Origin: Kineothrix alysoides
GTDB taxonomy: Bacteria > Bacillota > Clostridia > Lachnospirales > Lachnospiraceae
Reading direction: 5' to 3'
NCBI RefSeq assembly: GCF_000732725.1
Contig: NZ_JPNB01000001.1
Span: 1,674,001 to 1,738,000 of the forward strand
Length of the DNA: 64,000 nucleotides
The translations under genes and the position numbers were made by a program. Each line of letters starts with the position of its first letter. The first letter of the stretch is position 1. This document shows, one piece after another, positions 1-64,000 of the stretch. Below the pieces are notes generated by a model that ran no database searches, was not told the DNA's origin, and was given only the letters and a program-made list of their open reading frames with translations.

Positions 1-830
1 ATATCATTATCGAAACCTACAATAGATATATCTTCCGGTATACGAAGCTTCCTCTCCTTCAAAACCCTTACCAGACGAAAAGCTGCTTCGTCACAGTTGC
101 ACAAAAAGGCACTGGGAAGAGTATCCGGGAGTTTAAGTTCAATCGCTTCTCCCTCTATCGTTCTATCCGGTATGAGCCATTGCAGATTCGGCTCCACTCT
201 CTGCTCCATAAGAGCTCTCATATATCCGAGATAGCGATCGGTAATGCTGGTGGTGGCTCCCACTGTACCTACGAATCCAATGTCCTTGTGTCCCATCTGC
301 ATAAGATATTCCGTCATCTCATAGGTACTATAGATATTCTCGGTTACTACGGAGTCGGACTTATGTGTCTCGTCATATACGTCCACATAGACTTTTGGTA
401 AATCAATGGAATCCACTTTATCTCTGACTACGTGGTCTAAAATCCCTAATAGGATAAGGCCGTCAAACATTCCCTTTTTCCCAATCGTCTCCAAATCTCC
501 CATAAGACTGTTTCTGTTAGGAGTAATCATAACACTGGTACAGGATGCCTTTCTCAGCTCACTAATGATTCTCTCATACATTCCTATATAGAACTTCCCG
601 CTGTCCGACATGGAGGTGAACCGGTCGCTCATAATGACTCCAACCTTCCTCGTCTTCCTTTGTCCGTAGTCGGGAAGGATATAGCCATATTGTTCTGCCA
701 CTTGAAAGATTTTATCCTTCAGTTCATCGCTTACGCCGTCTTTTCCGTTCAGGGCCTTGGAAACCGTCACCTTACTGATTCCCAACTCATCCGCTATGTT
801 CTGCATGGATATTGGTTTTTGCACTGCCAT
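1..830 (-). CDS. LacI-family transcriptional regulator (partial, C-terminus outside window)
   Basis: DNA-binding regulator of the LacI/GalR family, probably controlling a sugar-use operon beyond the window edge. Residues about 7-30 form the LacI helix-turn-helix (MQNIADELGISKVTVSKALN), followed by the hinge and a periplasmic-binding-protein-like sensor domain with family wording such as KVGVIMSD, DGLILLG, YLMQMGHKDIGFVG and ISIVGFDN. About 276 codons are visible; the family is usually 330-350 residues, so roughly the last 60 are missing. The ATG at 830 has a good ribosome site (AAAGGAGAACGG). A large inverted repeat at 849-893 sits just upstream and could be an autoregulatory operator. The effector cannot be told from sequence. 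Confidence 0.93.
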   Translation of the reverse strand, partial: MAVQKPISMQNIADELGISKVTVSKALNGKDGVSDELKDKIFQVAEQYGYILPDYGQRKTRKVGVIMSDRFTSMSDSGKFYIGMYERIISELRKASCTSVMITPNRNSLMGDLETIGKKGMFDGLILLGILDHVVRDKVDSIDLPKVYVDVYDETHKSDSVVTENIYSTYEMTEYLMQMGHKDIGFVGTVGATTSITDRYLGYMRALMEQRVEPNLQWLIPDRTIEGEAIELKLPDTLPSAFLCNCDEAAFRLVRVLKERKLRIPEDISIVGFDND

Positions 831-848
831 ATCCGTTCTCCTTTTTTT

Positions 849-893
849 AATATATGTTAGGTTACATTTTGTATATTTAACTTAACATATATT
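849..893. promoter_or_regulatory. Inverted repeat upstream of the LacI-type gene; possible operator
   Basis: Two 16-base arms (849-864 and 878-893) are inverted copies with one mismatch, separated by 13 bases. The left arm reads AATATATGTTAGGTTA. Within it, 853-866 is itself a loose dyad (ATGT-N6-ACAT). It starts 18 bases upstream of the regulator's start codon, where an autoregulatory LacI-family site or a 5'-UTR stem would be expected. No clear promoter hexamers were recognised around it. The function is inferred. Confidence 0.5.
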
Positions 894-1139
894 TCGACTT
901 TTAGCAATAGTTATTTGTCATTTTGTATGTATATTATTTTTAAATATTTATTTTCTATCCATATCATCCAATAAATATCAATCTTTACGCATGTAAGAAT
1001 TGTTATTTTTATTTAAATATTACTATTTTTCCTTGTTTGGTTTTTTCTATACTTCTGCTTTTTATTTTTTGTTACTTAACATTTTATTACATAAGTCAGT
1101 TCTTTTCGACTTGATTCCCCCGCTTCTCTCCTTGAACTC
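894..1139. other. AT-rich intergenic spacer
   Basis: Very A+T-rich DNA between the LacI-type gene and the repeat-like segment starting near 1140. Short open frames here have no ribosome sites or recognisable protein wording. It presumably holds the promoter of the LacI-type gene, but no convincing -35/-10 pair was found. Confidence 0.5.
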
Positions 1140-1249
1140 TCATCTAAAAAAGGATGCTTCACCCATATTCGCAATCAAACACATAGGCGGCACAACTTCT
1201 GTTCTGCTCGCAGCTGCACCTCTTTTACCTGAAGGACAACAACACCAAT
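1140..1249 (-). repeat. Diverged copy of an intergenic repeat family (third, weakest copy)
   Basis: Read on the minus strand this stretch contains GGTGCAGCTGCGAGCAGAAC followed by AGAAGTTGTG, which lines up with GATGCGCAGCTACGCGCGCG-GAACAAAAGCTGTA in the copy near 42.6 kb and more loosely with the copy near 56.0 kb. Further on, a GCGA-ATATGGGTGAAGCA segment matches GCGAGAATGCATGGAGCA. It lies directly downstream of the terminator at 1250-1298. Similarity was judged by eye. Confidence 0.4.
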
Positions 1250-1298
1250 AAAAAAACACACTGAAAATCTTAGCAGTTCTTAAGATTTTCAGTGTGTT
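1250..1298 (-). terminator. Rho-independent terminator of the hydrolase-LytTR-DUF3021 operon
   Basis: A perfect 18-bp stem (1255-1272 with 1281-1298, arm CACTGAAAATCTTA plus flanks) with an 8-base loop. On the minus strand it is followed by a run of seven T (A at 1250-1256). It begins 32 bases after the DUF3021 stop codon. Confidence 0.9.
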
Positions 1299-1330
1299 AT
1301 GATTTGAAGATATCGAAGACAAGGCCGGAC

Positions 1331-1762
1331 TCAATTCATCCCTTTTTGAAAAAACTCCAATTCCTTATTGAAGGCATCGGCCACTCGCTTATCATTCAGC
1401 CATATGATTACATTCACAGAAACAAATACGAACACAATAAAGAGCGCAAGAATAATGGAAAATCCCGGCGAAAAACGAACTCCAGAAGCATAGTTAAGCC
1501 CGAAAATCATCGCCTCGATTAAGAACAGATGAATCCCCTTCCTTGCAATAGCTTCACTCACACTAAATTCTCTTTTGGAGTAGCCTACAAAACCTAAGAG
1601 GGAGGACAACAACCCAATGAGAGGAGGAGAAAAAAAGGCATAATAACCGAAGGTAACCTCTTTGAGATAAAGGCTTCCTATGATGGCACTGCCTAATGTT
1701 ATAAGTGTCGTACTGATGAAAAAGGACGCAGCCAAATCGGATATTACATTTTTATATTTCAT
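1331..1762 (-). CDS. DUF3021 family membrane protein
   Basis: Small integral membrane protein of about 143 residues with four hydrophobic segments, matching the DUF3021 family that is regularly encoded next to a single-domain LytTR regulator, as here. The ATG at 1762 is preferred over a TTG at 1777, because the TTG would lie just upstream of the GGAGG (1771-1775) that serves this ATG at a good distance. It overlaps the end of the LytTR gene by 11 bases, suggesting translational coupling. DUF3021 partners are thought to modulate the activity of the adjacent LytTR protein; that role is known only by association. Confidence 0.85.
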   Translation of the reverse strand: MKYKNVISDLAASFFISTTLITLGSAIIGSLYLKEVTFGYYAFFSPPLIGLLSSLLGFVGYSKREFSVSEAIARKGIHLFLIEAMIFGLNYASGVRFSPGFSIILALFIVFVFVSVNVIIWLNDKRVADAFNKELEFFQKGMN

Positions 1763-2207
1763 TTTTGTTTCCTCCAAACACTTTTTCTCTAATTGAGCTT
1801 ATATACTGCCTTGAAATCATCACCTTCTCGCCGCTTTTCAGATGGGCGAGAAAGCGGCCGTTCAGCGCCGGACTGATGCTCTTTAACTGCATGAGGTTCA
1901 GCACTACAGACTTGGAGCAGCGGATGAAATGATAGGGCGCATACGCCCTCTCCGCCTCATATAACCTGAGCTTTATCTCAAATACCTTATTCTGTGTATA
2001 AGCGAACAGCTTTTCATCTACCGCTTCAAAATAATAGATATCCTCCAACTTGATTTTCGCCATATGCCCGTCTTCTACTCCCGGCAGTTCTACCCCCTTC
2101 GATAAGACATAGGAATAAATATCCTTGATTTCCTGTGTCAAATCGACACATTCAATAACCACCTGTTCTTGCTCTTTGTTCTTTATCTTCCTTACCGTTA
2201 CCCTCAT
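1752..2207 (-). CDS. LytTR-domain DNA-binding protein (stand-alone)
   Basis: A 151-residue regulator with a LytTR DNA-binding domain over roughly residues 45-145. Diagnostic features are I-YYFEAVDEKLFAYT, the FIRCSKSVVLNL segment and the MISRQY near the end. There is no receiver domain, so it is not a two-component regulator of the AgrA type. It lies between the membrane hydrolase (stop at 2209-2211) and the DUF3021 gene, with overlapping or adjoining junctions, so the three are one operon. The ribosome site (GAGGAA) is inside the last codons of the hydrolase. LytTR/DUF3021 pairs are often autoregulated. Confidence 0.92.
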   Translation of the reverse strand: MRVTVRKIKNKEQEQVVIECVDLTQEIKDIYSYVLSKGVELPGVEDGHMAKIKLEDIYYFEAVDEKLFAYTQNKVFEIKLRLYEAERAYAPYHFIRCSKSVVLNLMQLKSISPALNGRFLAHLKSGEKVMISRQYISSIREKVFGGNKNEI

Positions 2208-2208
2208 G

Positions 2209-3516
2209 TCAATATTCCTCTTCTATGGCCAGCGTCCCTTCTCCCTTCAAGTAATAATTGAAAAAGGTAAGCACCACATAGTTTACATTCTCGATGCATT
2301 CTCTGGCATCTACGGTGCCCACGCCAAGCAGTCCTGCAAGAGGCGGAGAAACAAGCGGTAAATCTGTAAAATTAAGATGGCCCGCATTATCAAAAATAAC
2401 CTCTCTATAATCGAGTGCACGCTCACCCATATAAAAATTCACATACCCATCTCCCGGCACTTCCAGAGCCAAAGCGTGTACTGCCTTAGAATTCATATCC
2501 AGCAAAGGAATCGGGTATGGCTCTTGATTGTATATTTCCCTGCCATTTTCGATTCCAATGTATTCGCCCAGCATGGTGCCTTCCAAGTCGATAACCGCGT
2601 CGATATCCTTCCGTTCCCTTCCGACCTGAACGGATGTCGCTCCTCCTAGAGAATGTCCGAATAGACCAATCTTATCCCCATCAATCAAGGAAAAAGGCGC
2701 CTCATTTGCGGCATCTGCCTTATTCAAAATGGTATCCAGAACGAAATTCATATCTTCCGTCCTTACCTTCATCCATTCCCGAGTCTTCAAATAATCTGTC
2801 TTCAAATAATCCGTTTCTTTCTTATCCGGCGTTTCGTCCGAGTTCATGTCGTAAATCTGTTCTATGAATTTCTTGGAGGCATAGGTCGTCTTCCCATTTA
2901 CATCCGTGACAAACATAGCGTGATAAGGATGCCCTATGCTGGCGACTACATATCCATGGGAAGCCAGCTCGGTATAGGTTGAGTTGTTGCTGTCAATGAC
3001 ACCGAACGCTCCGTGAGAAAAAACAACCAACGGATAGGTTCCGGTCTCGGCAGGATACCAGAACTTCACTGTTACCGATCTGTTTTCACCGATATCTGAA
3101 AATGTTTCGATGCGGTTCTCATCCACATACGTATATTCCGCATTTTCTACTGTATGACCTCCTGTTACCGGAAGTGGCTTATACTGGGGAAAAAAGAACG
3201 CAGGAACCAACGCTAAAAAATAAACTGTTATGTTGCCCAGAAAAAGAGCTATCCTCTTTCCTTTTCCATAGGACTTACCTTTGTCTCTGTATTCCGCGAG
3301 CAAGCCTATACAAGCCTGAAATAGTAAAACTAACAATATCGCGCCGTATCTCGACACTCCTTCCAAGATACCTGCGATAAGTAATAAAGTTAATAATACC
3401 GCAAAAACTATTTTCCAAATATACTTCTCTCTTCTTTTAATGCTCCCCGCTTTAAACGACCAAAGCAAAAAGATGATTTCTCCTATAACCAGCAGAGTCA
3501 ATATTACAGTTCCCAT
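2209..3516 (-). CDS. Membrane-anchored alpha/beta hydrolase (PAF-acetylhydrolase/dienelactone hydrolase-like)
   Basis: A 435-residue protein with four predicted N-terminal membrane helices (about residues 3-21, 33-52, 57-75 and 88-109) and a hydrolase domain after residue 140. The fold markers are FSHGAFG near 166-172, the nucleophile elbow GHSLGG with Ser289, and a late NAGHLNF that can supply the catalytic His. The combination resembles the platelet-activating-factor acetylhydrolase group; the substrate is unknown. It is the first gene of an operon with the LytTR and DUF3021 genes. An in-frame 15-base tandem duplication gives TDYLKTDYLKT near residues 236-245. The ATG has a clear AGGAGG. 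Confidence 0.85.
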   Translation of the reverse strand: MGTVILTLLVIGEIIFLLWSFKAGSIKRREKYIWKIVFAVLLTLLLIAGILEGVSRYGAILLVLLFQACIGLLAEYRDKGKSYGKGKRIALFLGNITVYFLALVPAFFFPQYKPLPVTGGHTVENAEYTYVDENRIETFSDIGENRSVTVKFWYPAETGTYPLVVFSHGAFGVIDSNNSTYTELASHGYVVASIGHPYHAMFVTDVNGKTTYASKKFIEQIYDMNSDETPDKKETDYLKTDYLKTREWMKVRTEDMNFVLDTILNKADAANEAPFSLIDGDKIGLFGHSLGGATSVQVGRERKDIDAVIDLEGTMLGEYIGIENGREIYNQEPYPIPLLDMNSKAVHALALEVPGDGYVNFYMGERALDYREVIFDNAGHLNFTDLPLVSPPLAGLLGVGTVDARECIENVNYVVLTFFNYYLKGEGTLAIEEEY

Positions 3517-3634
3517 TTAAAAGCCTCCTATGTTTTCTATCATTAGATTTATAGGAAACATAACACATCCTCGCAGCGCGGGCTATCCTTCTTCGGATGA
3601 GATACTTAATGAATGGATGAAATACATTTTCAGC

Positions 3635-4111
3635 TTATAAGTTCTTCAACTTAACAGGAATAAAGCTTTCCATCTGCGCCCACCCCTGTGCCTTTATAAT
3701 TGGTTCAGGTGTTATGATATGGCCCATCGCATAGTGGTTGGATCGAACATCAAGCTCCAGTATTTCAGATTCCTCAATATACCTAAGCGCTTCTTCATAT
3801 AATCTTCCGCCGGCTTCTTCATCCCCGTCTTTATATACATAAGTAAGATAATAACCGCCTTCAAAGTCAATGACTGCATTTCCTCCGTCATCCATCCCCT
3901 CGCTCAGTGCCCACATCCACACCATTCCTTGCTTATCTTCATCAAAATACAAAAAATCCCGCGGCATGAAGCTGTCTCTGTCACCAGGCTTTATCGCCGA
4001 AAAATAGGCATCGAACCTCCCTAAAATACCTGTCGGTGAAAAGTCGAAGTCCTTATCCGGCTTCGAAGACGCCGCCCTAAATGAAGGCAATGATATTACT
4101 CTGAATTTCAT
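3635..4111 (-). CDS. GyrI-like / AraC effector-binding-domain protein
   Basis: A 158-residue soluble protein that looks like a free-standing effector-binding domain of the GyrI-like (AraC E_bind) class. It has the start MKFRVISLPSFRAA, a central YYLTYVYKDGD strand and a C-terminal ESFIPVKL. No helix-turn-helix is present. Such proteins bind small hydrophobic or cationic ligands. The start codon has GAGGAGGGAAAGG upstream. It stands alone between the hydrolase operon and a 432-base spacer. The family call is from wording and length, with moderate certainty. Confidence 0.6.
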   Translation of the reverse strand: MKFRVISLPSFRAASSKPDKDFDFSPTGILGRFDAYFSAIKPGDRDSFMPRDFLYFDEDKQGMVWMWALSEGMDDGGNAVIDFEGGYYLTYVYKDGDEEAGGRLYEEALRYIEESEILELDVRSNHYAMGHIITPEPIIKAQGWAQMESFIPVKLKNL

Positions 4112-4543
4112 GTCCTTTCCCTCCTCAATCTACATTTGTCTTACATAATAATTTTGCACGTTTCTTTTTGAGTATTTTATCATACTCTTTGGAGCTTTAC
4201 TACTTGGTGTGAAAATTTTATTGAAATCACGCTTAAATTTATCAAAAATTACAAACTCTTTCATACGTTTCTATATCTTTGTTGACACTTTTTTATTCTT
4301 AGGTTTTCTCTTCTCAAGGTCATAAGCATCATTGACTCGTATCTTTCGCAATATAGAAGCTTTTCCTCAATCTTAACCGGTCGCTCCCTTGTTATTCCAT
4401 AGCGATGCCGCCGCAAAGTCCGTGTGCACCCATACTTTTTCTAATCCACAACTCTTAGCCACTCTTTTTCTTTGTCTGGTTCCACTATTTATATAGCTTA
4501 ATATAATAATATTAATAATTATGTCTTTTCCAGGAGAAATCAA
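4112..4543. other. Intergenic spacer between divergent genes
   Basis: 432 bases separating the GyrI-like gene (minus) from the Gly-X repeat gene (plus). It holds a small dyad (4170-4187, GAGTAT/ATACTC) and a TTGACA without a convincing partner. A TATAAT at 4502-4507 lies about 37 bases before the plus-strand start, with only a poor TTCCAC at 4480-4485 as -35. No coding frame here has a ribosome site or recognisable wording. Confidence 0.4.
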
Positions 4544-5095
4544 ATGGATTATTCCAATCAAAAAAACTTTATAGATGCTCAGCACCGACAATACTCGCGG
4601 ACTCCCCCGCCTCCTCCGCCACCCCCATTTCCAGGGAACAACAGACCGGGATCAGGATCAGGGCCGGGATTTGGACCAGGACCAGGATCAGGGCCGGGAT
4701 TCGGACCAGGACCGGGATCAGGACCGGGATTCGGACCAGGACCGGGATCAGGACCGGGATTTGGACCGGGACCGGGATCAGGACCGGGACCAGGATCAGG
4801 ACCGGGACCAGGATCAGGACCGGGATTCGGAGGCCCTTCTTTAGGCCCACCCACATCAGCACCTCCAAACTTTACCCCTTCCAAACAGATAACAACATTC
4901 AGGGTTGACCCATCCTCCATTCGGAACTGCCTGGGGCGCTTCACCTATATCTGGATGAGTAATGGAAATGAGTTCTGGATGTTTCCTATTCAGGTAAGCC
5001 GCAATACCGTAACCGGGTTCCGATGGAACCGATTCTTCCAATGGTCTTTCTTTGGGGTATCTCTGGATAGAATTGATGCATTTACGTGCGTATAA
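4544..5095 (+). CDS. Gly-X dipeptide-repeat protein with aromatic C-terminal domain (unknown function)
   Basis: A 183-residue protein in three parts: an N-terminal segment (1-20) followed by eight prolines, a strictly alternating Gly-X tract (residues 36-96, X being Pro, Ser or Phe), and a compact C-terminal domain (about 113-183) rich in Trp, Phe and Tyr with FTYIWMSNGNEFW and FRWNRFF. Gly is at every second position, not every third, so this is not collagen. There is no signal peptide or membrane helix. The ATG is preceded by AGGAG. It ends just before a hairpin shared with tsf. A surface or spore-coat structural role is possible but not shown; I do not recognise a named family. Confidence 0.7.
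   Translation: MDYSNQKNFIDAQHRQYSRTPPPPPPPPFPGNNRPGSGSGPGFGPGPGSGPGFGPGPGSGPGFGPGPGSGPGFGPGPGSGPGPGSGPGPGSGPGFGGPSLGPPTSAPPNFTPSKQITTFRVDPSSIRNCLGRFTYIWMSNGNEFWMFPIQVSRNTVTGFRWNRFFQWSFFGVSLDRIDAFTCV
4649..4831 (+). repeat. In-gene tandem repeat encoding 30 Gly-X dipeptides
   Basis: A tandem array with a 30-base unit (GGATCAGGACCGGGATTCGG and similar) in four near copies, followed by shorter 18-base units. Because the unit length is a multiple of three, long spurious frames appear on both strands. Such arrays change length readily by slippage or recombination. Confidence 0.9.
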
Positions 5096-5106
5096 GTTCC
5101 ACCTAA

Positions 5107-5142
5107 AACAGCACCACCCATTCTAACTTGGGTGGTGCTGTT
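5107..5142. terminator. Bidirectional terminator between tsf and the Gly-X gene
   Basis: A perfect 14-bp stem (AACAGCACCACCCA, 5107-5120, with 5129-5142) and an 8-base loop. On the minus strand it is followed by TTTTAGG, and on the plus strand by AATCTTATAAT. It is placed to end the rpsB-tsf transcript and the convergent gene at 4544-5095. Confidence 0.8.
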
Positions 5143-5171
5143 AATCTTATAATATTCTTCAATGTGAATGA

Positions 5172-5253
5172 CGACTAGTTCCCCATCTGCTTTGCAAGCT
5201 TCCGAGAGGAAGTTGCATTTTACGTATCGACTAGTTCCCCATCTGCTTTGCAA
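5172..5253 (-). repeat. Duplicated tsf 3' end with an inverted segment
   Basis: A 26-base sequence containing the last tsf codons and stop occurs twice, at 5228-5253 (real gene end) and 5172-5197 (downstream copy). Between them, 5206-5217 (GAGGAAGTTGCA on the plus strand) is the exact inverse of 5249-5260. The region therefore holds both a direct duplication and an inversion, and the transcript can form a 12-bp hairpin with a 31-base loop enclosing the tsf stop codon. Confidence 0.9.
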
Positions 5254-6166
5254 CTTCCTCTGCAAAGTTCTCTTCTTTTTTCTCCAGACCTTCGCCCGTC
5301 TCAAAACGAACGAATCTCTTCAGCGAAAGGTTTGCACCGTTCTCTTTTGCAACCTGTTCAACGTACTGAGCAACGGTCTGCTTTCCATCCTCTGCTTTTA
5401 CATAAGTCTGCTCTAAGAGGCATACTTCTTTCAGCTCTTTATTAAGGCGTCCCAATACCGCGCCTTCGATAACCTTCTCCGGCTTACCAGCCATTTTAGG
5501 ATCCTGAGCGATCTGAGCAGCGATGATTTCCTTCTCATGCGCTTTGTATTCTTCGGAAACCTCTTCCGTAGATACATATTTCGGGGAAAGTGCTGCGACC
5601 TGCATAGCGAGGTTCGTAAGCGCTTCCTTTATCGCATCGTTCACAACATCCGTAGTTGCTTCTACGACAACGCCGATTCTTCCGCCGCCATGTACGTAAG
5701 TTACTACACATCCGTTCTCAGCCACTACCTTTTCAAATCTTCTGATATTCAAATTCTCGCCGATAACAGAAACCTTTTCAATCAATGCTTCTTTTACTGT
5801 CTTAGAAGAATCCTCTTTCCATGCCTCAGCCATAAATGCATCGATATCCGCTGCATCAGAAACTACTGCCTGCGCTGCAACGTTCTCAACAAATTTCTGG
5901 AAATCTTCGTTCTTTGCAACGAAGTCCGTCTCGGAGTTAACTTCAACGACTGCTGCACATTTATCGCCATCCGTAGCTACACGGCAAAGTCCTTCCGCTG
6001 CAATTCTTCCAGCCTTCTTCTCTGCCTTAGCCTGACCATTTTTTCTCAAATATTCTACAGAAGCTTCCATATCGCCGTTGTTCTCGGTAAGCGCCTTTTT
6101 ACAGTCCATCATACCTGCACCGGTCAATTCTCTCAATTCTTTTACCATTCCTGCCGTAATGCTCAT
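5231..6166 (-). CDS. tsf: Translation elongation factor Ts
   Basis: Elongation factor Ts, the guanine-nucleotide exchange factor that recycles EF-Tu. The 311 residues show the N-terminal UBA-like domain (VKELRELTGAGMMDCKKAL) and the signature SETDFVAKN near residue 80, followed by the core and dimerisation domains. It follows rpsB with a 42-base gap, the usual bacterial pair. The ATG at 6166 starts the canonical MSITAGMVKEL. The 3' end has been locally duplicated downstream of the stop without changing the protein. Confidence 0.98.
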   Translation of the reverse strand: MSITAGMVKELRELTGAGMMDCKKALTENNGDMEASVEYLRKNGQAKAEKKAGRIAAEGLCRVATDGDKCAAVVEVNSETDFVAKNEDFQKFVENVAAQAVVSDAADIDAFMAEAWKEDSSKTVKEALIEKVSVIGENLNIRRFEKVVAENGCVVTYVHGGGRIGVVVEATTDVVNDAIKEALTNLAMQVAALSPKYVSTEEVSEEYKAHEKEIIAAQIAQDPKMAGKPEKVIEGAVLGRLNKELKEVCLLEQTYVKAEDGKQTVAQYVEQVAKENGANLSLKRFVRFETGEGLEKKEENFAEEVAKQMGN

Positions 6167-6208
6167 TTAAATAACCATTCCTTTCTTCACACTATTCTAT
6201 ACTATGGC

Positions 6209-6973
6209 CTATTCTGCCGCGATTTCTTCGATATCGGTTGCTTCCGTAGCCTCAGCTGCCATTTCTACAGCTACTTCCGTGAAAGCTTCCTCTCCCTGAT
6301 TAGATTCGATTACAGCGTCAGCCATCTTGGAAACGATTAATTTTACGGCTCTGATAGCATCATCATTTCCCGGGATAATGTAATCGAGTTCTTCCGGATC
6401 GCTGTTGGTGTCACCGATTCCGATTAACGTAATACCCAGAGTATGAGCCTCTTGAACACAGATTCTTTCCTTCTTAGGGTCTACTACGAAAATAGCATCG
6501 GGAATTCTCGTCATATCTTTGATTCCGCCCAGGTTCTTCTCTAACTTCTCCCACTCTTTCCTGAGTGCGATAACTTCTTTCTTAGGAAGAACATCGAAGG
6601 TTCCGTCCTGAGACATCTGCTCGATCTTCTTTAATCTGTCAATTCTGCTGCGGATCGTCTTAAAGTTGGTGAGCATACCGCCTAACCATCTCTCATTTAC
6701 ATAAAACATTCCGCAACGCTCTGCTTCTGATTTAACGGCATCCTGTGCCTGCTTTTTCGTACCAACAAAAAGAATGGTTCCGCCCTGAGCTGCGATATCG
6801 AATACCGCCTTGTAAGCTTCATCCACCTTGCCTACAGACTTCTGTAAGTCAATAATATGGATGCCATTTCTCTCTGTGAAGATATAAGGAGCCATCTTAG
6901 GGTTCCATCTTCTCGTCTGATGTCCGAAATGAACACCTGCCTCTAATAACTGTTTCATTGAAATAACGCTCAT
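6209..6973 (-). CDS. rpsB: 30S ribosomal protein S2
   Basis: Small-subunit protein S2, 254 residues, with signature wording [20 protein letters not shown] near the N-terminus, [12 protein letters not shown] and [10 protein letters not shown]. The ATG at 6973 is chosen because GGAGG lies eight bases upstream and [13 protein letters not shown] is the typical start; an upstream in-frame codon at 7009 would include the ribosome site. It has an acidic, alanine-rich C-terminal tail. A sigma-A-type promoter at 7092-7121 overlaps the terminator of the preceding fla/che operon. Position after sigD matches the Bacillus order. Confidence 0.98.
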
Positions 6974-7091
6974 GTTTTTTACCTCCATTTGGTTAATTTG
7001 CTTCCGCATATCTTACACTCCATTGCCTACCTTAAGTGTCAAAAGCACCGACAATGAATAGACACACGTGATTTTTAGTCACAACATTCGA

Positions 7092-7121
7092 ATTATAACA
7101 TAACAAAAACCCTTCTGACAA
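7092..7121 (-). promoter_or_regulatory. Sigma-A-type promoter of rpsB-tsf, -35 inside a terminator hairpin
   Basis: On the minus strand TTGTCA (7116-7121), an 18-base spacer and TATAAT (7092-7097). The -35 hexamer covers the loop and edge of the terminator at 7105-7128. The start of transcription would be about 115 bases upstream of the rpsB start codon. Confidence 0.6.
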
Positions 7122-7128
7122 GGGCTTT
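7105..7128 (-). terminator. Terminator at the end of the fla/che operon
   Basis: On the minus strand AAAAGCCCTT-GTCAG-AAGGGTTTTT: a short stem with 5-base loop followed by five T, 32 bases after the last stop codon of the operon (7161). The stem is moderate, so some read-through into rpsB is plausible. Confidence 0.7.
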
Positions 7129-7160
7129 TGCGAAATTTGCTGAAATTATTGTATTTATTT

Positions 7161-7796
7161 TTACTGAGCTGTACTCTCTACTTTTCCGCCCGTAATAATC
7201 GTCGCAATGTCCTCTTCAGAAGCACCGGAAGGTATCTTATATTCCGCCGCGACAATCTTTCTGTCATACCCGTTATTTAATAAATACGTATCGAAATCAT
7301 CCGCCGATGAAATTAAATCAATTTCTGCAAGCCGTTTGCATATGCTGTAGGGAGCTTCGCCTTTTTTTACTGAAAAAATCGCAGGCTCCGGTTCTTCCAG
7401 CTCTGCATCCGCCATACCGGCCGCATCATCCTTTAAAGCTCCATCAGAATCAGTTTTAGCTGCTTCAACGCCGGAATCACCCAAGATGCCGTTCAATTCT
7501 GCCGCATCTTCAGATTCCTTCCCCGCCTCATTCACTGGAGGATCCTCCTGCCCTTTTGCGGTCTCTGCCTCCGAATCGTCCGACTCATTAGAGATACTTT
7601 CCCGCCCCTCTTTGTCTTTCACTTCTTCCGTGTACTCTGTCAGGACTTTATTCTCCACCATACCCAGAGTCTTCGCCCTCGCTATGATTTCGTCGTTCGT
7701 AAGAGCTTCTCTCTTTCCGCCCGTCGCAAATCCCATAATGACGGCGGTAATGATTATACCTAAGCCAAGCCCTCTCAAATAATATTTTAAATTCAT
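7161..7796 (-). CDS. MltG N-terminal/LysM-like membrane protein, catalytic domain absent
   Basis: A 211-residue protein with one N-terminal membrane helix (LKYYLRGLGLGIIITAVIMG), a long acidic low-complexity linker (about residues 60-150) and a C-terminal module (about 150-205) of the kind found in front of MltG/YceG catalytic domains: AEYKIPSGASEEDIATIITG. The lytic transglycosylase domain itself is missing, so no enzymatic function is inferred. The ATG at 7796 is preferred over an upstream start at 7847 because it begins exactly before the membrane helix and has AGGAACGG. It is the last gene of the fla/che operon; a link to wall remodelling around the flagellum is possible. Confidence 0.7.
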   Translation of the reverse strand: MNLKYYLRGLGLGIIITAVIMGFATGGKREALTNDEIIARAKTLGMVENKVLTEYTEEVKDKEGRESISNESDDSEAETAKGQEDPPVNEAGKESEDAAELNGILGDSGVEAAKTDSDGALKDDAAGMADAELEEPEPAIFSVKKGEAPYSICKRLAEIDLISSADDFDTYLLNNGYDRKIVAAEYKIPSGASEEDIATIITGGKVESTAQ

Positions 7797-7833
7797 ATCC
7801 GTTCCTGCCCGTCCTAATTTCGGCCTGCCCGCT

Positions 7834-8598
7834 CTAAGTCTGCTCAAATAAATCGATGACCAGCTTCACTTCTCCGACACCGAGTCCTAATTCCTTCGCT
7901 ATCGCAGTTTGGGATTTTCCCTCCTTGTGCAGACCTAATATTTTTTCATTGCTATTTTTGCTCTTTTCCTCTGTGATTATAGGCTCAGGCTTAGCCGGCT
8001 CACTTTTCACTTCAGCCTCACCGCCTACAACCTTCGTTTTCACCGTGTCCGCAGCTTTGCGTCTGCCACCTTTTTTTACCGTCACTTTTTCCGGCGCAAT
8101 GGGTACAAATGCAACTTCTTCTTTAGCCGTTTTTGCCGCCACAGGCGCAACCCTTTTTTCTGTCTCTTTTTTTTCTTCTTCCGGCGATTCTGCCGCCTGC
8201 TTTATTTCCTTCGCCACTTTACCTGCTTCGCTTACCGTACTAACAAGATTTTCATGCTTATCATTCAGCATGTCATATAAGAAAATCACTTCATTATGAT
8301 TCTTGTTAATATTTTCCAAGACGAGATCCGAATATTCGTTGACTGCCATGATTTTCTCATTTGCCAGACGCTCCATGCTTCTCTCTGTCTTTTCCATGGA
8401 GTAAGTGACCGTCTCATCGACAATATCACCTATACGCTTCTTGGCCTCTTCTACTTCTTTTTCTACCAGTTCTTTTATTTGTCCTTTATCTATCTGCGGC
8501 CCCTTTTCCTCCGTTTTCCCCTTCCAAGCAGGTAAAACAAAGCTCAACACCAAAATAATGCCGCCAATAATAAGAAGAACAATTTCCGCTGTGTTCAT
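7834..8598 (-). CDS. DUF6115-like membrane-anchored coiled-coil protein (positional counterpart of SwrB)
   Basis: A 254-residue protein with an N-terminal membrane helix (EIVLLIIGGIILVLSFVLPA), a long charged coiled-coil region (about 35-135), a Lys/Glu/Pro-rich linker and a C-terminal helix-turn-helix-like segment (about 220-250, GKSQTAIAKELGLGVGEVKL). In Bacillus the gene between sigD and rpsB is swrB, also a membrane-anchored coiled-coil protein with a similar C-terminus that promotes flagellar assembly. The placement here (fliA - three genes - this gene - one gene - rpsB) is comparable, so a SwrB-like role is a reasonable guess, not a demonstrated homology. Confidence 0.65.
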   Translation of the reverse strand: MNTAEIVLLIIGGIILVLSFVLPAWKGKTEEKGPQIDKGQIKELVEKEVEEAKKRIGDIVDETVTYSMEKTERSMERLANEKIMAVNEYSDLVLENINKNHNEVIFLYDMLNDKHENLVSTVSEAGKVAKEIKQAAESPEEEKKETEKRVAPVAAKTAKEEVAFVPIAPEKVTVKKGGRRKAADTVKTKVVGGEAEVKSEPAKPEPIITEEKSKNSNEKILGLHKEGKSQTAIAKELGLGVGEVKLVIDLFEQT

Positions 8599-8611
8599 AG
8601 ATTGTCTTCTC

Positions 8612-8938
8612 CTAAATCTTTATATCAAACCGACTCATATTTTTAATCATAACCTTCCCGTCAGGACCGTCCTTCTTCTCTTCATCCTTTTTACGGTGCT
8701 GTCCTCCGTCGCCTGAATATTCGCCATTCCCCTTATCCTTGGCGTCAAAGCGCTTGTTTTGCTTTTCGGTATTCTCCCCTTGATGCACCTGCGTCATACG
8801 ATCATCCACGACTTTGCTGAATTGTTTCTGGAAATTGCTCTGATCGACCATTCCCTTATTGTCTTCATTTTGCTTTATCGTAGTATAATCCTGCGCACGT
8901 GTTATCTGTCCCTGCAACTCAACACGGCTAATCGACAT
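8612..8938 (-). CDS. Small hydrophilic protein of the fla/che operon, unknown function
   Basis: A 108-residue, highly charged protein with no membrane segment. The N-terminal half (SRVELQGQITRAQDY, FQKQFSKVVDDRMTQV) is likely helical; the C-terminal half is Lys/Asp/Gly rich and disordered. The ATG at 8938 has AAGGAGG at good spacing; the GTG at 8959 would contain that ribosome site. It sits 20 bases after fapA and 13 before the DUF6115-like gene. I recognise no named family. Confidence 0.6.
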   Translation of the reverse strand: MSISRVELQGQITRAQDYTTIKQNEDNKGMVDQSNFQKQFSKVVDDRMTQVHQGENTEKQNKRFDAKDKGNGEYSGDGGQHRKKDEEKKDGPDGKVMIKNMSRFDIKI

Positions 8939-8958
8939 CGTTATGACCTCCTTTTTCA

Positions 8959-10542
8959 CTAAAGTGCCGTCATTTTTACCTCGCCATCCATTTTAATGAA
9001 TTTGCAATACTGCATTTCACTCTTTATTATCATAGACAAATCACCAATACATACACGGGTTCCTCCGTATACCACGCCCGTCACATTGACACAGGCCCCT
9101 GACATATTGCCTATAAAATCCTGAAGCCCGTCCATTTCTGCCATCTTCTCTTCTATCTCTTTCGTCTTCTCCTTATTTAGGAAAATCAAAGACTTCATAT
9201 ATTGTATCTGTTCCGGAGACAGCTTTACCCCCTTCGCCAGCTTCTGCTGCGTGGATGTGAGGATTGGCTGAACCGATTTCACTACCTTTGTTGCCTCCAT
9301 GATTTCTTTCTGTAACTCTTGAATACGAGTCTTCGTAGTGGGATTCGCTCCTACCTCTACTATCGTATCCACACCCATAGGAGATCCTAAAGTCTTTACG
9401 GTTATCGTGTTCGTAGCGCAGACCCGGCCGCCTGTTATAAATCCACGTTTTCCGCTTACCGTCACCTCGGTTCCCGCCTGCACCGTACTGTGCAGAATAG
9501 ATTCCGACGACACATATCCGCCTGCTATCGCCGTAGTATTCTCCATGTACCTCGCAACGATGTTCCCCTGCGCCCGCAGTATTCCCCGATTCATGCCGTT
9601 CATACCTCTGGCTATGGTAATATTGCCGCCAGCCTCTAAGAAAGCACCCTCTACCACACCTTGAACCTCAATGTTTCCTTTTGATTTCACGGAGAAATTC
9701 GCGCATATATTTCCTCTGACCTGAACGCTCCCGTCATATTCGATATTTCCTGTGGCATTATCCACATTATCGACGGATAAAACATCAGAAACAAACACCT
9801 TCTCATCCACTAAAGTCACATGCCCGTCCACTTCAGAAATCATGGTGAGTTTGTCCTCGGAAAGAGTAACATTTCGGCTGTATTTCAACATCTTTTTCTT
9901 TACATCCCGTGGTTTCAGCCTCTCCCCCATCAGATTGGTGCCCGCCTCACCCACGTCTTCGGGAAACAGCCTGGCGATTACATCACCTTTATGACAATGA
10001 TTGATTGTATTCAAATTAAAAAAGTCCACACTTCCATCGTCTTTCAACGTGGGCTTTACTTTTAAGTCCGTATTAAAATAATATTCAATATAAGCGTCTG
10101 TTCCGTGACGAGGCTCTTTTCCTCTCGCTACGATGATATCTTCACAAAAACGTCTATTTTCAAAGTACTTGTCTATTTCCTCTTCCTGTATTCCAAATTT
10201 GATACCTTTAAAATTAAGATCATCGATAAATTCTCTCTTGGTCATCTTTCCGCCATTAACGGAGGGCGGATAAAAGCGAACGGTAGCAATCATCTTATCC
10301 TGACTCACCATCAACTTATAATTCTCGCGCTCTTCCAGACCCGTCACGTTATTAATAATTGCCGTATACGGCTCCGCTCTTCCCACAAGAGAATGCAGCG
10401 CCCGATTATCGTATGCGATGTTTCTGCTCGACAAGTATTCTACAATTTCGCTTAAATTGGCTGCCTCTCCACCATTTGTCGGCGGAAATACCTGCAATTT
10501 GGTTACACCATCTTCATAAATAAGTTGAAAATATCCATTCAT
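8959..10542 (-). CDS. fapA: FapA family protein (DUF342), flagellar assembly protein A
   Basis: A 527-residue DUF342/FapA protein. The N-terminal domain (to about residue 190) contains KMTKREFIDDLNFKGI, the middle is a right-handed beta-helix built from short Gly/Val repeats (IEVQGVVEGAFLEAGGNITI, VQAGTEVTVSGKRG), and a coiled coil near residues 405-465 precedes the end. Such proteins occur next to fliA in many Clostridia; their exact role in flagella or polar localisation is not settled. It directly follows fliA (15-base gap). Confidence 0.88.
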   Translation of the reverse strand: MNGYFQLIYEDGVTKLQVFPPTNGGEAANLSEIVEYLSSRNIAYDNRALHSLVGRAEPYTAIINNVTGLEERENYKLMVSQDKMIATVRFYPPSVNGGKMTKREFIDDLNFKGIKFGIQEEEIDKYFENRRFCEDIIVARGKEPRHGTDAYIEYYFNTDLKVKPTLKDDGSVDFFNLNTINHCHKGDVIARLFPEDVGEAGTNLMGERLKPRDVKKKMLKYSRNVTLSEDKLTMISEVDGHVTLVDEKVFVSDVLSVDNVDNATGNIEYDGSVQVRGNICANFSVKSKGNIEVQGVVEGAFLEAGGNITIARGMNGMNRGILRAQGNIVARYMENTTAIAGGYVSSESILHSTVQAGTEVTVSGKRGFITGGRVCATNTITVKTLGSPMGVDTIVEVGANPTTKTRIQELQKEIMEATKVVKSVQPILTSTQQKLAKGVKLSPEQIQYMKSLIFLNKEKTKEIEEKMAEMDGLQDFIGNMSGACVNVTGVVYGGTRVCIGDLSMIIKSEMQYCKFIKMDGEVKMTAL

Positions 10543-10557
10543 AATAAGCTAACCCCA

Positions 10558-11325
10558 CTAACTAATAGTCAATATACCTATGTAGTTCCCCATTTTTGTT
10601 TTCATTTTCTGCAAACCCCGCGTATGCAGTTGTGAAATCCTCGACTCCGACACTTCCAGTATACTGCTTATCTCCTTCAGCGTTAATTCCTCATAATAAT
10701 ATAATTCGATTACTCTGCGTTCCTTTTCCGTAAGCAGATCCAGCGCCTCTCCCAATACCTCTTTTAACTCCGTTTTTTCAACTACCTCTTCCGGACTGTC
10801 AAAATGTGAATTCTTATTATTTTCTGTAGGAACCTCACTTCCCTGCTCCATGAACTCGTTCAGAGACACCACATTCGTGATCTTCATCTGTGACTGCCAC
10901 TCTCCGTACTCCGCCTCGGAAATTCCAAGGGACACTGCAATTTCCCCCTCCGTCGCGTTTCTTCCGTGTATCGCTTCAATTTCTTTTATCGCAGTCTCTA
11001 CCTTCTTCTGGCGCTGTCTAATCGTTCTGGGAATCCAGTCCATCTTGCGTATCTGATCAAGAATCGCTCCCCGGATGCGCAGACTCGCATAAGTCTCAAA
11101 TTTGACCTCCTTCATGCTGTCAAACTTATCGATGGCATCTATCAATCCGAAAATACCGTAACCGACTAAGTCGTCGTATTCGACGTTATATCCCAAATAC
11201 ATGCTGAGTCTGCCGGCTACCAGCTTTACGAGCGGAGCGTATTCCAAGATGAGTTTTTCGCGTACTTCAGCTGACTTCCCTCTCCCGTATTCCTCCCACA
11301 ACTTTTTTCTGCCTGCTTCGTCCAT
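10558..11325 (-). CDS. fliA: RNA polymerase sigma-28 factor (FliA/SigD/WhiG family)
   Basis: Flagellar sigma factor, 255 residues. Region 2 (LVKLVAGRLSMYLGYNVEYD, FETYASLRIRGAILDQIR), region 3 (TEGEIAVSLGISEAEY) and region 4 (LTEKERRVIELYYYEELTLK, EVSESRISQLHTRGLQKM) are all present. It should direct late flagellar genes (flagellin, cap, chemoreceptors), which are not in this window. The anti-sigma factor flgM is also absent here. The gene is cotranscribed near the 3' end of the fla/che operon, as in Bacillus, so its level should depend on transcription through about 30 kb. Start ATG with GGAGGAG. Confidence 0.97.
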   Translation of the reverse strand: MDEAGRKKLWEEYGRGKSAEVREKLILEYAPLVKLVAGRLSMYLGYNVEYDDLVGYGIFGLIDAIDKFDSMKEVKFETYASLRIRGAILDQIRKMDWIPRTIRQRQKKVETAIKEIEAIHGRNATEGEIAVSLGISEAEYGEWQSQMKITNVVSLNEFMEQGSEVPTENNKNSHFDSPEEVVEKTELKEVLGEALDLLTEKERRVIELYYYEELTLKEISSILEVSESRISQLHTRGLQKMKTKMGNYIGILTIS

Positions 11326-11358
11326 ACTCTCCTCCAGTTGCCCTTAAGATTGTCTTCT

Positions 11359-11622
11359 CTATGAGTCCTCCTGACCTTCTTCCTCCGCTGCCGTTTCTCC
11401 TAACTGCTCCTGTGCTTCATCCGCCATCTCGGGCACCACATTCTGTTTATCGAAAACATCCAGCATCCATTTCAGTAAAGAACCTATTATGTAAAAAACG
11501 ACCAATACTCCAAGTAAGATGGAAAGCATAGTCTTGGTTTCATAGTGAAGCACCCACATAGTAATACTGGTTATCGCGCCTGCAAACAGCATTAAAAAAG
11601 GTGGTATCAATTTCCTTCTCAT
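11359..11622 (-). CDS. Small two-helix membrane protein of the fla/che operon
   Basis: An 87-residue protein with two hydrophobic helices (about 6-25 and 32-52, FLMLFAGAITSITMWVL and MLSILLGVLVVFYIIGSLL) and an acidic cytoplasmic-type tail (DEAQEQLGETAAEEEGQED). It lies between cheD and fliA with gaps of about 30 bases, and has a GAGGGG ribosome site. I recognise no characterised family; short membrane proteins in this slot are seen in related flagellar operons. Confidence 0.65.
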   Translation of the reverse strand: MRRKLIPPFLMLFAGAITSITMWVLHYETKTMLSILLGVLVVFYIIGSLLKWMLDVFDKQNVVPEMADEAQEQLGETAAEEEGQEDS

Positions 11623-11649
11623 TGCCGTTCCCCTCTTTTCTTCTGTTTC

Positions 11650-12135
11650 TTATATTACTCTCTGCTCCTTACCGACCGCACGAATTACAAAATCGCCCGT
11701 CTCAGGATAAAATATAACCGTCCTTCCGTAGCTGTCACCAGTATCCTGTGCCAAAACCGGTATTTTTAGCTCTGCCAGTTTTTTTTTCGTCGCTTCCACA
11801 TTTCTGTCTCCAATGCGTACCATATCTGATTTATTCTGAAAAGCAAACATCTGTGCTCCACCTGCAATTTTCGCTACAAGACGGGATTGATTTGCACCCT
11901 TTGCGATAATCTGACGTATCAGCTCGACAATTCCCGTATCCGCAAACTTAGGAACATTGCTGTTATTTTTTATCTGCGTGCTGTCCGGCAGCATGATATG
12001 CGCCAAACCGCCTACTTTAGTTATAGGGTCTCGAATTGCGATTCCAACACAAGACCCCAAACCTAAAGTTGTAACGGCATCCGGACTCACGCATATTTTA
12101 AGATCCGCCATTCCGACTTTTATTATTTCACTCAT
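11650..12135 (-). CDS. cheD: Chemoreceptor glutamine deamidase CheD
   Basis: CheD deamidates glutamines on chemoreceptors and is also a partner of CheC in the Bacillus-type adaptation system. The 161 residues contain the catalytic set in order: GLGSCVGI (Cys), GGLAHIMLP (His) and the following ADTG (Thr). The ATG at 12135 begins MSEIIKVGMADLKI; longer in-frame extensions overlap cheC and have no family similarity. It lies 43 bases after cheC, consistent with a CheC-CheD pair. Confidence 0.95.
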   Translation of the reverse strand: MSEIIKVGMADLKICVSPDAVTTLGLGSCVGIAIRDPITKVGGLAHIMLPDSTQIKNNSNVPKFADTGIVELIRQIIAKGANQSRLVAKIAGGAQMFAFQNKSDMVRIGDRNVEATKKKLAELKIPVLAQDTGDSYGRTVIFYPETGDFVIRAVGKEQRVI

Positions 12136-12178
12136 ATCTCTTCCGAGTCTCCTCTTTTTCTTTGGTACAAACTGTCTC

Positions 12179-12793
12179 TCACATAATCCCAAGAGAAGAC
12201 AATATCTTTCCGTAAGACTCCAAATCAGGAATAAGGATAAAATAACCATCCAACTGAATCTCATCAAAAAACTGCGTCTGTATTAATAGAATCTTATCTC
12301 CCAAAGTCCCGAATTCAATTGCAGGAACGCTCAAAATAGCACCGGCCATATCCACAGCCAATGATGGAATCGTAGGATAAATGCATAACCCCGTAAGCGA
12401 AGACAAAGAATTTAAGTAAGAGCCGGTAATGATATTTCCTACCTCCTGCAGGGCTGACATCTCCATCTCTGAAAATTCTTCACCTTCCAAGGTCATTCCC
12501 ATAAGCTTACTTACCAAATGCCTGGCGGACTCCTTCTCCAGCAAGAACATAATGCTTCCCGTAATATCTCCGTCTACGCCCAGATATATTCCTGCCATGA
12601 GCTGCTCCTCACCGCCCATAAGGGAAGCGACATCCTGAAATTCCAGAAGCCTGACCTGCGGCACCGACATGTCAACTTTACATTGCAACATCTGTGCCAA
12701 AGCAGTTGTGGCATTTCCTGCTCCGATATTTCCTAACTCCTTTAATACGTCGTAATACTCCTGAGACATAGTCTCCAAATCCAGATTAGCCAC
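12179..12793 (-). CDS. cheC: CheY-P phosphatase CheC
   Basis: CheC dephosphorylates CheY-P and is controlled by CheD. The 204-residue protein has both phosphatase helices with the E-x2-N pattern: LKELGNIGAGNATTAL near the N-terminus and LQEVGNIITGSYLNSL in the second half. The start chosen is the GTG at 12793, eight bases after AGGAGG and giving MANLDLETMSQEYYD; a longer reading to 12829 runs into cheW and crosses the ribosome site. It overlaps nothing after this correction (11-base gap to cheW). Confidence 0.94.
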   Translation of the reverse strand: MANLDLETMSQEYYDVLKELGNIGAGNATTALAQMLQCKVDMSVPQVRLLEFQDVASLMGGEEQLMAGIYLGVDGDITGSIMFLLEKESARHLVSKLMGMTLEGEEFSEMEMSALQEVGNIITGSYLNSLSSLTGLCIYPTIPSLAVDMAGAILSVPAIEFGTLGDKILLIQTQFFDEIQLDGYFILIPDLESYGKILSSLGIM

Positions 12794-12803
12794 AAGAAAC
12801 CTC

Positions 12804-13271
12804 CTATACGTTCTCTTTGTCCAATACAACCATGTTTAAATCAAGAAGGGAAATCAATCCGCCGTCTCCGTATTTTCCAATGGCAAAAATAAAGTTTTCC
12901 CGCTCTTCCTTACTGTCATATGCTACCTTTTCAATTTGAGAGTTATCCAATGTGACTACTTCCTTCACTTCATCCACAATGATTCCGATATTTCCCTGCT
13001 GTTCCAGCTTTAAAATAATGATTCTTGTAGCTTTTGAATATTCGTCCAGCTCCAAATCCATCTTTACGCGTATGCTCATAACCGGAATCACTTCGCCTCT
13101 AAGGTTAATAACGCCTCTCAAATATTCTTGTACCTTGGGAACTCTCGTAATATGCTGCATGCGCACAATATTGTCCACGTATTTAATATTTATGCCGTAC
13201 TGCTCTTCACCCAGTCTTACTACGATGAACTGAGTGGTCTCATTTTCTAAACCGACTTTTAATTCTTCCAT
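12804..13271 (-). CDS. cheW: Chemotaxis coupling protein CheW
   Basis: Adaptor linking chemoreceptors to CheA in the sensory array. The 155-residue single CheW domain shows the typical EEQYGINIKYVDNIV start, RVPKVQEYLRGVINLRGEVI and IIVDEVKEVV. It follows cheA by 13 bases and precedes cheC by 11. Its C-terminal LLDLNMVV corresponds to the last strand of the family. Confidence 0.96.
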   Translation of the reverse strand: MEELKVGLENETTQFIVVRLGEEQYGINIKYVDNIVRMQHITRVPKVQEYLRGVINLRGEVIPVMSIRVKMDLELDEYSKATRIIILKLEQQGNIGIIVDEVKEVVTLDNSQIEKVAYDSKEERENFIFAIGKYGDGGLISLLDLNMVVLDKENV

Positions 13272-13284
13272 TTGTTATTCCTCC

Positions 13285-15387
13285 TTAAAACAAGGCATTC
13301 GTATCGAGAATCAGTGCAACTTCACCGTCGCCCAAAATAGTGGCTCCGCTGATTACTTTACATTTTGTAATGTATCTGCCCAAAGACTTGATAACGATTT
13401 CCTGCTGTCCCATAAGTTCATCTACTACAAGGCCTGCCATCCGGCTGCCCTTCTTAACAATGACTACCGTCATGTTATCCTCAGGGCTTTTCTTGCTCGT
13501 AACATCGAGCACACCGCTCAGCCTGATAAGTGGAATAACGATTCCTCTCAAATGGATTACTTCTTTGTTCTGTACCGTCTTGATTTCGCTCGGTGAAATA
13601 TCCTCAATAGTCTGTATGGAGCCGAGGGAAACCGCATATTTCTCGCCGCCCACGTCTACCATCAACGCCTGAATAATAGCTAATGTCAGAGGAAGGCGAA
13701 TCGTCCATGTGCTTCCTATACCCGGCTTGCTCTTAACCTCTACTTCGCCGCTGAGAGCTTCAATCTTGGATTTTACAACATCCAGACCAACGCCTCTTCC
13801 CGATACGTCGGATACCACATCAGCGGTGGAGAATCCTGCATGGAACAGCAGGTTCATAATCTCCTGTTCAGACATGTTCTCACCCTGATCTACGGTGATA
13901 ATCCCCCTGCTTACAGCTTTATTCTTTACCATTTCAGTATTGATTCCGGCGCCGTCATCCCGCACCTCGATCACTACATTATTACCATCCTGATAAGCGT
14001 CTAAGAAAATAGAGCCTATCGCCGGCTTGCCGCTTTCCTTACGAATCTGGGCCGTTTCCAACCCGTGGTCCGCAGCGTTACGCAGTAAATGCATCAAAGG
14101 ATCGCCGATTTCGTCCACTACGGTACGGTCTAACTCCGTCTCCTCACCGGACATGTATAATTCCATCTTCTTATCCAATTTCTTCGACAAATCACGAATC
14201 ATCCTCGGGAACTTATTTACAACGCTCTCGATAGGAACCATTCTTACCTTCATAACGGATTCATGAAGATTTGTCGTTACGCTTTCCAAATATTCAATCT
14301 GCTCGTTGAAGCCGGAGCTGTTTCCCCGCTCTCCACCGGAGGCAGATACTAAGGAGTTCTTAGCTATGATAAGCTCGCTCACCAGGTTCATGAGCACGTC
14401 CAACTTTTCTATATCTACACGGACGGTCCTGTTTACTACGGGCTTCGATGCCTGAGTTTTCTTCTCCGCCGTTTTTGTACCGCCCGCCGTCTGCAGTACT
14501 GCTTGTCTTTCCGCAGAAACCGCTTCCATGCTTCCGTTTTTATCAGAAGCCATAGGCAGCTCCACGTCCATATTGTCACCGTCAGACACATATACCAATT
14601 TTTGTCTATCGACTACGGAACCCTGTACATCTTCAATCTCTGAAACATGCTTAACCGCATCCACTACCCTGCTGAGCGGGCTGTCTGAAATGAATACCAA
14701 GCTGAATTCAAGATCGAAACGCTCATCCTCGATGTCCTGAACCGGAGGATCTGATACAATAATTTCTCCCAGTGCTTCTAACGATTTAAATACAAGGAAT
14801 GCCCTCGCTGCCTTTAAAATACAAGTTTCTTGAACCTTTACGGTGATTCCGTACACATTCTTCCCTTGTCTAAGCGCCTCGTTCAATACGCGTTTCTGTG
14901 TCTCATCAAAAGTGATCTCGTGAACAACGACCTGCTTCGGCACGCTATCCCCGGAAACATCCTGATGCTTCTCCGCCTTGGGTGCAGCTTCGCTACCGCT
15001 TCCTTTGCTTTCCAACACTTCATTGAGAAGTTTGATAAGCGGCGCGTTGTCATTAGTACCCTCATCACCGGATGCCTGAATCGCATTCAAATATTCCTCC
15101 AGCGCGTCCAAACATTTGAAAAGGATATCGATCATATTCCCTTTCACCTTGATTGTGCCGTTGCGCACCTCTGAGAATACATTTTCCATATCATGAGTGA
15201 GCGCCTGCATTCTCTTATAGCCCATGGTCCCTGCCATACCCTTTAAGGAATGTGCCGCCCTGAATATTTCATTGATCGTATCCGAGTTCTCCGGATCCTG
15301 CTCAAGATTCAATATTTCAGTATTCAAGCTCTGTAAATGTTCTTTTGTTTCATCAAGGAAAATTTCGAGATATTGGCTTACGTCCAT
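13285..15387 (-). CDS. cheA: Chemotaxis histidine kinase CheA
   Basis: The 700-residue kinase has all five CheA domains: P1/Hpt with AAHSLKGMAG (phospho-acceptor His46), the P2 CheY-binding domain (about 170-255), P3 dimerisation (about 325-390), the P4 ATPase with the N box (LLRNAADHGLE), DDGAGI and GRGVGLDVV, and P5/CheW-like from about 560. It phosphorylates CheY. In most relatives it would also phosphorylate the CheB receiver, but the CheB encoded immediately upstream has lost that domain. It starts one base after the cheB stop codon. Confidence 0.97.
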   Translation of the reverse strand: MDVSQYLEIFLDETKEHLQSLNTEILNLEQDPENSDTINEIFRAAHSLKGMAGTMGYKRMQALTHDMENVFSEVRNGTIKVKGNMIDILFKCLDALEEYLNAIQASGDEGTNDNAPLIKLLNEVLESKGSGSEAAPKAEKHQDVSGDSVPKQVVVHEITFDETQKRVLNEALRQGKNVYGITVKVQETCILKAARAFLVFKSLEALGEIIVSDPPVQDIEDERFDLEFSLVFISDSPLSRVVDAVKHVSEIEDVQGSVVDRQKLVYVSDGDNMDVELPMASDKNGSMEAVSAERQAVLQTAGGTKTAEKKTQASKPVVNRTVRVDIEKLDVLMNLVSELIIAKNSLVSASGGERGNSSGFNEQIEYLESVTTNLHESVMKVRMVPIESVVNKFPRMIRDLSKKLDKKMELYMSGEETELDRTVVDEIGDPLMHLLRNAADHGLETAQIRKESGKPAIGSIFLDAYQDGNNVVIEVRDDGAGINTEMVKNKAVSRGIITVDQGENMSEQEIMNLLFHAGFSTADVVSDVSGRGVGLDVVKSKIEALSGEVEVKSKPGIGSTWTIRLPLTLAIIQALMVDVGGEKYAVSLGSIQTIEDISPSEIKTVQNKEVIHLRGIVIPLIRLSGVLDVTSKKSPEDNMTVVIVKKGSRMAGLVVDELMGQQEIVIKSLGRYITKCKVISGATILGDGEVALILDTNALF

Positions 15388-15388
15388 T

Positions 15389-16003
15389 TTACATTACCCC
15401 CACGTTCGTGATTATTTCCTGTGCAATGCGTTCAAGAGGAACTATTTGATTAGAAAGCCCGGCATTCACTATGTTCTTAGGCATTCCGTATACCGCACAG
15501 CTCTCTTCCTCCTGCGCAATGACATGTGTTTTCTTTTGTTTTTTCAGATAAGTGATTCCCTTTGTTCCATCAGCGCCCATCCCCGTCATAACTACGCATA
15601 CTATTTCGCCATACCGGCTTTCTGACAGAGATTCATACATATAGTTAGCACACGGCTTTACACCCTCCCTATTCGGTTCGTCGGTGTAATATACCACATG
15701 ACGGTTCCCCGAATAACGGATGTTCAGATGTTTTCCCCCTTTGGCAATATAAACACTTCCTGCCGTCAGCACATCTCCTTCTTTTGCTTCCTTTACGCTC
15801 AGTTCACTCAACGTGTTTAACCGTTCCGCCAAAGATGCCGTAAATCCCGGCGGCATATGCTGTACGATAACTATCGGAGCGTTCAACTTTGCCGGCAACT
15901 TGGTAATCACTGCCTGTAAAGCTTTCGGTCCGCCGGTAGAACTGGCAATCGCCACGACCTTACCGCCCGGCACCTGACTTATACTCATGTTCATAAGCTC
16001 CAC
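15389..16003 (-). CDS. cheB: CheB methylesterase domain only (receiver domain deleted)
   Basis: The protein is 204 residues and consists only of the CheB C-terminal methylesterase/deamidase domain: catalytic Ser in ASSTGGPKAL, His in IVIVQHMPPGF and Asp in VMTGMGADGTKG are all visible. Normal CheB is about 350 residues with an N-terminal receiver. Here the receiver is gone and an out-of-frame remnant lies at 15960-16103. In-frame codons upstream of the GTG read KAEPKRI, which looks like the old interdomain linker. Translation may start at GTG 16003, ATG 15994 or ATG 15988. The enzyme is probably uncoupled from CheA phosphorylation. Confidence 0.9.
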   Translation of the reverse strand: MELMNMSISQVPGGKVVAIASSTGGPKALQAVITKLPAKLNAPIVIVQHMPPGFTASLAERLNTLSELSVKEAKEGDVLTAGSVYIAKGGKHLNIRYSGNRHVVYYTDEPNREGVKPCANYMYESLSESRYGEIVCVVMTGMGADGTKGITYLKKQKKTHVIAQEEESCAVYGMPKNIVNAGLSNQIVPLERIAQEIITNVGVM

Positions 16004-16103
16004 TATCCTTTTCGGCTCTGCTTTTCACTTGGAATCTTTTACCTACATTGATTATATCACAGACCGCCCTTCTCATGAGTGCAAAGTCATTATCAATCAA
16101 CAT
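15960..16103 (-). pseudogene. Remnant of the CheB receiver domain N-terminus, out of frame with cheB
   Basis: A 47-codon frame starting at 16103 begins MLIDNDFALMRRAVCDIINV and continues GKRFQV. This matches the first 27 or so residues of CheB receivers (usual pattern: V-D-D-S-A-L-M-R-R-x-x-x-D-I-I-N then RF-V). The acidic pair is altered (N-D in place of D-D). After about codon 27 the similarity ends, and the frame runs 1 base out of register into the linker and methylesterase coding region, stopping at 15960. No ribosome site precedes it. Interpretation: an internal deletion removed most of the receiver and shifted the frame. Confidence 0.75.
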
Positions 16104-16144
16104 TTTTCGGTATTTTATGCCAAATTACAAAAAACTGCCCGAAT

Positions 16145-16894
16145 CTATAGGTTTTCGCCTTTCTTTCGCAAATTTTTTCTTTCTTCACCGAAAATAAATC
16201 GGATGATTTCTTCCCTTACTTCCTTATCAATATTTATATACTGGACCCGGTGCTCGAATACCCCATGGCGGTTTTCCACCTCTTTTATGCTGAGAACCTT
16301 TCCAAACAGTTCATACACCTTGGTCCCTGTTTCTGTATCCAACTGATATTTGCAAAGCAATACGCTGCCTAATTCATATTTGAAATCTGCCACAAAGCGC
16401 ATACCGCCCCCGCTGATATCAACGATGACGCTTTTCCCAAGAGGCAGCCGCCTAGTGATAAATTCTTCCTTCATCTCATTCTTTTCCAAAGCCTGTAACT
16501 CGTCCTTCTCAAGAACTCTGGAATTCATCTCCAGTGCGCAACTAAACCTAAAATATTCCCGCCTCTGGTCCCTTCTTAAATTGCTGATCAAATCCATAGT
16601 CAAAAGATAAGTGCTGTTCTTCTTATCTCTGTCTACTACCTTCGCACGGCATCGGTAAATGCTATCCGTCAAATAGAAAAACAAATCAAATTCACTGCCT
16701 ATCGAAAGCAGGATAATCTTTGTTTTTTCCATGGGCATTACAACCTCTATCCGGTCTTCTGAAAGAACGTCATAAACATGACTTTGATAAATCCGAGTCT
16801 CGTCCCCGTCTTCCTTCCCTTTCTTCTTTCGTATCTCCCTTATATCAACTCTACTCCCCGGTATCACATATTTCGATAATATTCCATCAGCCAT
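16145..16894 (-). CDS. PilZ-domain protein, YcgR-type flagellar brake
   Basis: The 249-residue protein has an N-terminal YcgR-like domain (about 1-105) and a C-terminal PilZ domain. The c-di-GMP binding motifs are present: RRDQRREYFR (RxxxR) near residue 108 and DISGGGMRF (DxSxxG) near 160. YcgR-type proteins bind c-di-GMP and slow or bias the motor. A GGDEF enzyme at 58-59 kb could supply the ligand. It lies between flhG and cheB, 22 bases after flhG. Confidence 0.92.
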   Translation of the reverse strand: MADGILSKYVIPGSRVDIREIRKKKGKEDGDETRIYQSHVYDVLSEDRIEVVMPMEKTKIILLSIGSEFDLFFYLTDSIYRCRAKVVDRDKKNSTYLLTMDLISNLRRDQRREYFRFSCALEMNSRVLEKDELQALEKNEMKEEFITRRLPLGKSVIVDISGGGMRFVADFKYELGSVLLCKYQLDTETGTKVYELFGKVLSIKEVENRHGVFEHRVQYINIDKEVREEIIRFIFGEERKNLRKKGENL

Positions 16895-16916
16895 GATTCA
16901 CCATCTCTTTATCTAT

Positions 16917-17792
16917 TTATCTCTTTCTTAATATATGAGAAAAAATTGCCGCCATTCCCCGTCTGCCTGTATTCTTATCCATTTCCTTATTCATCAGCTT
17001 CGCCGCTATCGCCTCATAGGCTAATGCCGATTTCGCACCCGGGCTTTCCAAAGACACAGGCTTTTGTTGCATTACCGCTTTGGAAAGCTGTCCGTCCTCC
17101 GGTATCTCTCCTAAGTATTCCATAGGAGTCTTGAGATAATTCTTTACAACGGAATACAATTTATTATAAAGATTCTCTCCCTCTCCGCTTTTCCACACTC
17201 TGTTGGCAATCATCCGGACCTTCGTTTCCTCCTTTGAGAAATCAGGATGTCTGCAAAGCGCCTTCAACAACGAATAGGAATCCGTGATGGAAGTAGGCTC
17301 CGGAGTGGTAACAAGTAAAATCTCCTGGCTCGCCACAAGAAATTCCATTACCGCATCGGAGATACCCGCTCCCGTATCGATGATAATCGTATCCGCAAGA
17401 GAGTCCAACTCCGCAAGATTCTGAATAATATAAGACAGATTATCCTTCGTAACGTTAGACAATGCAGCAACTCCTGAACCGCCGGAAATGAATCCTACCT
17501 CCATCGGTCCCCACGTAATGATTTCCTTGATATTTTTCCCCTGATATATCAAATCGCTCAAATTGTGCTTCGGCACCGTTCCAAACATTATTTCGATATT
17601 CGCAAGCCCAAAATCCGCATCGAGTATAATCACCTTCTGTCCCATTTTACGGAACTGAATTGCTAAATTAATGGACGTATTGGATTTACCGACTCCCCCT
17701 TTTCCGCTGGTAACTGTGATGACACGGGCCAAAGGTCTTTGTGGATGACTGTTGGCCTTAATAATATTCCTTAACTGTTCAGCCTGATCCAT
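16917..17792 (-). CDS. flhG: Flagellar number regulator FlhG (MinD-like ATPase)
   Basis: ParA/MinD-family ATPase of 291 residues with the deviant Walker A VTSGKGGVGKSNTSINLA, the switch region ILDADFGLANIEIMFG and DTGAGISDAVMEF. The N-terminal MDQAEQLRNIIK matches the DQAxxLR motif that stimulates the GTPase of FlhF, encoded directly upstream in the operon. FlhG works with FlhF to set number and position of flagella and contacts FliM/FliY. Confidence 0.95.
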   Translation of the reverse strand: MDQAEQLRNIIKANSHPQRPLARVITVTSGKGGVGKSNTSINLAIQFRKMGQKVIILDADFGLANIEIMFGTVPKHNLSDLIYQGKNIKEIITWGPMEVGFISGGSGVAALSNVTKDNLSYIIQNLAELDSLADTIIIDTGAGISDAVMEFLVASQEILLVTTPEPTSITDSYSLLKALCRHPDFSKEETKVRMIANRVWKSGEGENLYNKLYSVVKNYLKTPMEYLGEIPEDGQLSKAVMQQKPVSLESPGAKSALAYEAIAAKLMNKEMDKNTGRRGMAAIFSHILRKR

Positions 17793-17804
17793 AATCCTAT
17801 CCTC

Positions 17805-19019
17805 CTAATTTTGTCCGCCGAGTAATTTTTTTACAGTCTTCTGGGGATTGAACTCTTCTATGTCATCCGGCACATTCTGCCCACAAGTAACATAAGATAA
17901 TGACGCTCCCGTATGCAGCTTGATATTCAACAGATTACCCATGGCAGAAGTCTCGTCCAGCTTTGTGAATATCAGCCTGTAATCTGTAACCTGTGAATAG
18001 GAATCGACGATATGAATCATATCACGGTACTTCGTCGTAGCACTGAGCACGAGAAAGACTTCTTTTTCTGCCAAACCATCCACCGAATGAATCAGATCGT
18101 TGGTATTGGCCTTCTGTTCCTCGTTCTGATAGGAATGTCCTGAGGTATCTACAAAAATATAGTCATATCCCGCAAAATCCTTCAAAACCTGTCCGACTTC
18201 CTCCGGAGCATAAATCACCCGGAATGGAACTTCTAAGATATTAGCATAGGTACGAAGCTGTTCCGCCGCAGCAATGCGGTACGTATCTGCGGTTAAGAGC
18301 GCCACCTTTTTCTTATCATCCACAATGAATTTGGAAGCAATCTTCGCTATGGTAGTGGTCTTCCCCACTCCGGTAGGACCTACAAAGAAAATCACCTTCA
18401 CTCCATTTTCCGGAGGAGTTATACTCATTGGCTTACCAAACTTAAGAATCATTTTTTGGTAGATACTGGAAAGAGCATAATCAAATGGCATGTTCGGCTT
18501 CACACTTTTTTCTATCTCGTCTATGATTTGATTCGCGTTCTTCTCGCTTACTTCATTATCTAACATAGTATTGTATAAAATCTTGGTGAATTTCTCCAGT
18601 TCGCTATGAACTTCCCCTTCTTCCTCTTCCTTTTCACTATCCGGCCGCTGAAGCTGCTGCTCCAAAAGAATATGAAGATTGTCCAGTTTCTCCTCCAACA
18701 AAGTATTCTCTCTCTTTTCCTCATCCAGATTCTCGATAATGAGAGACCTGGAAATCTGCGCTTCGTTATACGGAGACGGATAAACCACCTTCGACGGACT
18801 TGCCGGTTCCTTTTTTTCTTCTTTCTTCAAAGGATAATATCTCTCGTTTTCCTCCTCGAGAGCAACCGTTACCTCTATCATATCCGAACGGAAAAAGCGG
18901 AAAAAACCTTTCTTTTTCACACCCTTCACATTCATTATAACAATATTTTTACCCAGTTCCCGTTTTGCCGCTTCTACGGCCTCGTTTTCTGTTTTTCCTT
19001 GGAATTTTTTAATTATCAT
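17805..19019 (-). CDS. flhF: Flagellar biosynthesis GTPase FlhF
   Basis: SRP-type GTPase of 404 residues: a variable basic N-terminal part, an N domain with ELEKFTKILYNTML, and the G domain from about 205 with FVGPTGVGKTTTIAKIASKF, LLTADTYRIAAAEQLRTYA, FVDTSGHS and FTKLDETSAMG. It positions the flagellum at the chosen cell site. The start ATG overlaps the flhA stop (ATGA-type junction, 4 bases), indicating coupled translation. Confidence 0.95.
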   Translation of the reverse strand: MIIKKFQGKTENEAVEAAKRELGKNIVIMNVKGVKKKGFFRFFRSDMIEVTVALEEENERYYPLKKEEKKEPASPSKVVYPSPYNEAQISRSLIIENLDEEKRENTLLEEKLDNLHILLEQQLQRPDSEKEEEEGEVHSELEKFTKILYNTMLDNEVSEKNANQIIDEIEKSVKPNMPFDYALSSIYQKMILKFGKPMSITPPENGVKVIFFVGPTGVGKTTTIAKIASKFIVDDKKKVALLTADTYRIAAAEQLRTYANILEVPFRVIYAPEEVGQVLKDFAGYDYIFVDTSGHSYQNEEQKANTNDLIHSVDGLAEKEVFLVLSATTKYRDMIHIVDSYSQVTDYRLIFTKLDETSAMGNLLNIKLHTGASLSYVTCGQNVPDDIEEFNPQKTVKKLLGGQN

Positions 19020-21052
19020 GCTATCGTCACCATCCCAACAGATTGTAATTCTACATTCGATTCGATTTCATTATAAGAAACGACTATCAAGTCTCTGTAA
19101 TAATCCTCCGTCAGCCTTTTAAAATACATGCGTACGATAGGCGACGTGATGATAATAGGATTCTTGCCCAAATTCTCTAGTTTCTGCACTTCATCTCCTA
19201 CCGACTTGATGACCGTCTTCGTCTTTTCCGGATCAAGAGTGAGATATGCTCCCTGCTCCGTCTGCTTTACACTGTTCATAATCTCCTGCTCCAGCTTCGG
19301 GTCCATAGTCACTACGCTAGTCGTCTCATTAGCAGGAAAATACTTGCTGGAAATAGCCCTCTTTAAGCTTTGCCTTACGTATTCCGTCAAAATATCCGTA
19401 TCCCTCGTGGTCGATGCATAATCCGCCAGCGTCTCGAAAATGGTAAGCAAATCCCGAATAGAGATTCCTTCCTTTAACATATTCTGCAATACCTTCTGGA
19501 TCTCGCCGACACCAAGTTGCTTTGGAACAAGTTCCTCCACCAGGGAAGGATTCGTTTCTTTCATGTTGTTGACCAAGTTCTGTACGTCCTGTCTCGTGAG
19601 CAGCTCCGAAATATACTGTCTTATGACCTCCGTTAAATGCGTCGCAATAATGGATGGCGGATCTACCACCGTATAGCCCAGACTCTCTGCTCTCTCCCTC
19701 TGCCCCTCGGTAATCCAAATCGCCGGCAGATGGAAGGACGGTTCGAAGGTAGGGATTCCTGTAATTTCCTCCTCCACATACCCCGGATTCATGGCCATGT
19801 AGTGGTCGAACAAAATCTCTCCCTCACTTACCTGAACCCCTTTTATCTTAATAATATATTGGTTCGGGTTCAACTGTATATTGTCCCGCAAACGGATAAT
19901 CGGTACAACGGTACCAAGCTCCAGCGCGATCTGCCTTCTTATCATAACAACGCGGTCTAATAAATCGCCTCCCTGATTCACATCCGCAAGAGGGATAATG
20001 CCGTAGCCGAACTCCAACTCGATAGGATCCACCTGTAAAAGGCTGCTCACATTCTCCGGCTGTCTGATCTCCTCTGCCGCCATTTCGTCCAAATCCACTT
20101 CCGCCTCTATCTTCGCGGTCTCGATAGTTCCTGCCATTACTCTTCCGCTTACGATAAATACTAATCCCATCATAATGAAAAGAATGTCGTTCAATGGAGT
20201 AACAACGCCTAACAGCGCTAAAATGATTCCTACAAAATACAATACCTTCGGCACACCGAACAACTGGCGAATGAGCACCGAACCGAAATCGGCATCCTTG
20301 GAGCCCTTCGTCACGAGAATACCCGTGGAAAGCGAAATGAGTAACGAAGGAATCTGGCTGACGAGACCGTCACCGATGGTAAGGATCGTATACTTGTCTA
20401 TCGCTCCTCCAACGTCCATCCCTTGGCGAAGTACTCCCATTGCAATACCACCCACAATATTGATTACAGTAATGATAAGTCCGGCTATCGCATCTCCTTT
20501 AACGTACTTCACCGCACCGTCCATAGAGCCGAAGAAGCTCGCTTCCTCCTGAATCTTATCGCGCCTTCTCTTTGCTTCCACATCCGTAATCGCACCTGTA
20601 TTGAGGTCCGCATCGATTGCCATCTGTTTACCGGGCATAGCATCCAGCGTAAACCTCGCTGTTACCTCCGCAACTCTTTCGGACCCCTTATTGATAACCA
20701 TAAACTGAATGAGAATCAAAATAATAAATATGATAACACCAATCACAAGGTCGCCCCCGCCTACGAAATTACCAAATACTACAATAACATTACCCGGATC
20801 GCCAGAAGATAATATCAGCTTTGTAGCAGATATATTGAGCGCGATTCTGAATATGGTCGTAAACAGTAACATCGTAGGAAAAAATGACAAATCCAATACC
20901 TCTTTTACAAACATACAACCGAATAAAATAGTAAATGCCAACGCTATATTAAAAGCAAGAAAAATATCGAGCAGCCACGCCGGAATAGGCACGATAAACA
21001 TAACGAACGCAGACACCACAAATAAAGCAATGCTTATATCCGCTTTTTTCAT
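19016..21052 (-). CDS. flhA: Flagellar export gate protein FlhA
   Basis: Large export-gate subunit, 678 residues. Eight N-terminal membrane helices with the FHIPEP-family loop wording KGSERVAEVTARFTLDAMPG and DLNTGAITDVEAKRRRDKIQ are followed by a cytoplasmic docking domain (from about 320) that binds export chaperones. Length and wording are complete. It follows flhB by 20 bases. Confidence 0.97.
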   Translation of the reverse strand: MKKADISIALFVVSAFVMFIVPIPAWLLDIFLAFNIALAFTILFGCMFVKEVLDLSFFPTMLLFTTIFRIALNISATKLILSSGDPGNVIVVFGNFVGGGDLVIGVIIFIILILIQFMVINKGSERVAEVTARFTLDAMPGKQMAIDADLNTGAITDVEAKRRRDKIQEEASFFGSMDGAVKYVKGDAIAGLIITVINIVGGIAMGVLRQGMDVGGAIDKYTILTIGDGLVSQIPSLLISLSTGILVTKGSKDADFGSVLIRQLFGVPKVLYFVGIILALLGVVTPLNDILFIMMGLVFIVSGRVMAGTIETAKIEAEVDLDEMAAEEIRQPENVSSLLQVDPIELEFGYGIIPLADVNQGGDLLDRVVMIRRQIALELGTVVPIIRLRDNIQLNPNQYIIKIKGVQVSEGEILFDHYMAMNPGYVEEEITGIPTFEPSFHLPAIWITEGQRERAESLGYTVVDPPSIIATHLTEVIRQYISELLTRQDVQNLVNNMKETNPSLVEELVPKQLGVGEIQKVLQNMLKEGISIRDLLTIFETLADYASTTRDTDILTEYVRQSLKRAISSKYFPANETTSVVTMDPKLEQEIMNSVKQTEQGAYLTLDPEKTKTVIKSVGDEVQKLENLGKNPIIITSPIVRMYFKRLTEDYYRDLIVVSYNEIESNVELQSVGMVTIA

Positions 21053-21072
21053 ACCTTACTCCTCCTCTCTTC

Positions 21073-22185
21073 TTACGACTTTCCCTTCAAATGATATACG
21101 AATGCAAGCACCTCTGCCACTGCCTGATACAGCTCCGGCGGTATCAGCTCGCCCACATCTACATTCGCATACAGCATTCTGGCAAGGGGCTTATTTTCTA
21201 CAATTTCTATATGGTGCTCCTTGGCCGCATCCTTAATCTTCTGCGCGAGATAATCCTCACCTTTTGCTATGACAAGCGGAGCCTCATATTTGTCGGGGTC
21301 ATATTTGATTGCCACTGCGTAGTGGGTAGGGTTAGTAATTACCACATCTGCCTCGGGCAATTGCTGCATCATACGGCGCTGAGAAGCCTCCCTCATGCGC
21401 TGCCTTTGCTTTCCCTTAATCTTAGGATCACCCTCCTGATCCTTATACTCATCCTTAATTTCCTGCTTCGTCATCTTCATATCTTCTTTAAATTTATGTT
21501 TCTGATACGCGAAGTCCAGAACTCCTATGAGTATATAAACGACAGAAACCCGTATTCCCAAATCGATGACCAATTCTCCGATAAGCAATATAGCCTGATT
21601 TAACGGAATATCATATAGCAGAAAAATGTAGTCGTACTTGTCCTTCAAATAAGAATACGCCACATATATGATCAATCCTACCTTAAGCACCGATTTTACC
21701 AGTTCCATCAAGGAATCCTTGGAAATGATCTTCTTAAATCCCTTCAAGGGATTCAGCTTACTGAGCTTAGGCTTCAGCGTCTTTCCTGTGGGGCGCCACT
21801 TTACCTGCGCCACATCGCAGATGAATGCTACCAGTAATCCTATGATAAGTACCGGACCCATTATAAGAATCATCTCAAGAACCATATTGTTGAATACGGC
21901 ACGCAGGCTGGTAACCGGAACCTCGCCGTTGTAATTCTTTATCAGACTCGGTATTTGTCCGTAAATGCCATAAAAAACCTCCAGAAAGCTGTTACCCATA
22001 CTTCCTACATAAAACTTCAGTACTAAAAACAAGGCAAGAAGTCCAAAGGCATTGCCCACTTCTTTGCTCTTAGCCACTTGGCCTTCTTTTCTGGCATCTC
22101 TTAACTTCTTCTCGGTAGCGGGCTCCGTTTTTTCTCCACCCGGACCGTCTTTCGCAAAAAACTGGAGATTATACTGTAAAATCAC
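21073..22185 (-). CDS. flhB: Flagellar export switch protein FlhB
   Basis: The 370-residue protein has an N-terminal EKTEPATEKKLRDARKEGQV segment, four membrane helices and a cytoplasmic domain with the autocleavage motif NPTH (ADVVITNPTHYAVAIKY, near residue 285). Self-cleavage between N and P switches export from rod/hook to filament substrates. It shares an ATGA overlap with fliR (4 bases). Confidence 0.97.
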   Translation of the reverse strand: MILQYNLQFFAKDGPGGEKTEPATEKKLRDARKEGQVAKSKEVGNAFGLLALFLVLKFYVGSMGNSFLEVFYGIYGQIPSLIKNYNGEVPVTSLRAVFNNMVLEMILIMGPVLIIGLLVAFICDVAQVKWRPTGKTLKPKLSKLNPLKGFKKIISKDSLMELVKSVLKVGLIIYVAYSYLKDKYDYIFLLYDIPLNQAILLIGELVIDLGIRVSVVYILIGVLDFAYQKHKFKEDMKMTKQEIKDEYKDQEGDPKIKGKQRQRMREASQRRMMQQLPEADVVITNPTHYAVAIKYDPDKYEAPLVIAKGEDYLAQKIKDAAKEHHIEIVENKPLARMLYANVDVGELIPPELYQAVAEVLAFVYHLKGKS

Positions 22186-22964
22186 ATCAATCCCTCTACA
22201 AATGACACTACAATTTTTTTCATCTGTTCAAAAATAAAATTAGATGCTACGGGCAGCATTCCTGCCGTTAAAAACAGCACCGACAGACCTACTAAAATCT
22301 TAATCTGGATACCGACGGCAAACATATTGAGCTGAGGCGATACCTTCGCCAATATGCCGAGAATGACATTCAGCATTACCATAACCAAAAATATCGGAAG
22401 GCAGATACGAAAGCCTATAATAATATAATCGCTCATAAAACGTACCACCGACACCACCAGGGAATCCGTTCTGAATACGGCACCGTTTATCGGTATAAGC
22501 GTAAAGGTATCCACTAAAGCCTTTAACAGATATTGATACATCCCGCTTACAATGAGCATAAGAGTTATCATATATTGATAGAAAACACCGGAAATACTTG
22601 TAGATTCCTTTGTCGTGGGATCCATGATCGTAACCATGGCCAATCCTGTCTCCATATCGATAATGTGTCCTGCAAAGGATACGATGGAGTTGCACAAATT
22701 GGCCCCAAACCCGATAATAAAGCCCGTCAGAGCCTCCTTCATGACAATTACCGTGTAGCCTAGCCACGTGTCGTATTGAAGCGGCTCGGAAGGTGCCAAT
22801 ACAAAAAAAACGAGCAGTGATACGAAAAAGCTGAGCCCCACTCTTACCTGCCTCGGCGTATTATTCATGCTGAAAAACGGTGCGATGAAGACAAAGCAGG
22901 TCACTCTGGTAAAAATCAATAAAAAATATTCAAGACTTGCATATGTAAAAGCATAATCAATCAT
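22182..22964 (-). CDS. fliR: Flagellar export gate protein FliR
   Basis: The 260-residue integral membrane subunit of the FliPQR export gate, with several hydrophobic helices and family wording ARVTCFVFIAPFFS-like start (FTRVTCFVFIAPFFSMNN), VRVGLSFFVSLL and FRICLPIFLVMVM. It sits between fliQ (4-base gap) and flhB (4-base overlap), as in other Gram-positive operons. Confidence 0.96.
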   Translation of the reverse strand: MIDYAFTYASLEYFLLIFTRVTCFVFIAPFFSMNNTPRQVRVGLSFFVSLLVFFVLAPSEPLQYDTWLGYTVIVMKEALTGFIIGFGANLCNSIVSFAGHIIDMETGLAMVTIMDPTTKESTSISGVFYQYMITLMLIVSGMYQYLLKALVDTFTLIPINGAVFRTDSLVVSVVRFMSDYIIIGFRICLPIFLVMVMLNVILGILAKVSPQLNMFAVGIQIKILVGLSVLFLTAGMLPVASNFIFEQMKKIVVSFVEGLM

Positions 22965-22968
22965 AATG

Positions 22969-23238
22969 CTACCTTATATAGACGCTGAAATCAGACCACA
23001 GACTTACCATGAACTCCGACATACCGTTCATCATCCAATGCCCAAGTATCATAAGGGATAAAAATACGCAGATGATTTTCGGCACAAAGGTAAGCGTCTG
23101 CTCCTGAATCGACGTAACGGTCTGAAAAATGCTGATAATCAAACCTACGATAAGCGACACGAGCAAAACAGGAGAAGATGTCTTTATGATCAAATATAAT
23201 GCGGTCGAAGAAATCGCGGTTATGTCATCAATTGTCAT
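22969..23238 (-). CDS. fliQ: Flagellar export gate protein FliQ
   Basis: An 89-residue two-helix export gate subunit with the typical SPVLLVSLIVGLIISIFQTV and TSIQEQTLTFVPKI. GGGAG seven bases upstream of the ATG. Usual size for FliQ (about 89 residues). Confidence 0.96.
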   Translation of the reverse strand: MTIDDITAISSTALYLIIKTSSPVLLVSLIVGLIISIFQTVTSIQEQTLTFVPKIICVFLSLMILGHWMMNGMSEFMVSLWSDFSVYIR

Positions 23239-23265
23239 ACATTAACTCCCTTTCGCTTTTGTCAT

Positions 23266-24138
23266 TTAATAAAAGGTCTTCACAAGGCTTCCTATAATCA
23301 GATTCCAGCCATCTGCCAACACGAACAAAAGTATCTTGAAAGGCATGGATATCGTGGTGGGCGGCAACATCATCATACCCATACTCATAAGCGTAGAAGC
23401 CACGACCATATCTATAACAATAAATGGAATATAAATCAAAAATCCTATAATAAACGCTGTCCGAAGCTCGCTGATAATAAAGCTGGGAATCAGAACGCTG
23501 GTAGGAATGCTTGCCAAGTCTCCCTGCCACTGCGTATTGCTTATATCCATAAACAGCCTTACATCCTTCGAAAGAGTCTGCCCGTACATGAAATTCCTGA
23601 AAGGCTGCATGCCGACCTCCAAGGCCTCAGCCTGATCCATTTCTCCTGCTTCAAAGGGCACTACCGCCTCCTCATATACCTTAGTCAAGGTAGGCTGCAT
23701 AATGAAAAAAGTCAAAAACAAAGCTAACCCAATCAACACCTGATTCGGAGGCGCTGTTTGGGTATTCAAAGCCGCCCTCGTAAAATGCAGAACAATAATA
23801 ATTCTGGTAAACGAGGTGAGCATTATAATTAATGTTGGTGCAAGCGCAATCAAGGTAAGCGTCAAGAGAATTCTCAGGCTGCCGTTTAATTGTCCGTTTC
23901 CGTCATCATAGGTGAGGGTTACGGTATTTGCTATATTAAGTTCCTTTAAATCCTCCGGTGTCTTTGCGTCGCCCGGATTACTGATGTTTGTTCTCTCATC
24001 AGTGGTGCCTGTCAGGTTCGATTCCCTTGTATCCGCCGCATAAGCCGAAACCGGTCTGACCACACACAATAATATGCCCACCGAAAACAGCAGGCATATT
24101 ATTTTTATCATCCTTCTTCCGGAAAAAATCGTTCTCAT
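23266..24138 (-). CDS. fliP: Flagellar export gate protein FliP
   Basis: The 290-residue export gate subunit begins with a cleavable-type signal segment (about residues 10-33) and an extracytoplasmic stretch. The FliP core follows: TLIALAPTLIIMLTSFTRII, FLTFFIMQPTL, SFIISELRTAFIIGFLIYIP and IDMVVASTLMSMGMMMLPP. The N-terminal extracytoplasmic part is longer than in enterobacteria but normal for Firmicutes. It follows fliO by 9 bases. Confidence 0.97.
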   Translation of the reverse strand: MRTIFSGRRMIKIICLLFSVGILLCVVRPVSAYAADTRESNLTGTTDERTNISNPGDAKTPEDLKELNIANTVTLTYDDGNGQLNGSLRILLTLTLIALAPTLIIMLTSFTRIIIVLHFTRAALNTQTAPPNQVLIGLALFLTFFIMQPTLTKVYEEAVVPFEAGEMDQAEALEVGMQPFRNFMYGQTLSKDVRLFMDISNTQWQGDLASIPTSVLIPSFIISELRTAFIIGFLIYIPFIVIDMVVASTLMSMGMMMLPPTTISMPFKILLFVLADGWNLIIGSLVKTFY

Positions 24139-24147
24139 ATATCTCGC

Positions 24148-24525
24148 CTATTCTTCATTTTTTCGGTCTTTATCCATAATCTTCGCTTTTTCAAATATCT
24201 TCTTGAAATCGGGCATAGCATCTCCCGTTTTATCCGATAAATGAATTTGCTCGGCGGGTATCTCTGCAAGCATCGTAATCGTATCCTTACCTATTCCTAT
24301 GGCAAGATACTTATCTCCGGTCTTTATTATCTGGATATATTTATTTGCAGTAATTTTATATGTCTCTATAACCTCTATATTCGCTCCGTACGTCCTTCCC
24401 TTCTGCAGGTTGGCCATCCATCTGGTAAAAAACCATGTGACTGCGAGTACAAAAACAAATATAATGAGTACTGTCAAAAACTGCAAATACGAATTCATAC
24501 TACTCGATACGGTAAGCAGCATCAT
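24148..24525 (-). CDS. fliO: Flagellar biosynthesis protein FliO
   Basis: A 125-residue protein with a single N-terminal membrane helix (LTVLIIFVFVLAVTWFF) and a small basic cytoplasmic domain with YKITANKYIQIIKTGDKYL, typical of FliO. FliO is an assembly factor for the FliP gate. Its start codon overlaps the cheY stop (TAATG), and fliP follows, so identification by both sequence and position is consistent. Confidence 0.88.
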   Translation of the reverse strand: MMLLTVSSSMNSYLQFLTVLIIFVFVLAVTWFFTRWMANLQKGRTYGANIEVIETYKITANKYIQIIKTGDKYLAIGIGKDTITMLAEIPAEQIHLSDKTGDAMPDFKKIFEKAKIMDKDRKNEE

Positions 24526-24887
24526 TATCCAACTACTTTCTTAACAGCCTCCAAAACGCGGTCCGCTTGGAAAGGCTTAACGATAAAGTCCTTTGCTCCT
24601 GCCTGAATGGATTCTATAACCATCGCCTGCTGACCCATTGCAGAGCACATGATTACGAGAGCGGAAGGATCTGCTTCTTTAATTTTCTTCAATGCCATGA
24701 TTCCGTCCATTTCCGGCATGGTAATATCCATAAGGACAAGGTCGGGATTCAATTCGCCATACTTCTCCACTGCCTTCACTCCGTTTTCCGCTTCACCCGC
24801 AACGTTATATCCGTTTTTCGTAAGGATATCTTTAATCATCATACGCATGAATGCTGCATCGTCGCAAATTAAAATGTTCTTTGCCAT
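24525..24887 (-). CDS. cheY: Chemotaxis response regulator CheY
   Basis: The 120-residue single receiver domain has the acid pair Asp9-Asp10, the phospho-acceptor Asp54 (LVLMDITMPEMDG) and Lys104 (DFIVKPF). CheY-P made by CheA binds FliM/FliY at the motor. FliY, encoded just upstream in the operon, and CheC can both remove the phosphate. It is located between fliY and fliO as in Bacillus. Confidence 0.97.
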   Translation of the reverse strand: MAKNILICDDAAFMRMMIKDILTKNGYNVAGEAENGVKAVEKYGELNPDLVLMDITMPEMDGIMALKKIKEADPSALVIMCSAMGQQAMVIESIQAGAKDFIVKPFQADRVLEAVKKVVG

Positions 24888-24910
24888 ATCTCTTTCTCCT
24901 ATTTTTCTTC

Positions 24911-26092
24911 TTATTTAATAATTTCTGTTACTCGGATACCGAAGCTTTCTTCGATTACCACAACTTCACCTTTTGCTACAAATTTGCCATTTACCAAAAC
25001 ATCTATCGGTTCTCCGGCAATCTTGTCGAGTTCAATAATTGTACCCGGAGCGAAATCTAAAATTTCAGATATCGATTTACTCGTTCTGCCCAGTTCTACA
25101 GTTACCTCTAGCGGTACATCCATTATCAGTCCGATATTTTCATTACTTTGAAGCCCGCTGTAATCGGTTGTAAAATTCTGGAACTGTGCAGGCTGAACAT
25201 TCATATTCTGCATCTGCGGCATAGCCACTTGCGGCATCCCCATCATTGCCATCTGCTGCATTCCATTGCCTCCTATTGCTGCCATCTGCGGCGGTATATT
25301 CTGTGTCTGCGGCGATATATTCTGTATCTGCTGCGGTTCCGATACTGAAACCGATGCAGATGCAGGCTGTGAATTTTCCATTTGGTTATTTATGAAAGTC
25401 TCATATAACGTCTTCGCAAAATCGACTGGATATAACTGCATGATTATGCTGTCTACCAAATCTCCAATTTGCATTCTGAAGGAAATCTTCACAAATGCGC
25501 CGTCCAAAAAAGAGGCAATATCGCCGCCCGACTTAAATGCATTTAAGTCGACCAGACTGGCATCCGGGGGGCTGATATCGATCATCGTTCCGAGCATCGT
25601 AGAAAGAGAAGTGGCCGCCGATCCCATCATCTGGTTCATCGCTTCGGAAATCGCACTAAGATGCATCTCTCCCAGCTCTCCATCCGTGTTCGTTCCGTCA
25701 CCGCCCATCATAAGATCGGTAATGATCTTAACATCGTGCTCCTTGAGCACTAAGATATTGGAACCTTCCAGACCCGATGTGTACCTTATCTGAATAAATA
25801 CACAAGGCTTCTCATAGTCTCCCGTCATATTCGACCAATTGGATAATGTCACTCGGGGAGTTGTAATATTAACTTTTCGATTGACCAAAGAATACAATGT
25901 CGTTGCCGACGATCCCATGCTGATATTGGCGATTTCTCCAATGGCATCCTTTTCCACTTCGGAAAGTAAGCTTTCGTCTATAACGGCGGCTGATGCGCCC
26001 GAAGCCGACGATTCCCCTCCTCCATCTTCCTCCGATAGGTCCATTCCGTTCAATAACGCATTTATTTCGTCTTGAGATAACATTCCATCCAT
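24911..26092 (-). CDS. fliY: Flagellar motor switch phosphatase FliY
   Basis: Three parts are visible in the 393 residues: an N-terminal short motif (MLSQDEINALLNGM, CheY-P binding type), a CheC-like phosphatase domain with two E-x2-N helices (IGEIANISMGSSATTL and ISEAMNQMMGSAATSL), a Met/Gln/Pro-rich linker (about 235-310), and a C-terminal SpoA/FliN domain (VPLEVTVELGRTSKSISEIL). It forms the lower C-ring and dephosphorylates CheY-P. The fliM stop is 2 bases upstream of its start. Confidence 0.96.
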   Translation of the reverse strand: MDGMLSQDEINALLNGMDLSEEDGGGESSASGASAAVIDESLLSEVEKDAIGEIANISMGSSATTLYSLVNRKVNITTPRVTLSNWSNMTGDYEKPCVFIQIRYTSGLEGSNILVLKEHDVKIITDLMMGGDGTNTDGELGEMHLSAISEAMNQMMGSAATSLSTMLGTMIDISPPDASLVDLNAFKSGGDIASFLDGAFVKISFRMQIGDLVDSIIMQLYPVDFAKTLYETFINNQMENSQPASASVSVSEPQQIQNISPQTQNIPPQMAAIGGNGMQQMAMMGMPQVAMPQMQNMNVQPAQFQNFTTDYSGLQSNENIGLIMDVPLEVTVELGRTSKSISEILDFAPGTIIELDKIAGEPIDVLVNGKFVAKGEVVVIEESFGIRVTEIIK

Positions 26093-26093
26093 G

Positions 26094-27074
26094 TTATTCC
26101 CCCTCTCTGATTACCGAGGTGACTCTTACCGCATATTTATCTTTGCTGGAGCCCGGTAACGCGGTGAATTTCTTTATATTTCCGACATAAACGCTAAGTT
26201 CATTGTCGACCCTTTTATCCAGCCTGATAATATCGCCCGGCTGTAGATTAACAAAATCATTGACCAAAACACTGCTTCTTCCCAGAATCGCTTTCACAGG
26301 AATATCGACTCTTCGAATCAGCGCCTCGATGTATTCTTCATAATGCTCGTCGTTCTTTTCCTGCATGGTGGAATACCAATACTTCGTATTCAGCTTGTCC
26401 ATGACATCTTCCAGCGTGAAATAAGGAAGACATATATTCATCAACCCCTCTACATCGCCGATTTTCATATTTAAAGTAACAATCGCTATCATATCGCTGG
26501 GTGCGATGACCTGAGCGAACTGCGAATTTGTCTCAATTCTTTCCATCAATGGATTCACATCCACGACATTTCTCCACGGTTCCCGCATGAGCTGCATGCA
26601 GACTATCATAAGCTTCTCGATAATAGTCATCTCTATTTCAGAAAAATCTCTGTTTTTCTCCAATGCACCTCCCGGTCCCCCCAGCATTCTGTCTATCATA
26701 GCAAATCCCAGGTTACAGGACAATTCTACGATGATATTTCCGGGTAACGGTGCAAAATTCACGATTCCCAGAATAACCGGATTGGACAGCGCATTTGAAA
26801 ATTCCGAAAAAGTAACCGCTTCCGAACTCGCCACGCTGACTTGTATATTCTTACGCAAATAAACCGGTAAGTTCGTAGATATCAATCTTCCATAATGCTC
26901 ATGTATAATTTCCAAGGTTCTTAAATGCTCCTTGGAAAACTTCGCAGGGCGTTTGAAGTCATAGTTCTTCACTTGCTTCTCACCATGCTCCTGCATCTCG
27001 TCTACATCCAACTCACCCGTACTTAATGCCGCGAGTAAATTGTCGATTTCGTTTTGTGACAGTACCTCACCCAC
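26094..27074 (-). CDS. fliM: Flagellar motor switch protein FliM
   Basis: The 326-residue switch protein has the N-terminal CheY-P binding motif (LSQNEIDNLLAAL), the middle domain (LRTLEIIHEHYGRLISTNLP, DRMLGGPGG) and a C-terminal SpoA domain (VDIPVKAILGRSSVLVNDFV). All parts of a functional FliM are present. It lies 31 bases after fliL. Confidence 0.97.
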   Translation of the reverse strand: MGEVLSQNEIDNLLAALSTGELDVDEMQEHGEKQVKNYDFKRPAKFSKEHLRTLEIIHEHYGRLISTNLPVYLRKNIQVSVASSEAVTFSEFSNALSNPVILGIVNFAPLPGNIIVELSCNLGFAMIDRMLGGPGGALEKNRDFSEIEMTIIEKLMIVCMQLMREPWRNVVDVNPLMERIETNSQFAQVIAPSDMIAIVTLNMKIGDVEGLMNICLPYFTLEDVMDKLNTKYWYSTMQEKNDEHYEEYIEALIRRVDIPVKAILGRSSVLVNDFVNLQPGDIIRLDKRVDNELSVYVGNIKKFTALPGSSKDKYAVRVTSVIREGE

Positions 27075-27105
27075 TCAAGTCACCTCCTGCCTATTTCTTA
27101 GCAGA

Positions 27106-27624
27106 TTATTGGAACTTAATGTCACTAAACGAAACATTATAAACAAATTTCGAATCGAACATACGCTGAATTCTTCTTAAAATTTCCTGCTTGGCTTCAT
27201 TCTGCGTATCGCTCGTCATAAGCTCATCCATCGTATAGCTTCCAATTATGTCTATAATCTCACTCGTAATAAGCGGCTCGTAAGTCGCCATACTTTCAGA
27301 GCTTCCATAATCTTTATATCCATCTGCCTTCGTATTCAGGGAAAGTGCTACAGATGCCAGACAATAGTGGGTGCTTCCATCCTCACTACTTTTCAGAGTA
27401 ACCGTCATAGGTTCAGAGATATTATACACTTCTGTCTGTGACAAAGGAACGGTTCCCGCACCTCCTGCTTCTCCTAATTCTAAACGAAGTACCGATGCGA
27501 TATCCGTCACAAGTTCTGTTGTCTTCTTCGAAGCGCCGGTTACGCTGAACATCATAATAGATGTTAATACAATATTCACGATCAGCAAACCGAGTATCAG
27601 TACAGACAATAAATTATTCTTCAT
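27106..27624 (-). CDS. fliL: Flagellar basal body-associated protein FliL
   Basis: The 172-residue protein has one N-terminal membrane helix (LLSVLILGLLIVNIVLTSIM) and an extracytoplasmic FliL domain ending in RRIQRMFDSKFVYNVSFSD. FliL associates with the stator ring. Slot between motB and fliM supports the call. Confidence 0.93.
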   Translation of the reverse strand: MKNNLLSVLILGLLIVNIVLTSIMMFSVTGASKKTTELVTDIASVLRLELGEAGGAGTVPLSQTEVYNISEPMTVTLKSSEDGSTHYCLASVALSLNTKADGYKDYGSSESMATYEPLITSEIIDIIGSYTMDELMTSDTQNEAKQEILRRIQRMFDSKFVYNVSFSDIKFQ

Positions 27625-27646
27625 TTTAAAACTTCCTCCCGCTCGT

Positions 27647-28453
27647 TTAATAGGAACTTAGCGAATTGTAAATTCTTATTTCTACCCTTCTGTTCAGTGC
27701 CCGGCCCTGTGCCGTGGAATTGTCCGCTATCGGAACATATTCTCCGCGACCGGAATGTTTAATAATTGCAGGGTCAAGATCCGCATGTTCAATTAGGTAA
27801 TTGAATACCGAGAGCGCCCTTCCGCTGCTCAATTCATCGTTATTGGAATACTTTGATCCCGACATTGGAACATTGTCCGTATGTCCTTCTACCTCTATCG
27901 TGCTCTGTGCATAACGTTCCAGCATAATGCCTATCTTGTCTAATACCGGTAAGGATTCTTCCTTAAGTACGGTGCTTCCTGAATCGAACAACAAAGATCC
28001 CTGAAGAGTAAGCTGCACGTATTGAGAGGTGAATTCAACATCAATCACATCGCTAAGGCTTTGTTCGGCAACTGCCTCCTCCACCTTTTCGGAAAGTTCC
28101 TCCGATTCCTTTAACTTGGCTTCTTCAAGCTTCCTCTCAGCTTCGTTGAGAGAATCCGGAACAGCGTCGCCCTCTTCTGTCTTTCCGGTACTGTTTATGT
28201 ATTGATCCAGCTCGTTAAGCTGGCTAACACCATTACTGATTAGAATACCGTCTCCTACCGCCGATGCACCTCCGTCAAATATGCTGAAAGCCTGACTGAA
28301 CGATGCCGCCATCAAGTCGAACTTCTGTGCATCCACCGAGGACATCGAAAAAAGTAAAACGAAAAAGCACAAAAGCAAATTCATAAGGTCGCCGAATGTA
28401 GCTATCCATCCTGGAGAACCCTTTGGCGCTTCTTCTTTCCTACGCCTAGCCAA
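27647..28453 (-). CDS. motB: Flagellar stator protein MotB
   Basis: Stator subunit with a single membrane helix carrying the ion-binding Asp (TFGDLMNLLLCFFVLLFSMS) and a C-terminal OmpA-type peptidoglycan-binding domain (TIEVEGHTDNVPM, ALNRRVEIRI). The start chosen is the TTG at 28453, eight bases after GGAGG and giving MARRRKEEAPKG (268 residues). The reading beginning at GTG 28462 would overlap the ribosome site. This TTG overlaps the motA stop codon, implying coupled synthesis of the stator pair. A plug region follows the helix. Confidence 0.95.
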   Translation of the reverse strand: MARRRKEEAPKGSPGWIATFGDLMNLLLCFFVLLFSMSSVDAQKFDLMAASFSQAFSIFDGGASAVGDGILISNGVSQLNELDQYINSTGKTEEGDAVPDSLNEAERKLEEAKLKESEELSEKVEEAVAEQSLSDVIDVEFTSQYVQLTLQGSLLFDSGSTVLKEESLPVLDKIGIMLERYAQSTIEVEGHTDNVPMSGSKYSNNDELSSGRALSVFNYLIEHADLDPAIIKHSGRGEYVPIADNSTAQGRALNRRVEIRIYNSLSSY

Positions 28454-29243
28454 TCGGTTCACCTCCGCTTTCGCTGCTCCAGCTTTCTTTATCCCTCGGA
28501 GACAGGAACGATTTCAATTTCTCTTCTATAACCCGCGGGTTCTCACCCGCCTGAATGGAGAGAAGTCCTTCTATCATAATTTCCTTCAGCCGAACCTCTT
28601 CCGCGTTGTTTTCTCTTAATTTGCTCGCAACCGGCGTACATATCCAGTTGGCTAAAAGCGAACCGTATAAGGTCGTAATAAGCGCAGTTGCCATTCCGGG
28701 ACCAATTGCTGACGGATCGTCCATCCGGTTGAGCATATCCACCAGGCCGACAAGGGTTCCAATCATACCCCACGCAGGTCCCATCGCTCCAAGAGCATCC
28801 CAAAATCCAATTTTTGTCTTGTGTCTTTCCTCTATGCTGGCAAGTTCCGTATCCATTATGGCACGAACCAATTCCTGATCAGTGCCGTCTACGATGAGAA
28901 GAATACCCTTCTTCAAAAATTCATCGTCCAGGCTTGCCGCCCTCTCCTCCAGTGAGAGGAGCCCTTCCTTGCGGGCTATATTAGACAGTTCAATAATCTG
29001 CCTGATCGTCTCAGGAGTATTGTTGTCCGGCGTCCTTAGCACCAACCGGAAACTCTTTATTCCTTCCGTAAAATTATGCAACGAATACGATGCTAACACG
29101 CAGCACAATGAACCACCAAAAGTAATAAAAACGGAAGGAATGTCCCAATAGCTGCCAATTGCTGATATTCCCCCACTAGTCAAAATACCAAATATAAACA
29201 CAATGCCACATAGAACAAGACCTAATATTGATGCTATATCCAC
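28446..29243 (-). CDS. motA: Flagellar stator protein MotA
   Basis: The 265-residue protein has four membrane helices and the conserved GPAWGMIGTLVGLVDML and ALITTLYGSLLANWI segments that line the ion channel. The cytoplasmic loop contacts FliG. Ion specificity cannot be read from sequence alone. It follows flbD by 23 bases. Confidence 0.96.
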   Translation of the reverse strand: MDIASILGLVLCGIVFIFGILTSGGISAIGSYWDIPSVFITFGGSLCCVLASYSLHNFTEGIKSFRLVLRTPDNNTPETIRQIIELSNIARKEGLLSLEERAASLDDEFLKKGILLIVDGTDQELVRAIMDTELASIEERHKTKIGFWDALGAMGPAWGMIGTLVGLVDMLNRMDDPSAIGPGMATALITTLYGSLLANWICTPVASKLRENNAEEVRLKEIMIEGLLSIQAGENPRVIEEKLKSFLSPRDKESWSSESGGEPIG

Positions 29244-29266
29244 GAATCATTCCCTTGATTTCCGCG

Positions 29267-29452
29267 TCAATCCGCAAAAATATCCTTTCTATACGATTTT
29301 ACTAGATTTTTCACGTCTTGTCTACTTTCTTTTACAATTATTTTACGGCCTGTAGTAAATGAAACGACTGTATCTGGTGTCTCCTCCACCAGTTCGATTA
29401 AATCCGGATTGATCAATATTTTTGCTCCGTTTATCTTCGTAACCTCTATCAT
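29267..29452 (-). CDS. flbD: FlbD/SwrD family protein
   Basis: A 61-residue protein with the typical MIEVTKINGAKILINPDLIE start and VSFTTGRKIIVKES. In Bacillus the orthologue SwrD increases motor torque. It is always near flgE/motA in Gram-positive operons, as here. Confidence 0.92.
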   Translation of the reverse strand: MIEVTKINGAKILINPDLIELVEETPDTVVSFTTGRKIIVKESRQDVKNLVKSYRKDIFAD

Positions 29453-29512
29453 TTTTACCCTCTCCTCTTTCGGACTTTAAAGCCCCTCCTGCCCATAGTC
29501 CTACAAGATGAC

Positions 29513-29536
29513 GGGGAACTCGGTTTCAAGTTCCCC
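29513..29536. other. Intercistronic hairpin between flgE and flbD
   Basis: A perfect 8-bp stem GGGGAACT/AGTTCCCC with an 8-base loop in the 113-base gap between the flgE stop and the flbD start. There is no following T-run on the minus strand, so it is more likely an mRNA-stability or processing element than a strong terminator. Confidence 0.45.
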
Positions 29537-29565
29537 ATTATGTTGTGTTCCTTTACATTATATTA

Positions 29566-31170
29566 CTAACGCTTAAGGTTTGTCAATTCTTCTAACATCG
29601 TATCCGAAACTGTAATAATTCGGCTGTTTGCCTGGAATCCTCTCTGCGTCGTGATCATTTCCGTAAACTCCTGGGACAGGTCTACGTTACTCATCTCGAG
29701 AACGCCGGTCTGCATGTAGCCGCCGTTGGCCGTGATATCCACGCCCTGACCGCTAAACTCACCGGAGTTCGCCGTAGCGGAATAAAGGTTATCGCCTTCC
29801 TTCGCCAGACCGGAAGGATTCGCAAATTCTGCGACTGCTATTTGTCCGAGCAGCTTGCTCTGTCCGTTATCATAGGAAGCGATAATCTTACCGTCCTTTC
29901 CTATGGAAATAGCGATCATATCGCCTGTTTTACGTCCAGCACCCAGACCTTCGGAATCCCCGCTCGTCATCGTAATCGTACTGGAACCATTGTTATTTAC
30001 GGCCTGCGTGGAGGAAAAATCGAGACTAATTGTAGAAAAACCTTCAAGGCTACCAAAAGTTAAATTCAGCTTTCCATTACCACTGCCACCCGCACTTGCA
30101 AACTTGCCGTTTCCAGCATCATAATTAAGTTTTGCCGCATTATTAACCGTCTTATTGAGAACTGTAAGAGTTCCATCCGCCGCTATAGATATCCTATTAA
30201 CATTGGAATCTGCACCTGCTAGATCTAAACCATAAAGGGCTTTAATTGCATCTGTCTCAGCAGTGCTCAATGGAACATCATGCGGACCAATTTCAAAATT
30301 TGTCAGTTTATTGCCGCTTAAATCTTCTACCGTTATATGAGTCGGAGCATCGGGATCGTTATAAGTGATAGTTACTTTATTTTTCGGCGAATACGACGAT
30401 GATATATCCACCTTCAAAGCTTCACCAAACGCTATCTCAGCCAACTTCGTATCGCCAATGCTAACTCCGTTAGAATCCAAAACGTCCTCCAGCGCTATGT
30501 AATATTGACTATCTGCTGTCGTGGAATGAACACTGAACTTTGCTGTATATTTATATCCTGATGCACTGTAAAACTCGAAGTTCATAACACTGCCGGAAGA
30601 ACTGTTTATCTTTGTATCGTTCTTGTCGATGATACCCGTCATTCTTCCATTAGTGGTCGATGCTGCCGGATAACTCATGTTGTCCGCATTCATAATCTGG
30701 AGCTTTGATACGGAAGTCTCCAGTTCACCGCTTTCCTTGTTTACCGCCCATCCCATAAGATTGTAGCCGGTGCTGGTCATTGCAAGATTTCCCGCCCCGT
30801 CCACATAGAAGGAACCATCCCGCGTAAAGAAGTTTTGAGTTCCGTTGTTAACTACAAAAAAAGCGTCGCCCGTTATCATTATATCAAACGGATTATTTGT
30901 CGTCTGCGCGGAGCCTTGCTGCGTAATAGCAGTATTGATCGCTCCTGTAACTACACCGAGACCGATCTGCTTCGCATTCGTACCGCCTACACCCGTTGTT
31001 GCATTGGCACCGGATGCTGATTGTGTCGTCTGATACATCAAATCCCTGAATGTTACAGACTGTGATTTATAAGCTGTTGTATTAACGTTAGCGATATTGT
31101 TACCGATAACGTCCATCTTTGTCTGGTGCGTTCTAAGTCCTGCCACACCAGCGTACAATGATCTCATCAT
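29566..31170 (-). CDS. flgE: Flagellar hook protein FlgE
   Basis: Hook subunit of 534 residues. The N-terminal rod/hook motif (MRSLYAGVAGLRTHQTKMDV, then IGNNIANVNTTAYKS) and the C-terminal pair (NVDLSQEFTEMITTQRGFQA and SRIITVSDTMLEEL) assemble the inner helical core. The middle (about 140-440) is the variable surface region with Ser/Thr/Asn-rich strands. It lies downstream of flgD and the small hook-operon gene. Confidence 0.96.
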   Translation of the reverse strand: MMRSLYAGVAGLRTHQTKMDVIGNNIANVNTTAYKSQSVTFRDLMYQTTQSASGANATTGVGGTNAKQIGLGVVTGAINTAITQQGSAQTTNNPFDIMITGDAFFVVNNGTQNFFTRDGSFYVDGAGNLAMTSTGYNLMGWAVNKESGELETSVSKLQIMNADNMSYPAASTTNGRMTGIIDKNDTKINSSSGSVMNFEFYSASGYKYTAKFSVHSTTADSQYYIALEDVLDSNGVSIGDTKLAEIAFGEALKVDISSSYSPKNKVTITYNDPDAPTHITVEDLSGNKLTNFEIGPHDVPLSTAETDAIKALYGLDLAGADSNVNRISIAADGTLTVLNKTVNNAAKLNYDAGNGKFASAGGSGNGKLNLTFGSLEGFSTISLDFSSTQAVNNNGSSTITMTSGDSEGLGAGRKTGDMIAISIGKDGKIIASYDNGQSKLLGQIAVAEFANPSGLAKEGDNLYSATANSGEFSGQGVDITANGGYMQTGVLEMSNVDLSQEFTEMITTQRGFQANSRIITVSDTMLEELTNLKR

Positions 31171-31255
31171 AATGAATGACCTCCTTTTTTTACCGCTCGA
31201 TACCGCCTCGTTCCTTCTGTCATTCCGGAACGGCAGCCCCCTTGTAAGGTCCGGC

Positions 31256-31660
31256 CTACATAATTACTGCGCCATCGATGTTGGTAAATACATTTTCATC
31301 TGTTTCTGTCTGTTTCATGGCTGTTACTACCGTATTGTTAGGAACATTTACGATAAAGGCCAACTGGTCGACAAGCACCAGAGATTCATGAATTCCTTTC
31401 AAGCCCGCTTTCATCGTTCCTTCCTGCAGCCTCTCCTTCTGGTTATCCGTGAGCTCTATGTTGCGCTCTGCCAGACGATTTGCCGCATGTTTGGAAAACT
31501 TTACTTCCCCTGCGCTCTCAGCCGCTTTCGCAGTCTTGTTCAATAAATCCGAAAAAGAGACTCCGCTCTCTCCCGCGATTTTACGGCTTTGCTCCGCTTG
31601 AGTAAAATATTTTGCCTGTAGCTGTTCTATGGAAAGGAATTGATTATTTTGAATCTTCAT
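31256..31660 (-). CDS. Flagellar operon protein, TIGR02530-type
   Basis: A 134-residue protein matching the conserved small hook-operon protein of Gram-positive bacteria. It has FSDLLNKTAKAAES, then FSKHAANRLAERNIELTDNQ (the signature FSxHAxxRLxxR), and LVDQLAFIVNVPNNTVVTAM near the end. The ATG at 31660 has AAGGAGGAGAAG; upstream in-frame codons to 31720 overlap the flgD end. The role is not established; position between flgD and flgE links it to hook assembly. Confidence 0.88.
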   Translation of the reverse strand: MKIQNNQFLSIEQLQAKYFTQAEQSRKIAGESGVSFSDLLNKTAKAAESAGEVKFSKHAANRLAERNIELTDNQKERLQEGTMKAGLKGIHESLVLVDQLAFIVNVPNNTVVTAMKQTETDENVFTNIDGAVIM

Positions 31661-31726
31661 AATCTTCTCCTCCTTGAGCTTTTCCCATCCTTGGTATCTA
31701 AGGCCAGTCCGACTAACCACAAAGTT

Positions 31727-32422
31727 CTAATTGCCGCCGTCACTATCTCCACCGTTATTTGAAGCTGCATTATTTGCTTCCTGCTCCTTAACCAGCTCTG
31801 CAATACGCTCGGTATAACCTTTCAGCGTCGTTACAGTAGCGGACGAAATAAAGGACTTCTGGTAATCTGACATTCCATTGTAGATTTCATTCAGCTCATC
31901 AATCGCGGTCTTGTTATCCAGCGTCAATTTTTCCTTGGATGAAGGTAATTTAGCCATTTTAACCATGAAATTCGTCGCCAAGTCATAAGCCTTCAAATAT
32001 TCCTGATCGGCAACGCCATATACATCATTCAATGAATAAAGGGCATCTCCTATGGAAACATAAGCTTTGTTATTCTCGTAAATAATATAATCTACCTTAC
32101 CTTGAATCTGAGTCGTCTGACCACTGCTGTTTTTCGTATTAACGCTTACTATTTGTCCTACCAATGTAGAAGCTCTTGATAATTCTAACGTAGCGCTCAT
32201 ATTCTGCATCTGTTCCAAAGAAGAGAATTGTGCATATTGTGCAACGAATTCCGTATTTGAGGTAGGCTCAAGCGGGTCCTGATATTTCATTTGTGCTACA
32301 AGCAACCCCAAAAAAGCATCTTTGTCAAGCGTTGATTTATCTTTTACAGTACTATTCGCCAAAGAAGTGGCTGACGCACTTTGTACTACTTTCCCGTCTT
32401 CAATTTTTGCTGTTACTGACAT
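31727..32422 (-). CDS. flgD: Hook assembly scaffold FlgD
   Basis: Hook cap protein, 231 residues. The N-terminal signature LDKDAFLGLLVAQMKYQDPL and EFVAQYAQFSSLEQMQNMS are clear. The region around 110-140 (IQGKVDYI) is a small beta domain. The C-terminal third (SKEKLTLDNKTAIDELNEIY and following) is helical with an Asn/Gly/Asp tail and unlike enterobacterial FlgD, but such tails are common in Clostridia. Confidence 0.93.
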   Translation of the reverse strand: MSVTAKIEDGKVVQSASATSLANSTVKDKSTLDKDAFLGLLVAQMKYQDPLEPTSNTEFVAQYAQFSSLEQMQNMSATLELSRASTLVGQIVSVNTKNSSGQTTQIQGKVDYIIYENNKAYVSIGDALYSLNDVYGVADQEYLKAYDLATNFMVKMAKLPSSKEKLTLDNKTAIDELNEIYNGMSDYQKSFISSATVTTLKGYTERIAELVKEQEANNAASNNGGDSDGGN

Positions 32423-32504
32423 ACATTCTCCTTTCCGTAAGGATTTTCCTTACTTTTCATATTAGCCTGAAAATTATTACTGATTAAGTTCTTCATACAT
32501 AAAA

Positions 32505-33920
32505 CTACGCAGTGAAATCAACAGTACTTCCATCCGCCGTCATCATCGCTACAGCAATTTGTTCTTCTTCGTTCAGTTCTGCTTCGCTTTCGGGATTCAA
32601 CTCATTCAGGTTAATCTTTCTAACACCCTTCTTCTTTCCCTCCTGCGCCTGCTCCTGACCGTTTCCGTCGCCGTTTAAATTTCTCTCAAACTGATGACTT
32701 TCTACAGTAACCTCTACCGCTTCCACTTTCAGTCCCTGCTCCTCGAAGTTATTCCGAAGCTGTACTATCTGGCTCTCGATTGCCGCCTTCACCGTTTCAT
32801 TCTGTGTCAAGAACTGTGCGGTAATTACGCCGTCCTTAGACGTAATATTGATGTTGACCGTACCGAGACTTGCGGGATGAAGCTGTATTTCCATCTGGGT
32901 CATGTCCGTTTTTATCTGAATCTTCATGTAATCCATAATCTGATTCATGATGTCCTGGGTATTTGCTGTCTGACCCGACATGGTGCCTTCGAATACCGCA
33001 TCCGCAGTCGCCGTAGTATTATTTCGGTTCAACAGACTTTCTAATAGTACATTATTGTACGTATTGCTTCCGTGGGATGAAGAATCCTTCTGTGAAGAAT
33101 CTTTTTTAGGACTTTCTGCCTTTTCTTCCTCCGGTACCTCTGCCTTCTTAGAAACCAATTCCGGACTTTCTTCCTTACTGTTTCCCTCTGCCTTTACACT
33201 GATTTCCACCACTTCGCCATCGCGCTCTACGGTTACCGTATAATCTTTTTGCTCTTCCGGCACTGCTTCCGTGTCTTCCGCTCCTGACAATTTCACATAA
33301 TCGCCCGCTTTGGGAACTTCTTCCTTAGGAATCGCCTGCTCTAAAATTGCTGCAATTTCCTCGGGCGTCAAACCCGTCTGCTCCTGTAATGCATTAACCG
33401 TTTCGTTTACCTTCCCCAAAAGGTTCTTGAGAGAATTATAAAGTCCTTCGTCTGTCATTACCGTCAGCATGTCTGCGTCCTTAAGCGTTAGCACCAGTTG
33501 TGTCAGGTTATCGGGATTCAGCAAATCTGCCATGGTCAGCCCCAAGGTCTCCATAGCGGCTTCTACTTCCTCCAACGAGATGCCCAATTCCTGCGAAATC
33601 TCATTGACCAGTTCCTCTCCCGCCTTACACACTACGTCTTCCGTGGTCTTGTCCACATCGGCGTTCTGTACATTCTCTACCTTCGTTTTAGCGCTGTTAT
33701 CCTTAGTGTCCAAGCCTCTCTTATCGGTGTGACTCACCTTTACCTGAGAGCTTTTCACCGAATTATCGTTGGATAGGGACGTATTCTGTATGTCCGCCTG
33801 TCCTGACGCTTTGCTGAAAGTATCCGAAAAATTTCCCGCTAGATTGCCTTGCGTATTTCCAGTCTGCTTCGTAGATGCATAATTCATCAACGGATTGATG
33901 CCTTTTACCGGTGTGCTCAT
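32505..33920 (-). CDS. fliK: Hook-length control protein FliK
   Basis: The 471-residue protein has a poorly conserved, Lys/Glu/Ser-rich N-terminal ruler part and the C-terminal flagellar hook-length domain (about 330-410: MEIQLHPASLGTVNINIT, EEQGLKVEAVEV). It is exported and measures hook length, triggering the FlhB switch. Followed by flgD with an 82-base gap. Confidence 0.92.
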   Translation of the reverse strand: MSTPVKGINPLMNYASTKQTGNTQGNLAGNFSDTFSKASGQADIQNTSLSNDNSVKSSQVKVSHTDKRGLDTKDNSAKTKVENVQNADVDKTTEDVVCKAGEELVNEISQELGISLEEVEAAMETLGLTMADLLNPDNLTQLVLTLKDADMLTVMTDEGLYNSLKNLLGKVNETVNALQEQTGLTPEEIAAILEQAIPKEEVPKAGDYVKLSGAEDTEAVPEEQKDYTVTVERDGEVVEISVKAEGNSKEESPELVSKKAEVPEEEKAESPKKDSSQKDSSSHGSNTYNNVLLESLLNRNNTTATADAVFEGTMSGQTANTQDIMNQIMDYMKIQIKTDMTQMEIQLHPASLGTVNINITSKDGVITAQFLTQNETVKAAIESQIVQLRNNFEEQGLKVEAVEVTVESHQFERNLNGDGNGQEQAQEGKKKGVRKINLNELNPESEAELNEEEQIAVAMMTADGSTVDFTA

Positions 33921-33997
33921 CGTGTTCTACCTCCTTTCTTATTAAATTTTAATAATAATTTATATATAAATGCGGTTTCCCGCCTTATATATCGCCG

Positions 33998-34882
33998 TTA
34001 AGACTCCGGATCCATAATCTTGGTAATGCGTGCCGCAGTAGCCGGATCCATCACCCCTAAAATCTTTCCTCTGTCCTGCGCGCTCATCACGGAAAGGATT
34101 CTCGATGCCAATCCGAGATTGTCGGTCATCGACTCAAAAATAGTGGCAGCCTCCTTGGGTTTCATCTCTGAATACGCCTGCGCGTATTCCTTGACATCGT
34201 TACTTTCCTCTACCTGCTGTACTACCTGCTTGTAAAGATATTCTGCCGTAGCGGGGTCGATGCTTTCGTAATATTTCTTGTATTCCTCAGCTCCCGGCCC
34301 GTTTTCCGCATACACTACTTCTTCATAGAATTCTGTCTTGATTCGCTGGAACTCCACCTGATTGTTTTCGAAGGTCTTTAATCTTTCGACCTCTGCCTTT
34401 AGGTTAGCAACCTCTTCCGAGCTTGTGGACTGCGCTGACTGTGCACTCTGCAACTCCAACTCCAACTCCTTAATATATTTGACCGCTTCCTCAAGACTTT
34501 TATATCCGCCATAGTCCTCTCCCGTTTCTGTCGTTATATCCGTAACCTCATCCGTCGACGGGAGAATCTTATTGATTACTGGTACATTCTTCAAAACAGG
34601 GGTAAGTACGCTGGACCCGAAACCGCCTACATCCAGCTTCACCAATAAACAGAGAATAGCAATCCACACAACTACAATGAGCGTCGTAACAAGAAAAACC
34701 GATACGCCGCTGGTCCCACTATCATCATCCAACTGAGCCTCCTGAAGATAAAGCTCCTTGGCCCGCCTTTTCGCTTCCCTCTTCTGCTCCTTCTGCTCTG
34801 ACTTGAGACGCTTTTTTTCTTCTGCCAGCTTCTCTTTATCCGTGATTTGGTCTATATCTGTAATAACCTCTGTATTTGGCAT
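33998..34882 (-). CDS. MotE-like flagellar protein with MgtE N-terminal-type domain
   Basis: A protein of 294 residues: a basic coiled coil (about 10-45), one membrane helix (SVFLVTTLIVVVWIAILCLL), a second coiled coil (about 135-175) and a C-terminal MgtE-N/FliG-like helical domain (KPKEAATIFESM, MSAQDRGKILGVMDPATAAR). It occupies the slot of YlxF/FlbB-type proteins (MotE) between fliJ and fliK, thought to help stator or C-ring assembly. The ATG at 34882 is preferred over the upstream ATG at 34906, which overlaps fliJ. Confidence 0.82.
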   Translation of the reverse strand: MPNTEVITDIDQITDKEKLAEEKKRLKSEQKEQKREAKRRAKELYLQEAQLDDDSGTSGVSVFLVTTLIVVVWIAILCLLVKLDVGGFGSSVLTPVLKNVPVINKILPSTDEVTDITTETGEDYGGYKSLEEAVKYIKELELELQSAQSAQSTSSEEVANLKAEVERLKTFENNQVEFQRIKTEFYEEVVYAENGPGAEEYKKYYESIDPATAEYLYKQVVQQVEESNDVKEYAQAYSEMKPKEAATIFESMTDNLGLASRILSVMSAQDRGKILGVMDPATAARITKIMDPES

Positions 34883-34886
34883 TTTC

Positions 34887-35333
34887 TCACCTTCTTCTCC
34901 GCCCATATGTATAACTGGTCAGTTCGTCTACTTCCTTGCTTTCTGCGGAGTTTTCCTCCTTCATAAATTCCTCAAAGGCCTTTTCCCGCAGTTTCTCCTG
35001 CACCTTGCGCTCCTGCATGATCTCCTGAAGCTTTTGCCTCTTCCGTTCCAGTTCATCTTCTGCCCGGCGCACTTCGATTTTCTGATTTACTATATAATCG
35101 CCCATCTGCAAAATAGCATTCTTATTGTCCAGAATATCCTGTACGTTTAAATTGTGTCCCCTAAGCCTACGGCCTTCTTCTTCATAGGACGCTTTTCTTT
35201 CAAAGAGACATCTTAACTTTTCCTCCTCTTCATCCAAACGCATTCTGGCAGCGGCAAATTCCATTTTCACCTGCTCTTCCAGCTTGTATTTCAGATTTAG
35301 AATACTTTGCATCCTATATATAAATTTCGACAT
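34887..35333 (-). CDS. fliJ: Flagellar export protein FliJ
   Basis: A 148-residue, almost entirely helical charged protein (coiled coil over about 10-135) following fliI by 8 bases. FliJ is the central stalk of the export ATPase. Wording such as FIYRMQSILNLKYKLEEQVK at the start and a basic end (YGRRRR) is typical. Confidence 0.92.
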   Translation of the reverse strand: MSKFIYRMQSILNLKYKLEEQVKMEFAAARMRLDEEEEKLRCLFERKASYEEEGRRLRGHNLNVQDILDNKNAILQMGDYIVNQKIEVRRAEDELERKRQKLQEIMQERKVQEKLREKAFEEFMKEENSAESKEVDELTSYTYGRRRR

Positions 35334-35341
35334 AAAACCCT

Positions 35342-36661
35342 CTAATCTTTAAATAAATCCTCCATATTTCTTACGGATTCTTCGAAACTGTATTTTTCCT
35401 CCACCGCCTGTATCAAAAACGAATTTACCGCCTCGATCTTTTCAATGGCATAATCGATATTAGCGTTGCTGCCGTTCTTATAAGCGCCTATATTGATTAA
35501 ATCCTCTGCCTCATTATATGTAGCAAGCACATTCTTCAGCTTGCCTGCCGTCTGCTTATGCTCACGATCTGCAATCTGACTCATGCAACGGGATATGCTC
35601 TGCAAAACGTCGATTGCCGGATAGTGATTCCGATGCGCCAGCTTTCTGCTGAGCATGATATGCCCATCCAGAATACTTCTCGCCGTATCCGTAATCGGTT
35701 CATTGAAATCATCGCCGTCTACGAGTACCGTATACAGCCCCGTTATGGAACCTTTCTTAGAACGTCCTGCGCGCTCCAAAAGCTTCGGCATCTCAGAATA
35801 TACGCTGGGCGGATATCCCCTCGAAACGGGCGGTTCGCCGCTGGCAAGACCGATTTCCCTCTGCGCCATGGAAAAACGGGTAAGGGAATCCATCATAAGT
35901 AAGACATCCTTCCCCTGATCCCTGAAATATTCCGCAATAGCGGTAGCCGTCTTAGCAGCTTTATTACGTTCTAGGGCCGGTTTGTCCGAGGTCGCCACCA
36001 CTACGATGGAACGCTTCATGCCTTCCGGACCCAAATCTCTCTCTATAAATTCGCGGACCTCGCGCCCCCGCTCTCCAATCAACGCGATGACGTTGATATC
36101 CGCTTTCGTATTCCTCGCGAACATGCCCAGCAATGTGGACTTACCCACTCCCGAACCGGCGAATATACCAACTCTCTGCCCTTTTCCAATGGTCAGAAGT
36201 CCATCTACCGCTTTTACTCCCAAAGGAAGAACATCGTCAATAATATCGCGGCTAAGTGGATCCGGCGGCGGCGCTTCTACAGAATAGGTATGTCCGCTCA
36301 CGGTTGCACCCTCCGAAACCGGTCTTCCCAAGCCATCCAGTGTCTGTCCCAAGAGTTCCTCGCTCACTTGTATCGTCAGAGGAGTTCCTGTATTCTCCAC
36401 CATGCTTCCGAAACCGATGCCTTCCATCGACTCGTAAGGCATCAAAAGTGTCTTCTTATCCTTAAATCCTACTACTTCCGCCATCGCTGGCTTCGCATCC
36501 GCTCCCGTATCGGGATAAATCCGGCAGATATCTCCGAGCTTCGCATCCGGCCCTAACGACTCAATCGTCAGACCGACGATGTTTACCACTTTCCCCTTCA
36601 TCTTGTAGTAGGTGCCTTCTATTAGTTTTTCATATTTTATAAAATCAATCGCTGCTCTCAA
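35342..36661 (-). CDS. fliI: Flagellum-specific ATPase FliI
   Basis: Export ATPase of 439 residues related to F1-beta. Walker A GIFAGSGVGKSTLLGM, Walker B VLLMMDSLTRFSMAQREIGL and the family wording ALIGERGREVREFIERDL and GEPPVSRGYPPSVY are present. It forms a hexamer on FlhA with FliH and FliJ. A 59-base gap separates it from fliH. Confidence 0.97.
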   Translation of the reverse strand: MRAAIDFIKYEKLIEGTYYKMKGKVVNIVGLTIESLGPDAKLGDICRIYPDTGADAKPAMAEVVGFKDKKTLLMPYESMEGIGFGSMVENTGTPLTIQVSEELLGQTLDGLGRPVSEGATVSGHTYSVEAPPPDPLSRDIIDDVLPLGVKAVDGLLTIGKGQRVGIFAGSGVGKSTLLGMFARNTKADINVIALIGERGREVREFIERDLGPEGMKRSIVVVATSDKPALERNKAAKTATAIAEYFRDQGKDVLLMMDSLTRFSMAQREIGLASGEPPVSRGYPPSVYSEMPKLLERAGRSKKGSITGLYTVLVDGDDFNEPITDTARSILDGHIMLSRKLAHRNHYPAIDVLQSISRCMSQIADREHKQTAGKLKNVLATYNEAEDLINIGAYKNGSNANIDYAIEKIEAVNSFLIQAVEEKYSFEESVRNMEDLFKD

Positions 36662-36720
36662 TATCGGCCCACCTCATATGTATTTACTACTCCCATTGGC
36701 AATGCGAAATGCCCTTATTA

Positions 36721-37614
36721 CTATTCCTTCGTATATGACAGAAGCCTGAGTTTCTGGGAAAGTTCCTCCAACTGCGTCCCTAATCCGCAGTCGAATATGC
36801 CTCCATCTGTCTCTATCATGCATTCGTTTGGACAAAGCGTTACGTCTTCCACAATCTCTACGGAAGCACTGGGAGACACTGCACTGGCCAACAGTTCTTC
36901 TTTCTTCATGCTGACATAAGAATAATCTTCCTTAGAAACATGAATCAAATAATTGCTGCTTCCATCTATCTTGTGCATTGCAGCAGATATCAAATGTACG
37001 ATAATATCCCGCTCTTTCGCCAAGTCCACTTTAAATATTTTCTCATAAATATCGGTTAGATTTTCTATGAATCTCGGTTCCAGCGCCTTTACCAGTTCCT
37101 GATAATCCTTTTCCAGACTGATTCTTTCCTCTTCCAGCATCTTTCTCTGAGCTTCGATTTTTACCACGCCCTCATTATAACCGGCGTCGTAGCCTCTCGC
37201 TTTTCCTTCCTCGAATGCCCGCTGTTTCAGTTCCTCGCTTTCCTGCTGCGCCTGGGCCAGTACTTCGGACTTAATGTCCTCCGCTTCGCTACGCGCCTCC
37301 TCCAGCATCTCCTTGACCTGCGCGGACGCTACCATCAAGAACTCTCCTGTATCTTTCCCTTCCGTATCTTCCGGCTGGGCTGCTTTTATCACAGAACCGC
37401 CCTCATCGTCTGTAAGCAAAGCATCCACTTGTCCCGCATTCAGGCCCGACGAAAATCCGTCCAGCGTATCCGTATCATCTTCGCTCTTTGCTTCTTTAAG
37501 CATCAGCCCTTCCAGATACTCTATTTTCTTCGCGACCTTTTCATTATTATCTATCTTCAAAGCATCATCGTTGTGTACGGTAATCTGATTGAATTTATAA
37601 ATATTCTTAGACAA
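36721..37614 (-). CDS. fliH: Flagellar assembly protein FliH
   Basis: Regulator of the FliI ATPase. It has an acidic N-terminal half, a long coiled coil with ARSEAEDIKSEVLAQAQQES, GYDAGYNEGV, and a C-terminal FliH/YscL domain (HKIDGSSNYLIHVSKEDYS, LCPNECMIETDGGIFDCGL). The likely start is the TTG at 37614 (MSKNIYKFNQI), 11 bases after GGAGG and overlapping the fliG stop; an ATG at 37623 is too close to that site but remains possible. Confidence 0.92.
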   Translation of the reverse strand: MSKNIYKFNQITVHNDDALKIDNNEKVAKKIEYLEGLMLKEAKSEDDTDTLDGFSSGLNAGQVDALLTDDEGGSVIKAAQPEDTEGKDTGEFLMVASAQVKEMLEEARSEAEDIKSEVLAQAQQESEELKQRAFEEGKARGYDAGYNEGVVKIEAQRKMLEEERISLEKDYQELVKALEPRFIENLTDIYEKIFKVDLAKERDIIVHLISAAMHKIDGSSNYLIHVSKEDYSYVSMKKEELLASAVSPSASVEIVEDVTLCPNECMIETDGGIFDCGLGTQLEELSQKLRLLSYTKE

Positions 37615-38623
37615 TAATCTCATCACCTCCGCCTCTGGAGATAACAATTTCCGCCGAATCTTCCAGTTTTCTTATGATATTAACAATCTTCTGCTGAGCC
37701 TCTTCCACATCCTTCATACGTATAGGTCCCATGAATTCCATATCTTCTTTAATCATAACAGAAAGACGCTTGGACATATTATTAAATATCGTATTCTGCA
37801 CCTGCTCGTTAGAGCCTTTGAGCGCAATTGCAAGGTCATTATTGTCCACGTCGCGCAATACCCTCTGAATCGCTCTGTCATCAAGCAGCAAGATATCCTC
37901 GAACACGAACATCTTCTTTCTGATTTCGTCTGCAAGCTCCGGCTCTTCGATTTCCAAAGTCTCCATAATATGCTTTTCCGTACCGCGGTCTACCGTATTC
38001 AAAATGTCTACGACCGCATCTACGCCGCCGATAATCGTGTAATCTTGATTTACCAAAGATGCAAGCTTGGATTCCAGCACTTTTTCCACCTCTTTTATTA
38101 CATCGGGACTGGTTCTGTCCATTACCGCAATACGCCTTGCCACATCCGCCTGCCTGTCCGGAGGTAATGCCGATATGATGAGTGCAGACTGTGCTGACGA
38201 CAAATAGGACATGATAAGCGCGATTGTCTGCGGATGCTCGTCCTGAATAAAGTTAAGAAGCTGCGACGCATCCGTCTTTCTAATGAACTCGAAGGGCTTA
38301 ACTTGCAAGGATGCAGTCAGCTTGCTGATAACATCCATCGCCTTTTCTGAGCCCAGCGCTTTTTCCAAAAGTTCCTTCGCATAGCCGATACCGCCTTCTG
38401 CAATATACTGCTGGGCGAGACAAACCTGATAAAACTCGTCTAATATTTCTTCCTTTAATTGTGGTGTAATACTTCTCGTATTCGCAATTTCCAAAGTTAA
38501 CTCTTCTATTTCTTCTTCCTTCAAATGCTTAAATATCATCGCCGAACGTTCCGGTCCCAGCGCAATCAGCAAAATGGCCGCTTTCTGAAGCCCCGCTATT
38601 TTTTCATCCCCAGTTCTGGACAT
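37607..38623 (-). CDS. fliG: Flagellar motor switch protein FliG
   Basis: A rotor protein of 338 residues with three FliG domains: N-terminal (KAAILLIALGPERSAMIFKH), middle (EHPQTIALIMSYL with the EHPQ motif) and C-terminal torque domain (FVFEDILLLDDRAIQRVLRD), which carries the charged residues that face MotA. It follows fliF by 5 bases and overlaps fliH. Confidence 0.97.
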   Translation of the reverse strand: MSRTGDEKIAGLQKAAILLIALGPERSAMIFKHLKEEEIEELTLEIANTRSITPQLKEEILDEFYQVCLAQQYIAEGGIGYAKELLEKALGSEKAMDVISKLTASLQVKPFEFIRKTDASQLLNFIQDEHPQTIALIMSYLSSAQSALIISALPPDRQADVARRIAVMDRTSPDVIKEVEKVLESKLASLVNQDYTIIGGVDAVVDILNTVDRGTEKHIMETLEIEEPELADEIRKKMFVFEDILLLDDRAIQRVLRDVDNNDLAIALKGSNEQVQNTIFNNMSKRLSVMIKEDMEFMGPIRMKDVEEAQQKIVNIIRKLEDSAEIVISRGGGDEIIV

Positions 38624-38628
38624 TCCCT

Positions 38629-40227
38629 TTACCCCCAGTCTTCATTCAGCCAGTTTCTAAGCAGACTGGCCGCCGCTTCCGGATTCTCGTTCACAAATCT
38701 GTCGATCATCTTTCTCGTCTCTGATTCATTTTCCGGTAAGATGCTCTCAAGTTCTACAATCGGAGTGGATTGAAGCAGAGATTCCACGGAAAGCTCCTCC
38801 TCCACGTCTCTTTCTTTCTCTCCACGCATGCTTCTAAGTATTACGAAAGCAAGAAGGGCAAGAATTACAACAACCAGCAAAATCTGAATCACATCGGTAG
38901 CTGTCACATTAAGGCCTTCGCTGTCAAAAAATACATTCTCGCTATAAGCTACAATCGTAATCGCGTCCGCGTTGATACCGGTAGCATTCGCCACCACATT
39001 GTACATCTCCGCTTCCACATCCACTTTTGTCCTTCCAGTATTGGCCGCCTTGTATTCACCCCATGAAATTCCGTCCAAGAGTCCCTGACTCTTGGCATCA
39101 TCTTCGCGCACTACATTATAAACGATTCCTGTAACCGAAACGGAGGACGCGTCATAATCGATACGGCCCGCAGGGGTACTCGCATTGGTAATCGTTTCAT
39201 TAGGGAGATAATCTCTGGACTCCTCCGTTACGGTAGAACTACTGTTGGCATTGTCCGTCATTACATAGGTCGTCTGGTCATTGGAATCGGTTCCCGGCAC
39301 ACCACCATTGGAATTGGTGGAATCGGAACTGTAAACATCCTCATGACTTAACACGCCCTGCGTCTGTCCATCCGCCGGAGTATAGGTATGTTCAGTAGTG
39401 TCCGTAGTTGAAAAATCCAACACTAAATTGCTTGCAACCTCGATATTGTCAAATTCTTTGGTCCCAAGCAACACTCTCTTCACTTCATTCTTCACGAGGC
39501 TTTCCGCCTGCGTCTTCACATTGAGCTGGGAATTCGCCAGACCCGATGTCGTATAATTATCGTCTCCCGAAAACAGCATATTTCCTTCCGTATCGAGAAT
39601 AACCACGTTATTAGTCGTGGTATTTCCTATCGCAGTCGCTACTGCTCTCGCTAAATATGCCGCATTATCTGTGGTAAACTCTCCATTCAGTTGGAGCAAA
39701 ATACTGGCAAAAGCTTCCTCCTCAGTGGAAATGAGAGTTCCATCGTTTTCCGGTATGGAAAGCTCCACGCTGGCGCTTTTAATTGCGGAGAACTTCTCTA
39801 TAAATTCCTTTTCAAGCCTCGTCTCCATATAAAGCTGATACTTCTTCTGCTTATCGGATTCGGTAGTGCTGAAACCTCCGCTCGTTACATTGTCGATGCT
39901 GTATGCTGCGGACTGAATGTCGTTGGCCCCCAGCAGAAGGTTAGCGTCCGACTGCTGCGATTTCAAGACTTCAATCTGATATCCATCGTCGGATACCTGA
40001 TAATTGATGCTGCCGCCATCTAAAAGCTCGGTCACTTCCGCCGCTTCTTTTGTCGTCTCGCAGTTAAGTAACAATACATACTGAGGTCTCGTAAGAAATG
40101 CTATCAAAATTGCTATAATCAAGATAATTCCGGCCGACGCCGAAATAATAATCGTTTTTTGTTTCGCGGTAAATTTATTCCACCACTCAAGAACTTTATC
40201 TAAAAGTTCTTTCACCTTATCTGCCAT
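38629..40227 (-). CDS. fliF: Flagellar MS-ring protein FliF
   Basis: The 532-residue ring protein has two membrane helices (IISASAGIILIIAILIAFL and VIQILLVVVILALLAFVIL), the ring-building motif region (RPQYVLLLNCETTKEAAEV, RLEKEFIEKFSAIKSASVEL) and a C-terminal FliG-binding tail (NENPEAAASLLRNWLNEDW). The middle is Ser/Thr/Asn-rich and variable. Confidence 0.97.
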   Translation of the reverse strand: MADKVKELLDKVLEWWNKFTAKQKTIIISASAGIILIIAILIAFLTRPQYVLLLNCETTKEAAEVTELLDGGSINYQVSDDGYQIEVLKSQQSDANLLLGANDIQSAAYSIDNVTSGGFSTTESDKQKKYQLYMETRLEKEFIEKFSAIKSASVELSIPENDGTLISTEEEAFASILLQLNGEFTTDNAAYLARAVATAIGNTTTNNVVILDTEGNMLFSGDDNYTTSGLANSQLNVKTQAESLVKNEVKRVLLGTKEFDNIEVASNLVLDFSTTDTTEHTYTPADGQTQGVLSHEDVYSSDSTNSNGGVPGTDSNDQTTYVMTDNANSSSTVTEESRDYLPNETITNASTPAGRIDYDASSVSVTGIVYNVVREDDAKSQGLLDGISWGEYKAANTGRTKVDVEAEMYNVVANATGINADAITIVAYSENVFFDSEGLNVTATDVIQILLVVVILALLAFVILRSMRGEKERDVEEELSVESLLQSTPIVELESILPENESETRKMIDRFVNENPEAAASLLRNWLNEDWG

Positions 40228-40266
40228 GTTAAAGTCTCCTTATCTGATGTATTTCTATCAGATTTT

Positions 40267-40590
40267 TCAGATTTGTATTTGCATAATCTCTTTGTAAGCG
40301 TCTAACAGCTTGTCACGGACTGCCACCGTATACTGTAATGCGGTCGAAGCCTTACCAAGAGCTACCGTGAGATCATGTGTGTTCTGGGTCTCTCCCAGCG
40401 CCCACTTGATTTCCTCGTTTTCTGCACCTGACAAATAACTATTCGTGGTATTGATATTCTCCATCGCCTTAGTAAGAATACTGTCAAAAGAAGTATCTAC
40501 CGGCTGAAGAGCTAATTTTCCTATTGCACTGCTTTCTGCCGCCTGTTTTACGGCGCCCGATGTAACATTATATAAGGATGCGATATCCAT
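40267..40590 (-). CDS. fliE: Flagellar hook-basal body complex protein FliE
   Basis: The 107-residue adapter between MS ring and rod has the family C-terminus ALGKASTALQYTVAVRDKLL and DAYKEIMQIQI. Located between flgC and fliF as usual. Confidence 0.95.
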   Translation of the reverse strand: MDIASLYNVTSGAVKQAAESSAIGKLALQPVDTSFDSILTKAMENINTTNSYLSGAENEEIKWALGETQNTHDLTVALGKASTALQYTVAVRDKLLDAYKEIMQIQI

Positions 40591-40641
40591 TTTTTCCCTC
40601 CATTGTTAAGAAATTTATTTCCAGACCCTAATTACCGTTTA

Positions 40642-41091
40642 TTAACCCTTGCCCATTTCCAACCCCTTCAAGGCCATGGACTTGCTCGCTGTAAATGCCG
40701 TAGCGTTCGCTTCGTACGCCCGGCTTGCATCTATCATATTCGTCATCTCCGTAACAATATTGACATTCGGATACGATACATATCCATCTTCGTCCGCATC
40801 CGGATGAGACGGGTCGTAAGCCTTTACCATATCCGTCCACGTGTCATCATAGACACCGTTTACCTTTACCCCTGTTCCTGAATACCTGTCAGTCGCCGTA
40901 TTCAGCACATTGCTGAATGGTGTCTGGGAATTCTTCTCCGCGAAGGTAACCACCTTCCTGCGGTAAGGAGTTCCATCCTCCGTACGCGTAGTATTTGCAT
41001 TCGCGATGTTCTGCGAAATAATATCCATCCGGTATCTCTGAGCGGTCATTCCCGATGAATTAATGTTAAATGATGTAAAAATATCACTCAT
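40642..41091 (-). CDS. flgC: Flagellar rod protein FlgC
   Basis: A proximal rod protein of 149 residues. N-terminal SSGMTAQRYRMDIISQNIAN and C-terminal PNVNIVTEMTNMIDASRAYE are typical. It follows flgB by 20 bases. Confidence 0.96.
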   Translation of the reverse strand: MSDIFTSFNINSSGMTAQRYRMDIISQNIANANTTRTEDGTPYRRKVVTFAEKNSQTPFSNVLNTATDRYSGTGVKVNGVYDDTWTDMVKAYDPSHPDADEDGYVSYPNVNIVTEMTNMIDASRAYEANATAFTASKSMALKGLEMGKG

Positions 41092-41111
41092 TTACTGCTC
41101 CCCCTAATCCT

Positions 41112-41501
41112 TTATTTCATAACCAACTGAAGATTCTTAAATTCCTGCGTCATACTGTCAACCAAGCCATTATACCGAAGCTGGTTCGCAGCAAGCGTCA
41201 CATTCTCCGTCTCGATATCCACGTTATTGCCGTCCGAACGATAAGAAAAATTCGCCGAGTCGATATAAGTGCGCGGATTTAACTTATTGATTTTCAAATC
41301 GCTAACCTTATCATCCATGGAGGTATATTTGGAATGTTCCAAAGCCCTTTTCAGTTCCGACTCGAACTCCACATCCTGCCTCTTATATCCCGGAGTGGAT
41401 ACATTCGCTATGTTATTAGCAATCACATCATTGCGAATCCATGCCGCATCCGCCGCCTTATCCAGTACATTAATATAATCAAACGTATTGCTGTTAATCA
41501 T
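41112..41501 (-). CDS. flgB: Flagellar rod protein FlgB
   Basis: The proximal rod protein, 129 residues, first gene of the fla/che operon. It has the motif AAWIRNDVIANNIANVSTPG and a C-terminal MTQEFKNLQLVMK-type end. The ATG has GAAGGAG. A promoter candidate lies at 41605-41632, upstream after the codY terminator. Confidence 0.96.
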   Translation of the reverse strand: MINSNTFDYINVLDKAADAAWIRNDVIANNIANVSTPGYKRQDVEFESELKRALEHSKYTSMDDKVSDLKINKLNPRTYIDSANFSYRSDGNNVDIETENVTLAANQLRYNGLVDSMTQEFKNLQLVMK

Positions 41502-41604
41502 AACTTTCTCCTTCGTAAGTGCTTACTCGTCTATATCTTGGATAGAAATTCCAAATCCCTTCTCATCTACCCCAAAATATAGCCTCTCTAATCTACTATT
41601 TTCT

Positions 41605-41632
41605 ATTATAAATTATTTATTAAAAAACACAA
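41605..41632 (-). promoter_or_regulatory. Candidate promoter of the fla/che operon
   Basis: On the minus strand TTGTGT (41627-41632), a 16-base spacer and TATAAT (41605-41610), about 100 bases before the flgB start. The -10 is perfect, the -35 matches in three of six and the spacer is short, so an activator may be needed. It lies just downstream of the codY terminator. Confidence 0.45.
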
Positions 41633-41643
41633 GATTTTTTTAC

Positions 41644-41684
41644 AAAAAAAGACAAAAAGGATTTATGAATACTTCAATAAATCC
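41644..41684 (-). terminator. Terminator of codY
   Basis: On the minus strand GGATTTAT-10-base loop-ATAAATCC followed by TTTTTGTC and another run of seven T. It starts 34 bases after the codY stop codon and separates it from the fla/che operon. Confidence 0.75.
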
Positions 41685-41717
41685 TTACTGTTTTCTCTCT
41701 TTTTCGACATTTTTCTG

Positions 41718-42503
41718 TCATTTTCTGCTTTCTTTTTTAATTCTCTCTATTTCGTCGAACACTACGTCGTTAAGCACCTTAATATAAGTCCCTTTCATTC
41801 CCGAGGATCTGGACTCTATAACTCCCGCACTTTCGAACTTTCTTAAGGCATTTACGATTACCGATCTGGTAATTCCTACTCGATCCGCAATCTTGCTCGC
41901 CACCAAAATTCCCTCCGTTCCGCCCAGCTCATCAAATATATGAGTAATCGCCTCCAATTCGGAAAACGAAAGAGTACTGACTGCTGAGCGCACAACAGCA
42001 ACCTTCCTCCCTTCCTCCGCACTTTCCTCGTTCACGGCCCGCAGCATCTCGAGTCCTACTACTGTTGTTCCGTATTCACACAATATAATATCGTCGATAT
42101 CATACTGCTCGTCACCTTTATAAATGAATAATGTACCCAGCCGCTCTCCTGCTATATCGATAGGCGTAATAATCGCCTGAATCTTCTTCATATCGATAGT
42201 CTCAAAACCGAGTGTCTCCAGATTCACGTTCTCCTTCGTGGATAAGACAGCCAACATCCTCTCGTTCAGCATAGAATCAATAAAGCCGCCCACCTTGCCA
42301 ACAATCAGCTCGTTGATGGAATCCACCCCCGGAGCTGTTCCTACGCCGAGCACCTTGCCTTTCTTACTGATTACAAGAACATTAGAATACAATATCTCGC
42401 ACAATACGCTGCATATGTCATTAAAAACCACCTTGCTGGAATCATTGTTGTGCAATAGCTTGCCTATTTTTCTTGTCTTGTCCAACAGTTGAACACTGCT
42501 CAT
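41718..42503 (-). CDS. codY: GTP-sensing global regulator CodY
   Basis: The 261-residue regulator has an N-terminal GAF sensor for branched-chain amino acids (LLDKTRKIGKLLHNN; VGGFIDSMLNERMLAVLSTK) and a C-terminal winged helix-turn-helix (EGILVASKIADRVGITRSVI, NALRKFESAGVIESRS). The ATG at 42503 (MSSVQLLDKTRKIG) has GGAGG at 8 bases; in-frame extension to 42650 runs into a repeat element and is not coding. A sigma-A promoter at 42723-42751 and CodY-box-like sequences at 42785-42809 lie upstream. Confidence 0.96.
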   Translation of the reverse strand: MSSVQLLDKTRKIGKLLHNNDSSKVVFNDICSVLCEILYSNVLVISKKGKVLGVGTAPGVDSINELIVGKVGGFIDSMLNERMLAVLSTKENVNLETLGFETIDMKKIQAIITPIDIAGERLGTLFIYKGDEQYDIDDIILCEYGTTVVGLEMLRAVNEESAEEGRKVAVVRSAVSTLSFSELEAITHIFDELGGTEGILVASKIADRVGITRSVIVNALRKFESAGVIESRSSGMKGTYIKVLNDVVFDEIERIKKESRK

Positions 42504-42559
42504 TCCCCTACCTCCACTTTTCCTTTTGTATTCGGCAGTTGCCGTACTTAATAGGGGGA

Positions 42560-42688
42560 CGGGAAATGCAGAACAAAAGTGTGCTCCATGCATTCTCGCG
42601 GCCAAAAACTTCGACAGTACAGCTTTTGTTCCGCGCGCGTAGCTGCGCATCCATCTTTAATGTAATAGGAACATGTTCCTATTACATT
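42560..42688 (-). repeat. Intergenic repeat element with 30-bp palindromic head (copy in codY leader)
   Basis: On the minus strand the element opens with a perfect 30-bp palindrome (42659-42688, half-site AATGTAATAGGAACA) followed by GGATGCGCAGCTACGCGCGC, AACAAAAGC and, about 50 bases on, GCGAGAATGCATGGAGCACA then TTTTGTTCTG. The same order of blocks occurs at 55961-56085 on the plus strand, and more weakly at 1140-1249. It is inside the codY 5' leader. Confidence 0.65.
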
Positions 42689-42722
42689 AAAAAATCCCCC
42701 AGAATTGTTGTTTAATACGCTA

Positions 42723-42751
42723 ATTGTATCACAATATTTTCGTAATATCAA
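42723..42751 (-). promoter_or_regulatory. Sigma-A promoter of codY
   Basis: On the minus strand TTGATA (42746-42751), a 17-base spacer and TACAAT (42723-42728). Predicted transcript start near 42716, about 210 bases before the codY start codon. Confidence 0.75.
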
Positions 42752-42784
42752 CGATTCACAGGGGAATTATTTAAAAATTTGTCG

Positions 42785-42809
42785 AATTTTAGAACAATTT
42801 CTGAAATTG
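42785..42809. promoter_or_regulatory. CodY-box-like overlapping palindromes upstream of codY
   Basis: CAATTTCTGAAATTG (42795-42809) and the overlapping AATTTTAGAACAATT (42785-42799) each match 11 of 15 positions of the known CodY box AATTTTCWGAAAATT. They lie about 34 bases upstream of the codY -35 element. Autoregulation by CodY is known in other Firmicutes; here it is inferred. Confidence 0.45.
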
Positions 42810-42822
42810 CGGTGGTCAATTT

Positions 42823-44901
42823 TTAATTTTGCGGATTATTGGGACGGTTCATCACGTGTCCGCAGTTCTCGTCAGAACAAACCAGCTTATTCCCCTTTTC
42901 CAGCATGAGGGAACCACATTTTTCACATTTTATTTCGGAAGGCTTCTGCCATACCATAAAATCACATTCCGGATTGCCTACGCAGCCGTAATACTTTCTG
43001 CCTTTTTTCGTCTTCTTGAGCACAATGTCCTTCCCGCACTTGGGGCACGAAATTCCAATCTTCTCCAAATAGGGCTTGGTATTTCGACATTCAGGGAATC
43101 CGGGACAAGCCAGAAATCTGCCGTGAGGCCCATACTTAATCACCATCTGTTTTCCGCATACCTCGCATACCTCATCCGACACCTCGTCGGCTATCTTCAC
43201 GTGCTCCAGCTCCTTTTCTGCCTTTTGCACTGCTTCCTCCAAATCAGGATAAAAGTTGGAAACGATACTCTTCCACTTCACACTTCCTTCTTCTACTCCG
43301 TCCAGAAGCACTTCCATATTCGCGGTAAAATTAACATCCACAATGCTGGGAAAAGCCTCCTTCATCATGTTGTTCACCACTTCTCCAAGCTCCGTCACAT
43401 ACAGATTCTTGTTTTCCTTCACCACATACCGTCTTGCCAGAATGGTCGTAATAGTTGGCGCATAAGTACTGGGACGGCCTATTCCCAATTCCTCCAGGGA
43501 ACGTACCAGAGAGGCCTCGGTATAGTGCGGTGCCGGCTGAGTGAAATGCTGCTTATAATCAAAGGCTTCAAATTCCAGCTTCGTATCCTTATCAATACCT
43601 TTGATGAGAGTATTGCTCTCTTCCTTTTCTTCTTCCTCCGTATAAACGCTCATGAAGCCGTCGAAGATAACCTTCGATGCTGCTACGGTAAAGCGGTGTC
43701 CGTTCCCATCGATCTTCACCGAGGTCGTCTCATATTTCGCAGGATTCATGCGGCTGGCGGCAAATCGCTTCCAAATGAGCTGATAAAGGCGGAACTGATC
43801 TCTCGATAAGGAATCCTTCATTTCAAAAGGAGTTCTAACTATATCCGTAGGGCGAATCGCCTCATGAGCATCCTGAATCTTCTGGGACACTTTTTTTTCA
43901 TTGGCTGCTACCGCAGCATATTGGCTGCCATAGACCGAGTCGATATATTCTCTGGCCTGTCTTTCAGCCTCCTCGGAAACTCTTGTGGAGTCCGTACGAA
44001 GATATGTGATAATACCTACCGTACCGTTTCCCTTTATATCCACACCTTCATAAAGCTGTTGGGCGAGACGCATCGTTTTCTGAGTGGAAAAGTTGAGCAC
44101 TTTGCTGGCTTCCTGCTGCAAAGTAGAGGTGGTAAAGGGCAGAGGCGCTTTTTTGGTGCGCTCCCCTTTTTTCACTTCCGCCACTTCGTATCTGGCGCCC
44201 TTTAACGCTTTTATAATATCGTTCAATTCCTTTTCGGAAGAAATATTTACTTTTCCTTCAGCAGTTCCGTAGTATTTTGCCGCCAGAGGCTTCTTTTCAC
44301 CCGGAACATGCAAAAGGGCGTCCAACGTCCAATACTCCTCCGGAATGAATGCGTTGATTTCATCCTCCCTGTCACAAATGATGCGAAGCGCTACCGACTG
44401 CACACGACCTGCACTCAGTCCTCTTTTCACCTTTGCCCACAGCACGGGAGAGATGCGATAGCCCACCATTCGGTCCAATACTCTTCTGGCCTGCTGCGCA
44501 TCCACCAGGTCCATATCCACTTTACGGGCATTCTTAAGCGATTCCTTTACCGCATTCTTGGTAATTTCGTTAAAGGTAATGCGGTATACCTTCTTGTCCT
44601 CCAGCTTAAGCGCCTTCGTAAGATGCCACGAAATCGCTTCTCCTTCACGGTCAGGGTCGGTTGCCAGATAGATTTTTTCTGCCTTCTTCACTTCCTTGCG
44701 AAGATTCGCGAGAATATCTCCCTTTCCCCGAATGGTAATATATTTCGGTTCATAATCGTTTTCTATGTCAATTCCCAGTTGGCTCTTGGGCATGTCTCTC
44801 ACATGTCCGTTACTCGCGGCAACTTCATAATTAGGCCCCAAAAATTTCTTAATCGTCTTTACTTTCGCGGGCGATTCCACAATCACTAAATACTTTGCCA
44901 T
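42823..44901 (-). CDS. topA: DNA topoisomerase I
   Basis: Type IA topoisomerase that relaxes negative supercoils; 692 residues. The TOPRIM domain (YLVIVESPAKVKTIKKFLG, DPDREGEAISWHL), the active tyrosine segment (GIITYLRTDSTRVS), ELGIGRPSTYAPTI and three C-terminal Cys4 zinc ribbons (CEVCGKQM, CPKCGKDI, CEKCGSLM) are present. ATG 44901 has AGGGGAAG; the upstream ATG at 44919 contains the ribosome site. It is transcribed from the promoter at 44990-45018, after dprA. Confidence 0.97.
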   Translation of the reverse strand: MAKYLVIVESPAKVKTIKKFLGPNYEVAASNGHVRDMPKSQLGIDIENDYEPKYITIRGKGDILANLRKEVKKAEKIYLATDPDREGEAISWHLTKALKLEDKKVYRITFNEITKNAVKESLKNARKVDMDLVDAQQARRVLDRMVGYRISPVLWAKVKRGLSAGRVQSVALRIICDREDEINAFIPEEYWTLDALLHVPGEKKPLAAKYYGTAEGKVNISSEKELNDIIKALKGARYEVAEVKKGERTKKAPLPFTTSTLQQEASKVLNFSTQKTMRLAQQLYEGVDIKGNGTVGIITYLRTDSTRVSEEAERQAREYIDSVYGSQYAAVAANEKKVSQKIQDAHEAIRPTDIVRTPFEMKDSLSRDQFRLYQLIWKRFAASRMNPAKYETTSVKIDGNGHRFTVAASKVIFDGFMSVYTEEEEKEESNTLIKGIDKDTKLEFEAFDYKQHFTQPAPHYTEASLVRSLEELGIGRPSTYAPTITTILARRYVVKENKNLYVTELGEVVNNMMKEAFPSIVDVNFTANMEVLLDGVEEGSVKWKSIVSNFYPDLEEAVQKAEKELEHVKIADEVSDEVCEVCGKQMVIKYGPHGRFLACPGFPECRNTKPYLEKIGISCPKCGKDIVLKKTKKGRKYYGCVGNPECDFMVWQKPSEIKCEKCGSLMLEKGNKLVCSDENCGHVMNRPNNPQN

Positions 44902-44989
44902 TTTTCTTCCCCTGTTCATCTGCTATAGTTTCTTCTATATATATAATGCGGCATAAGCACAATAGTTCTGCCAGCCTGCAACTTGCACC

Positions 44990-45018
44990 ACTATACAATA
45001 ATTTTTCTGCGCTTGCAA
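44990..45018 (-). promoter_or_regulatory. Sigma-A promoter of topA, flanked by inverted arms
   Basis: On the minus strand TTGCAA (45013-45018), a 17-base spacer and TATAGT (44990-44995). Inverted 7-base arms ACTTGCA (44981-44987) and TGCAAGT (45014-45020) bracket the promoter, which may be chance or an operator. Confidence 0.65.
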
Positions 45019-45057
45019 GTAATATTATAAAAAATTTAGAAATTTTATTCATTTATC

Positions 45058-46182
45058 CTAGATACGAATATTATATTTTCCGTTTTTTTGATAGCATCCT
45101 GCAGATACCTGCTTTACCTCTCCCTCCATGCAAAGACCCATGAGACGGCATACGATTTCCCTATATTCCATGCCTGATTCCCCTTGAAGTTGTTCTATAC
45201 TCTTAGGATAAAAATCAAGGCAGTCCTCAAGCTTTACCTGTCCTTTATCCCCTTCGCCGGATTTTGCACCGGACAAATTTTCCTCCCATCTCTCCTTTTT
45301 TTCACGCAGCCCCGTCTCTTCAAGCATCTCGGAAACAGAAAGCATAAGCCCTGCCCCCTGCTTTATCAGCCGGTTACAGCCCTCGCTCAGGCTATCCGTA
45401 GCCCTTCCGGGAAGCGCGTATACCTCTTTCCCCTGTTCAAGCGCCATATCTGCTGTAATCAGGGTCCCGCTCTTCTCCCTCGCCTCAATGATGACTACCA
45501 CATCCGAAAGTCCGCTGATAATCCGGTTTCTGGGCGGAAAGAGCTGGGGCTTAGGACCGGTACCGGGAGGGTACTCCGAAAGTATCCCGCCCTGCATCTT
45601 CATCTGCTCATAGATATCCCTGCTTTCCGCCGGATAGCAAATATCTGCACCGCAGCCTAGCACTGCGTAGCTGTTTCCGCCGGCCTCTAACGCAGCTCTC
45701 TGCCCGATACTGTCGATTCCTCTCGCCATTCCGCTTATAAGTGCCACTCCCTCTCCGGCCAACTGATTCCCCCACAATCCTGCCATATACCGTCCATATT
45801 CCGAACATTCCCTGGCACCGATTATCGCCACGGAGGGCACCGACTCATCCGGCAGCCTTCCATAAAAATACAGCCCGAAGGGAGCATCCTCTATCGCCGC
45901 CAACTTTTCAGGATAAGAAGGCTCCGACAAACTGACAAAATTCACTCCCTTTTCCTGAAGCTTTCCATATTCGCCTTCCACATCCCAGCGCTTCCTTTCC
46001 TTTACCATTTTCTCCGCCTTTTTACCGGAAAGAAATTGCGCCAATTCTTTTTCCGGCATCTCGTACACCGCCCTGGCACTCTTGGTATAAGCGGAGAGCT
46101 TACGCTTCATTCTATTGCCGATTCCCAAGACGTTTGCCAGCCAATAGGCATAGGGCTCGTCCCCATTATATTTCCTATTCAT
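45058..46182 (-). CDS. dprA: DNA-processing protein DprA
   Basis: The 374-residue protein has an N-terminal helix-hairpin/SAM-like region (YAYWLANVLGIGNRMKRKL), the Rossmann-like core with AIIGARECSEYGRYMA, ALISGMARGIDSIGQRAALE and PRNRIISGLSDVVVIIEA, and a C-terminal winged-helix DML1-like domain. DprA loads RecA on incoming single strands in natural transformation. It follows the comM-like gene by 6 bases. Confidence 0.96.
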   Translation of the reverse strand: MNRKYNGDEPYAYWLANVLGIGNRMKRKLSAYTKSARAVYEMPEKELAQFLSGKKAEKMVKERKRWDVEGEYGKLQEKGVNFVSLSEPSYPEKLAAIEDAPFGLYFYGRLPDESVPSVAIIGARECSEYGRYMAGLWGNQLAGEGVALISGMARGIDSIGQRAALEAGGNSYAVLGCGADICYPAESRDIYEQMKMQGGILSEYPPGTGPKPQLFPPRNRIISGLSDVVVIIEAREKSGTLITADMALEQGKEVYALPGRATDSLSEGCNRLIKQGAGLMLSVSEMLEETGLREKKERWEENLSGAKSGEGDKGQVKLEDCLDFYPKSIEQLQGESGMEYREIVCRLMGLCMEGEVKQVSAGCYQKNGKYNIRI

Positions 46183-46188
46183 ATACTT

Positions 46189-47721
46189 TTACCTCTCCCA
46201 ATATTTATTTCCTTCCATACGGTAGCTGATGGCTTCTGCCAAGTGTATCTCCTTAATCTGTTCACTTTCGTCCAGATCTGCAATGGTGCGCGCTACACGA
46301 AGAATTCTATAATAACCTCTGGCACTAAGCCGCAAGGAAGTAAAAGCTCTCTCCATCAGCTTCTCTTCCTTATCCTCCAATAAGCAGAACCTGGGGATAT
46401 CCTTTGCCGTCAGCCCCGCATTACATTCATATCCTCTTGCGCTATACCTCTCTTCCTGCCGCTTTCTGGCCCTTATCACACGCTTTCTTATGGAAACACT
46501 GGACTCACCTTCACTCTTATTGGTCAACTCTTTCATGGCGATTTGAGATACCTCTGCACACAAATCGATTCTGTCCAAAATCGGCCCCGATATACGGCTT
46601 TGGTATTTCTTGATATCTGCCGATGTGCAGCGGCATCTGTTCACATCCGGATAATATCCGCAGGGGCAGGGATTCAGGGCTCCTACCAGCATAAAATCTG
46701 CCGGATATGTACAATTTCCTCCAATTCTGTCGATATTGATCTGCTTCTCCTCCAAAGGTTGCCTCAGCATGTCCAGCACATGCTGGCCAAATTCAGGCAT
46801 CTCATCCAAAAACAGCACTCCAAGGTGGGCAAGGCTGATAATTCCGGGTCTGGGAATTCTCCCCCCACCCGTAAGGGAGGATACCGTCGCCGTATGGTGA
46901 GGACTTAAAAAGGGTCTCTTTTCGATGAGGGTCTTCCCGCTGCTCAACCTTCCTGCAATGCTATAGAGCGAGGAAACCTCAAGGCACTCATCCTTCGTAA
47001 GCGGCGGAAGAATGCCCGTAAGACGGTTTGCTATCATCGTCTTACCGGAGCCGGGAGGGCCTACCAGCAATAAATTATGAAAGCCTGCCGCAGCAATTTC
47101 CGCCGCCCGTTTCGCTGCCGCCTGTCCGCTTATTTCTGAAAAATCAGGCGCTTTTTCCCGCTTTCTTATCTTGCTTCCCACAATTTTTTCCGTCCTTTTC
47201 TCTTCCCTGCGCTCTCCCCTCAAATAGCTGAGTGCATCTTGTAAAGAAATGGCACCTATTACCTCTATTCCGGATATTACTGCTCCCTCTGCCTTATTTT
47301 CTTCGGGTACCAGACACCGCTTTATTCCTTCCGCCTTTGCCCGTCTTACAAGAGGAAGGATCCCTTTAATGGGATTAACCTTTCCGTTCAGACTAAGTTC
47401 TCCGACAATCATAATGCCGGATACCGCCTCTTCCTTTATATAGTCCATGGAACGAAGCATACCTACCGCTATCGGAAGATCAAAAGCCGTCCCTTCCTTC
47501 CTTATATTCGCAGGAGACAGATTGACCGTAGTGCGCATAGGTGACAGCATAATGCCGGAATTTTTCAGCGCTACCCTTACCCGTTCTCCCGCTTCCTTCA
47601 CCTCTCCGCTTAAATAACCCACCATTAAAAAACCCGGCAGACCCTTTGCCATATCCACCTCTACATGGACCAGCATGGCATTCATACCGCATATAGCCGC
47701 TGATATTATAGTACTAAACAT
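46189..47721 (-). CDS. comM: YifB/ComM family Mg-chelatase-like AAA ATPase
   Basis: A ComM/YifB-type AAA protein of 510 residues: an N-terminal Lon-like fold (HVEVDMAKGLPGFLMVGY, SPANIRKEGTAFDLPIAVG), Walker A LLVGPPGSGKTMIANRL, Walker B GVLFLDEMPEF and a C-terminal Mg-chelatase domain (LSARGYYRILRVARTIADLD). ComM helps branch migration during transformation in some bacteria. ATG 47721 gives the family start MFSTIISAAICGM, with AGGAGGG about 12 bases upstream. It forms an operon with dprA. Confidence 0.94.
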   Translation of the reverse strand: MFSTIISAAICGMNAMLVHVEVDMAKGLPGFLMVGYLSGEVKEAGERVRVALKNSGIMLSPMRTTVNLSPANIRKEGTAFDLPIAVGMLRSMDYIKEEAVSGIMIVGELSLNGKVNPIKGILPLVRRAKAEGIKRCLVPEENKAEGAVISGIEVIGAISLQDALSYLRGERREEKRTEKIVGSKIRKREKAPDFSEISGQAAAKRAAEIAAAGFHNLLLVGPPGSGKTMIANRLTGILPPLTKDECLEVSSLYSIAGRLSSGKTLIEKRPFLSPHHTATVSSLTGGGRIPRPGIISLAHLGVLFLDEMPEFGQHVLDMLRQPLEEKQINIDRIGGNCTYPADFMLVGALNPCPCGYYPDVNRCRCTSADIKKYQSRISGPILDRIDLCAEVSQIAMKELTNKSEGESSVSIRKRVIRARKRQEERYSARGYECNAGLTAKDIPRFCLLEDKEEKLMERAFTSLRLSARGYYRILRVARTIADLDESEQIKEIHLAEAISYRMEGNKYWER

Positions 47722-48094
47722 AAAACACAATACCCTCCTTTTGTTTTTCATTTACTGACAGCTGTGAAACTCGTAATCTTCAACAATCTATGGTACATGA
47801 AGTCTCCGCAACCGTTACTATTCAGCCTTCCATACCATGAAGACAAAACTGCGTCCCTATGTAATTTTACGAGGGCTGCAAGAACCAAAATACAGTCTTA
47901 TCGCATTTTGTGCGGATATATTAACCCGCAATCCGGCAGCTTTGCAATCATCTATTTATATATAAAACGAATGTGAAAAAATGGAATTTTCGGGGGAATC
48001 CCCTGATGTTCCTTCATACGCCCGGCAAAATGCCGGGCGCAGGGAACTTATGATAATAAATAATAAATGAAATCCTATGTAGTTCTAAAAACTA
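47722..48094. other. Intergenic region with two hairpins
   Basis: This 373-base spacer between the HD-GYP-like gene stop and the comM-like start contains a GC-rich 9-bp hairpin with 3-base loop (48019-48039, CGCCCGGCA/TGCCGGGCG) and a nearby GGGG-AAT-CCCC (about 47993-48003). Neither is followed by a T-run on the minus strand. The rest shows no recognisable gene or clear promoter. Confidence 0.4.
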
Positions 48095-49276
48095 TTAAAA
48101 GAATTGTCCCGGAATGTATTCTTCCACTTCCATACTTTCCTCTGCAATCCCGGTATGAAGCTCCGCTTCCTCGAGTTCCGGCACATGGATACCGTGCTCG
48201 CGCAGCGTCTTCGTATCGATGATACAACGGTTATCCATCGTCTTCATAATATCGACAACTTCCAAATCGCTGTAAGATTTCTCCGCCAAATCCATGATAT
48301 TATTGTCTTTAAAGCCCAAGACCATCGGGCGAAGAACATTTTCTTTATTTTTTCTGATTACGATTGCCTTTTCTCCTGTATTCAGCTCTACACTCACACC
48401 GGGTACCAGGATATTCACAGACTCAATGAGGGCATCTACAATCTCGGGTGCATAAATTTCCGGATGGTTCAGCAAATGCTTAAGCGCTGCGACCTCCGAA
48501 ACCGGAGCCCCGTTCAAATGCATCGCCGTCATCGTATCGTAGGTCATGGCCACAGTAAGTACCTGCGCTCCCATCACCGGCCTAAACCTTTTATCCTCCA
48601 CGCCGACTTTAAAATTATCCATCATCTTCTGAGACTGCACACAGATACGCTTAATATTAGGCTCTGCAGAAAATACTCTGCCGATCAGTTCGAAGCCCGC
48701 CGCCTTATAGGAAGCAATTACCTCCTTCTCTGCATCGTTACTCTCTTCCTTCTCCGATACCGCTTTCGGTAACGACAGCATTCCAACCTCATGTACTAAC
48801 GCCGCCATAACCGTATCCATCTGCTCCTCCAGCTTTATATTCAGCACGTGAGTTATCATCGCACAAAGAATAGCCGTGTTCAGCGCATGTTTATATACAT
48901 GATCTTCTTTACTTCTCAAATTCTGGATAAAATTGATACTCTTATCGAGATGGCCATAACGCCTAAGAATGTTGTTCACGATTACTTGAAGCTTCGGTCC
49001 CCGTTTACTGTCCTTCAATTTATTCAGTTCCTCGCTTAACGCGAATACCGTCATCGTCTGAAAACGCTCGAACAAAATATCTTCCTGCGTCATCGGCGGA
49101 ACTGGTTCTGCCGGCTCCAGAATGAACAGACCAATTAAACCAAACGTATGAATACTCTGAATGCCTTGTGCGGTAAGCTTGGAATTGCGCTCATAAAGCA
49201 AGACCCCATCCTTGTTGTAGATCGGCCTTGCCAATCTCATTCCCTTCTTTAACTTCTCTGTTTTCACAAAAAGCAT
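48095..49276 (-). CDS. Degenerate HD-GYP domain protein
   Basis: This 393-residue protein has the layout of HD-GYP phosphodiesterases: an N-terminal DUF3391-like part (TEKLKKGMRLARPIYNKDGV, LTAQGIQSI) and an HD domain (about 120-290: VYKHALNTAILCAMI, HPEIYAPEIVDAL). The metal and catalytic residues are changed: HDxGK reads VHEVGM, and the HHExxDGxGYP segment is replaced (ICVQSQKMMDN). It is therefore unlikely to hydrolyse c-di-GMP and may act as a binding or structural protein. It stands alone with GGGGGAC upstream of the ATG. Confidence 0.85.
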   Translation of the reverse strand: MLFVKTEKLKKGMRLARPIYNKDGVLLYERNSKLTAQGIQSIHTFGLIGLFILEPAEPVPPMTQEDILFERFQTMTVFALSEELNKLKDSKRGPKLQVIVNNILRRYGHLDKSINFIQNLRSKEDHVYKHALNTAILCAMITHVLNIKLEEQMDTVMAALVHEVGMLSLPKAVSEKEESNDAEKEVIASYKAAGFELIGRVFSAEPNIKRICVQSQKMMDNFKVGVEDKRFRPVMGAQVLTVAMTYDTMTAMHLNGAPVSEVAALKHLLNHPEIYAPEIVDALIESVNILVPGVSVELNTGEKAIVIRKNKENVLRPMVLGFKDNNIMDLAEKSYSDLEVVDIMKTMDNRCIIDTKTLREHGIHVPELEEAELHTGIAEESMEVEEYIPGQFF

Positions 49277-49298
49277 ATACTGTCCCCCTTATCTGACG

Positions 49299-49934
49299 TT
49301 AGGATTCTTTTTCAAATCCTCTTTTAAGCTTACCCAGAGCTCTTTTCTCAATACGGGAGACATAACTTCTGGATATTCCCAGACGCTCCCCAATCTCCCT
49401 TTGGGTGACTTCTCTCCCCGTCTCAAGTCCGTATCTTAGAAAAACAATCTCTTTCTCTCTGCCTTCTAACTTTTCCAACAAGCGTGCCAATTTTTTCAAA
49501 TCGCTGCACAGCTCCATTCTGTCTATCACATCTACCTGTTCTGTCTCAATAATATCGAGTAAATTTATCTCATTTCCTTCCTTATCGGTCCCAATCGGCT
49601 CATATAAGGACACTTCCTTCGACGTCTTTCTTTTGGAGCGGATTAACATTAACAGTTCGTTGTCTATACAGCGCGAAGCATATGTGCTGAGCTTTCCCTT
49701 GCTGGCGTCAAAAGATGCCACCGCTTTTATAAGCCCTATCGTGCCTATGGAAATCAAATCTTCCATGTCCTCATCCACGTTCTGATACTTCTTGGCGATA
49801 TGGGCTACAAGGCGTAAGTTGCGCTCAATAAGAATCTCTCTCGCTTCCCGGGCTTTCTCACTGCTCCCTTTTTGCAGGGTCTGAATATAGCGGGCCTCTT
49901 CTTCTGCGGTTAAAGGTTTTTGGAAAGTTTTCAA
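49299..49934 (-). CDS. sigK: Sporulation sigma factor SigK, without pro-sequence
   Basis: Late mother-cell sigma factor. Region 2 (ERNLRLVAHIAKKYQN, DLISIGTIGLIKAVASFD, TYASRCIDNELLMLIRS) and region 4 (VTQREIGERLGISRSYVSRI) match SigK closely, as does PIGTDKEGNEINLLDI. The gene is uninterrupted, so there is no skin-type element inside it. The protein starts directly at FQKPLT, without the roughly 20-residue pro-sequence of Bacillus SigK, so it would not need SpoIVFB cleavage. The first codon is TTG (49934) with GGGGG upstream; no ATG is available. A sigma-K/E-like promoter is at 49961-49989. Confidence 0.9.
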   Translation of the reverse strand: MKTFQKPLTAEEEARYIQTLQKGSSEKAREAREILIERNLRLVAHIAKKYQNVDEDMEDLISIGTIGLIKAVASFDASKGKLSTYASRCIDNELLMLIRSKRKTSKEVSLYEPIGTDKEGNEINLLDIIETEQVDVIDRMELCSDLKKLARLLEKLEGREKEIVFLRYGLETGREVTQREIGERLGISRSYVSRIEKRALGKLKRGFEKES

Positions 49935-49960
49935 AAAGCGCCCCCGAAGTCAATTTATTA

Positions 49961-49989
49961 TATTCTATGACCTCGCTGCCCTTCTAGTG
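49961..49989 (-). promoter_or_regulatory. Candidate sigma-K/sigma-E promoter of sigK
   Basis: On the minus strand CACT (49986-49989), a 16-base spacer and CATAGAATA (49961-49969), close to the sigma-K consensus mACm-16-CATAnnnTA and also to the sigma-E -10. Expected transcript start is near 49953, about 20 bases before the TTG start codon. Confidence 0.5.
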
Positions 49990-50044
49990 CCTTTCCATCT
50001 AAATTAACTATATTATACAAATTATTAACAAAAATAGCAACAAG

Positions 50045-51199
50045 TTAAAAGAGAAATTGCGCCATAACATAATTGCTCACGTCTCTTCCGTAAGGAGTCA
50101 GTTTCACCCTTTCTCCACTATCCACCAGGCCGTTTTCCAGGAGCCGTCGCAGAACGTCTCCGTATATGTTCTCCATATCCTCGTGAAAAGCTTCAAAAAA
50201 TACTGTTCTGCTCACGCCTTCCGTCAGGCGAAGTCCCAAAAACATGAACTCCTCCATTTGTTCGGCTCTACCCAGCCTCTGAATTTCTTCCTTCACATCC
50301 CGGTGTGCCTTCCCTGCGCCATAGGCATCTAAGTAGGTCTGCATCCTGACGGTATTTTTCCAGCGGACATTTCCCACCATGGAAGAGGCACCCAGCCCGA
50401 ATCCTGCATAATCATATCTCTTCCAGTATGCACAATTATGCCTGCATTCTTTTCCCTTCAAAGCGTAATTGGAAATCTCATAGCGGCAATAACCTGCTTC
50501 CTCCATCTGCTTTCCAGTTTCTTCATACATCCGGCGTTCCTCTTCTTCCGACGGAAGGCCATTTCCTGCTCCGCCTTCGCTTCCACTCTCACCGTATCTG
50601 TCAAAAAAGGGGGTTCCCTCCTCGATGATAAGGCTGTAGGCAGAGATATGCTCCGGCTTAAGGTCCGCCACCTTGTGCAGCGTCTCCAGATATCCTTCTG
50701 CAGTCTGTCCCGGAAGCGCTGACATCAGATCCACATTCACATTATCAAAACCGGCTTCCCTCGCCATTTTAAAGGTAGCAAAAAAATCGGCAGCATTGTG
50801 AGCCCTGCCCAGGGCCTTGAGTTCAGAATCCTGCACCGACTGGGCACCGATGCTGAGCCTGTTGATTCCTGCGGCTTTATACCGGCTAAGCTTTTCTGCG
50901 TCTGCCGTACATGGATTTACCTCTATCGTTATCTCCGGATTGCGTGAAAACCGGTAGTAGTTTCTTAGCGTATCCATTATGTTTTCGATATAGGCCGTCT
51001 GCAAAATCGAAGGAGTTCCCCCGCCGAAAAATATGGTATCCACAAAGCGTCCTTCATAACGGAAGGCCTCTGTCTCTATTTCCTTAAGAAGCGCCGCCGC
51101 ATATGCCTCCTTATCCCTCTCCGTGGCCGGAAAGGACAGAAAATCGCAGTACAAGCACTTTTTTATACAAAAAGGAATATGAATATATATGCCTAACAT
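50045..51199 (-). CDS. hemW: Radical SAM protein HemW (heme chaperone-like)
   Basis: The 384-residue protein has the radical SAM cluster motif CIKKCLYCDF near residues 11-20, GGGTPSIL, EVNPCTADAEKLSRYKAAGI and SIGAQSVQ, then a C-terminal HemN-like domain (FMFLGLRLTEGVS). HemW-type proteins bind heme and are often mis-called coproporphyrinogen oxidase. It follows lepA directly (stop and start adjoin), the usual Firmicutes order. Confidence 0.95.
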   Translation of the reverse strand: MLGIYIHIPFCIKKCLYCDFLSFPATERDKEAYAAALLKEIETEAFRYEGRFVDTIFFGGGTPSILQTAYIENIMDTLRNYYRFSRNPEITIEVNPCTADAEKLSRYKAAGINRLSIGAQSVQDSELKALGRAHNAADFFATFKMAREAGFDNVNVDLMSALPGQTAEGYLETLHKVADLKPEHISAYSLIIEEGTPFFDRYGESGSEGGAGNGLPSEEEERRMYEETGKQMEEAGYCRYEISNYALKGKECRHNCAYWKRYDYAGFGLGASSMVGNVRWKNTVRMQTYLDAYGAGKAHRDVKEEIQRLGRAEQMEEFMFLGLRLTEGVSRTVFFEAFHEDMENIYGDVLRRLLENGLVDSGERVKLTPYGRDVSNYVMAQFLF

Positions 51200-53014
51200 T
51201 TATTTATCATCCAGCTTAAGCACGCTCATAAAAGCCTTCTGGGGAATCTCCACGCTGCCGATCTGACGCATACGCTTCTTTCCCTCCTTCTGCTTTTCAA
51301 GGAGCTTCTTTTTACGAGTAATATCACCGCCGTAGCATTTCGCAAGAACATCCTTGCGCATAGCCTTTACCGTCTCTCTGGCGATGATCTTACCGCCCAC
51401 CGCCGCCTGAATCGGAATCTCGAACAGATGTCTGGGAATTTCGTCCTTGAGCTTCTCGCACATCCTGCGTCCGCGCTCATAAGCGCTGTCTGCATGTACG
51501 ATAAAGGAAAGGGCATCCACCTCTTCATGGTTGATCAATATGTCCAGCTTCACCAGCTTCGATTCCTCATAGCCCTTCAAATTGTAATCGAAGGAGGCAT
51601 AACCTTTGGAACGGGACTTCAGAGCGTCAAAGAAATCGTAAATAATTTCGTTTAATGGCAGCTCATATTTAAGAAGCGCCCTCGTCTCCTCCATATACTC
51701 CATTCCCAAATAACGTCCCCTGCGTTCCTGGCAAAGCTCCATGATGGAACCGATGAACTCTGTAGTCACCATAATTTCCGCACTCACTACCGGCTCTTCC
51801 ATATATTCAATCTCCGTAGGGTCCGGCAGATTAGAGGGATTGGTCAGTTCGATGACCTCCCCGTTATTCTTATGCACTTTATAGATAACGCTTGGCGCCG
51901 TCGTCACCAAGTCCAGATTATATTCTCTCTCCAAGCGTTCCTGAATAATCTCCAGGTGTAACAGTCCCAAAAAGCCGCATCGAAAACCAAAACCGAGAGC
52001 GATTGAGGTCTCCGGCTCGTAGTGTAAAGCTGCATCGTTTAGCTGAAGCTTCTCCAAGGCATCTCTGAGGTCCGGATATTTCGCTCCGTCCGCCGGATAC
52101 ATGCCGCAGTACACCATGGAATTTACTTTTTTATAACCCGGCAAAGGCACCGAGCAAGGATTCTTTACATCGGTTACCGTATCTCCCACCGTCGTATCCT
52201 TTACGTTCTTGATAGAGGCGGTAATATATCCTACCATGCCTGCAGACAGCTCTTCACATGGAATGAACTGCCCCGGTCCGAAATAGCCTACCTCTACAAC
52301 CTCCGCTTTCGCGCCGGTAGCCATCATCAATATCTGCGTGCCCTTTCGCACCCTGCCCTCCTTAATGCGGCAGAATACGATAACTCCCTTGTAAGAATCG
52401 TAAAGAGAGTCGAAAATGAGAGCTTGAAGAGGGTTGTCCGCACTTCCTGCAGGAGCGGGTATCTTATGCACCACTGCTTCCAGCACCTCTTCGATGCCAA
52501 TTCCGCTTTTAGCGGAAATAAGGGGCGCATTCTGCGCCTCCAGGCCGATAATATCTTCTATTTCATCCTTCACGCGCTGAGGTTCTGCACTGGGCAAATC
52601 TATCTTATTGATTACCGGAAACACATCTAAATCGTGATCCAGCGCCAAATATACATTAGCTAACGTCTGCGCCTCGATTCCCTGCGCCGCATCCACTACG
52701 AGGATCGCTCCGTCGCAGGCCGCAAGACTTCTGCTGACTTCATAGTTAAAATCCACATGCCCGGGAGTATCGATCAGGTTAAAAATATACTCCTCCCCAT
52801 CCTGTGCTTTATATACGATGCGGACAGTTTGCGCCTTGATAGTAATTCCCCGCTCCCTCTCCAAATCCATATTGTCCAAGACCTGCGCCTGCATTTCGCG
52901 GCTTGTTAATAGCCCCGTTTTCTCTATCATACGATCCGCCAAAGTAGATTTTCCATGGTCTATATGGGCCACAATACAAAAATTCCTTATTTTACTTTGA
53001 TCTATGCCTGACAT
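51200..53014 (-). CDS. lepA: Elongation factor 4 (LepA)
   Basis: A ribosomal back-translocase GTPase of 604 residues with G1 [15 protein letters not shown]3 [18 protein letters not shown]4 NKIDLP, and the LepA-specific C-terminal domain ([40 protein letters not shown] with [18 protein letters not shown]). ATG at 53014 has GGAGG eight bases upstream; the GTG at 53029 includes it. Order spoIIP-lepA-hemW matches Firmicutes. Confidence 0.98.
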
Positions 53015-53047
53015 TTGTTTCCTCCGCACTGAATGGTATCAATTATC

Positions 53048-53079
53048 ACTTAAGAAGCTCGATTTTTTGCTTCTTAAGT
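53048..53079. other. Perfect hairpin between spoIIP and lepA
   Basis: An 11-bp perfect stem (ACTTAAGAAGC with its inverse) and a 10-base loop containing six T. It lies 7 bases after the spoIIP stop and 34 bases before the lepA start. There is no T-run after it on the minus strand, so it may limit read-through or protect transcript ends. Confidence 0.5.
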
Positions 53080-53085
53080 AATATA

Positions 53086-54477
53086 TCATAAATCCCCTTT
53101 CAGCACAATGGAAATTACGTGTGCCAGCGGATCACAAGCATTCATGATTTCTTCTACCGTATTCGTTTGTGCCCCCAGCTCTATCAGAAGCGTTTTGGCC
53201 CTAAGATGCATGTTATACCGATAGGCTTTCAGATAAATTCTTCTCGCAATACCGGGATAATATTCGTTACTGGCTGCCTGTGCCTGAAAAGAGAAGGCGA
53301 GATTATCATCAATATATGGATTCTCCAGATAGGAAATGTCTCCTTTTTGTCTGGTCCTGCTAAGTCCATTGAAAAACATGAATTGTGCGGTGGGCCTCCC
53401 TTGAAGATCGATGACCAGCTTCTTGTGCTCCGGCATAGCGTCCCTGTGAAGATCAATGATTACCTCTATGGTAGGATTCTGGGCCAGCACCTGTTCGATG
53501 GCAGGAAGGGCATTGGAATAAGCGTAGTCTCTCGATTCTATATCGTATTTTCCAGTATGGTGAATTACATTGAACCCATACTGCTCGCGTAAAATCTGTG
53601 CCAGTCTCTCTCCCGCTCCTACAACTGTGGTAGACTCGTCGCCCGGCACGGAATCCGCAAAGGCTTCCTGAGAATGGGTATGATAAATTAATATCTGGGG
53701 ATTTTCCGGTGATGCCTTCATCGTCATATCCTTTCCCAGCAGATTATCCAGATTCAGCTGATCATCCGTGATAGATGTCGTTTTGTCTATGGCATAAAAA
53801 GCCTTTACGATGTCCTCATATCCTGTAAGCGATGACCAGTCGTATTCATAGCTCTTTGCCTGCGCCTGAAGGAAACCGCTTTTATCTTTCCCTGTTTCGC
53901 TTTCATTCCCCCCATCCTGATCCTCGTCCTTTTCTGAGTCCTTTTGCTCTTTCGCCTCGTCCTCTCCCTTTTCCTTATTATGTAAACTATTCTCTTCTTT
54001 CATCGCCCGTTCCAAATCGCCGTCGATATGCAGCGCATCATCGCCATATTCCAAGGAACCTTCTTCGATTTCCTTACGTTCCTCGTCCGAACCCTCCTGC
54101 CTGATGAGCAGATCGTAGGTATCCTCATCCTCTATACTCACATACTCCTTCGCCTGCTCCTCGCTGTAGCCGTAGATGGGGAGCTGCGCTGCAATCAGCG
54201 GCTTTATCAGATTCATGGAGCCCCCAGTGCCTGTCTCCTCTTCCATAAAAGCAAAAACAGGCATGTATGTCTCCATCATCTGCTTTCTCAACCAGTCTGC
54301 CGCCTTTTCCTGTATACCGAAGTCTTTTTCCTTTCTATCTCCCGAAAAAGAAGAGTACACAGCGCATACGAAAGATGTTCCGATCAGGATTATTGCACAG
54401 CCTGCCACAATTTTTTGTTTTATTTTGTCTCTTCTATTAAAATTACTGTTTCTGCCATCGGAATACAATCGCCTCAC
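53086..54477 (-). CDS. spoIIP: Stage II sporulation protein P
   Basis: Peptidoglycan hydrolase of the engulfment complex (with SpoIID and SpoIIM). The roughly 463-residue protein has an N-terminal membrane helix (IVAGCAIILIGTSFVCAVYS), a long acidic Asp/Glu/Lys-rich linker (about 130-200) and the C-terminal SpoIIP amidase/endopeptidase domain with ILIYHTHSQEAF, VIIDLHRDAM and LLIELGAQTNT. The start is ambiguous between GTG 54477 and TTG 54468, the latter 8 bases after GAGG. A sigma-E-like promoter is at 54510-54539. Confidence 0.95.
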   Translation of the reverse strand: MRRLYSDGRNSNFNRRDKIKQKIVAGCAIILIGTSFVCAVYSSFSGDRKEKDFGIQEKAADWLRKQMMETYMPVFAFMEEETGTGGSMNLIKPLIAAQLPIYGYSEEQAKEYVSIEDEDTYDLLIRQEGSDEERKEIEEGSLEYGDDALHIDGDLERAMKEENSLHNKEKGEDEAKEQKDSEKDEDQDGGNESETGKDKSGFLQAQAKSYEYDWSSLTGYEDIVKAFYAIDKTTSITDDQLNLDNLLGKDMTMKASPENPQILIYHTHSQEAFADSVPGDESTTVVGAGERLAQILREQYGFNVIHHTGKYDIESRDYAYSNALPAIEQVLAQNPTIEVIIDLHRDAMPEHKKLVIDLQGRPTAQFMFFNGLSRTRQKGDISYLENPYIDDNLAFSFQAQAASNEYYPGIARRIYLKAYRYNMHLRAKTLLIELGAQTNTVEEIMNACDPLAHVISIVLKGDL

Positions 54478-54509
54478 CTCAGCCTTTTGCTGTAAAGTTA
54501 TACTAGGCA

Positions 54510-54539
54510 ATTATATGCCGAAAAACAATCTATAATTCC
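54510..54539 (-). promoter_or_regulatory. Candidate sigma-E promoter of spoIIP
   Basis: On the minus strand GGAATTAT (54532-54539), a 14-base spacer and CATATAAT (54510-54517). Against the sigma-E consensus (-35 GKMATATT, -10 CATACAMT) 6 of 8 and 7 of 8 positions fit. The -35 lies in the last gpr codons. spoIIP is a sigma-E gene in Bacillus. Confidence 0.55.
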
Positions 54540-55393
54540 AGAGCTTCGTTAAGCGCATCACAAATGACATGGCTTATCTGCTTTATTTGATAATCCACAT
54601 CCTTACTGGTCACATACATGTTGTTAAGTTCCGCCAGATTCACTTTCATTTCTCCCGACACCGCATCGTTGACTATAGTCGCCGCATCTACCACCGTAGG
54701 CACACCGATTGCAATAACAGGAACCTCAAGACTTTCCTTCGTCAGGGCATTTCTATGATTTCCTACTCCCGAACCCGGATGGATACCTGTATTAGTCACT
54801 TGAATCGTCCGGTTCAGTCTTTTGGTGGAACGTGCTGCCAGCGCATCCACTACAATAACAACATCCGGTTTCGTCTGGTCGATAACTCCCTTGATGATTT
54901 CTGCACTCTCCATCCCGGTCTTGGCCATAACTCCCGGTACGATACTGCTCACCATATTCATCTTCGATTTGCTGTATGCCGCCTTTCCATATTCCATTAC
55001 CACATGTCTCGTAATGAACAAATTGTCCGCTACGTTCGGTCCCAAAGCATCTGCCGTCACATCCCGATTACCAAGTCCTACAATCAGCACGGACTGTTCC
55101 TCCTCGGCCTCGGGAATAATATCTTTAAGCTCCTTTGCTAGGGCGGAAGAAATTTCCTGATGATAATTTTCATCCGGTTCCACCATTCTGGGAGCTTCCA
55201 ACGTAGTATAGGTGCCTATGGGTTTTCCCATAGCCTTCGCTCCGTTTTTTGTTTCAATGATTACTCTGGTAACCCTTATTTCATTTTTTTCATCATAGGT
55301 CTCTTCCACGCTGACACCTCTGATTTCCTCCGCTTCCCCTATACTTTCTCTGGCCTCCAGAGCTAAATCCGTTCTTACTTGAAAACAACTCAT
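54530..55393 (-). CDS. gpr: Germination (spore) protease GPR
   Basis: The 287-residue protease degrades small acid-soluble spore proteins on germination. N-terminal propeptide-type sequence (VRTDLALEARESIGEAEEIR, about residues 7-26) and core wording VLIVGLGNRDVTADALGP, VVIVVDALAARS and GVPTVVDAATIV are typical. It is made as a zymogen; the processing site should lie in the first 20 residues. Located upstream of spoIIP in the operon and divergent from rpsT. Confidence 0.96.
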   Translation of the reverse strand: MSCFQVRTDLALEARESIGEAEEIRGVSVEETYDEKNEIRVTRVIIETKNGAKAMGKPIGTYTTLEAPRMVEPDENYHQEISSALAKELKDIIPEAEEEQSVLIVGLGNRDVTADALGPNVADNLFITRHVVMEYGKAAYSKSKMNMVSSIVPGVMAKTGMESAEIIKGVIDQTKPDVVIVVDALAARSTKRLNRTIQVTNTGIHPGSGVGNHRNALTKESLEVPVIAIGVPTVVDAATIVNDAVSGEMKVNLAELNNMYVTSKDVDYQIKQISHVICDALNEALEL

Positions 55394-55502
55394 CTGTCCG
55401 CTCCCAAATCCTTTTCTTTGTTTAATTTATGCAAGTAAAGCTTTTTGCTGCAAAAAAAACTTCTCTACAACGTATTTTTTACAAAAACTAGCGAATTATG
55501 TA

Positions 55503-55531
55503 TTGACATCTTCAAACTCTTAATTTACAAT
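55503..55531 (+). promoter_or_regulatory. Sigma-A promoter of rpsT
   Basis: Consensus TTGACA (55503-55508), 17-base spacer and TACAAT (55526-55531). Expected start near 55538, giving a leader of nearly 90 bases. Confidence 0.85.
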
Positions 55532-55542
55532 AAAATACGCGT

Positions 55543-55579
55543 GTTTCATTAAAACGTCCGTGTCCGGATTTAATGAAAC
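55543..55579 (+). promoter_or_regulatory. Inverted repeat in the rpsT leader
   Basis: Arms GTTTCATTAAA (55543-55553) and TTTAATGAAAC (55569-55579) pair over 11 bp around a 15-base loop rich in GTCCG/TCCGGA. It lies within the predicted 5' leader, 45 bases before the start codon. A role in S20 feedback control is possible but not shown; no T-run follows. Confidence 0.5.
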
Positions 55580-55624
55580 CTTTCGTAAAAATTGATCGAT
55601 AGAGATAAATAGGAGGTGTGGGTC

Positions 55625-55888
55625 TTGGCTAACATCAAATCTGCTAAAAAGAGAATTTTAGTTAACAACGCAAAAGCTGATAGAAACAAAGCTATCAAGT
55701 CCGGTGTTAAGACGGCTGTGAAGAAAGTGAATGCTGCAATCGAAGCGAACGATAAAGCTGCTGCTTCCGCTGCATTATTAGCTGCTACTTCAGTAATTGA
55801 CAAAGCTTCTACAAAAGGCGTATATCATAAGAATACCGCTTCTAGAAAAGTATCGCGTCTGGCACAGGCTATTAATAAGATGGCTTAA
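55625..55888 (+). CDS. rpsT: 30S ribosomal protein S20
   Basis: An 87-residue S20 with ANIKSAKKRILVNNAKADRN at the start and KGVYHKNTASRKVSRLAQAI near the end. The start is TTG at 55625, eight bases after AGGAGG, giving the canonical ANIKSAKKR start; the GTG at 55616 lies within the ribosome site. Divergent from gpr, as in many Firmicutes. Confidence 0.97.
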   Translation: MANIKSAKKRILVNNAKADRNKAIKSGVKTAVKKVNAAIEANDKAAASAALLAATSVIDKASTKGVYHKNTASRKVSRLAQAINKMA

Positions 55889-55924
55889 TTCTTCGATATA
55901 AACGAGAATGTGAATGAACATAAA

Positions 55925-55957
55925 AACAGCCCATACCGTCATATGGGTTGTTTTTTT
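55925..55957 (+). terminator. Terminator of rpsT
   Basis: Stem AACAGCCCATA (55925-55935) with TATGGGTTGTT (55942-55952, one G-U pair), then T to 55957. It lies 37 bases after the rpsT stop. Confidence 0.9.
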
Positions 55958-55960
55958 ATG

Positions 55961-56085
55961 TCATAGGAAAGTGCTCCTGTTGCAGAGCAAATGAATGCAC
56001 TGCAACGCGCGCCAAGCAAAACGAGGTTATTGAATGCAGGATTGCGCGAAGCAAACCTTTGTTCTGTCCATATGGGAAGAAAAAC
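55961..56085 (+). repeat. Intergenic repeat element (copy downstream of rpsT)
   Basis: It opens with TCATAGGAAAGTGCTCCTGT, a decayed version of the palindrome in the copy at 42659-42688. The same block order follows: AAATGAATGCACTGCAACGC, GCGCCAAGCAAAACGAGG, then GAATGCAGGATTGCGCGAAG and CCTTTGTTCTGTCCAT. It is placed between the rpsT terminator and the convergent TPM gene. Confidence 0.6.
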
Positions 56086-56099
56086 AGCCTAACGGCTGT
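56077..56099 (-). terminator. Terminator overlapping the stop of the TPM-domain gene
   Basis: On the minus strand ACAGCC-GTTA-GGCTGT followed by TTTTCTTC. The 5' arm contains the last codons and the stop codon (TAG, 56089-56091) lies in the loop and 3' arm, so hairpin and coding sequence overlap. Confidence 0.7.
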
Positions 56100-56958
56100 G
56101 TCCTCCTCCGCCGTGATGGCCTCCGCCGGAATGCCCGCCGCCTGAGCTTCCTCTCCCGCCGCTGCCGCTGTTTCTTTCGATATGCCTTCCCGTCACTACC
56201 TTATTGATAAGCGCATCTTCCTCCCTCTTCAAATGAGGCCTGCCACCATTTACATAGGTAGTAGCCATGGTAGTCTTGTTTCCCTTTTTACCGCTCCAAT
56301 GCACCGCTATAAACACGATAGCTATGATGGCTGCTGCCGCAAAGGGAGACCAGGATGGTATCGACTCTGTTAATTGTCCCGTATTTGTCATATCATAATA
56401 GAACTCGTTCACATAGGATTCATATGCTTTATAAGGGTCATCTTCTACATACTGATATACTTCGTCTAACAGATTATCCACCATGGAGCTGCCGTATTCC
56501 TCTTCTGCCTTCCCCACAGTACAGAGCCATGTATAAATCCTTCCGTCATCCTCACGAAACCAGTTATCAACCAAAAGGATTCCATCACCAATCGGTTTGT
56601 TGTAACCGAATTTATTCTCATCATAAAAATCCTCAGCATATATCCGCACAAACTCGTCGTAGGAGACATCCGGCTCCTTTTCCCTCGCATATTCCTTAAG
56701 AGACTCGTTAAGTGTTACTAGTACAATGTCGCATCCGGTCTGAGCTTCCCTCTCGGCAATCAATTCCCGCAGCTTGCTTTCTTCCTCCTCCGTTAGAACA
56801 TCTCCATAGTCAAAAACCCTCTCTTTTGTGAGGCATTCCGCGTTGGTACGCTCTCCTACCTTCTGTGATGCCTGATAAATCAGCGTTCCTGCGTAGAGCA
56901 CTCCCAGAAGTACCGTGATAAGAAAAATCCATTTAAAGTAATTAAAATATTGTTTCAT
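56089..56958 (-). CDS. TPM-domain membrane protein with Gly/His-rich tail
   Basis: The 289-residue protein has an N-terminal membrane helix (FKWIFLITVLLGVLYAGTLI), an extracytoplasmic TPM domain (about 45-195: VFDYGDVLTEEEESKLRELI, GCDIVLVTLNES, GDGILLVDNW), a second helix (PFAAAAIIAIVFIAVHW) and a C-terminal tail of Ser/Gly/His repeats (SGGGHSGGGHHGGGGHSR). TPM proteins occur in YgcG-like and photosystem-repair contexts; the bacterial role is poorly known. The His-rich tail might bind metal. Operon with the zinc-ribbon gene (3-base gap). Confidence 0.85.
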   Translation of the reverse strand: MKQYFNYFKWIFLITVLLGVLYAGTLIYQASQKVGERTNAECLTKERVFDYGDVLTEEEESKLRELIAEREAQTGCDIVLVTLNESLKEYAREKEPDVSYDEFVRIYAEDFYDENKFGYNKPIGDGILLVDNWFREDDGRIYTWLCTVGKAEEEYGSSMVDNLLDEVYQYVEDDPYKAYESYVNEFYYDMTNTGQLTESIPSWSPFAAAAIIAIVFIAVHWSGKKGNKTTMATTYVNGGRPHLKREEDALINKVVTGRHIERNSGSGGRGSSGGGHSGGGHHGGGGHSR

Positions 56959-56961
56959 CGC

Positions 56962-57942
56962 TTACATTACCTCCAGTATTCCCATAAGAAAAGTCAACGC
57001 TATACTGGCAACGGCAAATACCGTGGCACCGTATGCCAGCACCTTCGCCTTGGATACGGGAGTGGAACCTACAATCTTGCCCGTCTGTCCATTTACGTAA
57101 AAATCATAATCCTTATCCTGATACTTATACAGATAACGCCAAACAGGGAGGAGCGCATAATGCACGCCTTCTCTTTGCGTGGAAATATCTCTGTTCTCCG
57201 GAATTACCGAGGAATACCCTGAAATCGTCTCTTGAAGTAGCGCCTCCAGATCCTTGTTCGCTTTCGTCTTTGCCCTTTCCTCCAAGGTATCCGCATCCTC
57301 ATTGTATACCTCACCGAAGAAGCCCGACATATATTTCTCCATAAAACCTTCCAATTGCTTATAATCGTAAGGCTCCATCAAATCCATGACATCGTTTTGC
57401 AGGACGGATGCATCTACCGGAATCTTGTCGAACTCTACATCCATATCTCTCTCTATACGATAATAAGATGTCTCCGTATATTCCGTATCGCCGGCCACCC
57501 ATACTCTGACCTTCGTTCCCTTTCCGGTATATTCATATCTGGCTGCATAATCGTACATCCAGAACGGGACATAGATTCCCTTCATATCCTTAAGCGTGGC
57601 TTCCGAAAGAAAGCTATCCGGAGTGAAAATCCTCCTTTTAAACTCATTTCGGAGCATATCTACTACATCCTTCTTGTCAATCTTGAAAGGCAGCACCAAA
57701 TCCGGGCGATAGACACCGTTTACTCTGTCGTCCAGTATAATATAACTTCCACAATACTCGCACTGACAAGTGGACGCATACTCCTCTATGTTCAGCGCTG
57801 CTCCACAGTTTAAGCACTCTGTCTGTGATTTTGCATTCTCTCTTTCCTCGCTGTCAACCCCGTCGCAGTGAGGGCAGTACATCTTCCCCGACGCAGGGCT
57901 GTATACCGCGTTTCCGCCGCAGTTCTTACATCTGAATAACAT
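56962..57942 (-). CDS. Zinc-ribbon membrane protein (TFIIB-type zinc finger)
   Basis: The 326-residue protein has two N-terminal zinc ribbons (CKNCGG, CPHCDG; CLNCGA, CEYCGS), a soluble domain (about 75-295) with VLPFKIDKKDVVDMLRNEFK, GIYVPFWMYDYAARY and LLPVWRYLYKYQDKDY, and one C-terminal membrane helix (VLAYGATVFAVASIALTFLM). Such proteins are common next to TPM-domain genes, as here; the joint function is unknown. Confidence 0.85.
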   Translation of the reverse strand: MLFRCKNCGGNAVYSPASGKMYCPHCDGVDSEERENAKSQTECLNCGAALNIEEYASTCQCEYCGSYIILDDRVNGVYRPDLVLPFKIDKKDVVDMLRNEFKRRIFTPDSFLSEATLKDMKGIYVPFWMYDYAARYEYTGKGTKVRVWVAGDTEYTETSYYRIERDMDVEFDKIPVDASVLQNDVMDLMEPYDYKQLEGFMEKYMSGFFGEVYNEDADTLEERAKTKANKDLEALLQETISGYSSVIPENRDISTQREGVHYALLPVWRYLYKYQDKDYDFYVNGQTGKIVGSTPVSKAKVLAYGATVFAVASIALTFLMGILEVM

Positions 57943-57972
57943 CTTTTCTCCCCATCTTCCTTTTCTCTTTAT

Positions 57973-59058
57973 TTAGTATACGATTTTGTTTCTTCCGGCC
58001 TCTTTTCCCCTATAAAGCTTTCCATCCACATCGTTAATGGAATGTTCTATATCTTTCTGAAAATCGAACTCACTCAGCCCGAAGGTCATCGTTACTTTTA
58101 TTGTTTCTCCCATGTAGCGCATCTCCAGCTTCCTTATCCTCTTTTGAAGTTCCTCCAGAAGAATCAGCGCATCGTCTCCGTTGACATTATCGAAGGCGAA
58201 CAGGAACTCTTCTCCTCCCCAACGGCATACCCGGCCCTTTTCACCGGCCATTTCTATAAATATGGATGCCAAATGGCGCAGTACAATGTCTCCGCATTCG
58301 TGGCCATAGTTGTCGTTTACCGCCTTAAAGAAATCGATATCACCAAGGGCTAACGACAGGTTGTCGATTTTCCCTTCTCTGCATTCTCTCTCCTTCTTCT
58401 CCAAATACTCACTCATGCTCCGTCTGTTGAATAATCCGGTAAGGGGATCTATCGCTGCCAGTCTGTGAAGCTTTTCATTATATATGACGAGCTTCTTCTC
58501 CATCTCTTGGGAATCCTCGGTAAACACCGCCAAAATCGTCATCGTAGCGATAAATACGAAAACGGTATTGATGGTCTGGAATATGATATAGGTTCGCATC
58601 TCCAATAGATAAACCGGTTCATACTGAAGGGTGTAGGCATACAAAGCCAGACGGAACAAGCAAAGTGCCACACCCGTTATAATCTTCCATTGAAGCTTGC
58701 TATAGCTGGTCGTAAAATTCAGCGCCAGCAGTACGAATACGAAATGCTGTACACCGCAGTCCCAGCCAAATCCTCTGATGAAAGCGATAATCCAGATTCC
58801 CATCAGTATATGAACGAATATGATAGACATCTTCGTTCTGTTCAAATATGTTGTATAAAAAGATGCTGCATAAGCACAAAATAACGGCACACACAATACA
58901 ATTGGCTTAATATCTCCTGTCACAAAAAAAGTGCATAAAAGAAGAAGAAAATAAATGCACATAATGATGGAGTTTAGCCTGAGTATGATAGAAGCCTTCT
59001 TCGTTTCATTTTCGCTCTTCACATCCTGGAATAACATTTCCGCAAATTTATGAATCAT
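57973..59058 (-). CDS. Membrane-bound diguanylate cyclase (GGDEF)
   Basis: The 361-residue protein has six hydrophobic segments (about 25-190) and a C-terminal GGDEF domain: DPLTGLFNRRSMSEYL, DIDFFKAVNDNYGHECGD and the active-site RWGGEEFLF. It should make c-di-GMP. The RxxD inhibitory site expected just before GGEEF is missing (EKGRVCRW there), so product feedback inhibition is unlikely. A PilZ protein in the fla/che operon is a candidate receiver. It stands upstream of the zinc-ribbon and TPM genes. Confidence 0.94.
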   Translation of the reverse strand: MIHKFAEMLFQDVKSENETKKASIILRLNSIIMCIYFLLLLCTFFVTGDIKPIVLCVPLFCAYAASFYTTYLNRTKMSIIFVHILMGIWIIAFIRGFGWDCGVQHFVFVLLALNFTTSYSKLQWKIITGVALCLFRLALYAYTLQYEPVYLLEMRTYIIFQTINTVFVFIATMTILAVFTEDSQEMEKKLVIYNEKLHRLAAIDPLTGLFNRRSMSEYLEKKERECREGKIDNLSLALGDIDFFKAVNDNYGHECGDIVLRHLASIFIEMAGEKGRVCRWGGEEFLFAFDNVNGDDALILLEELQKRIRKLEMRYMGETIKVTMTFGLSEFDFQKDIEHSINDVDGKLYRGKEAGRNKIVY

Positions 59059-59139
59059 CTCAAACCTCCGGTATAAGGCTGCCCCTGCATGATTCCCCTA
59101 TATTACGATATTATAACTTACCTTCTACCATTTATCAAA

Positions 59140-59191
59140 CAAAAAAAGCATCTATGGAACAATCACTAATAAACTATTGTCCCACAGATGC
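59140..59191 (-). terminator. Terminator after the DUF6179 gene
   Basis: On the minus strand a long stem GCATCTGTGGGACAAT pairing with ATTGTTCCATAGATGC (two mismatches) and then seven T. It lies about 50 bases after the stop at 59243. Confidence 0.85.
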
Positions 59192-59242
59192 GATATGTCA
59201 TCTGATTTTTCTTTTTACAATGTTATCCTATGCGGCTTGTTA

Positions 59243-60052
59243 CTATACGTGCACATAATTTTTGTATTCCACAGCAAATGAATGGATATCCTCCTGCACA
59301 TAATTTTCCGCTTCTACACAGAAATCCTTTTCCTCTCTCTTGCGATACTCTTGCTCCATAAATAAATGAAACAGTGCCTTCATCTTATGCTCTATCTCCT
59401 CCGCACTTCCCTTACACGCCTCTCCTTCCTGCTCCAGCATTCTTCTTACAATGTATCGCATGACAACAGAACTTACATTGAGGAATAATTCTTTATACCC
59501 CCTATGATATTCTCGCTGTGCCTCAATAATATAGTTTCTGGGAAAAGCCTGGAGAAAGCGCTGTTCCAATCGTATTGCTTTTAAATAACTGTAGATCAAG
59601 TCCACGCCGCAAATCTCATCCGGTATATTTACAAGCAGCGGATAATCCAATGTCAGCATATGGTTCTGAGGAAAAAATCTCGCATCGTAATGCACAAAAA
59701 ATGCCGGCATTCCTCTTACAACCGTATCGTAACAGCAACGGCTTTCATAGGCGTCGAAGCCCACCATGATTTCTTCATATATGATCTTCGCTTCGCTCAC
59801 CTTGTCCATAACAAGCTGAAAGCCTTCTTTGTACGTTTCCATGGCGCTCTTTCTCGCTCCGCTTTCGACAATTTGTGTGTGTTCAGATCCATCCCCTCCC
59901 TGCAAGTGCATCTCTCTTTCCTCAACGCAGTACAGCACTGCCCCCATAAGCTGCTGCGCTTTCTCATAGGTTATGGAGGTGCTCTCTTTGCTGGTGTATT
60001 TCTCTGTTAAATATTTTACAACCGGAAGCAATTCTTCTATCCCGTATTCCAT
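59243..60052 (-). CDS. DUF6179-type protein, unknown function
   Basis: A 269-residue soluble, mostly helical protein with the wording FFVHYDARFFPQNHMLTLDY, then GVDLIYSYLKAIRLEQRFL, which fits the Lachnospiraceae-type DUF6179 family. There is no membrane helix or known catalytic motif. It is encoded directly after the DUF6323-type gene (33-base gap), a pairing seen in relatives. The function is unknown. Confidence 0.7.
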   Translation of the reverse strand: MEYGIEELLPVVKYLTEKYTSKESTSITYEKAQQLMGAVLYCVEEREMHLQGGDGSEHTQIVESGARKSAMETYKEGFQLVMDKVSEAKIIYEEIMVGFDAYESRCCYDTVVRGMPAFFVHYDARFFPQNHMLTLDYPLLVNIPDEICGVDLIYSYLKAIRLEQRFLQAFPRNYIIEAQREYHRGYKELFLNVSSVVMRYIVRRMLEQEGEACKGSAEEIEHKMKALFHLFMEQEYRKREEKDFCVEAENYVQEDIHSFAVEYKNYVHV

Positions 60053-60085
60053 AGCGTTCCCCTTTCTTTTAGGACCGTAAGATTT

Positions 60086-60625
60086 TCAGCTCAGTTCCTC
60101 ATACAGCACCTGAAGGTATAAATCTCTGTCCCAGCGCTGTTCCTCCGAAAATATCTCGTAGTCCCCCTTTCCTCCGCTGCTTATATAGCCCCGATAACCG
60201 GCGCGCACGGCGCGGGCGAATCGCTCTAAGCAAGTTTCCTGAAGGTACTCGACGGAACCAAAACAGATTTCTTCATATAATTCCTTCATCACCTCAATCA
60301 ATTCATCATCCGTCAGATTATCCTCAGCCTCATTCTTATACAAGTAAAAAACGTCCTGAAGCTGCACCAGGGTATCCGCATAGTTGTCCCTGTCAATATA
60401 CTGAGAATCGCAAAAAGCTTGTATCAGCTGTGGCAGTATTCCCTCTCCGAACTCCACCCTCCTTTGCTTTTTCAAAGCATCCTGCCTGCACTGTACCAGC
60501 ATCCGGGCTTCCTCCTGCGTCAATGCCAGCCCGAACTTCTGTGTCTTTTCGTTGCATGCAATTACCCTCTCAAGCTCTTGTTTCTGCCCCGCTGCCGCGA
60601 GTACTTCAAATAGTTCCTCCTGCAT
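60086..60625 (-). CDS. DUF6323-type protein, unknown function
   Basis: A 179-residue soluble protein with the family pattern ACNEKTQKFGLALTQEEARM, RRVEFGEGILPQLIQAFCDS, YADTLVQLQDVFYLYKNEAE and TDDELIEVMKELY, fitting DUF6323. The ATG at 60625 has AAAGGGGG upstream; extension to 60655 is not supported by a second ribosome site. Cotranscribed with the DUF6179-type gene. The function is unknown. Confidence 0.7.
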   Translation of the reverse strand: MQEELFEVLAAAGQKQELERVIACNEKTQKFGLALTQEEARMLVQCRQDALKKQRRVEFGEGILPQLIQAFCDSQYIDRDNYADTLVQLQDVFYLYKNEAEDNLTDDELIEVMKELYEEICFGSVEYLQETCLERFARAVRAGYRGYISSGGKGDYEIFSEEQRWDRDLYLQVLYEELS

Positions 60626-60700
60626 ACATAACCCCCTTTTTTTCAACCTTATCACTTAAGTAAGTATTTATTGTATACCAAAGATATTTAAATACAAGAA

Positions 60701-60729
60701 TTGAAAAAAAGTTATTTTTGTGGTATTAT
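60701..60729 (+). promoter_or_regulatory. Plus-strand promoter-like sequence pointing into a terminator
   Basis: TTGAAA (60701-60706), 17-base spacer, TATTAT (60724-60729). The predicted start (about 60736) is immediately in front of the hairpin at 60740-60766, so only a transcript of about 35 bases would be made. Confidence 0.35.
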
Positions 60730-60739
60730 ATATATAGAA

Positions 60740-60770
60740 AGAGAGACGATGATTTATCGCCTCTCTTTTT
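60740..60770. terminator. Terminator hairpin downstream of the chemoreceptor gene
   Basis: Stem AGAGAGACGAT (60740-60750) with ATCGCCTCTCT (60756-60766), one mismatch, 5-base loop. On the plus strand it is followed by T to 60771, on the minus strand by TCTTTCT. It should end the minus-strand chemoreceptor transcript (stop at 60794) and would also stop plus-strand transcription. Confidence 0.7.
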
Positions 60771-60793
60771 TCCGATATGGTGTATTGACTTCT

Positions 60794-62296
60794 TTATTTC
60801 CGCTCCATCATGCGCAGCTGTTCCGCATTCTCGTTAAGACCTTCCATAACTCGCGCCAAGGTCTCCACTCTTTCCAGATTCCACTTGCTTCCTTCGTAGG
60901 TTTCATTGGCACCTGCCGTTACTTCCTCGGTTACAGCCGATACATTTCCTATACTTTCAATAATCATACGGTTGGAGGTCGATACCGTGCCCACCATGGA
61001 TTTCAGTCTTCCCATCTGTCCGAAAATATCCTCCGTACTCGTTTGAATCCGCTTGAAATTATTCGCCGTGTCATTTACATAGCCGCCCTGTACCTTATTG
61101 CTGTCCAAAAGTCCTCCGACGGATTCCGTTACTTCGCTTAAGGATTTTGTAATGTTTTCAATCAAGTCATTGATATCTCCGGTCGCGTGGCTAGTCTGTC
61201 CTGCAAGGCTGGATATCTCAGATGCAACAACTGCAAAGCCCCTTCCTGCTTCTCCGGCTCTGGCTGCCTCAATGCTGGCATTCAGAGCAAGCAATCCCGT
61301 CTGTGATGCCACATTGCTGATAAGTGCCATAATTCCCTGCATCTTATCGGCATAAGCCAAAAGCTCCTTCATCTCCTGCGCCACCTTCCGGCTGGCTTCC
61401 TCAGATATGCTCATCTGATGAATCAGTTGTTCCATCGCCTCCCGCCCATTGGTAAGGTTCTGCTCCGCATTCTTTACATCATTCATAATAGAGTCCGTAA
61501 CTTCCTCTACCTCCTCGATGCTCTTGTTGATTTCCTCCGTATTCTTTTGCTGCTGTAAAATTGCCGCTACCGCATCGTTAGCCCCTCCGGTAAGCTCCTC
61601 CATGGCACCCTTCGTCACCTCGATGGATTTCTCCAACTGCTCCGTCTCTCCCGCGGCCTTATTAATATCGGCAGTCATAGAATCCGCCACCTGAAGAACC
61701 GTTTGCAGCACTTCCTCCGAATTTGATTTTTCTTTATCCACCCGCTCTATATTGGCATTATTTATCTTGGAAATTTTGGAATGTGCCATTATTGTAAAGA
61801 CTCCGGTCAATATAAGACATGCGAACATGATTTCCGTATCCGTAATATCCTTCGCAGACATCTCCATCGTCATAACCTTGTCTACCGTTAATACGGCATT
61901 TGCAAGCAGCGCATAGATTCCGAGAATTGTGGATAGCTTCATATCTACATATACGGCTAAGATTACAAAGATCACGATCACATAGCAAAACGACAGGCTG
62001 GTATATGAGGTAAATAAAATGTAGGTGTAAAGCAGCGAAAAGCCTACGCTTGTAATGTAGCGGACTGCCTTGGTCTCCTTCTTCTTAAAATAAGCCAGTA
62101 TCGCCAAAATACTTGGGAGAATACAACAGGCTGCCACTATGGCATAGGATCCTATTGTCCTCGCTCCTTTTAATACCTCTATCAAATATGCTGCTGCGAG
62201 AATGGCATTCATAATACAGACACCGACTATCGCCGTATAGTTTCTGCTCTGCTCCGCCACTCTTTCATCTGTTAAATCTAACTGTACTCCATTCAT
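60794..62296 (-). CDS. Methyl-accepting chemotaxis protein with six-helix membrane domain
   Basis: The 500-residue receptor has six membrane helices within the first 170 residues (for example [20 protein letters not shown] and [19 protein letters not shown]) and no sizeable extracytoplasmic ligand domain or clear HAMP. The cytoplasmic signalling domain has the hairpin tip [20 protein letters not shown], then VASEISSLA. It should feed the CheA/CheW array; the membrane domain itself may be the sensor. It is monocistronic, with a terminator at 60740-60770. Confidence 0.95.
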
Positions 62297-62531
62297 TTCT
62301 TATCTGCTCCTTCCATTGACCCTTAGGATTGTTGTAAATACGTTACTTTATGTTCACTATCTTACTATTATCATTCAAAGTAAACAAAATATCAAGATAA
62401 AATTCACATTTAATTATAGATATTATTGAAATATACATAGAATTGTATTGATAAATCGTATCCTCTGATACATAATAAAAATATATTTATTTTCTTATAA
62501 TATTACTTTCTTATAAAGGGGGACAAATGCA
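62297..62531. other. Divergent promoter region
   Basis: 235 A+T-rich bases between the chemoreceptor (minus) and the MoxR gene (plus). A plus-strand promoter is seen at 62448-62476. No clear sigma-28 site (TAAA-15-GCCGATAA type) was found for the chemoreceptor. Confidence 0.5.
62448..62476 (+). promoter_or_regulatory. Sigma-A promoter of the MoxR-DUF58 operon
   Basis: TTGATA (62448-62453), 17-base spacer and CATAAT (62471-62476), about 55 bases before the MoxR start codon. Confidence 0.6.
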
Positions 62532-63470
62532 ATGCCTCAATCCGAAACGCTTCAAAAGATCATAAGCAATATGGAAACTGTCATCGTCGGCAAACGCAGT
62601 GTCATTGAGCTTTCTCTCATCGCGCTGCTTTCCGACGGCCACCTTCTGTTAGAGGATGTGCCCGGAGTGGGCAAGACCACCTTGGCGAAGTCGCTGGCCC
62701 AGTCTATCGAATGCAGCTTTGCCAGAGTTCAATTCACTCCTGATACTCTCCCAAGCGATGTTACCGGCATGACGATATACAATATGCAAACGGGTGAATT
62801 TCGTTACTGTGCGGGCGTTGTGATGAACGATATTCTTCTTGCCGATGAAATCAACCGCACTTCGCCAAAGACGCAGGCCAGTCTCTTGGAAGCCATGGAA
62901 GAGCACCAGGTGACGGTGGATGGCAATACCTATTCTCTGCCCCAGCTTTTCATGGTAATCGCCACGCAAAATCCCATAGAACAGCTAGGTACCTATCGTC
63001 TGCCTGAAGCCCAACTGGATCGCTTTATGATGAAGATTTCTATGGGATATCCTGAAAAAATCAAGGAAGAGACGGATATCGTCCGCCGTATCATGGAAGG
63101 TGAGCCTTTAAAGAGCCTTCTTCCCGTCTCATCCAAAGAGGAAATTCTTCATATAAAGGAAGAAGTCAAAGCCGTGACCGTACATGAAGATATTATTACC
63201 TATGCCGTAGAAATTGCCCGCAATACGAGGAAGAGCCGTTATCTTACTCTGGGCGCCAGCCCCCGGGCCGCTATCGCACTGACCCGCGCAGCAAGAAGCC
63301 GGGCTTACCTTCTCGGGCGCTCTTATGTTACGCCTGAAGATATTACCGTGCTTGCGCAGCCGGTGCTCATGCACCGTCTCATCCTTTCCTCAGAAGCCAG
63401 ATTGGAAGGGAAAAAGGAAAAGGATATTTTGGAAGAAGCGCTTCATCAGACAAAGGTACCCATCCTATGA
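62532..63470 (+). CDS. MoxR family AAA ATPase
   Basis: The 312-residue MoxR ATPase has Walker A LLEDVPGVGKTTLAKSLA, Walker B DILLADEINRTSPKTQASLL and a sensor segment MVIATQNPIEQLGTYRLPEA, with the C-terminal lid (LGASPRAAIALTRAARSRAY). MoxR proteins act as chaperones with DUF58 and von Willebrand-type proteins; a DUF58 gene overlaps its stop by 4 bases. Ribosome site AAAGGGGG precedes the start; a nearby ATG at 62527 is out of frame. Confidence 0.95.
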   Translation: MPQSETLQKIISNMETVIVGKRSVIELSLIALLSDGHLLLEDVPGVGKTTLAKSLAQSIECSFARVQFTPDTLPSDVTGMTIYNMQTGEFRYCAGVVMNDILLADEINRTSPKTQASLLEAMEEHQVTVDGNTYSLPQLFMVIATQNPIEQLGTYRLPEAQLDRFMMKISMGYPEKIKEETDIVRRIMEGEPLKSLLPVSSKEEILHIKEEVKAVTVHEDIITYAVEIARNTRKSRYLTLGASPRAAIALTRAARSRAYLLGRSYVTPEDITVLAQPVLMHRLILSSEARLEGKKEKDILEEALHQTKVPIL

Positions 63471-64000
63471 GAAAAATAATTTATTTTATTTTTTTAATAG
63501 GTTCCATAGTATTGGCCAGCTTTCGGGGAGGCAATATTCCATATATGCTGTTTTACTTCGCCCTGCTCATTCCAGTTCTTGCTCTTACCTATTCCATATA
63601 TGTTTATTTCCGCTTCAAAATCGTACAGGAGGTTTCCCGGACTGTGGTGAAAGCGAAGGAGGTTCCTTACCGCCTCATTCTGGCAAACGAGGATTTCATT
63701 CCGTTTACCGACATTACTCTTCACTATTTTTCCGATATGGTAACGATAGAAGAGCGCAAGGATATAAATAACTTATGCCTGCTTCCTCATCAGATTCTCC
63801 GTGTGGATACAAAGATGTACTGTAAATACAGAGGTACCTATCCGGTAGGTGTAAAAAGCGTCTCCGTTACAGACTTCCTAGGGCTATTTACCATTACCTA
63901 CCCTATGACGACGCAGGTCAGGCTTACCGCTATGCCCCGTATCCTTCCTTTAGAACTCCTTATGGCAGACCTGCAAAAGAAAGATCCTAAGAACACTCGT
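63467..64000 (+). CDS. DUF58 domain protein (partial, runs off window)
   Basis: The visible 178 codons start at ATG 63467, overlapping the MoxR stop (ATGA). Two N-terminal membrane helices (IIYFIFLIGSIVLASF and YMLFYFALLIPVLALTYSIY) are followed by the beta-rich part typical of DUF58 proteins (CKYRGTYPVGVKSVSVTDFL, GLFTITYP). The diagnostic DUF58 core lies past the window. The MoxR neighbour supports the call. Confidence 0.85.
   Translation, partial: MRKIIYFIFLIGSIVLASFRGGNIPYMLFYFALLIPVLALTYSIYVYFRFKIVQEVSRTVVKAKEVPYRLILANEDFIPFTDITLHYFSDMVTIEERKDINNLCLLPHQILRVDTKMYCKYRGTYPVGVKSVSVTDFLGLFTITYPMTTQVRLTAMPRILPLELLMADLQKKDPKNTR

Follow-up and report, generated by a model that had tools for sequence, protein, structure and literature searches.

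In Escherichia coli, removal of the regulatory domain activates the methylesterase CheB, although by less than phosphorylation does (PMC8609364, in the part of its text that is accessible), and cells that carry the catalytic domain CheBc keep precise adaptation with kinase activities that are wide and bimodal (PMC5809149, accessible text). For Eubacterium and Roseburia, the accessible text of PMC3720852 gives the order cheBAWCD following pilZ. The locus described here comes from Kineothrix alysoides, and the window, by which is meant the whole 64,000-nt stretch that was analysed (G000:C1:1674001-1738000), is part of a 4.68-Mb genome assembled in 3 contigs; the relatives with which it was compared are nearly all Lachnospiraceae. 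The minus strand of the window carries, in this order, flhG, a PilZ-like gene, cheB, cheA, cheW, cheC, cheD and a sigma-D-like gene, with the features of interest collected in Table 1. The gene before cheB, which is named pilZ by its position, is presumably PilZ/YcgR-like, and the P2 domain is retained in CheA.

Two full-length CheB genes, with frames of 353 and 340 aa, are found elsewhere in the same genome, so that cross-feed into this system is possible. These genes had been missed in the sequence-only reading of the window from which the work started, as had the recurrence of receiver loss and the nucleotide-level element described below. A second cheR and a methyl-accepting chemotaxis protein (MCP) gene adjoin the full-length CheB on contig C2, which suggests a separate chemosensory cluster. 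The MCP signalling domain has 48 matches in the genome, amounting to a large receptor set.

Table 1. Features of the cheB region, with positions in the window unless a contig is given
Feature	Position	Strand	Basis and remarks
cheD	11650..12135	-	domain scan
cheC	12179..12829	-	CheC PF04509; CheX match weaker
cheW	12804..13271	-	domain scan
cheA	13285..15387	-	domain scan: Hpt, P2, dimerisation, ATPase, CheW-like
receiver-less cheB	15389..15994	-	about 201 aa from the likely start, ATG 15994; no domain other than methylesterase
47-codon frame with receiver remnant	15960..16103	-	about the first 24 codons are receiver N-terminus; rest is frame-shifted linker
Shine-Dalgarno-like purine-rich stretch AAGGATAGTGGAG	15998..16010	-	sequence; precedes ATG 15994
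conserved nucleotide block	16051..16089	-	11/11 receiver-less genes; synonymous sites of 86 full-length genes
extended -10-like sequence TGATATAAT	16051..16059	-	TGNTATANT form in 11/11 receiver-less genes
imperfect inverted repeat CTTTGCAC-TC-ATGAGAAG, candidate operator	16069..16086	-	sequence; arms CTTNNCA / TGNNAAG, invariant columns
pilZ (named by position)	16145..16894	-	ORF directly upstream of cheB
two further full-length CheB genes	G000:C2:101309-102953; G000:C1:1648871-1649413		

The ORF 16003..15389 on the minus strand matches Pfam CheB_methylest (PF01339) from end to end (positions 1-174 of 174, E 2.3e-62, 210 bits against a cut-off of 24), and the same scan of this ORF found no other family and no same-frame receiver with a phospho-acceptor Asp. 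The segments with the Ser, His and Asp, which we take to be the catalytic residues of CheB with their usual roles, align to the CheB structures 1CHD (Salmonella) and 3SFT. The Pfam match and the alignment to 1CHD thus uphold the description of the gene as a methylesterase domain alone with its three catalytic residues intact. As the receiver is deleted, CheA cannot phosphorylate the enzyme through such a domain, in agreement with what had been proposed. ATG 15994 appears a likelier start than GTG 16003, the position being ATG in 4/4 receiver-less congeners and a Val or Leu codon in 9 aligned full-length congeners, and the purine-rich linker codons that precede it could serve as a ribosome-binding site. 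An alignment of the full-length linkers, viewed by eye and without counting, showed no conserved internal Met. At the opposite end of the gene the codons GTG GGG GTA (window 15389-15405) are unusually fixed in 86 relatives, probably through overlap with the cheA ribosome-binding site.

Directly upstream lies a 47-codon frame that had been interpreted as a receiver remnant, shifted out of register with the esterase. A Pfam scan of this 47-aa frame (16103..15960) recognised no family, and its identity comes from relatives. The congener G006 has MQKILIIDDFALMRRMVCDIINKDNKFQV at the same place, almost intact, full-length congeners have MKK[IV]L[VI]VDDSAL[MV]RR... at that position, and the nucleotide alignment of the remnant with the full-length congeners is clear. 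The similarity of relatives to the upstream codons, on which the sequence-only reading had staked its case, is hence present, and about the first 24 codons correspond to the receiver N-terminus. In the alignment the start ATG of G006 does not fall on the ATG of this frame at 16103, which is therefore probably fortuitous. Further along, the upstream codons of the esterase frame, KAEPKRIVELM, align with congener linkers such as KKMVELV, so that KAEPKRI was rightly recognised as linker wording. The congener alignments accordingly bear out an internal deletion, by which the receiver was lost while an N-terminal remnant and the linker stayed behind. Three full-length congeners have 426 nt between the conserved block and the linker, whereas G000 has 79 and G011 has 96, which puts the deletion at about 347 nt in G000, where the frame is lost, and at about 330 nt in G011, which is open through the junction with the frame kept. 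Both species could be accounted for by one deletion and a later loss of 17 nt, the order of the two events being our reconstruction.

The 16 genomes of the genus comprise four with a receiver-less gene (G000, G001, G006 and G011, identical to the window or with 97%, 90% and 82% identity to it), nine with a full-length CheB at the locus, including G003, in which the receiver stretch is masked, and three with distant CheB homologues only. G004, G005 and G008 are without a close cheB orthologue and may have lost the flagellar operon. A family search of 299 genomes gave 122 that matched at E 1e-50 or better, within which frames shorter than 260 aa belonged to the window, to G643, G577, G483 and G575, and to a second G540 copy; another draw, of 397 genomes, added G724 and G780 among the matches listed. 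These counts are lower bounds, and the form is present in at least seven genomes besides the genus. When all seven non-genus stretches were read, the receiver was found to be absent in each, and beside every one of these genes stand CheA with its P1, P2 and core, CheW, CheC, CheD and a sigma factor. An assembly error or a recent frameshift is ruled out, as the form occurs in four congeners and seven other genomes; the junction had been left open to that doubt, which its recurrence in other assemblies removes. Among the best 80 loci by similarity, which do not give an unbiased frequency, 78 have receivers and 2 are cut at contig edges.

No CheB besides the receiver-less form was found in five genomes (G011, G643, G577, G724 and G780), whilst G483 and G575 each have one other full-length CheB and G540 has a full-length cheB on another contig besides its receiver-less copy. 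At the G540 loci (L217 and L220) the receiver-less cheB follows a PilZ-like gene and the full-length cheB is the one on the other contig; the two copies are apparently from different lineages.

Trees were built quickly and with a simple model on 63 rows, of which 25 were hand-picked for spread from the 80 best-similarity loci and 38 were others, G003 being omitted for its masked receiver. The concatenated protein tree has 4 changes of state, as does the tree without CheB. The receiver-less genes fall into lineage A (G000, G001, G006, G011), lineage B (G643, G577, G483, G780), lineage C (the G540 copy, which stands beside the full-length G507 with support 88) and lineage D (G575, G724). In AU tests a single clade of all 11 receiver-less rows was rejected (p 0.0003), and so was a grouping of A with B (p 1e-4, a less clean value since this grouping was chosen after the first tree had been seen). 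A single shared origin of all receiver-less genes is ruled out by the trees and these tests together, and the trees need at least four separate receiver losses in the family.

Whether such genes are on their way out can be judged from selection. In the sequence-only reading it was suggested that adaptation might rest on CheC, CheD and CheY, or that the methylation arm might be decaying. Taken together, these would make cheB a pseudogene in the making and leave adaptation to CheC, CheD and CheY, a view with which the loss of the receiver and the intact cheC and cheD are compatible. The receiver-less cheB is, however, under purifying selection. Over the catalytic region, five receiver-less pairs give Nei-Gojobori dN/dS values of 0.05-0.08 (dS 0.29-1.90) and four full-length pairs values of 0.03-0.07, so that the receiver-less values are no lower and on average slightly higher. 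This selection is comparable to that on the neighbouring genes, and the ratio of cheB to cheA distance gives no sign of faster evolution of the freed catalytic domain: over 28 receiver-less/full pairs it is 1.16, over 16 full/full pairs 1.25. Small residue changes are seen in the receiver-less lineages at otherwise conserved sites.

The partner enzyme is also retained. A cheR gene, for which the window had offered no candidate, is found elsewhere in the genome in 16/16 members of the genus and is present in 7/7 other receiver-less genomes, with one cheR each in G011, G643, G577, G724 and G780; in Bacillus subtilis, too, cheR usually lies outside the fla/che operon. The methylation-site consensus occurs in 9/10 receptors of G000 and 8/10 of G011, compared with about 1.0/10 expected in shuffles. 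In G010, which has a full-length CheB, it is present in 4/10, and this receptor test does not separate the two forms; ten receptors were sampled per genome, from 48 matches in G000, 36 in G011 and 17 in G010. Moreover, each of the four independent losses has left an intact catalytic frame, and decay of the methylation arm is consequently a most improbable account. Nor is there a need for adaptation to rest on CheC and CheD, as had been proposed, since CheBc of E. coli adapts precisely (accessible text of PMC5809149). Of the attributes of a natural counterpart of CheBc, a catalytic domain on its own, purifying selection and a CheR partner are found here, and activity without phosphorylation is expected by analogy with CheBc of E. 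coli.

We therefore consider it probable that an ancestral receiver deletion gave rise to a free-standing, CheA-independent methylesterase and that the remnant was kept as a DNA element of the promoter or operator type. An internal deletion removed the receiver, probably in the ancestor of the four genus species, and the free-standing methylesterase most likely now starts at a new ATG within the former linker. The enzyme is expected to be active without phosphorylation by CheA and to oppose the CheR of the genome; precise adaptation should survive through the preference of CheB for active receptors, whereas the fast negative feedback from CheA to CheB would be gone. By analogy with E. coli, the window CheB is likely to work at a fixed specific activity in demethylating receptors, and its active-receptor preference and the ratio of CheR to CheB are likely to set adaptation; the missing feedback may be buffered by CheC, CheD and CheY. 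It is our speculation that tight transcriptional control of the operon is useful because the CheR/CheB ratio now matters more, which would fit the retention of the element. About the first 20 receiver codons would have been kept as DNA in that they double as a nucleotide-level element in Lachnospiraceae, most likely a promoter or operator for the downstream cheA-W-C-D and, here, also for cheB.

The constraint on these codons is evident in genes that still have the receiver. In 86 full-length cheB genes (from 89 loci, one of which is masked and two of which are truncated at contig edges), the stretch DSALMRR..CDI is encoded with a near-single spelling, with TCT in 83, GCA in 84, CTY in 86, AGA in 78, TGT in 77 (all the Cys codons there), GAT in 84 and ATA in 80; ATA makes up 27% of Ile codons overall in the same genes. 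A score for how far codon identity exceeds that given by codon usage has its peak, 0.60, over alignment columns 9-18 (codons 10-19), the median being 0.07. Beyond the 31st column no window scores above 0.31, a value reached at the 3' end of cheB with its cheA ribosome-binding site, which we interpret as a positive control, whilst the maximum in pilZ, flhG and cheA is 0.27 among 1189 windows. Inside the block, codons 16, 17 and 21 are free, which therefore speaks against general slow evolution. A more mundane possibility is the ordinary low substitution of gene 5' ends, caused by mRNA structure or rare codons, with a remnant that is simply slow to erode. Unusual rates at gene 5' ends are known (PMC12725619) and AAA is also frozen at codons 2-3, but the peak lies at codons 10-20 with free codons between, the flanking genes are without such a peak, and the block has outlived the coding frame in four lineages. 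We regard this explanation as improbable.

The block is kept, with the same 9-nt spacer, in all 11 receiver-less genes. The pattern TTTGCACNNATGNGAAGN9TGNTATANT is present with 0 mismatches in 8/11, with 2 in G780 and in G724 and with 3 in G575, and the next best place in those loci has at least 6 mismatches. Over nine receiver-less representatives, 21/38 columns of the block are identical in at least eight, against 4/82 columns of the flank. Retention for the sake of a translated product, either a small peptide or a frameshift into the esterase, could be imagined from the ATG-started frame in the window and from the block lying in the open esterase frame in G011, the receiver-less G540 copy and G483. 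Yet the block is out of that frame in G000, G001 and G006, in G643, G577 and others the remnant is interrupted by stops, and the frame relation thus varies among species while nucleotides and spacing stay constant. The codons for the otherwise invariant acid pocket and Ser have, in addition, changed in parallel, and it is very hard to credit that the remnant is kept as protein.

These parallel changes are informative in themselves. With positions numbered from the G of GCAC (0), 86/86 full-length genes have C at base -2, within the Ser codon, where 8/11 receiver-less genes have T and 3/11 have A; at base -6, within the Asp codon, 86/86 full-length genes have G, whereas 7/11 receiver-less ones, which are those of lineages B, C and D, have T. 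The change of C to T at -2 completes the repeat CTTNNCA-N4-TGNNAAG. Base changes in parallel after receiver loss appear to be the strongest sign of a compromise between protein and DNA in the full-length gene. Because the block and its spacing are kept regardless of frame and positions fixed by the protein have changed in parallel, it is probably as a DNA element, made up of an inverted repeat and an extended -10, that the remnant has been kept.

The 32-nt core has a single site at up to 3 mismatches in the whole of the G000 genome, that at cheB, and its reversed control has 0. Of 120 family genomes, 42 have a single site at 0-2 mismatches, and all 42 sites seem to read as cheB codons or remnant; there are 14 further rows at 3 mismatches, and the reversed control gave 5 hits. 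In a class-wide draw, any match to the core was found in 13/16 Lachnospiraceae as against 8/375 other genomes, the latter at 2-3 mismatches. With a single site per genome at these mismatch levels, the idea of a regulon for the block was rejected, and none lends support to a regulator. One site per genome and a distribution largely within Lachnospiraceae point to a local role, and on that basis we favour, with some confidence, a local promoter or operator for the operon, a role acting at the level of RNA being the main rival.

The sequence TGNTATANT, present in 11/11 receiver-less genes as would be required of a -10 of the sigma-A type, reads as an extended -10, and if TATAAT is set at -12 to -7 the centre of the repeat lies near -33.5. 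From the end of the -10-like sequence to the chosen start codon there are 7-97 nt in 10/11 receiver-less genes, G540 being left out. A sigma-70 consensus scan did not call the element and recognised no -35 at a spacing of 16-18 nt; extended -10 promoters may not need a -35. The missing -35 also speaks for an element that acts in read-through mRNA, as a hairpin or as a protein-binding or processing site that sets the expression of cheB and cheA, and the repeat could fold as RNA (CUUUGCA / UGUGAAG, with G-U pairs in G643 and G577). Changes at the two variable pairs, however, are not consistently compensated across the 11 genes, invariance is strongest in the extended -10-like TGNTATANT, and full-length genes with ATT or ATC keep TATTAT or TATCAT. 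An RNA-level role is thus possible but rather unlikely.

Beyond the promoter or operator reading itself, we lean slightly towards a dual use of the start of cheB throughout Lachnospiraceae, whereby the codons of the acid pocket and first helix would also be the promoter or operator. Deletions downstream of them would then leave a ready promoter in front of a self-sufficient catalytic domain, so that loss of the receiver would be tolerated repeatedly, and bases freed from coding would have moved in parallel towards the optimum of the element (TTACTTTGCAC...). If this is true, the resulting bacteria would run flagellar chemotaxis without feedback from CheA to CheB, a network that makes E. coli cells bimodal and highly variable. 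The frozen codons are a case in which a protein domain and a DNA element share the same bases, and receiver losses reveal which bases belonged to which; an out-of-frame remnant can accordingly be a working element rather than debris. The feedback removed in the laboratory has been lost in nature no fewer than four times within a single family, with further cases probable in Clostridia. The accessible part of PMC5809149 reports that in E. coli precise adaptation survives this removal and cells become far more variable. As the receiver-less enzyme is sometimes the sole CheB, the family offers natural pairs in which the purpose of the feedback can be studied.

In the literature, covered thinly for subscription journals and in part for the sources seen, a natural receiver-less CheB in Lachnospiraceae, or the block, was not found. 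The cheBAWCD arrangement of Eubacterium and Roseburia differs in that its CheB is not described as receiver-less in the accessible text of PMC3720852. Outside the family, 10 stretches from other Clostridia were read, drawn from 12 short frames with a near-complete domain. A receiver-less frame stands directly before cheA with flhG nearby in 4/10 (G052, G080, G030 and G051), and the block, unlike in Lachnospiraceae, is found within 4 mismatches in 0/10. The loci L280, L281, L283 and L286 are such cases from non-family Clostridia, with receiver-less CheB frames directly before cheA and without the block. Since receiver-less frames of CheB size occur in other Clostridia, the architecture is not unique to the family and the window gene is a variant of an already known type. 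The operon as a whole resembles the fla/che operon of the Bacillus subtilis type in its gene order, in having both CheC and CheD and in a cheR that lies elsewhere. With the CheB of E. coli and Salmonella (1CHD, 1A2O) the window enzyme shares the catalytic fold, the aligned catalytic residues and, by gene context, the demethylation role; in contrast to them it has no receiver and almost no linker, and hence neither a site for phosphorylation by CheA nor a domain to block the active site. It is with CheBc of E. coli (PMC5809149, PMC8609364, accessible text) that it has its architecture in common, a catalytic domain without receiver and linker. Unlike that laboratory construct, the form in the window arose naturally, is ancient and has been maintained by selection, and no other CheB was found in five of the genomes that have it.
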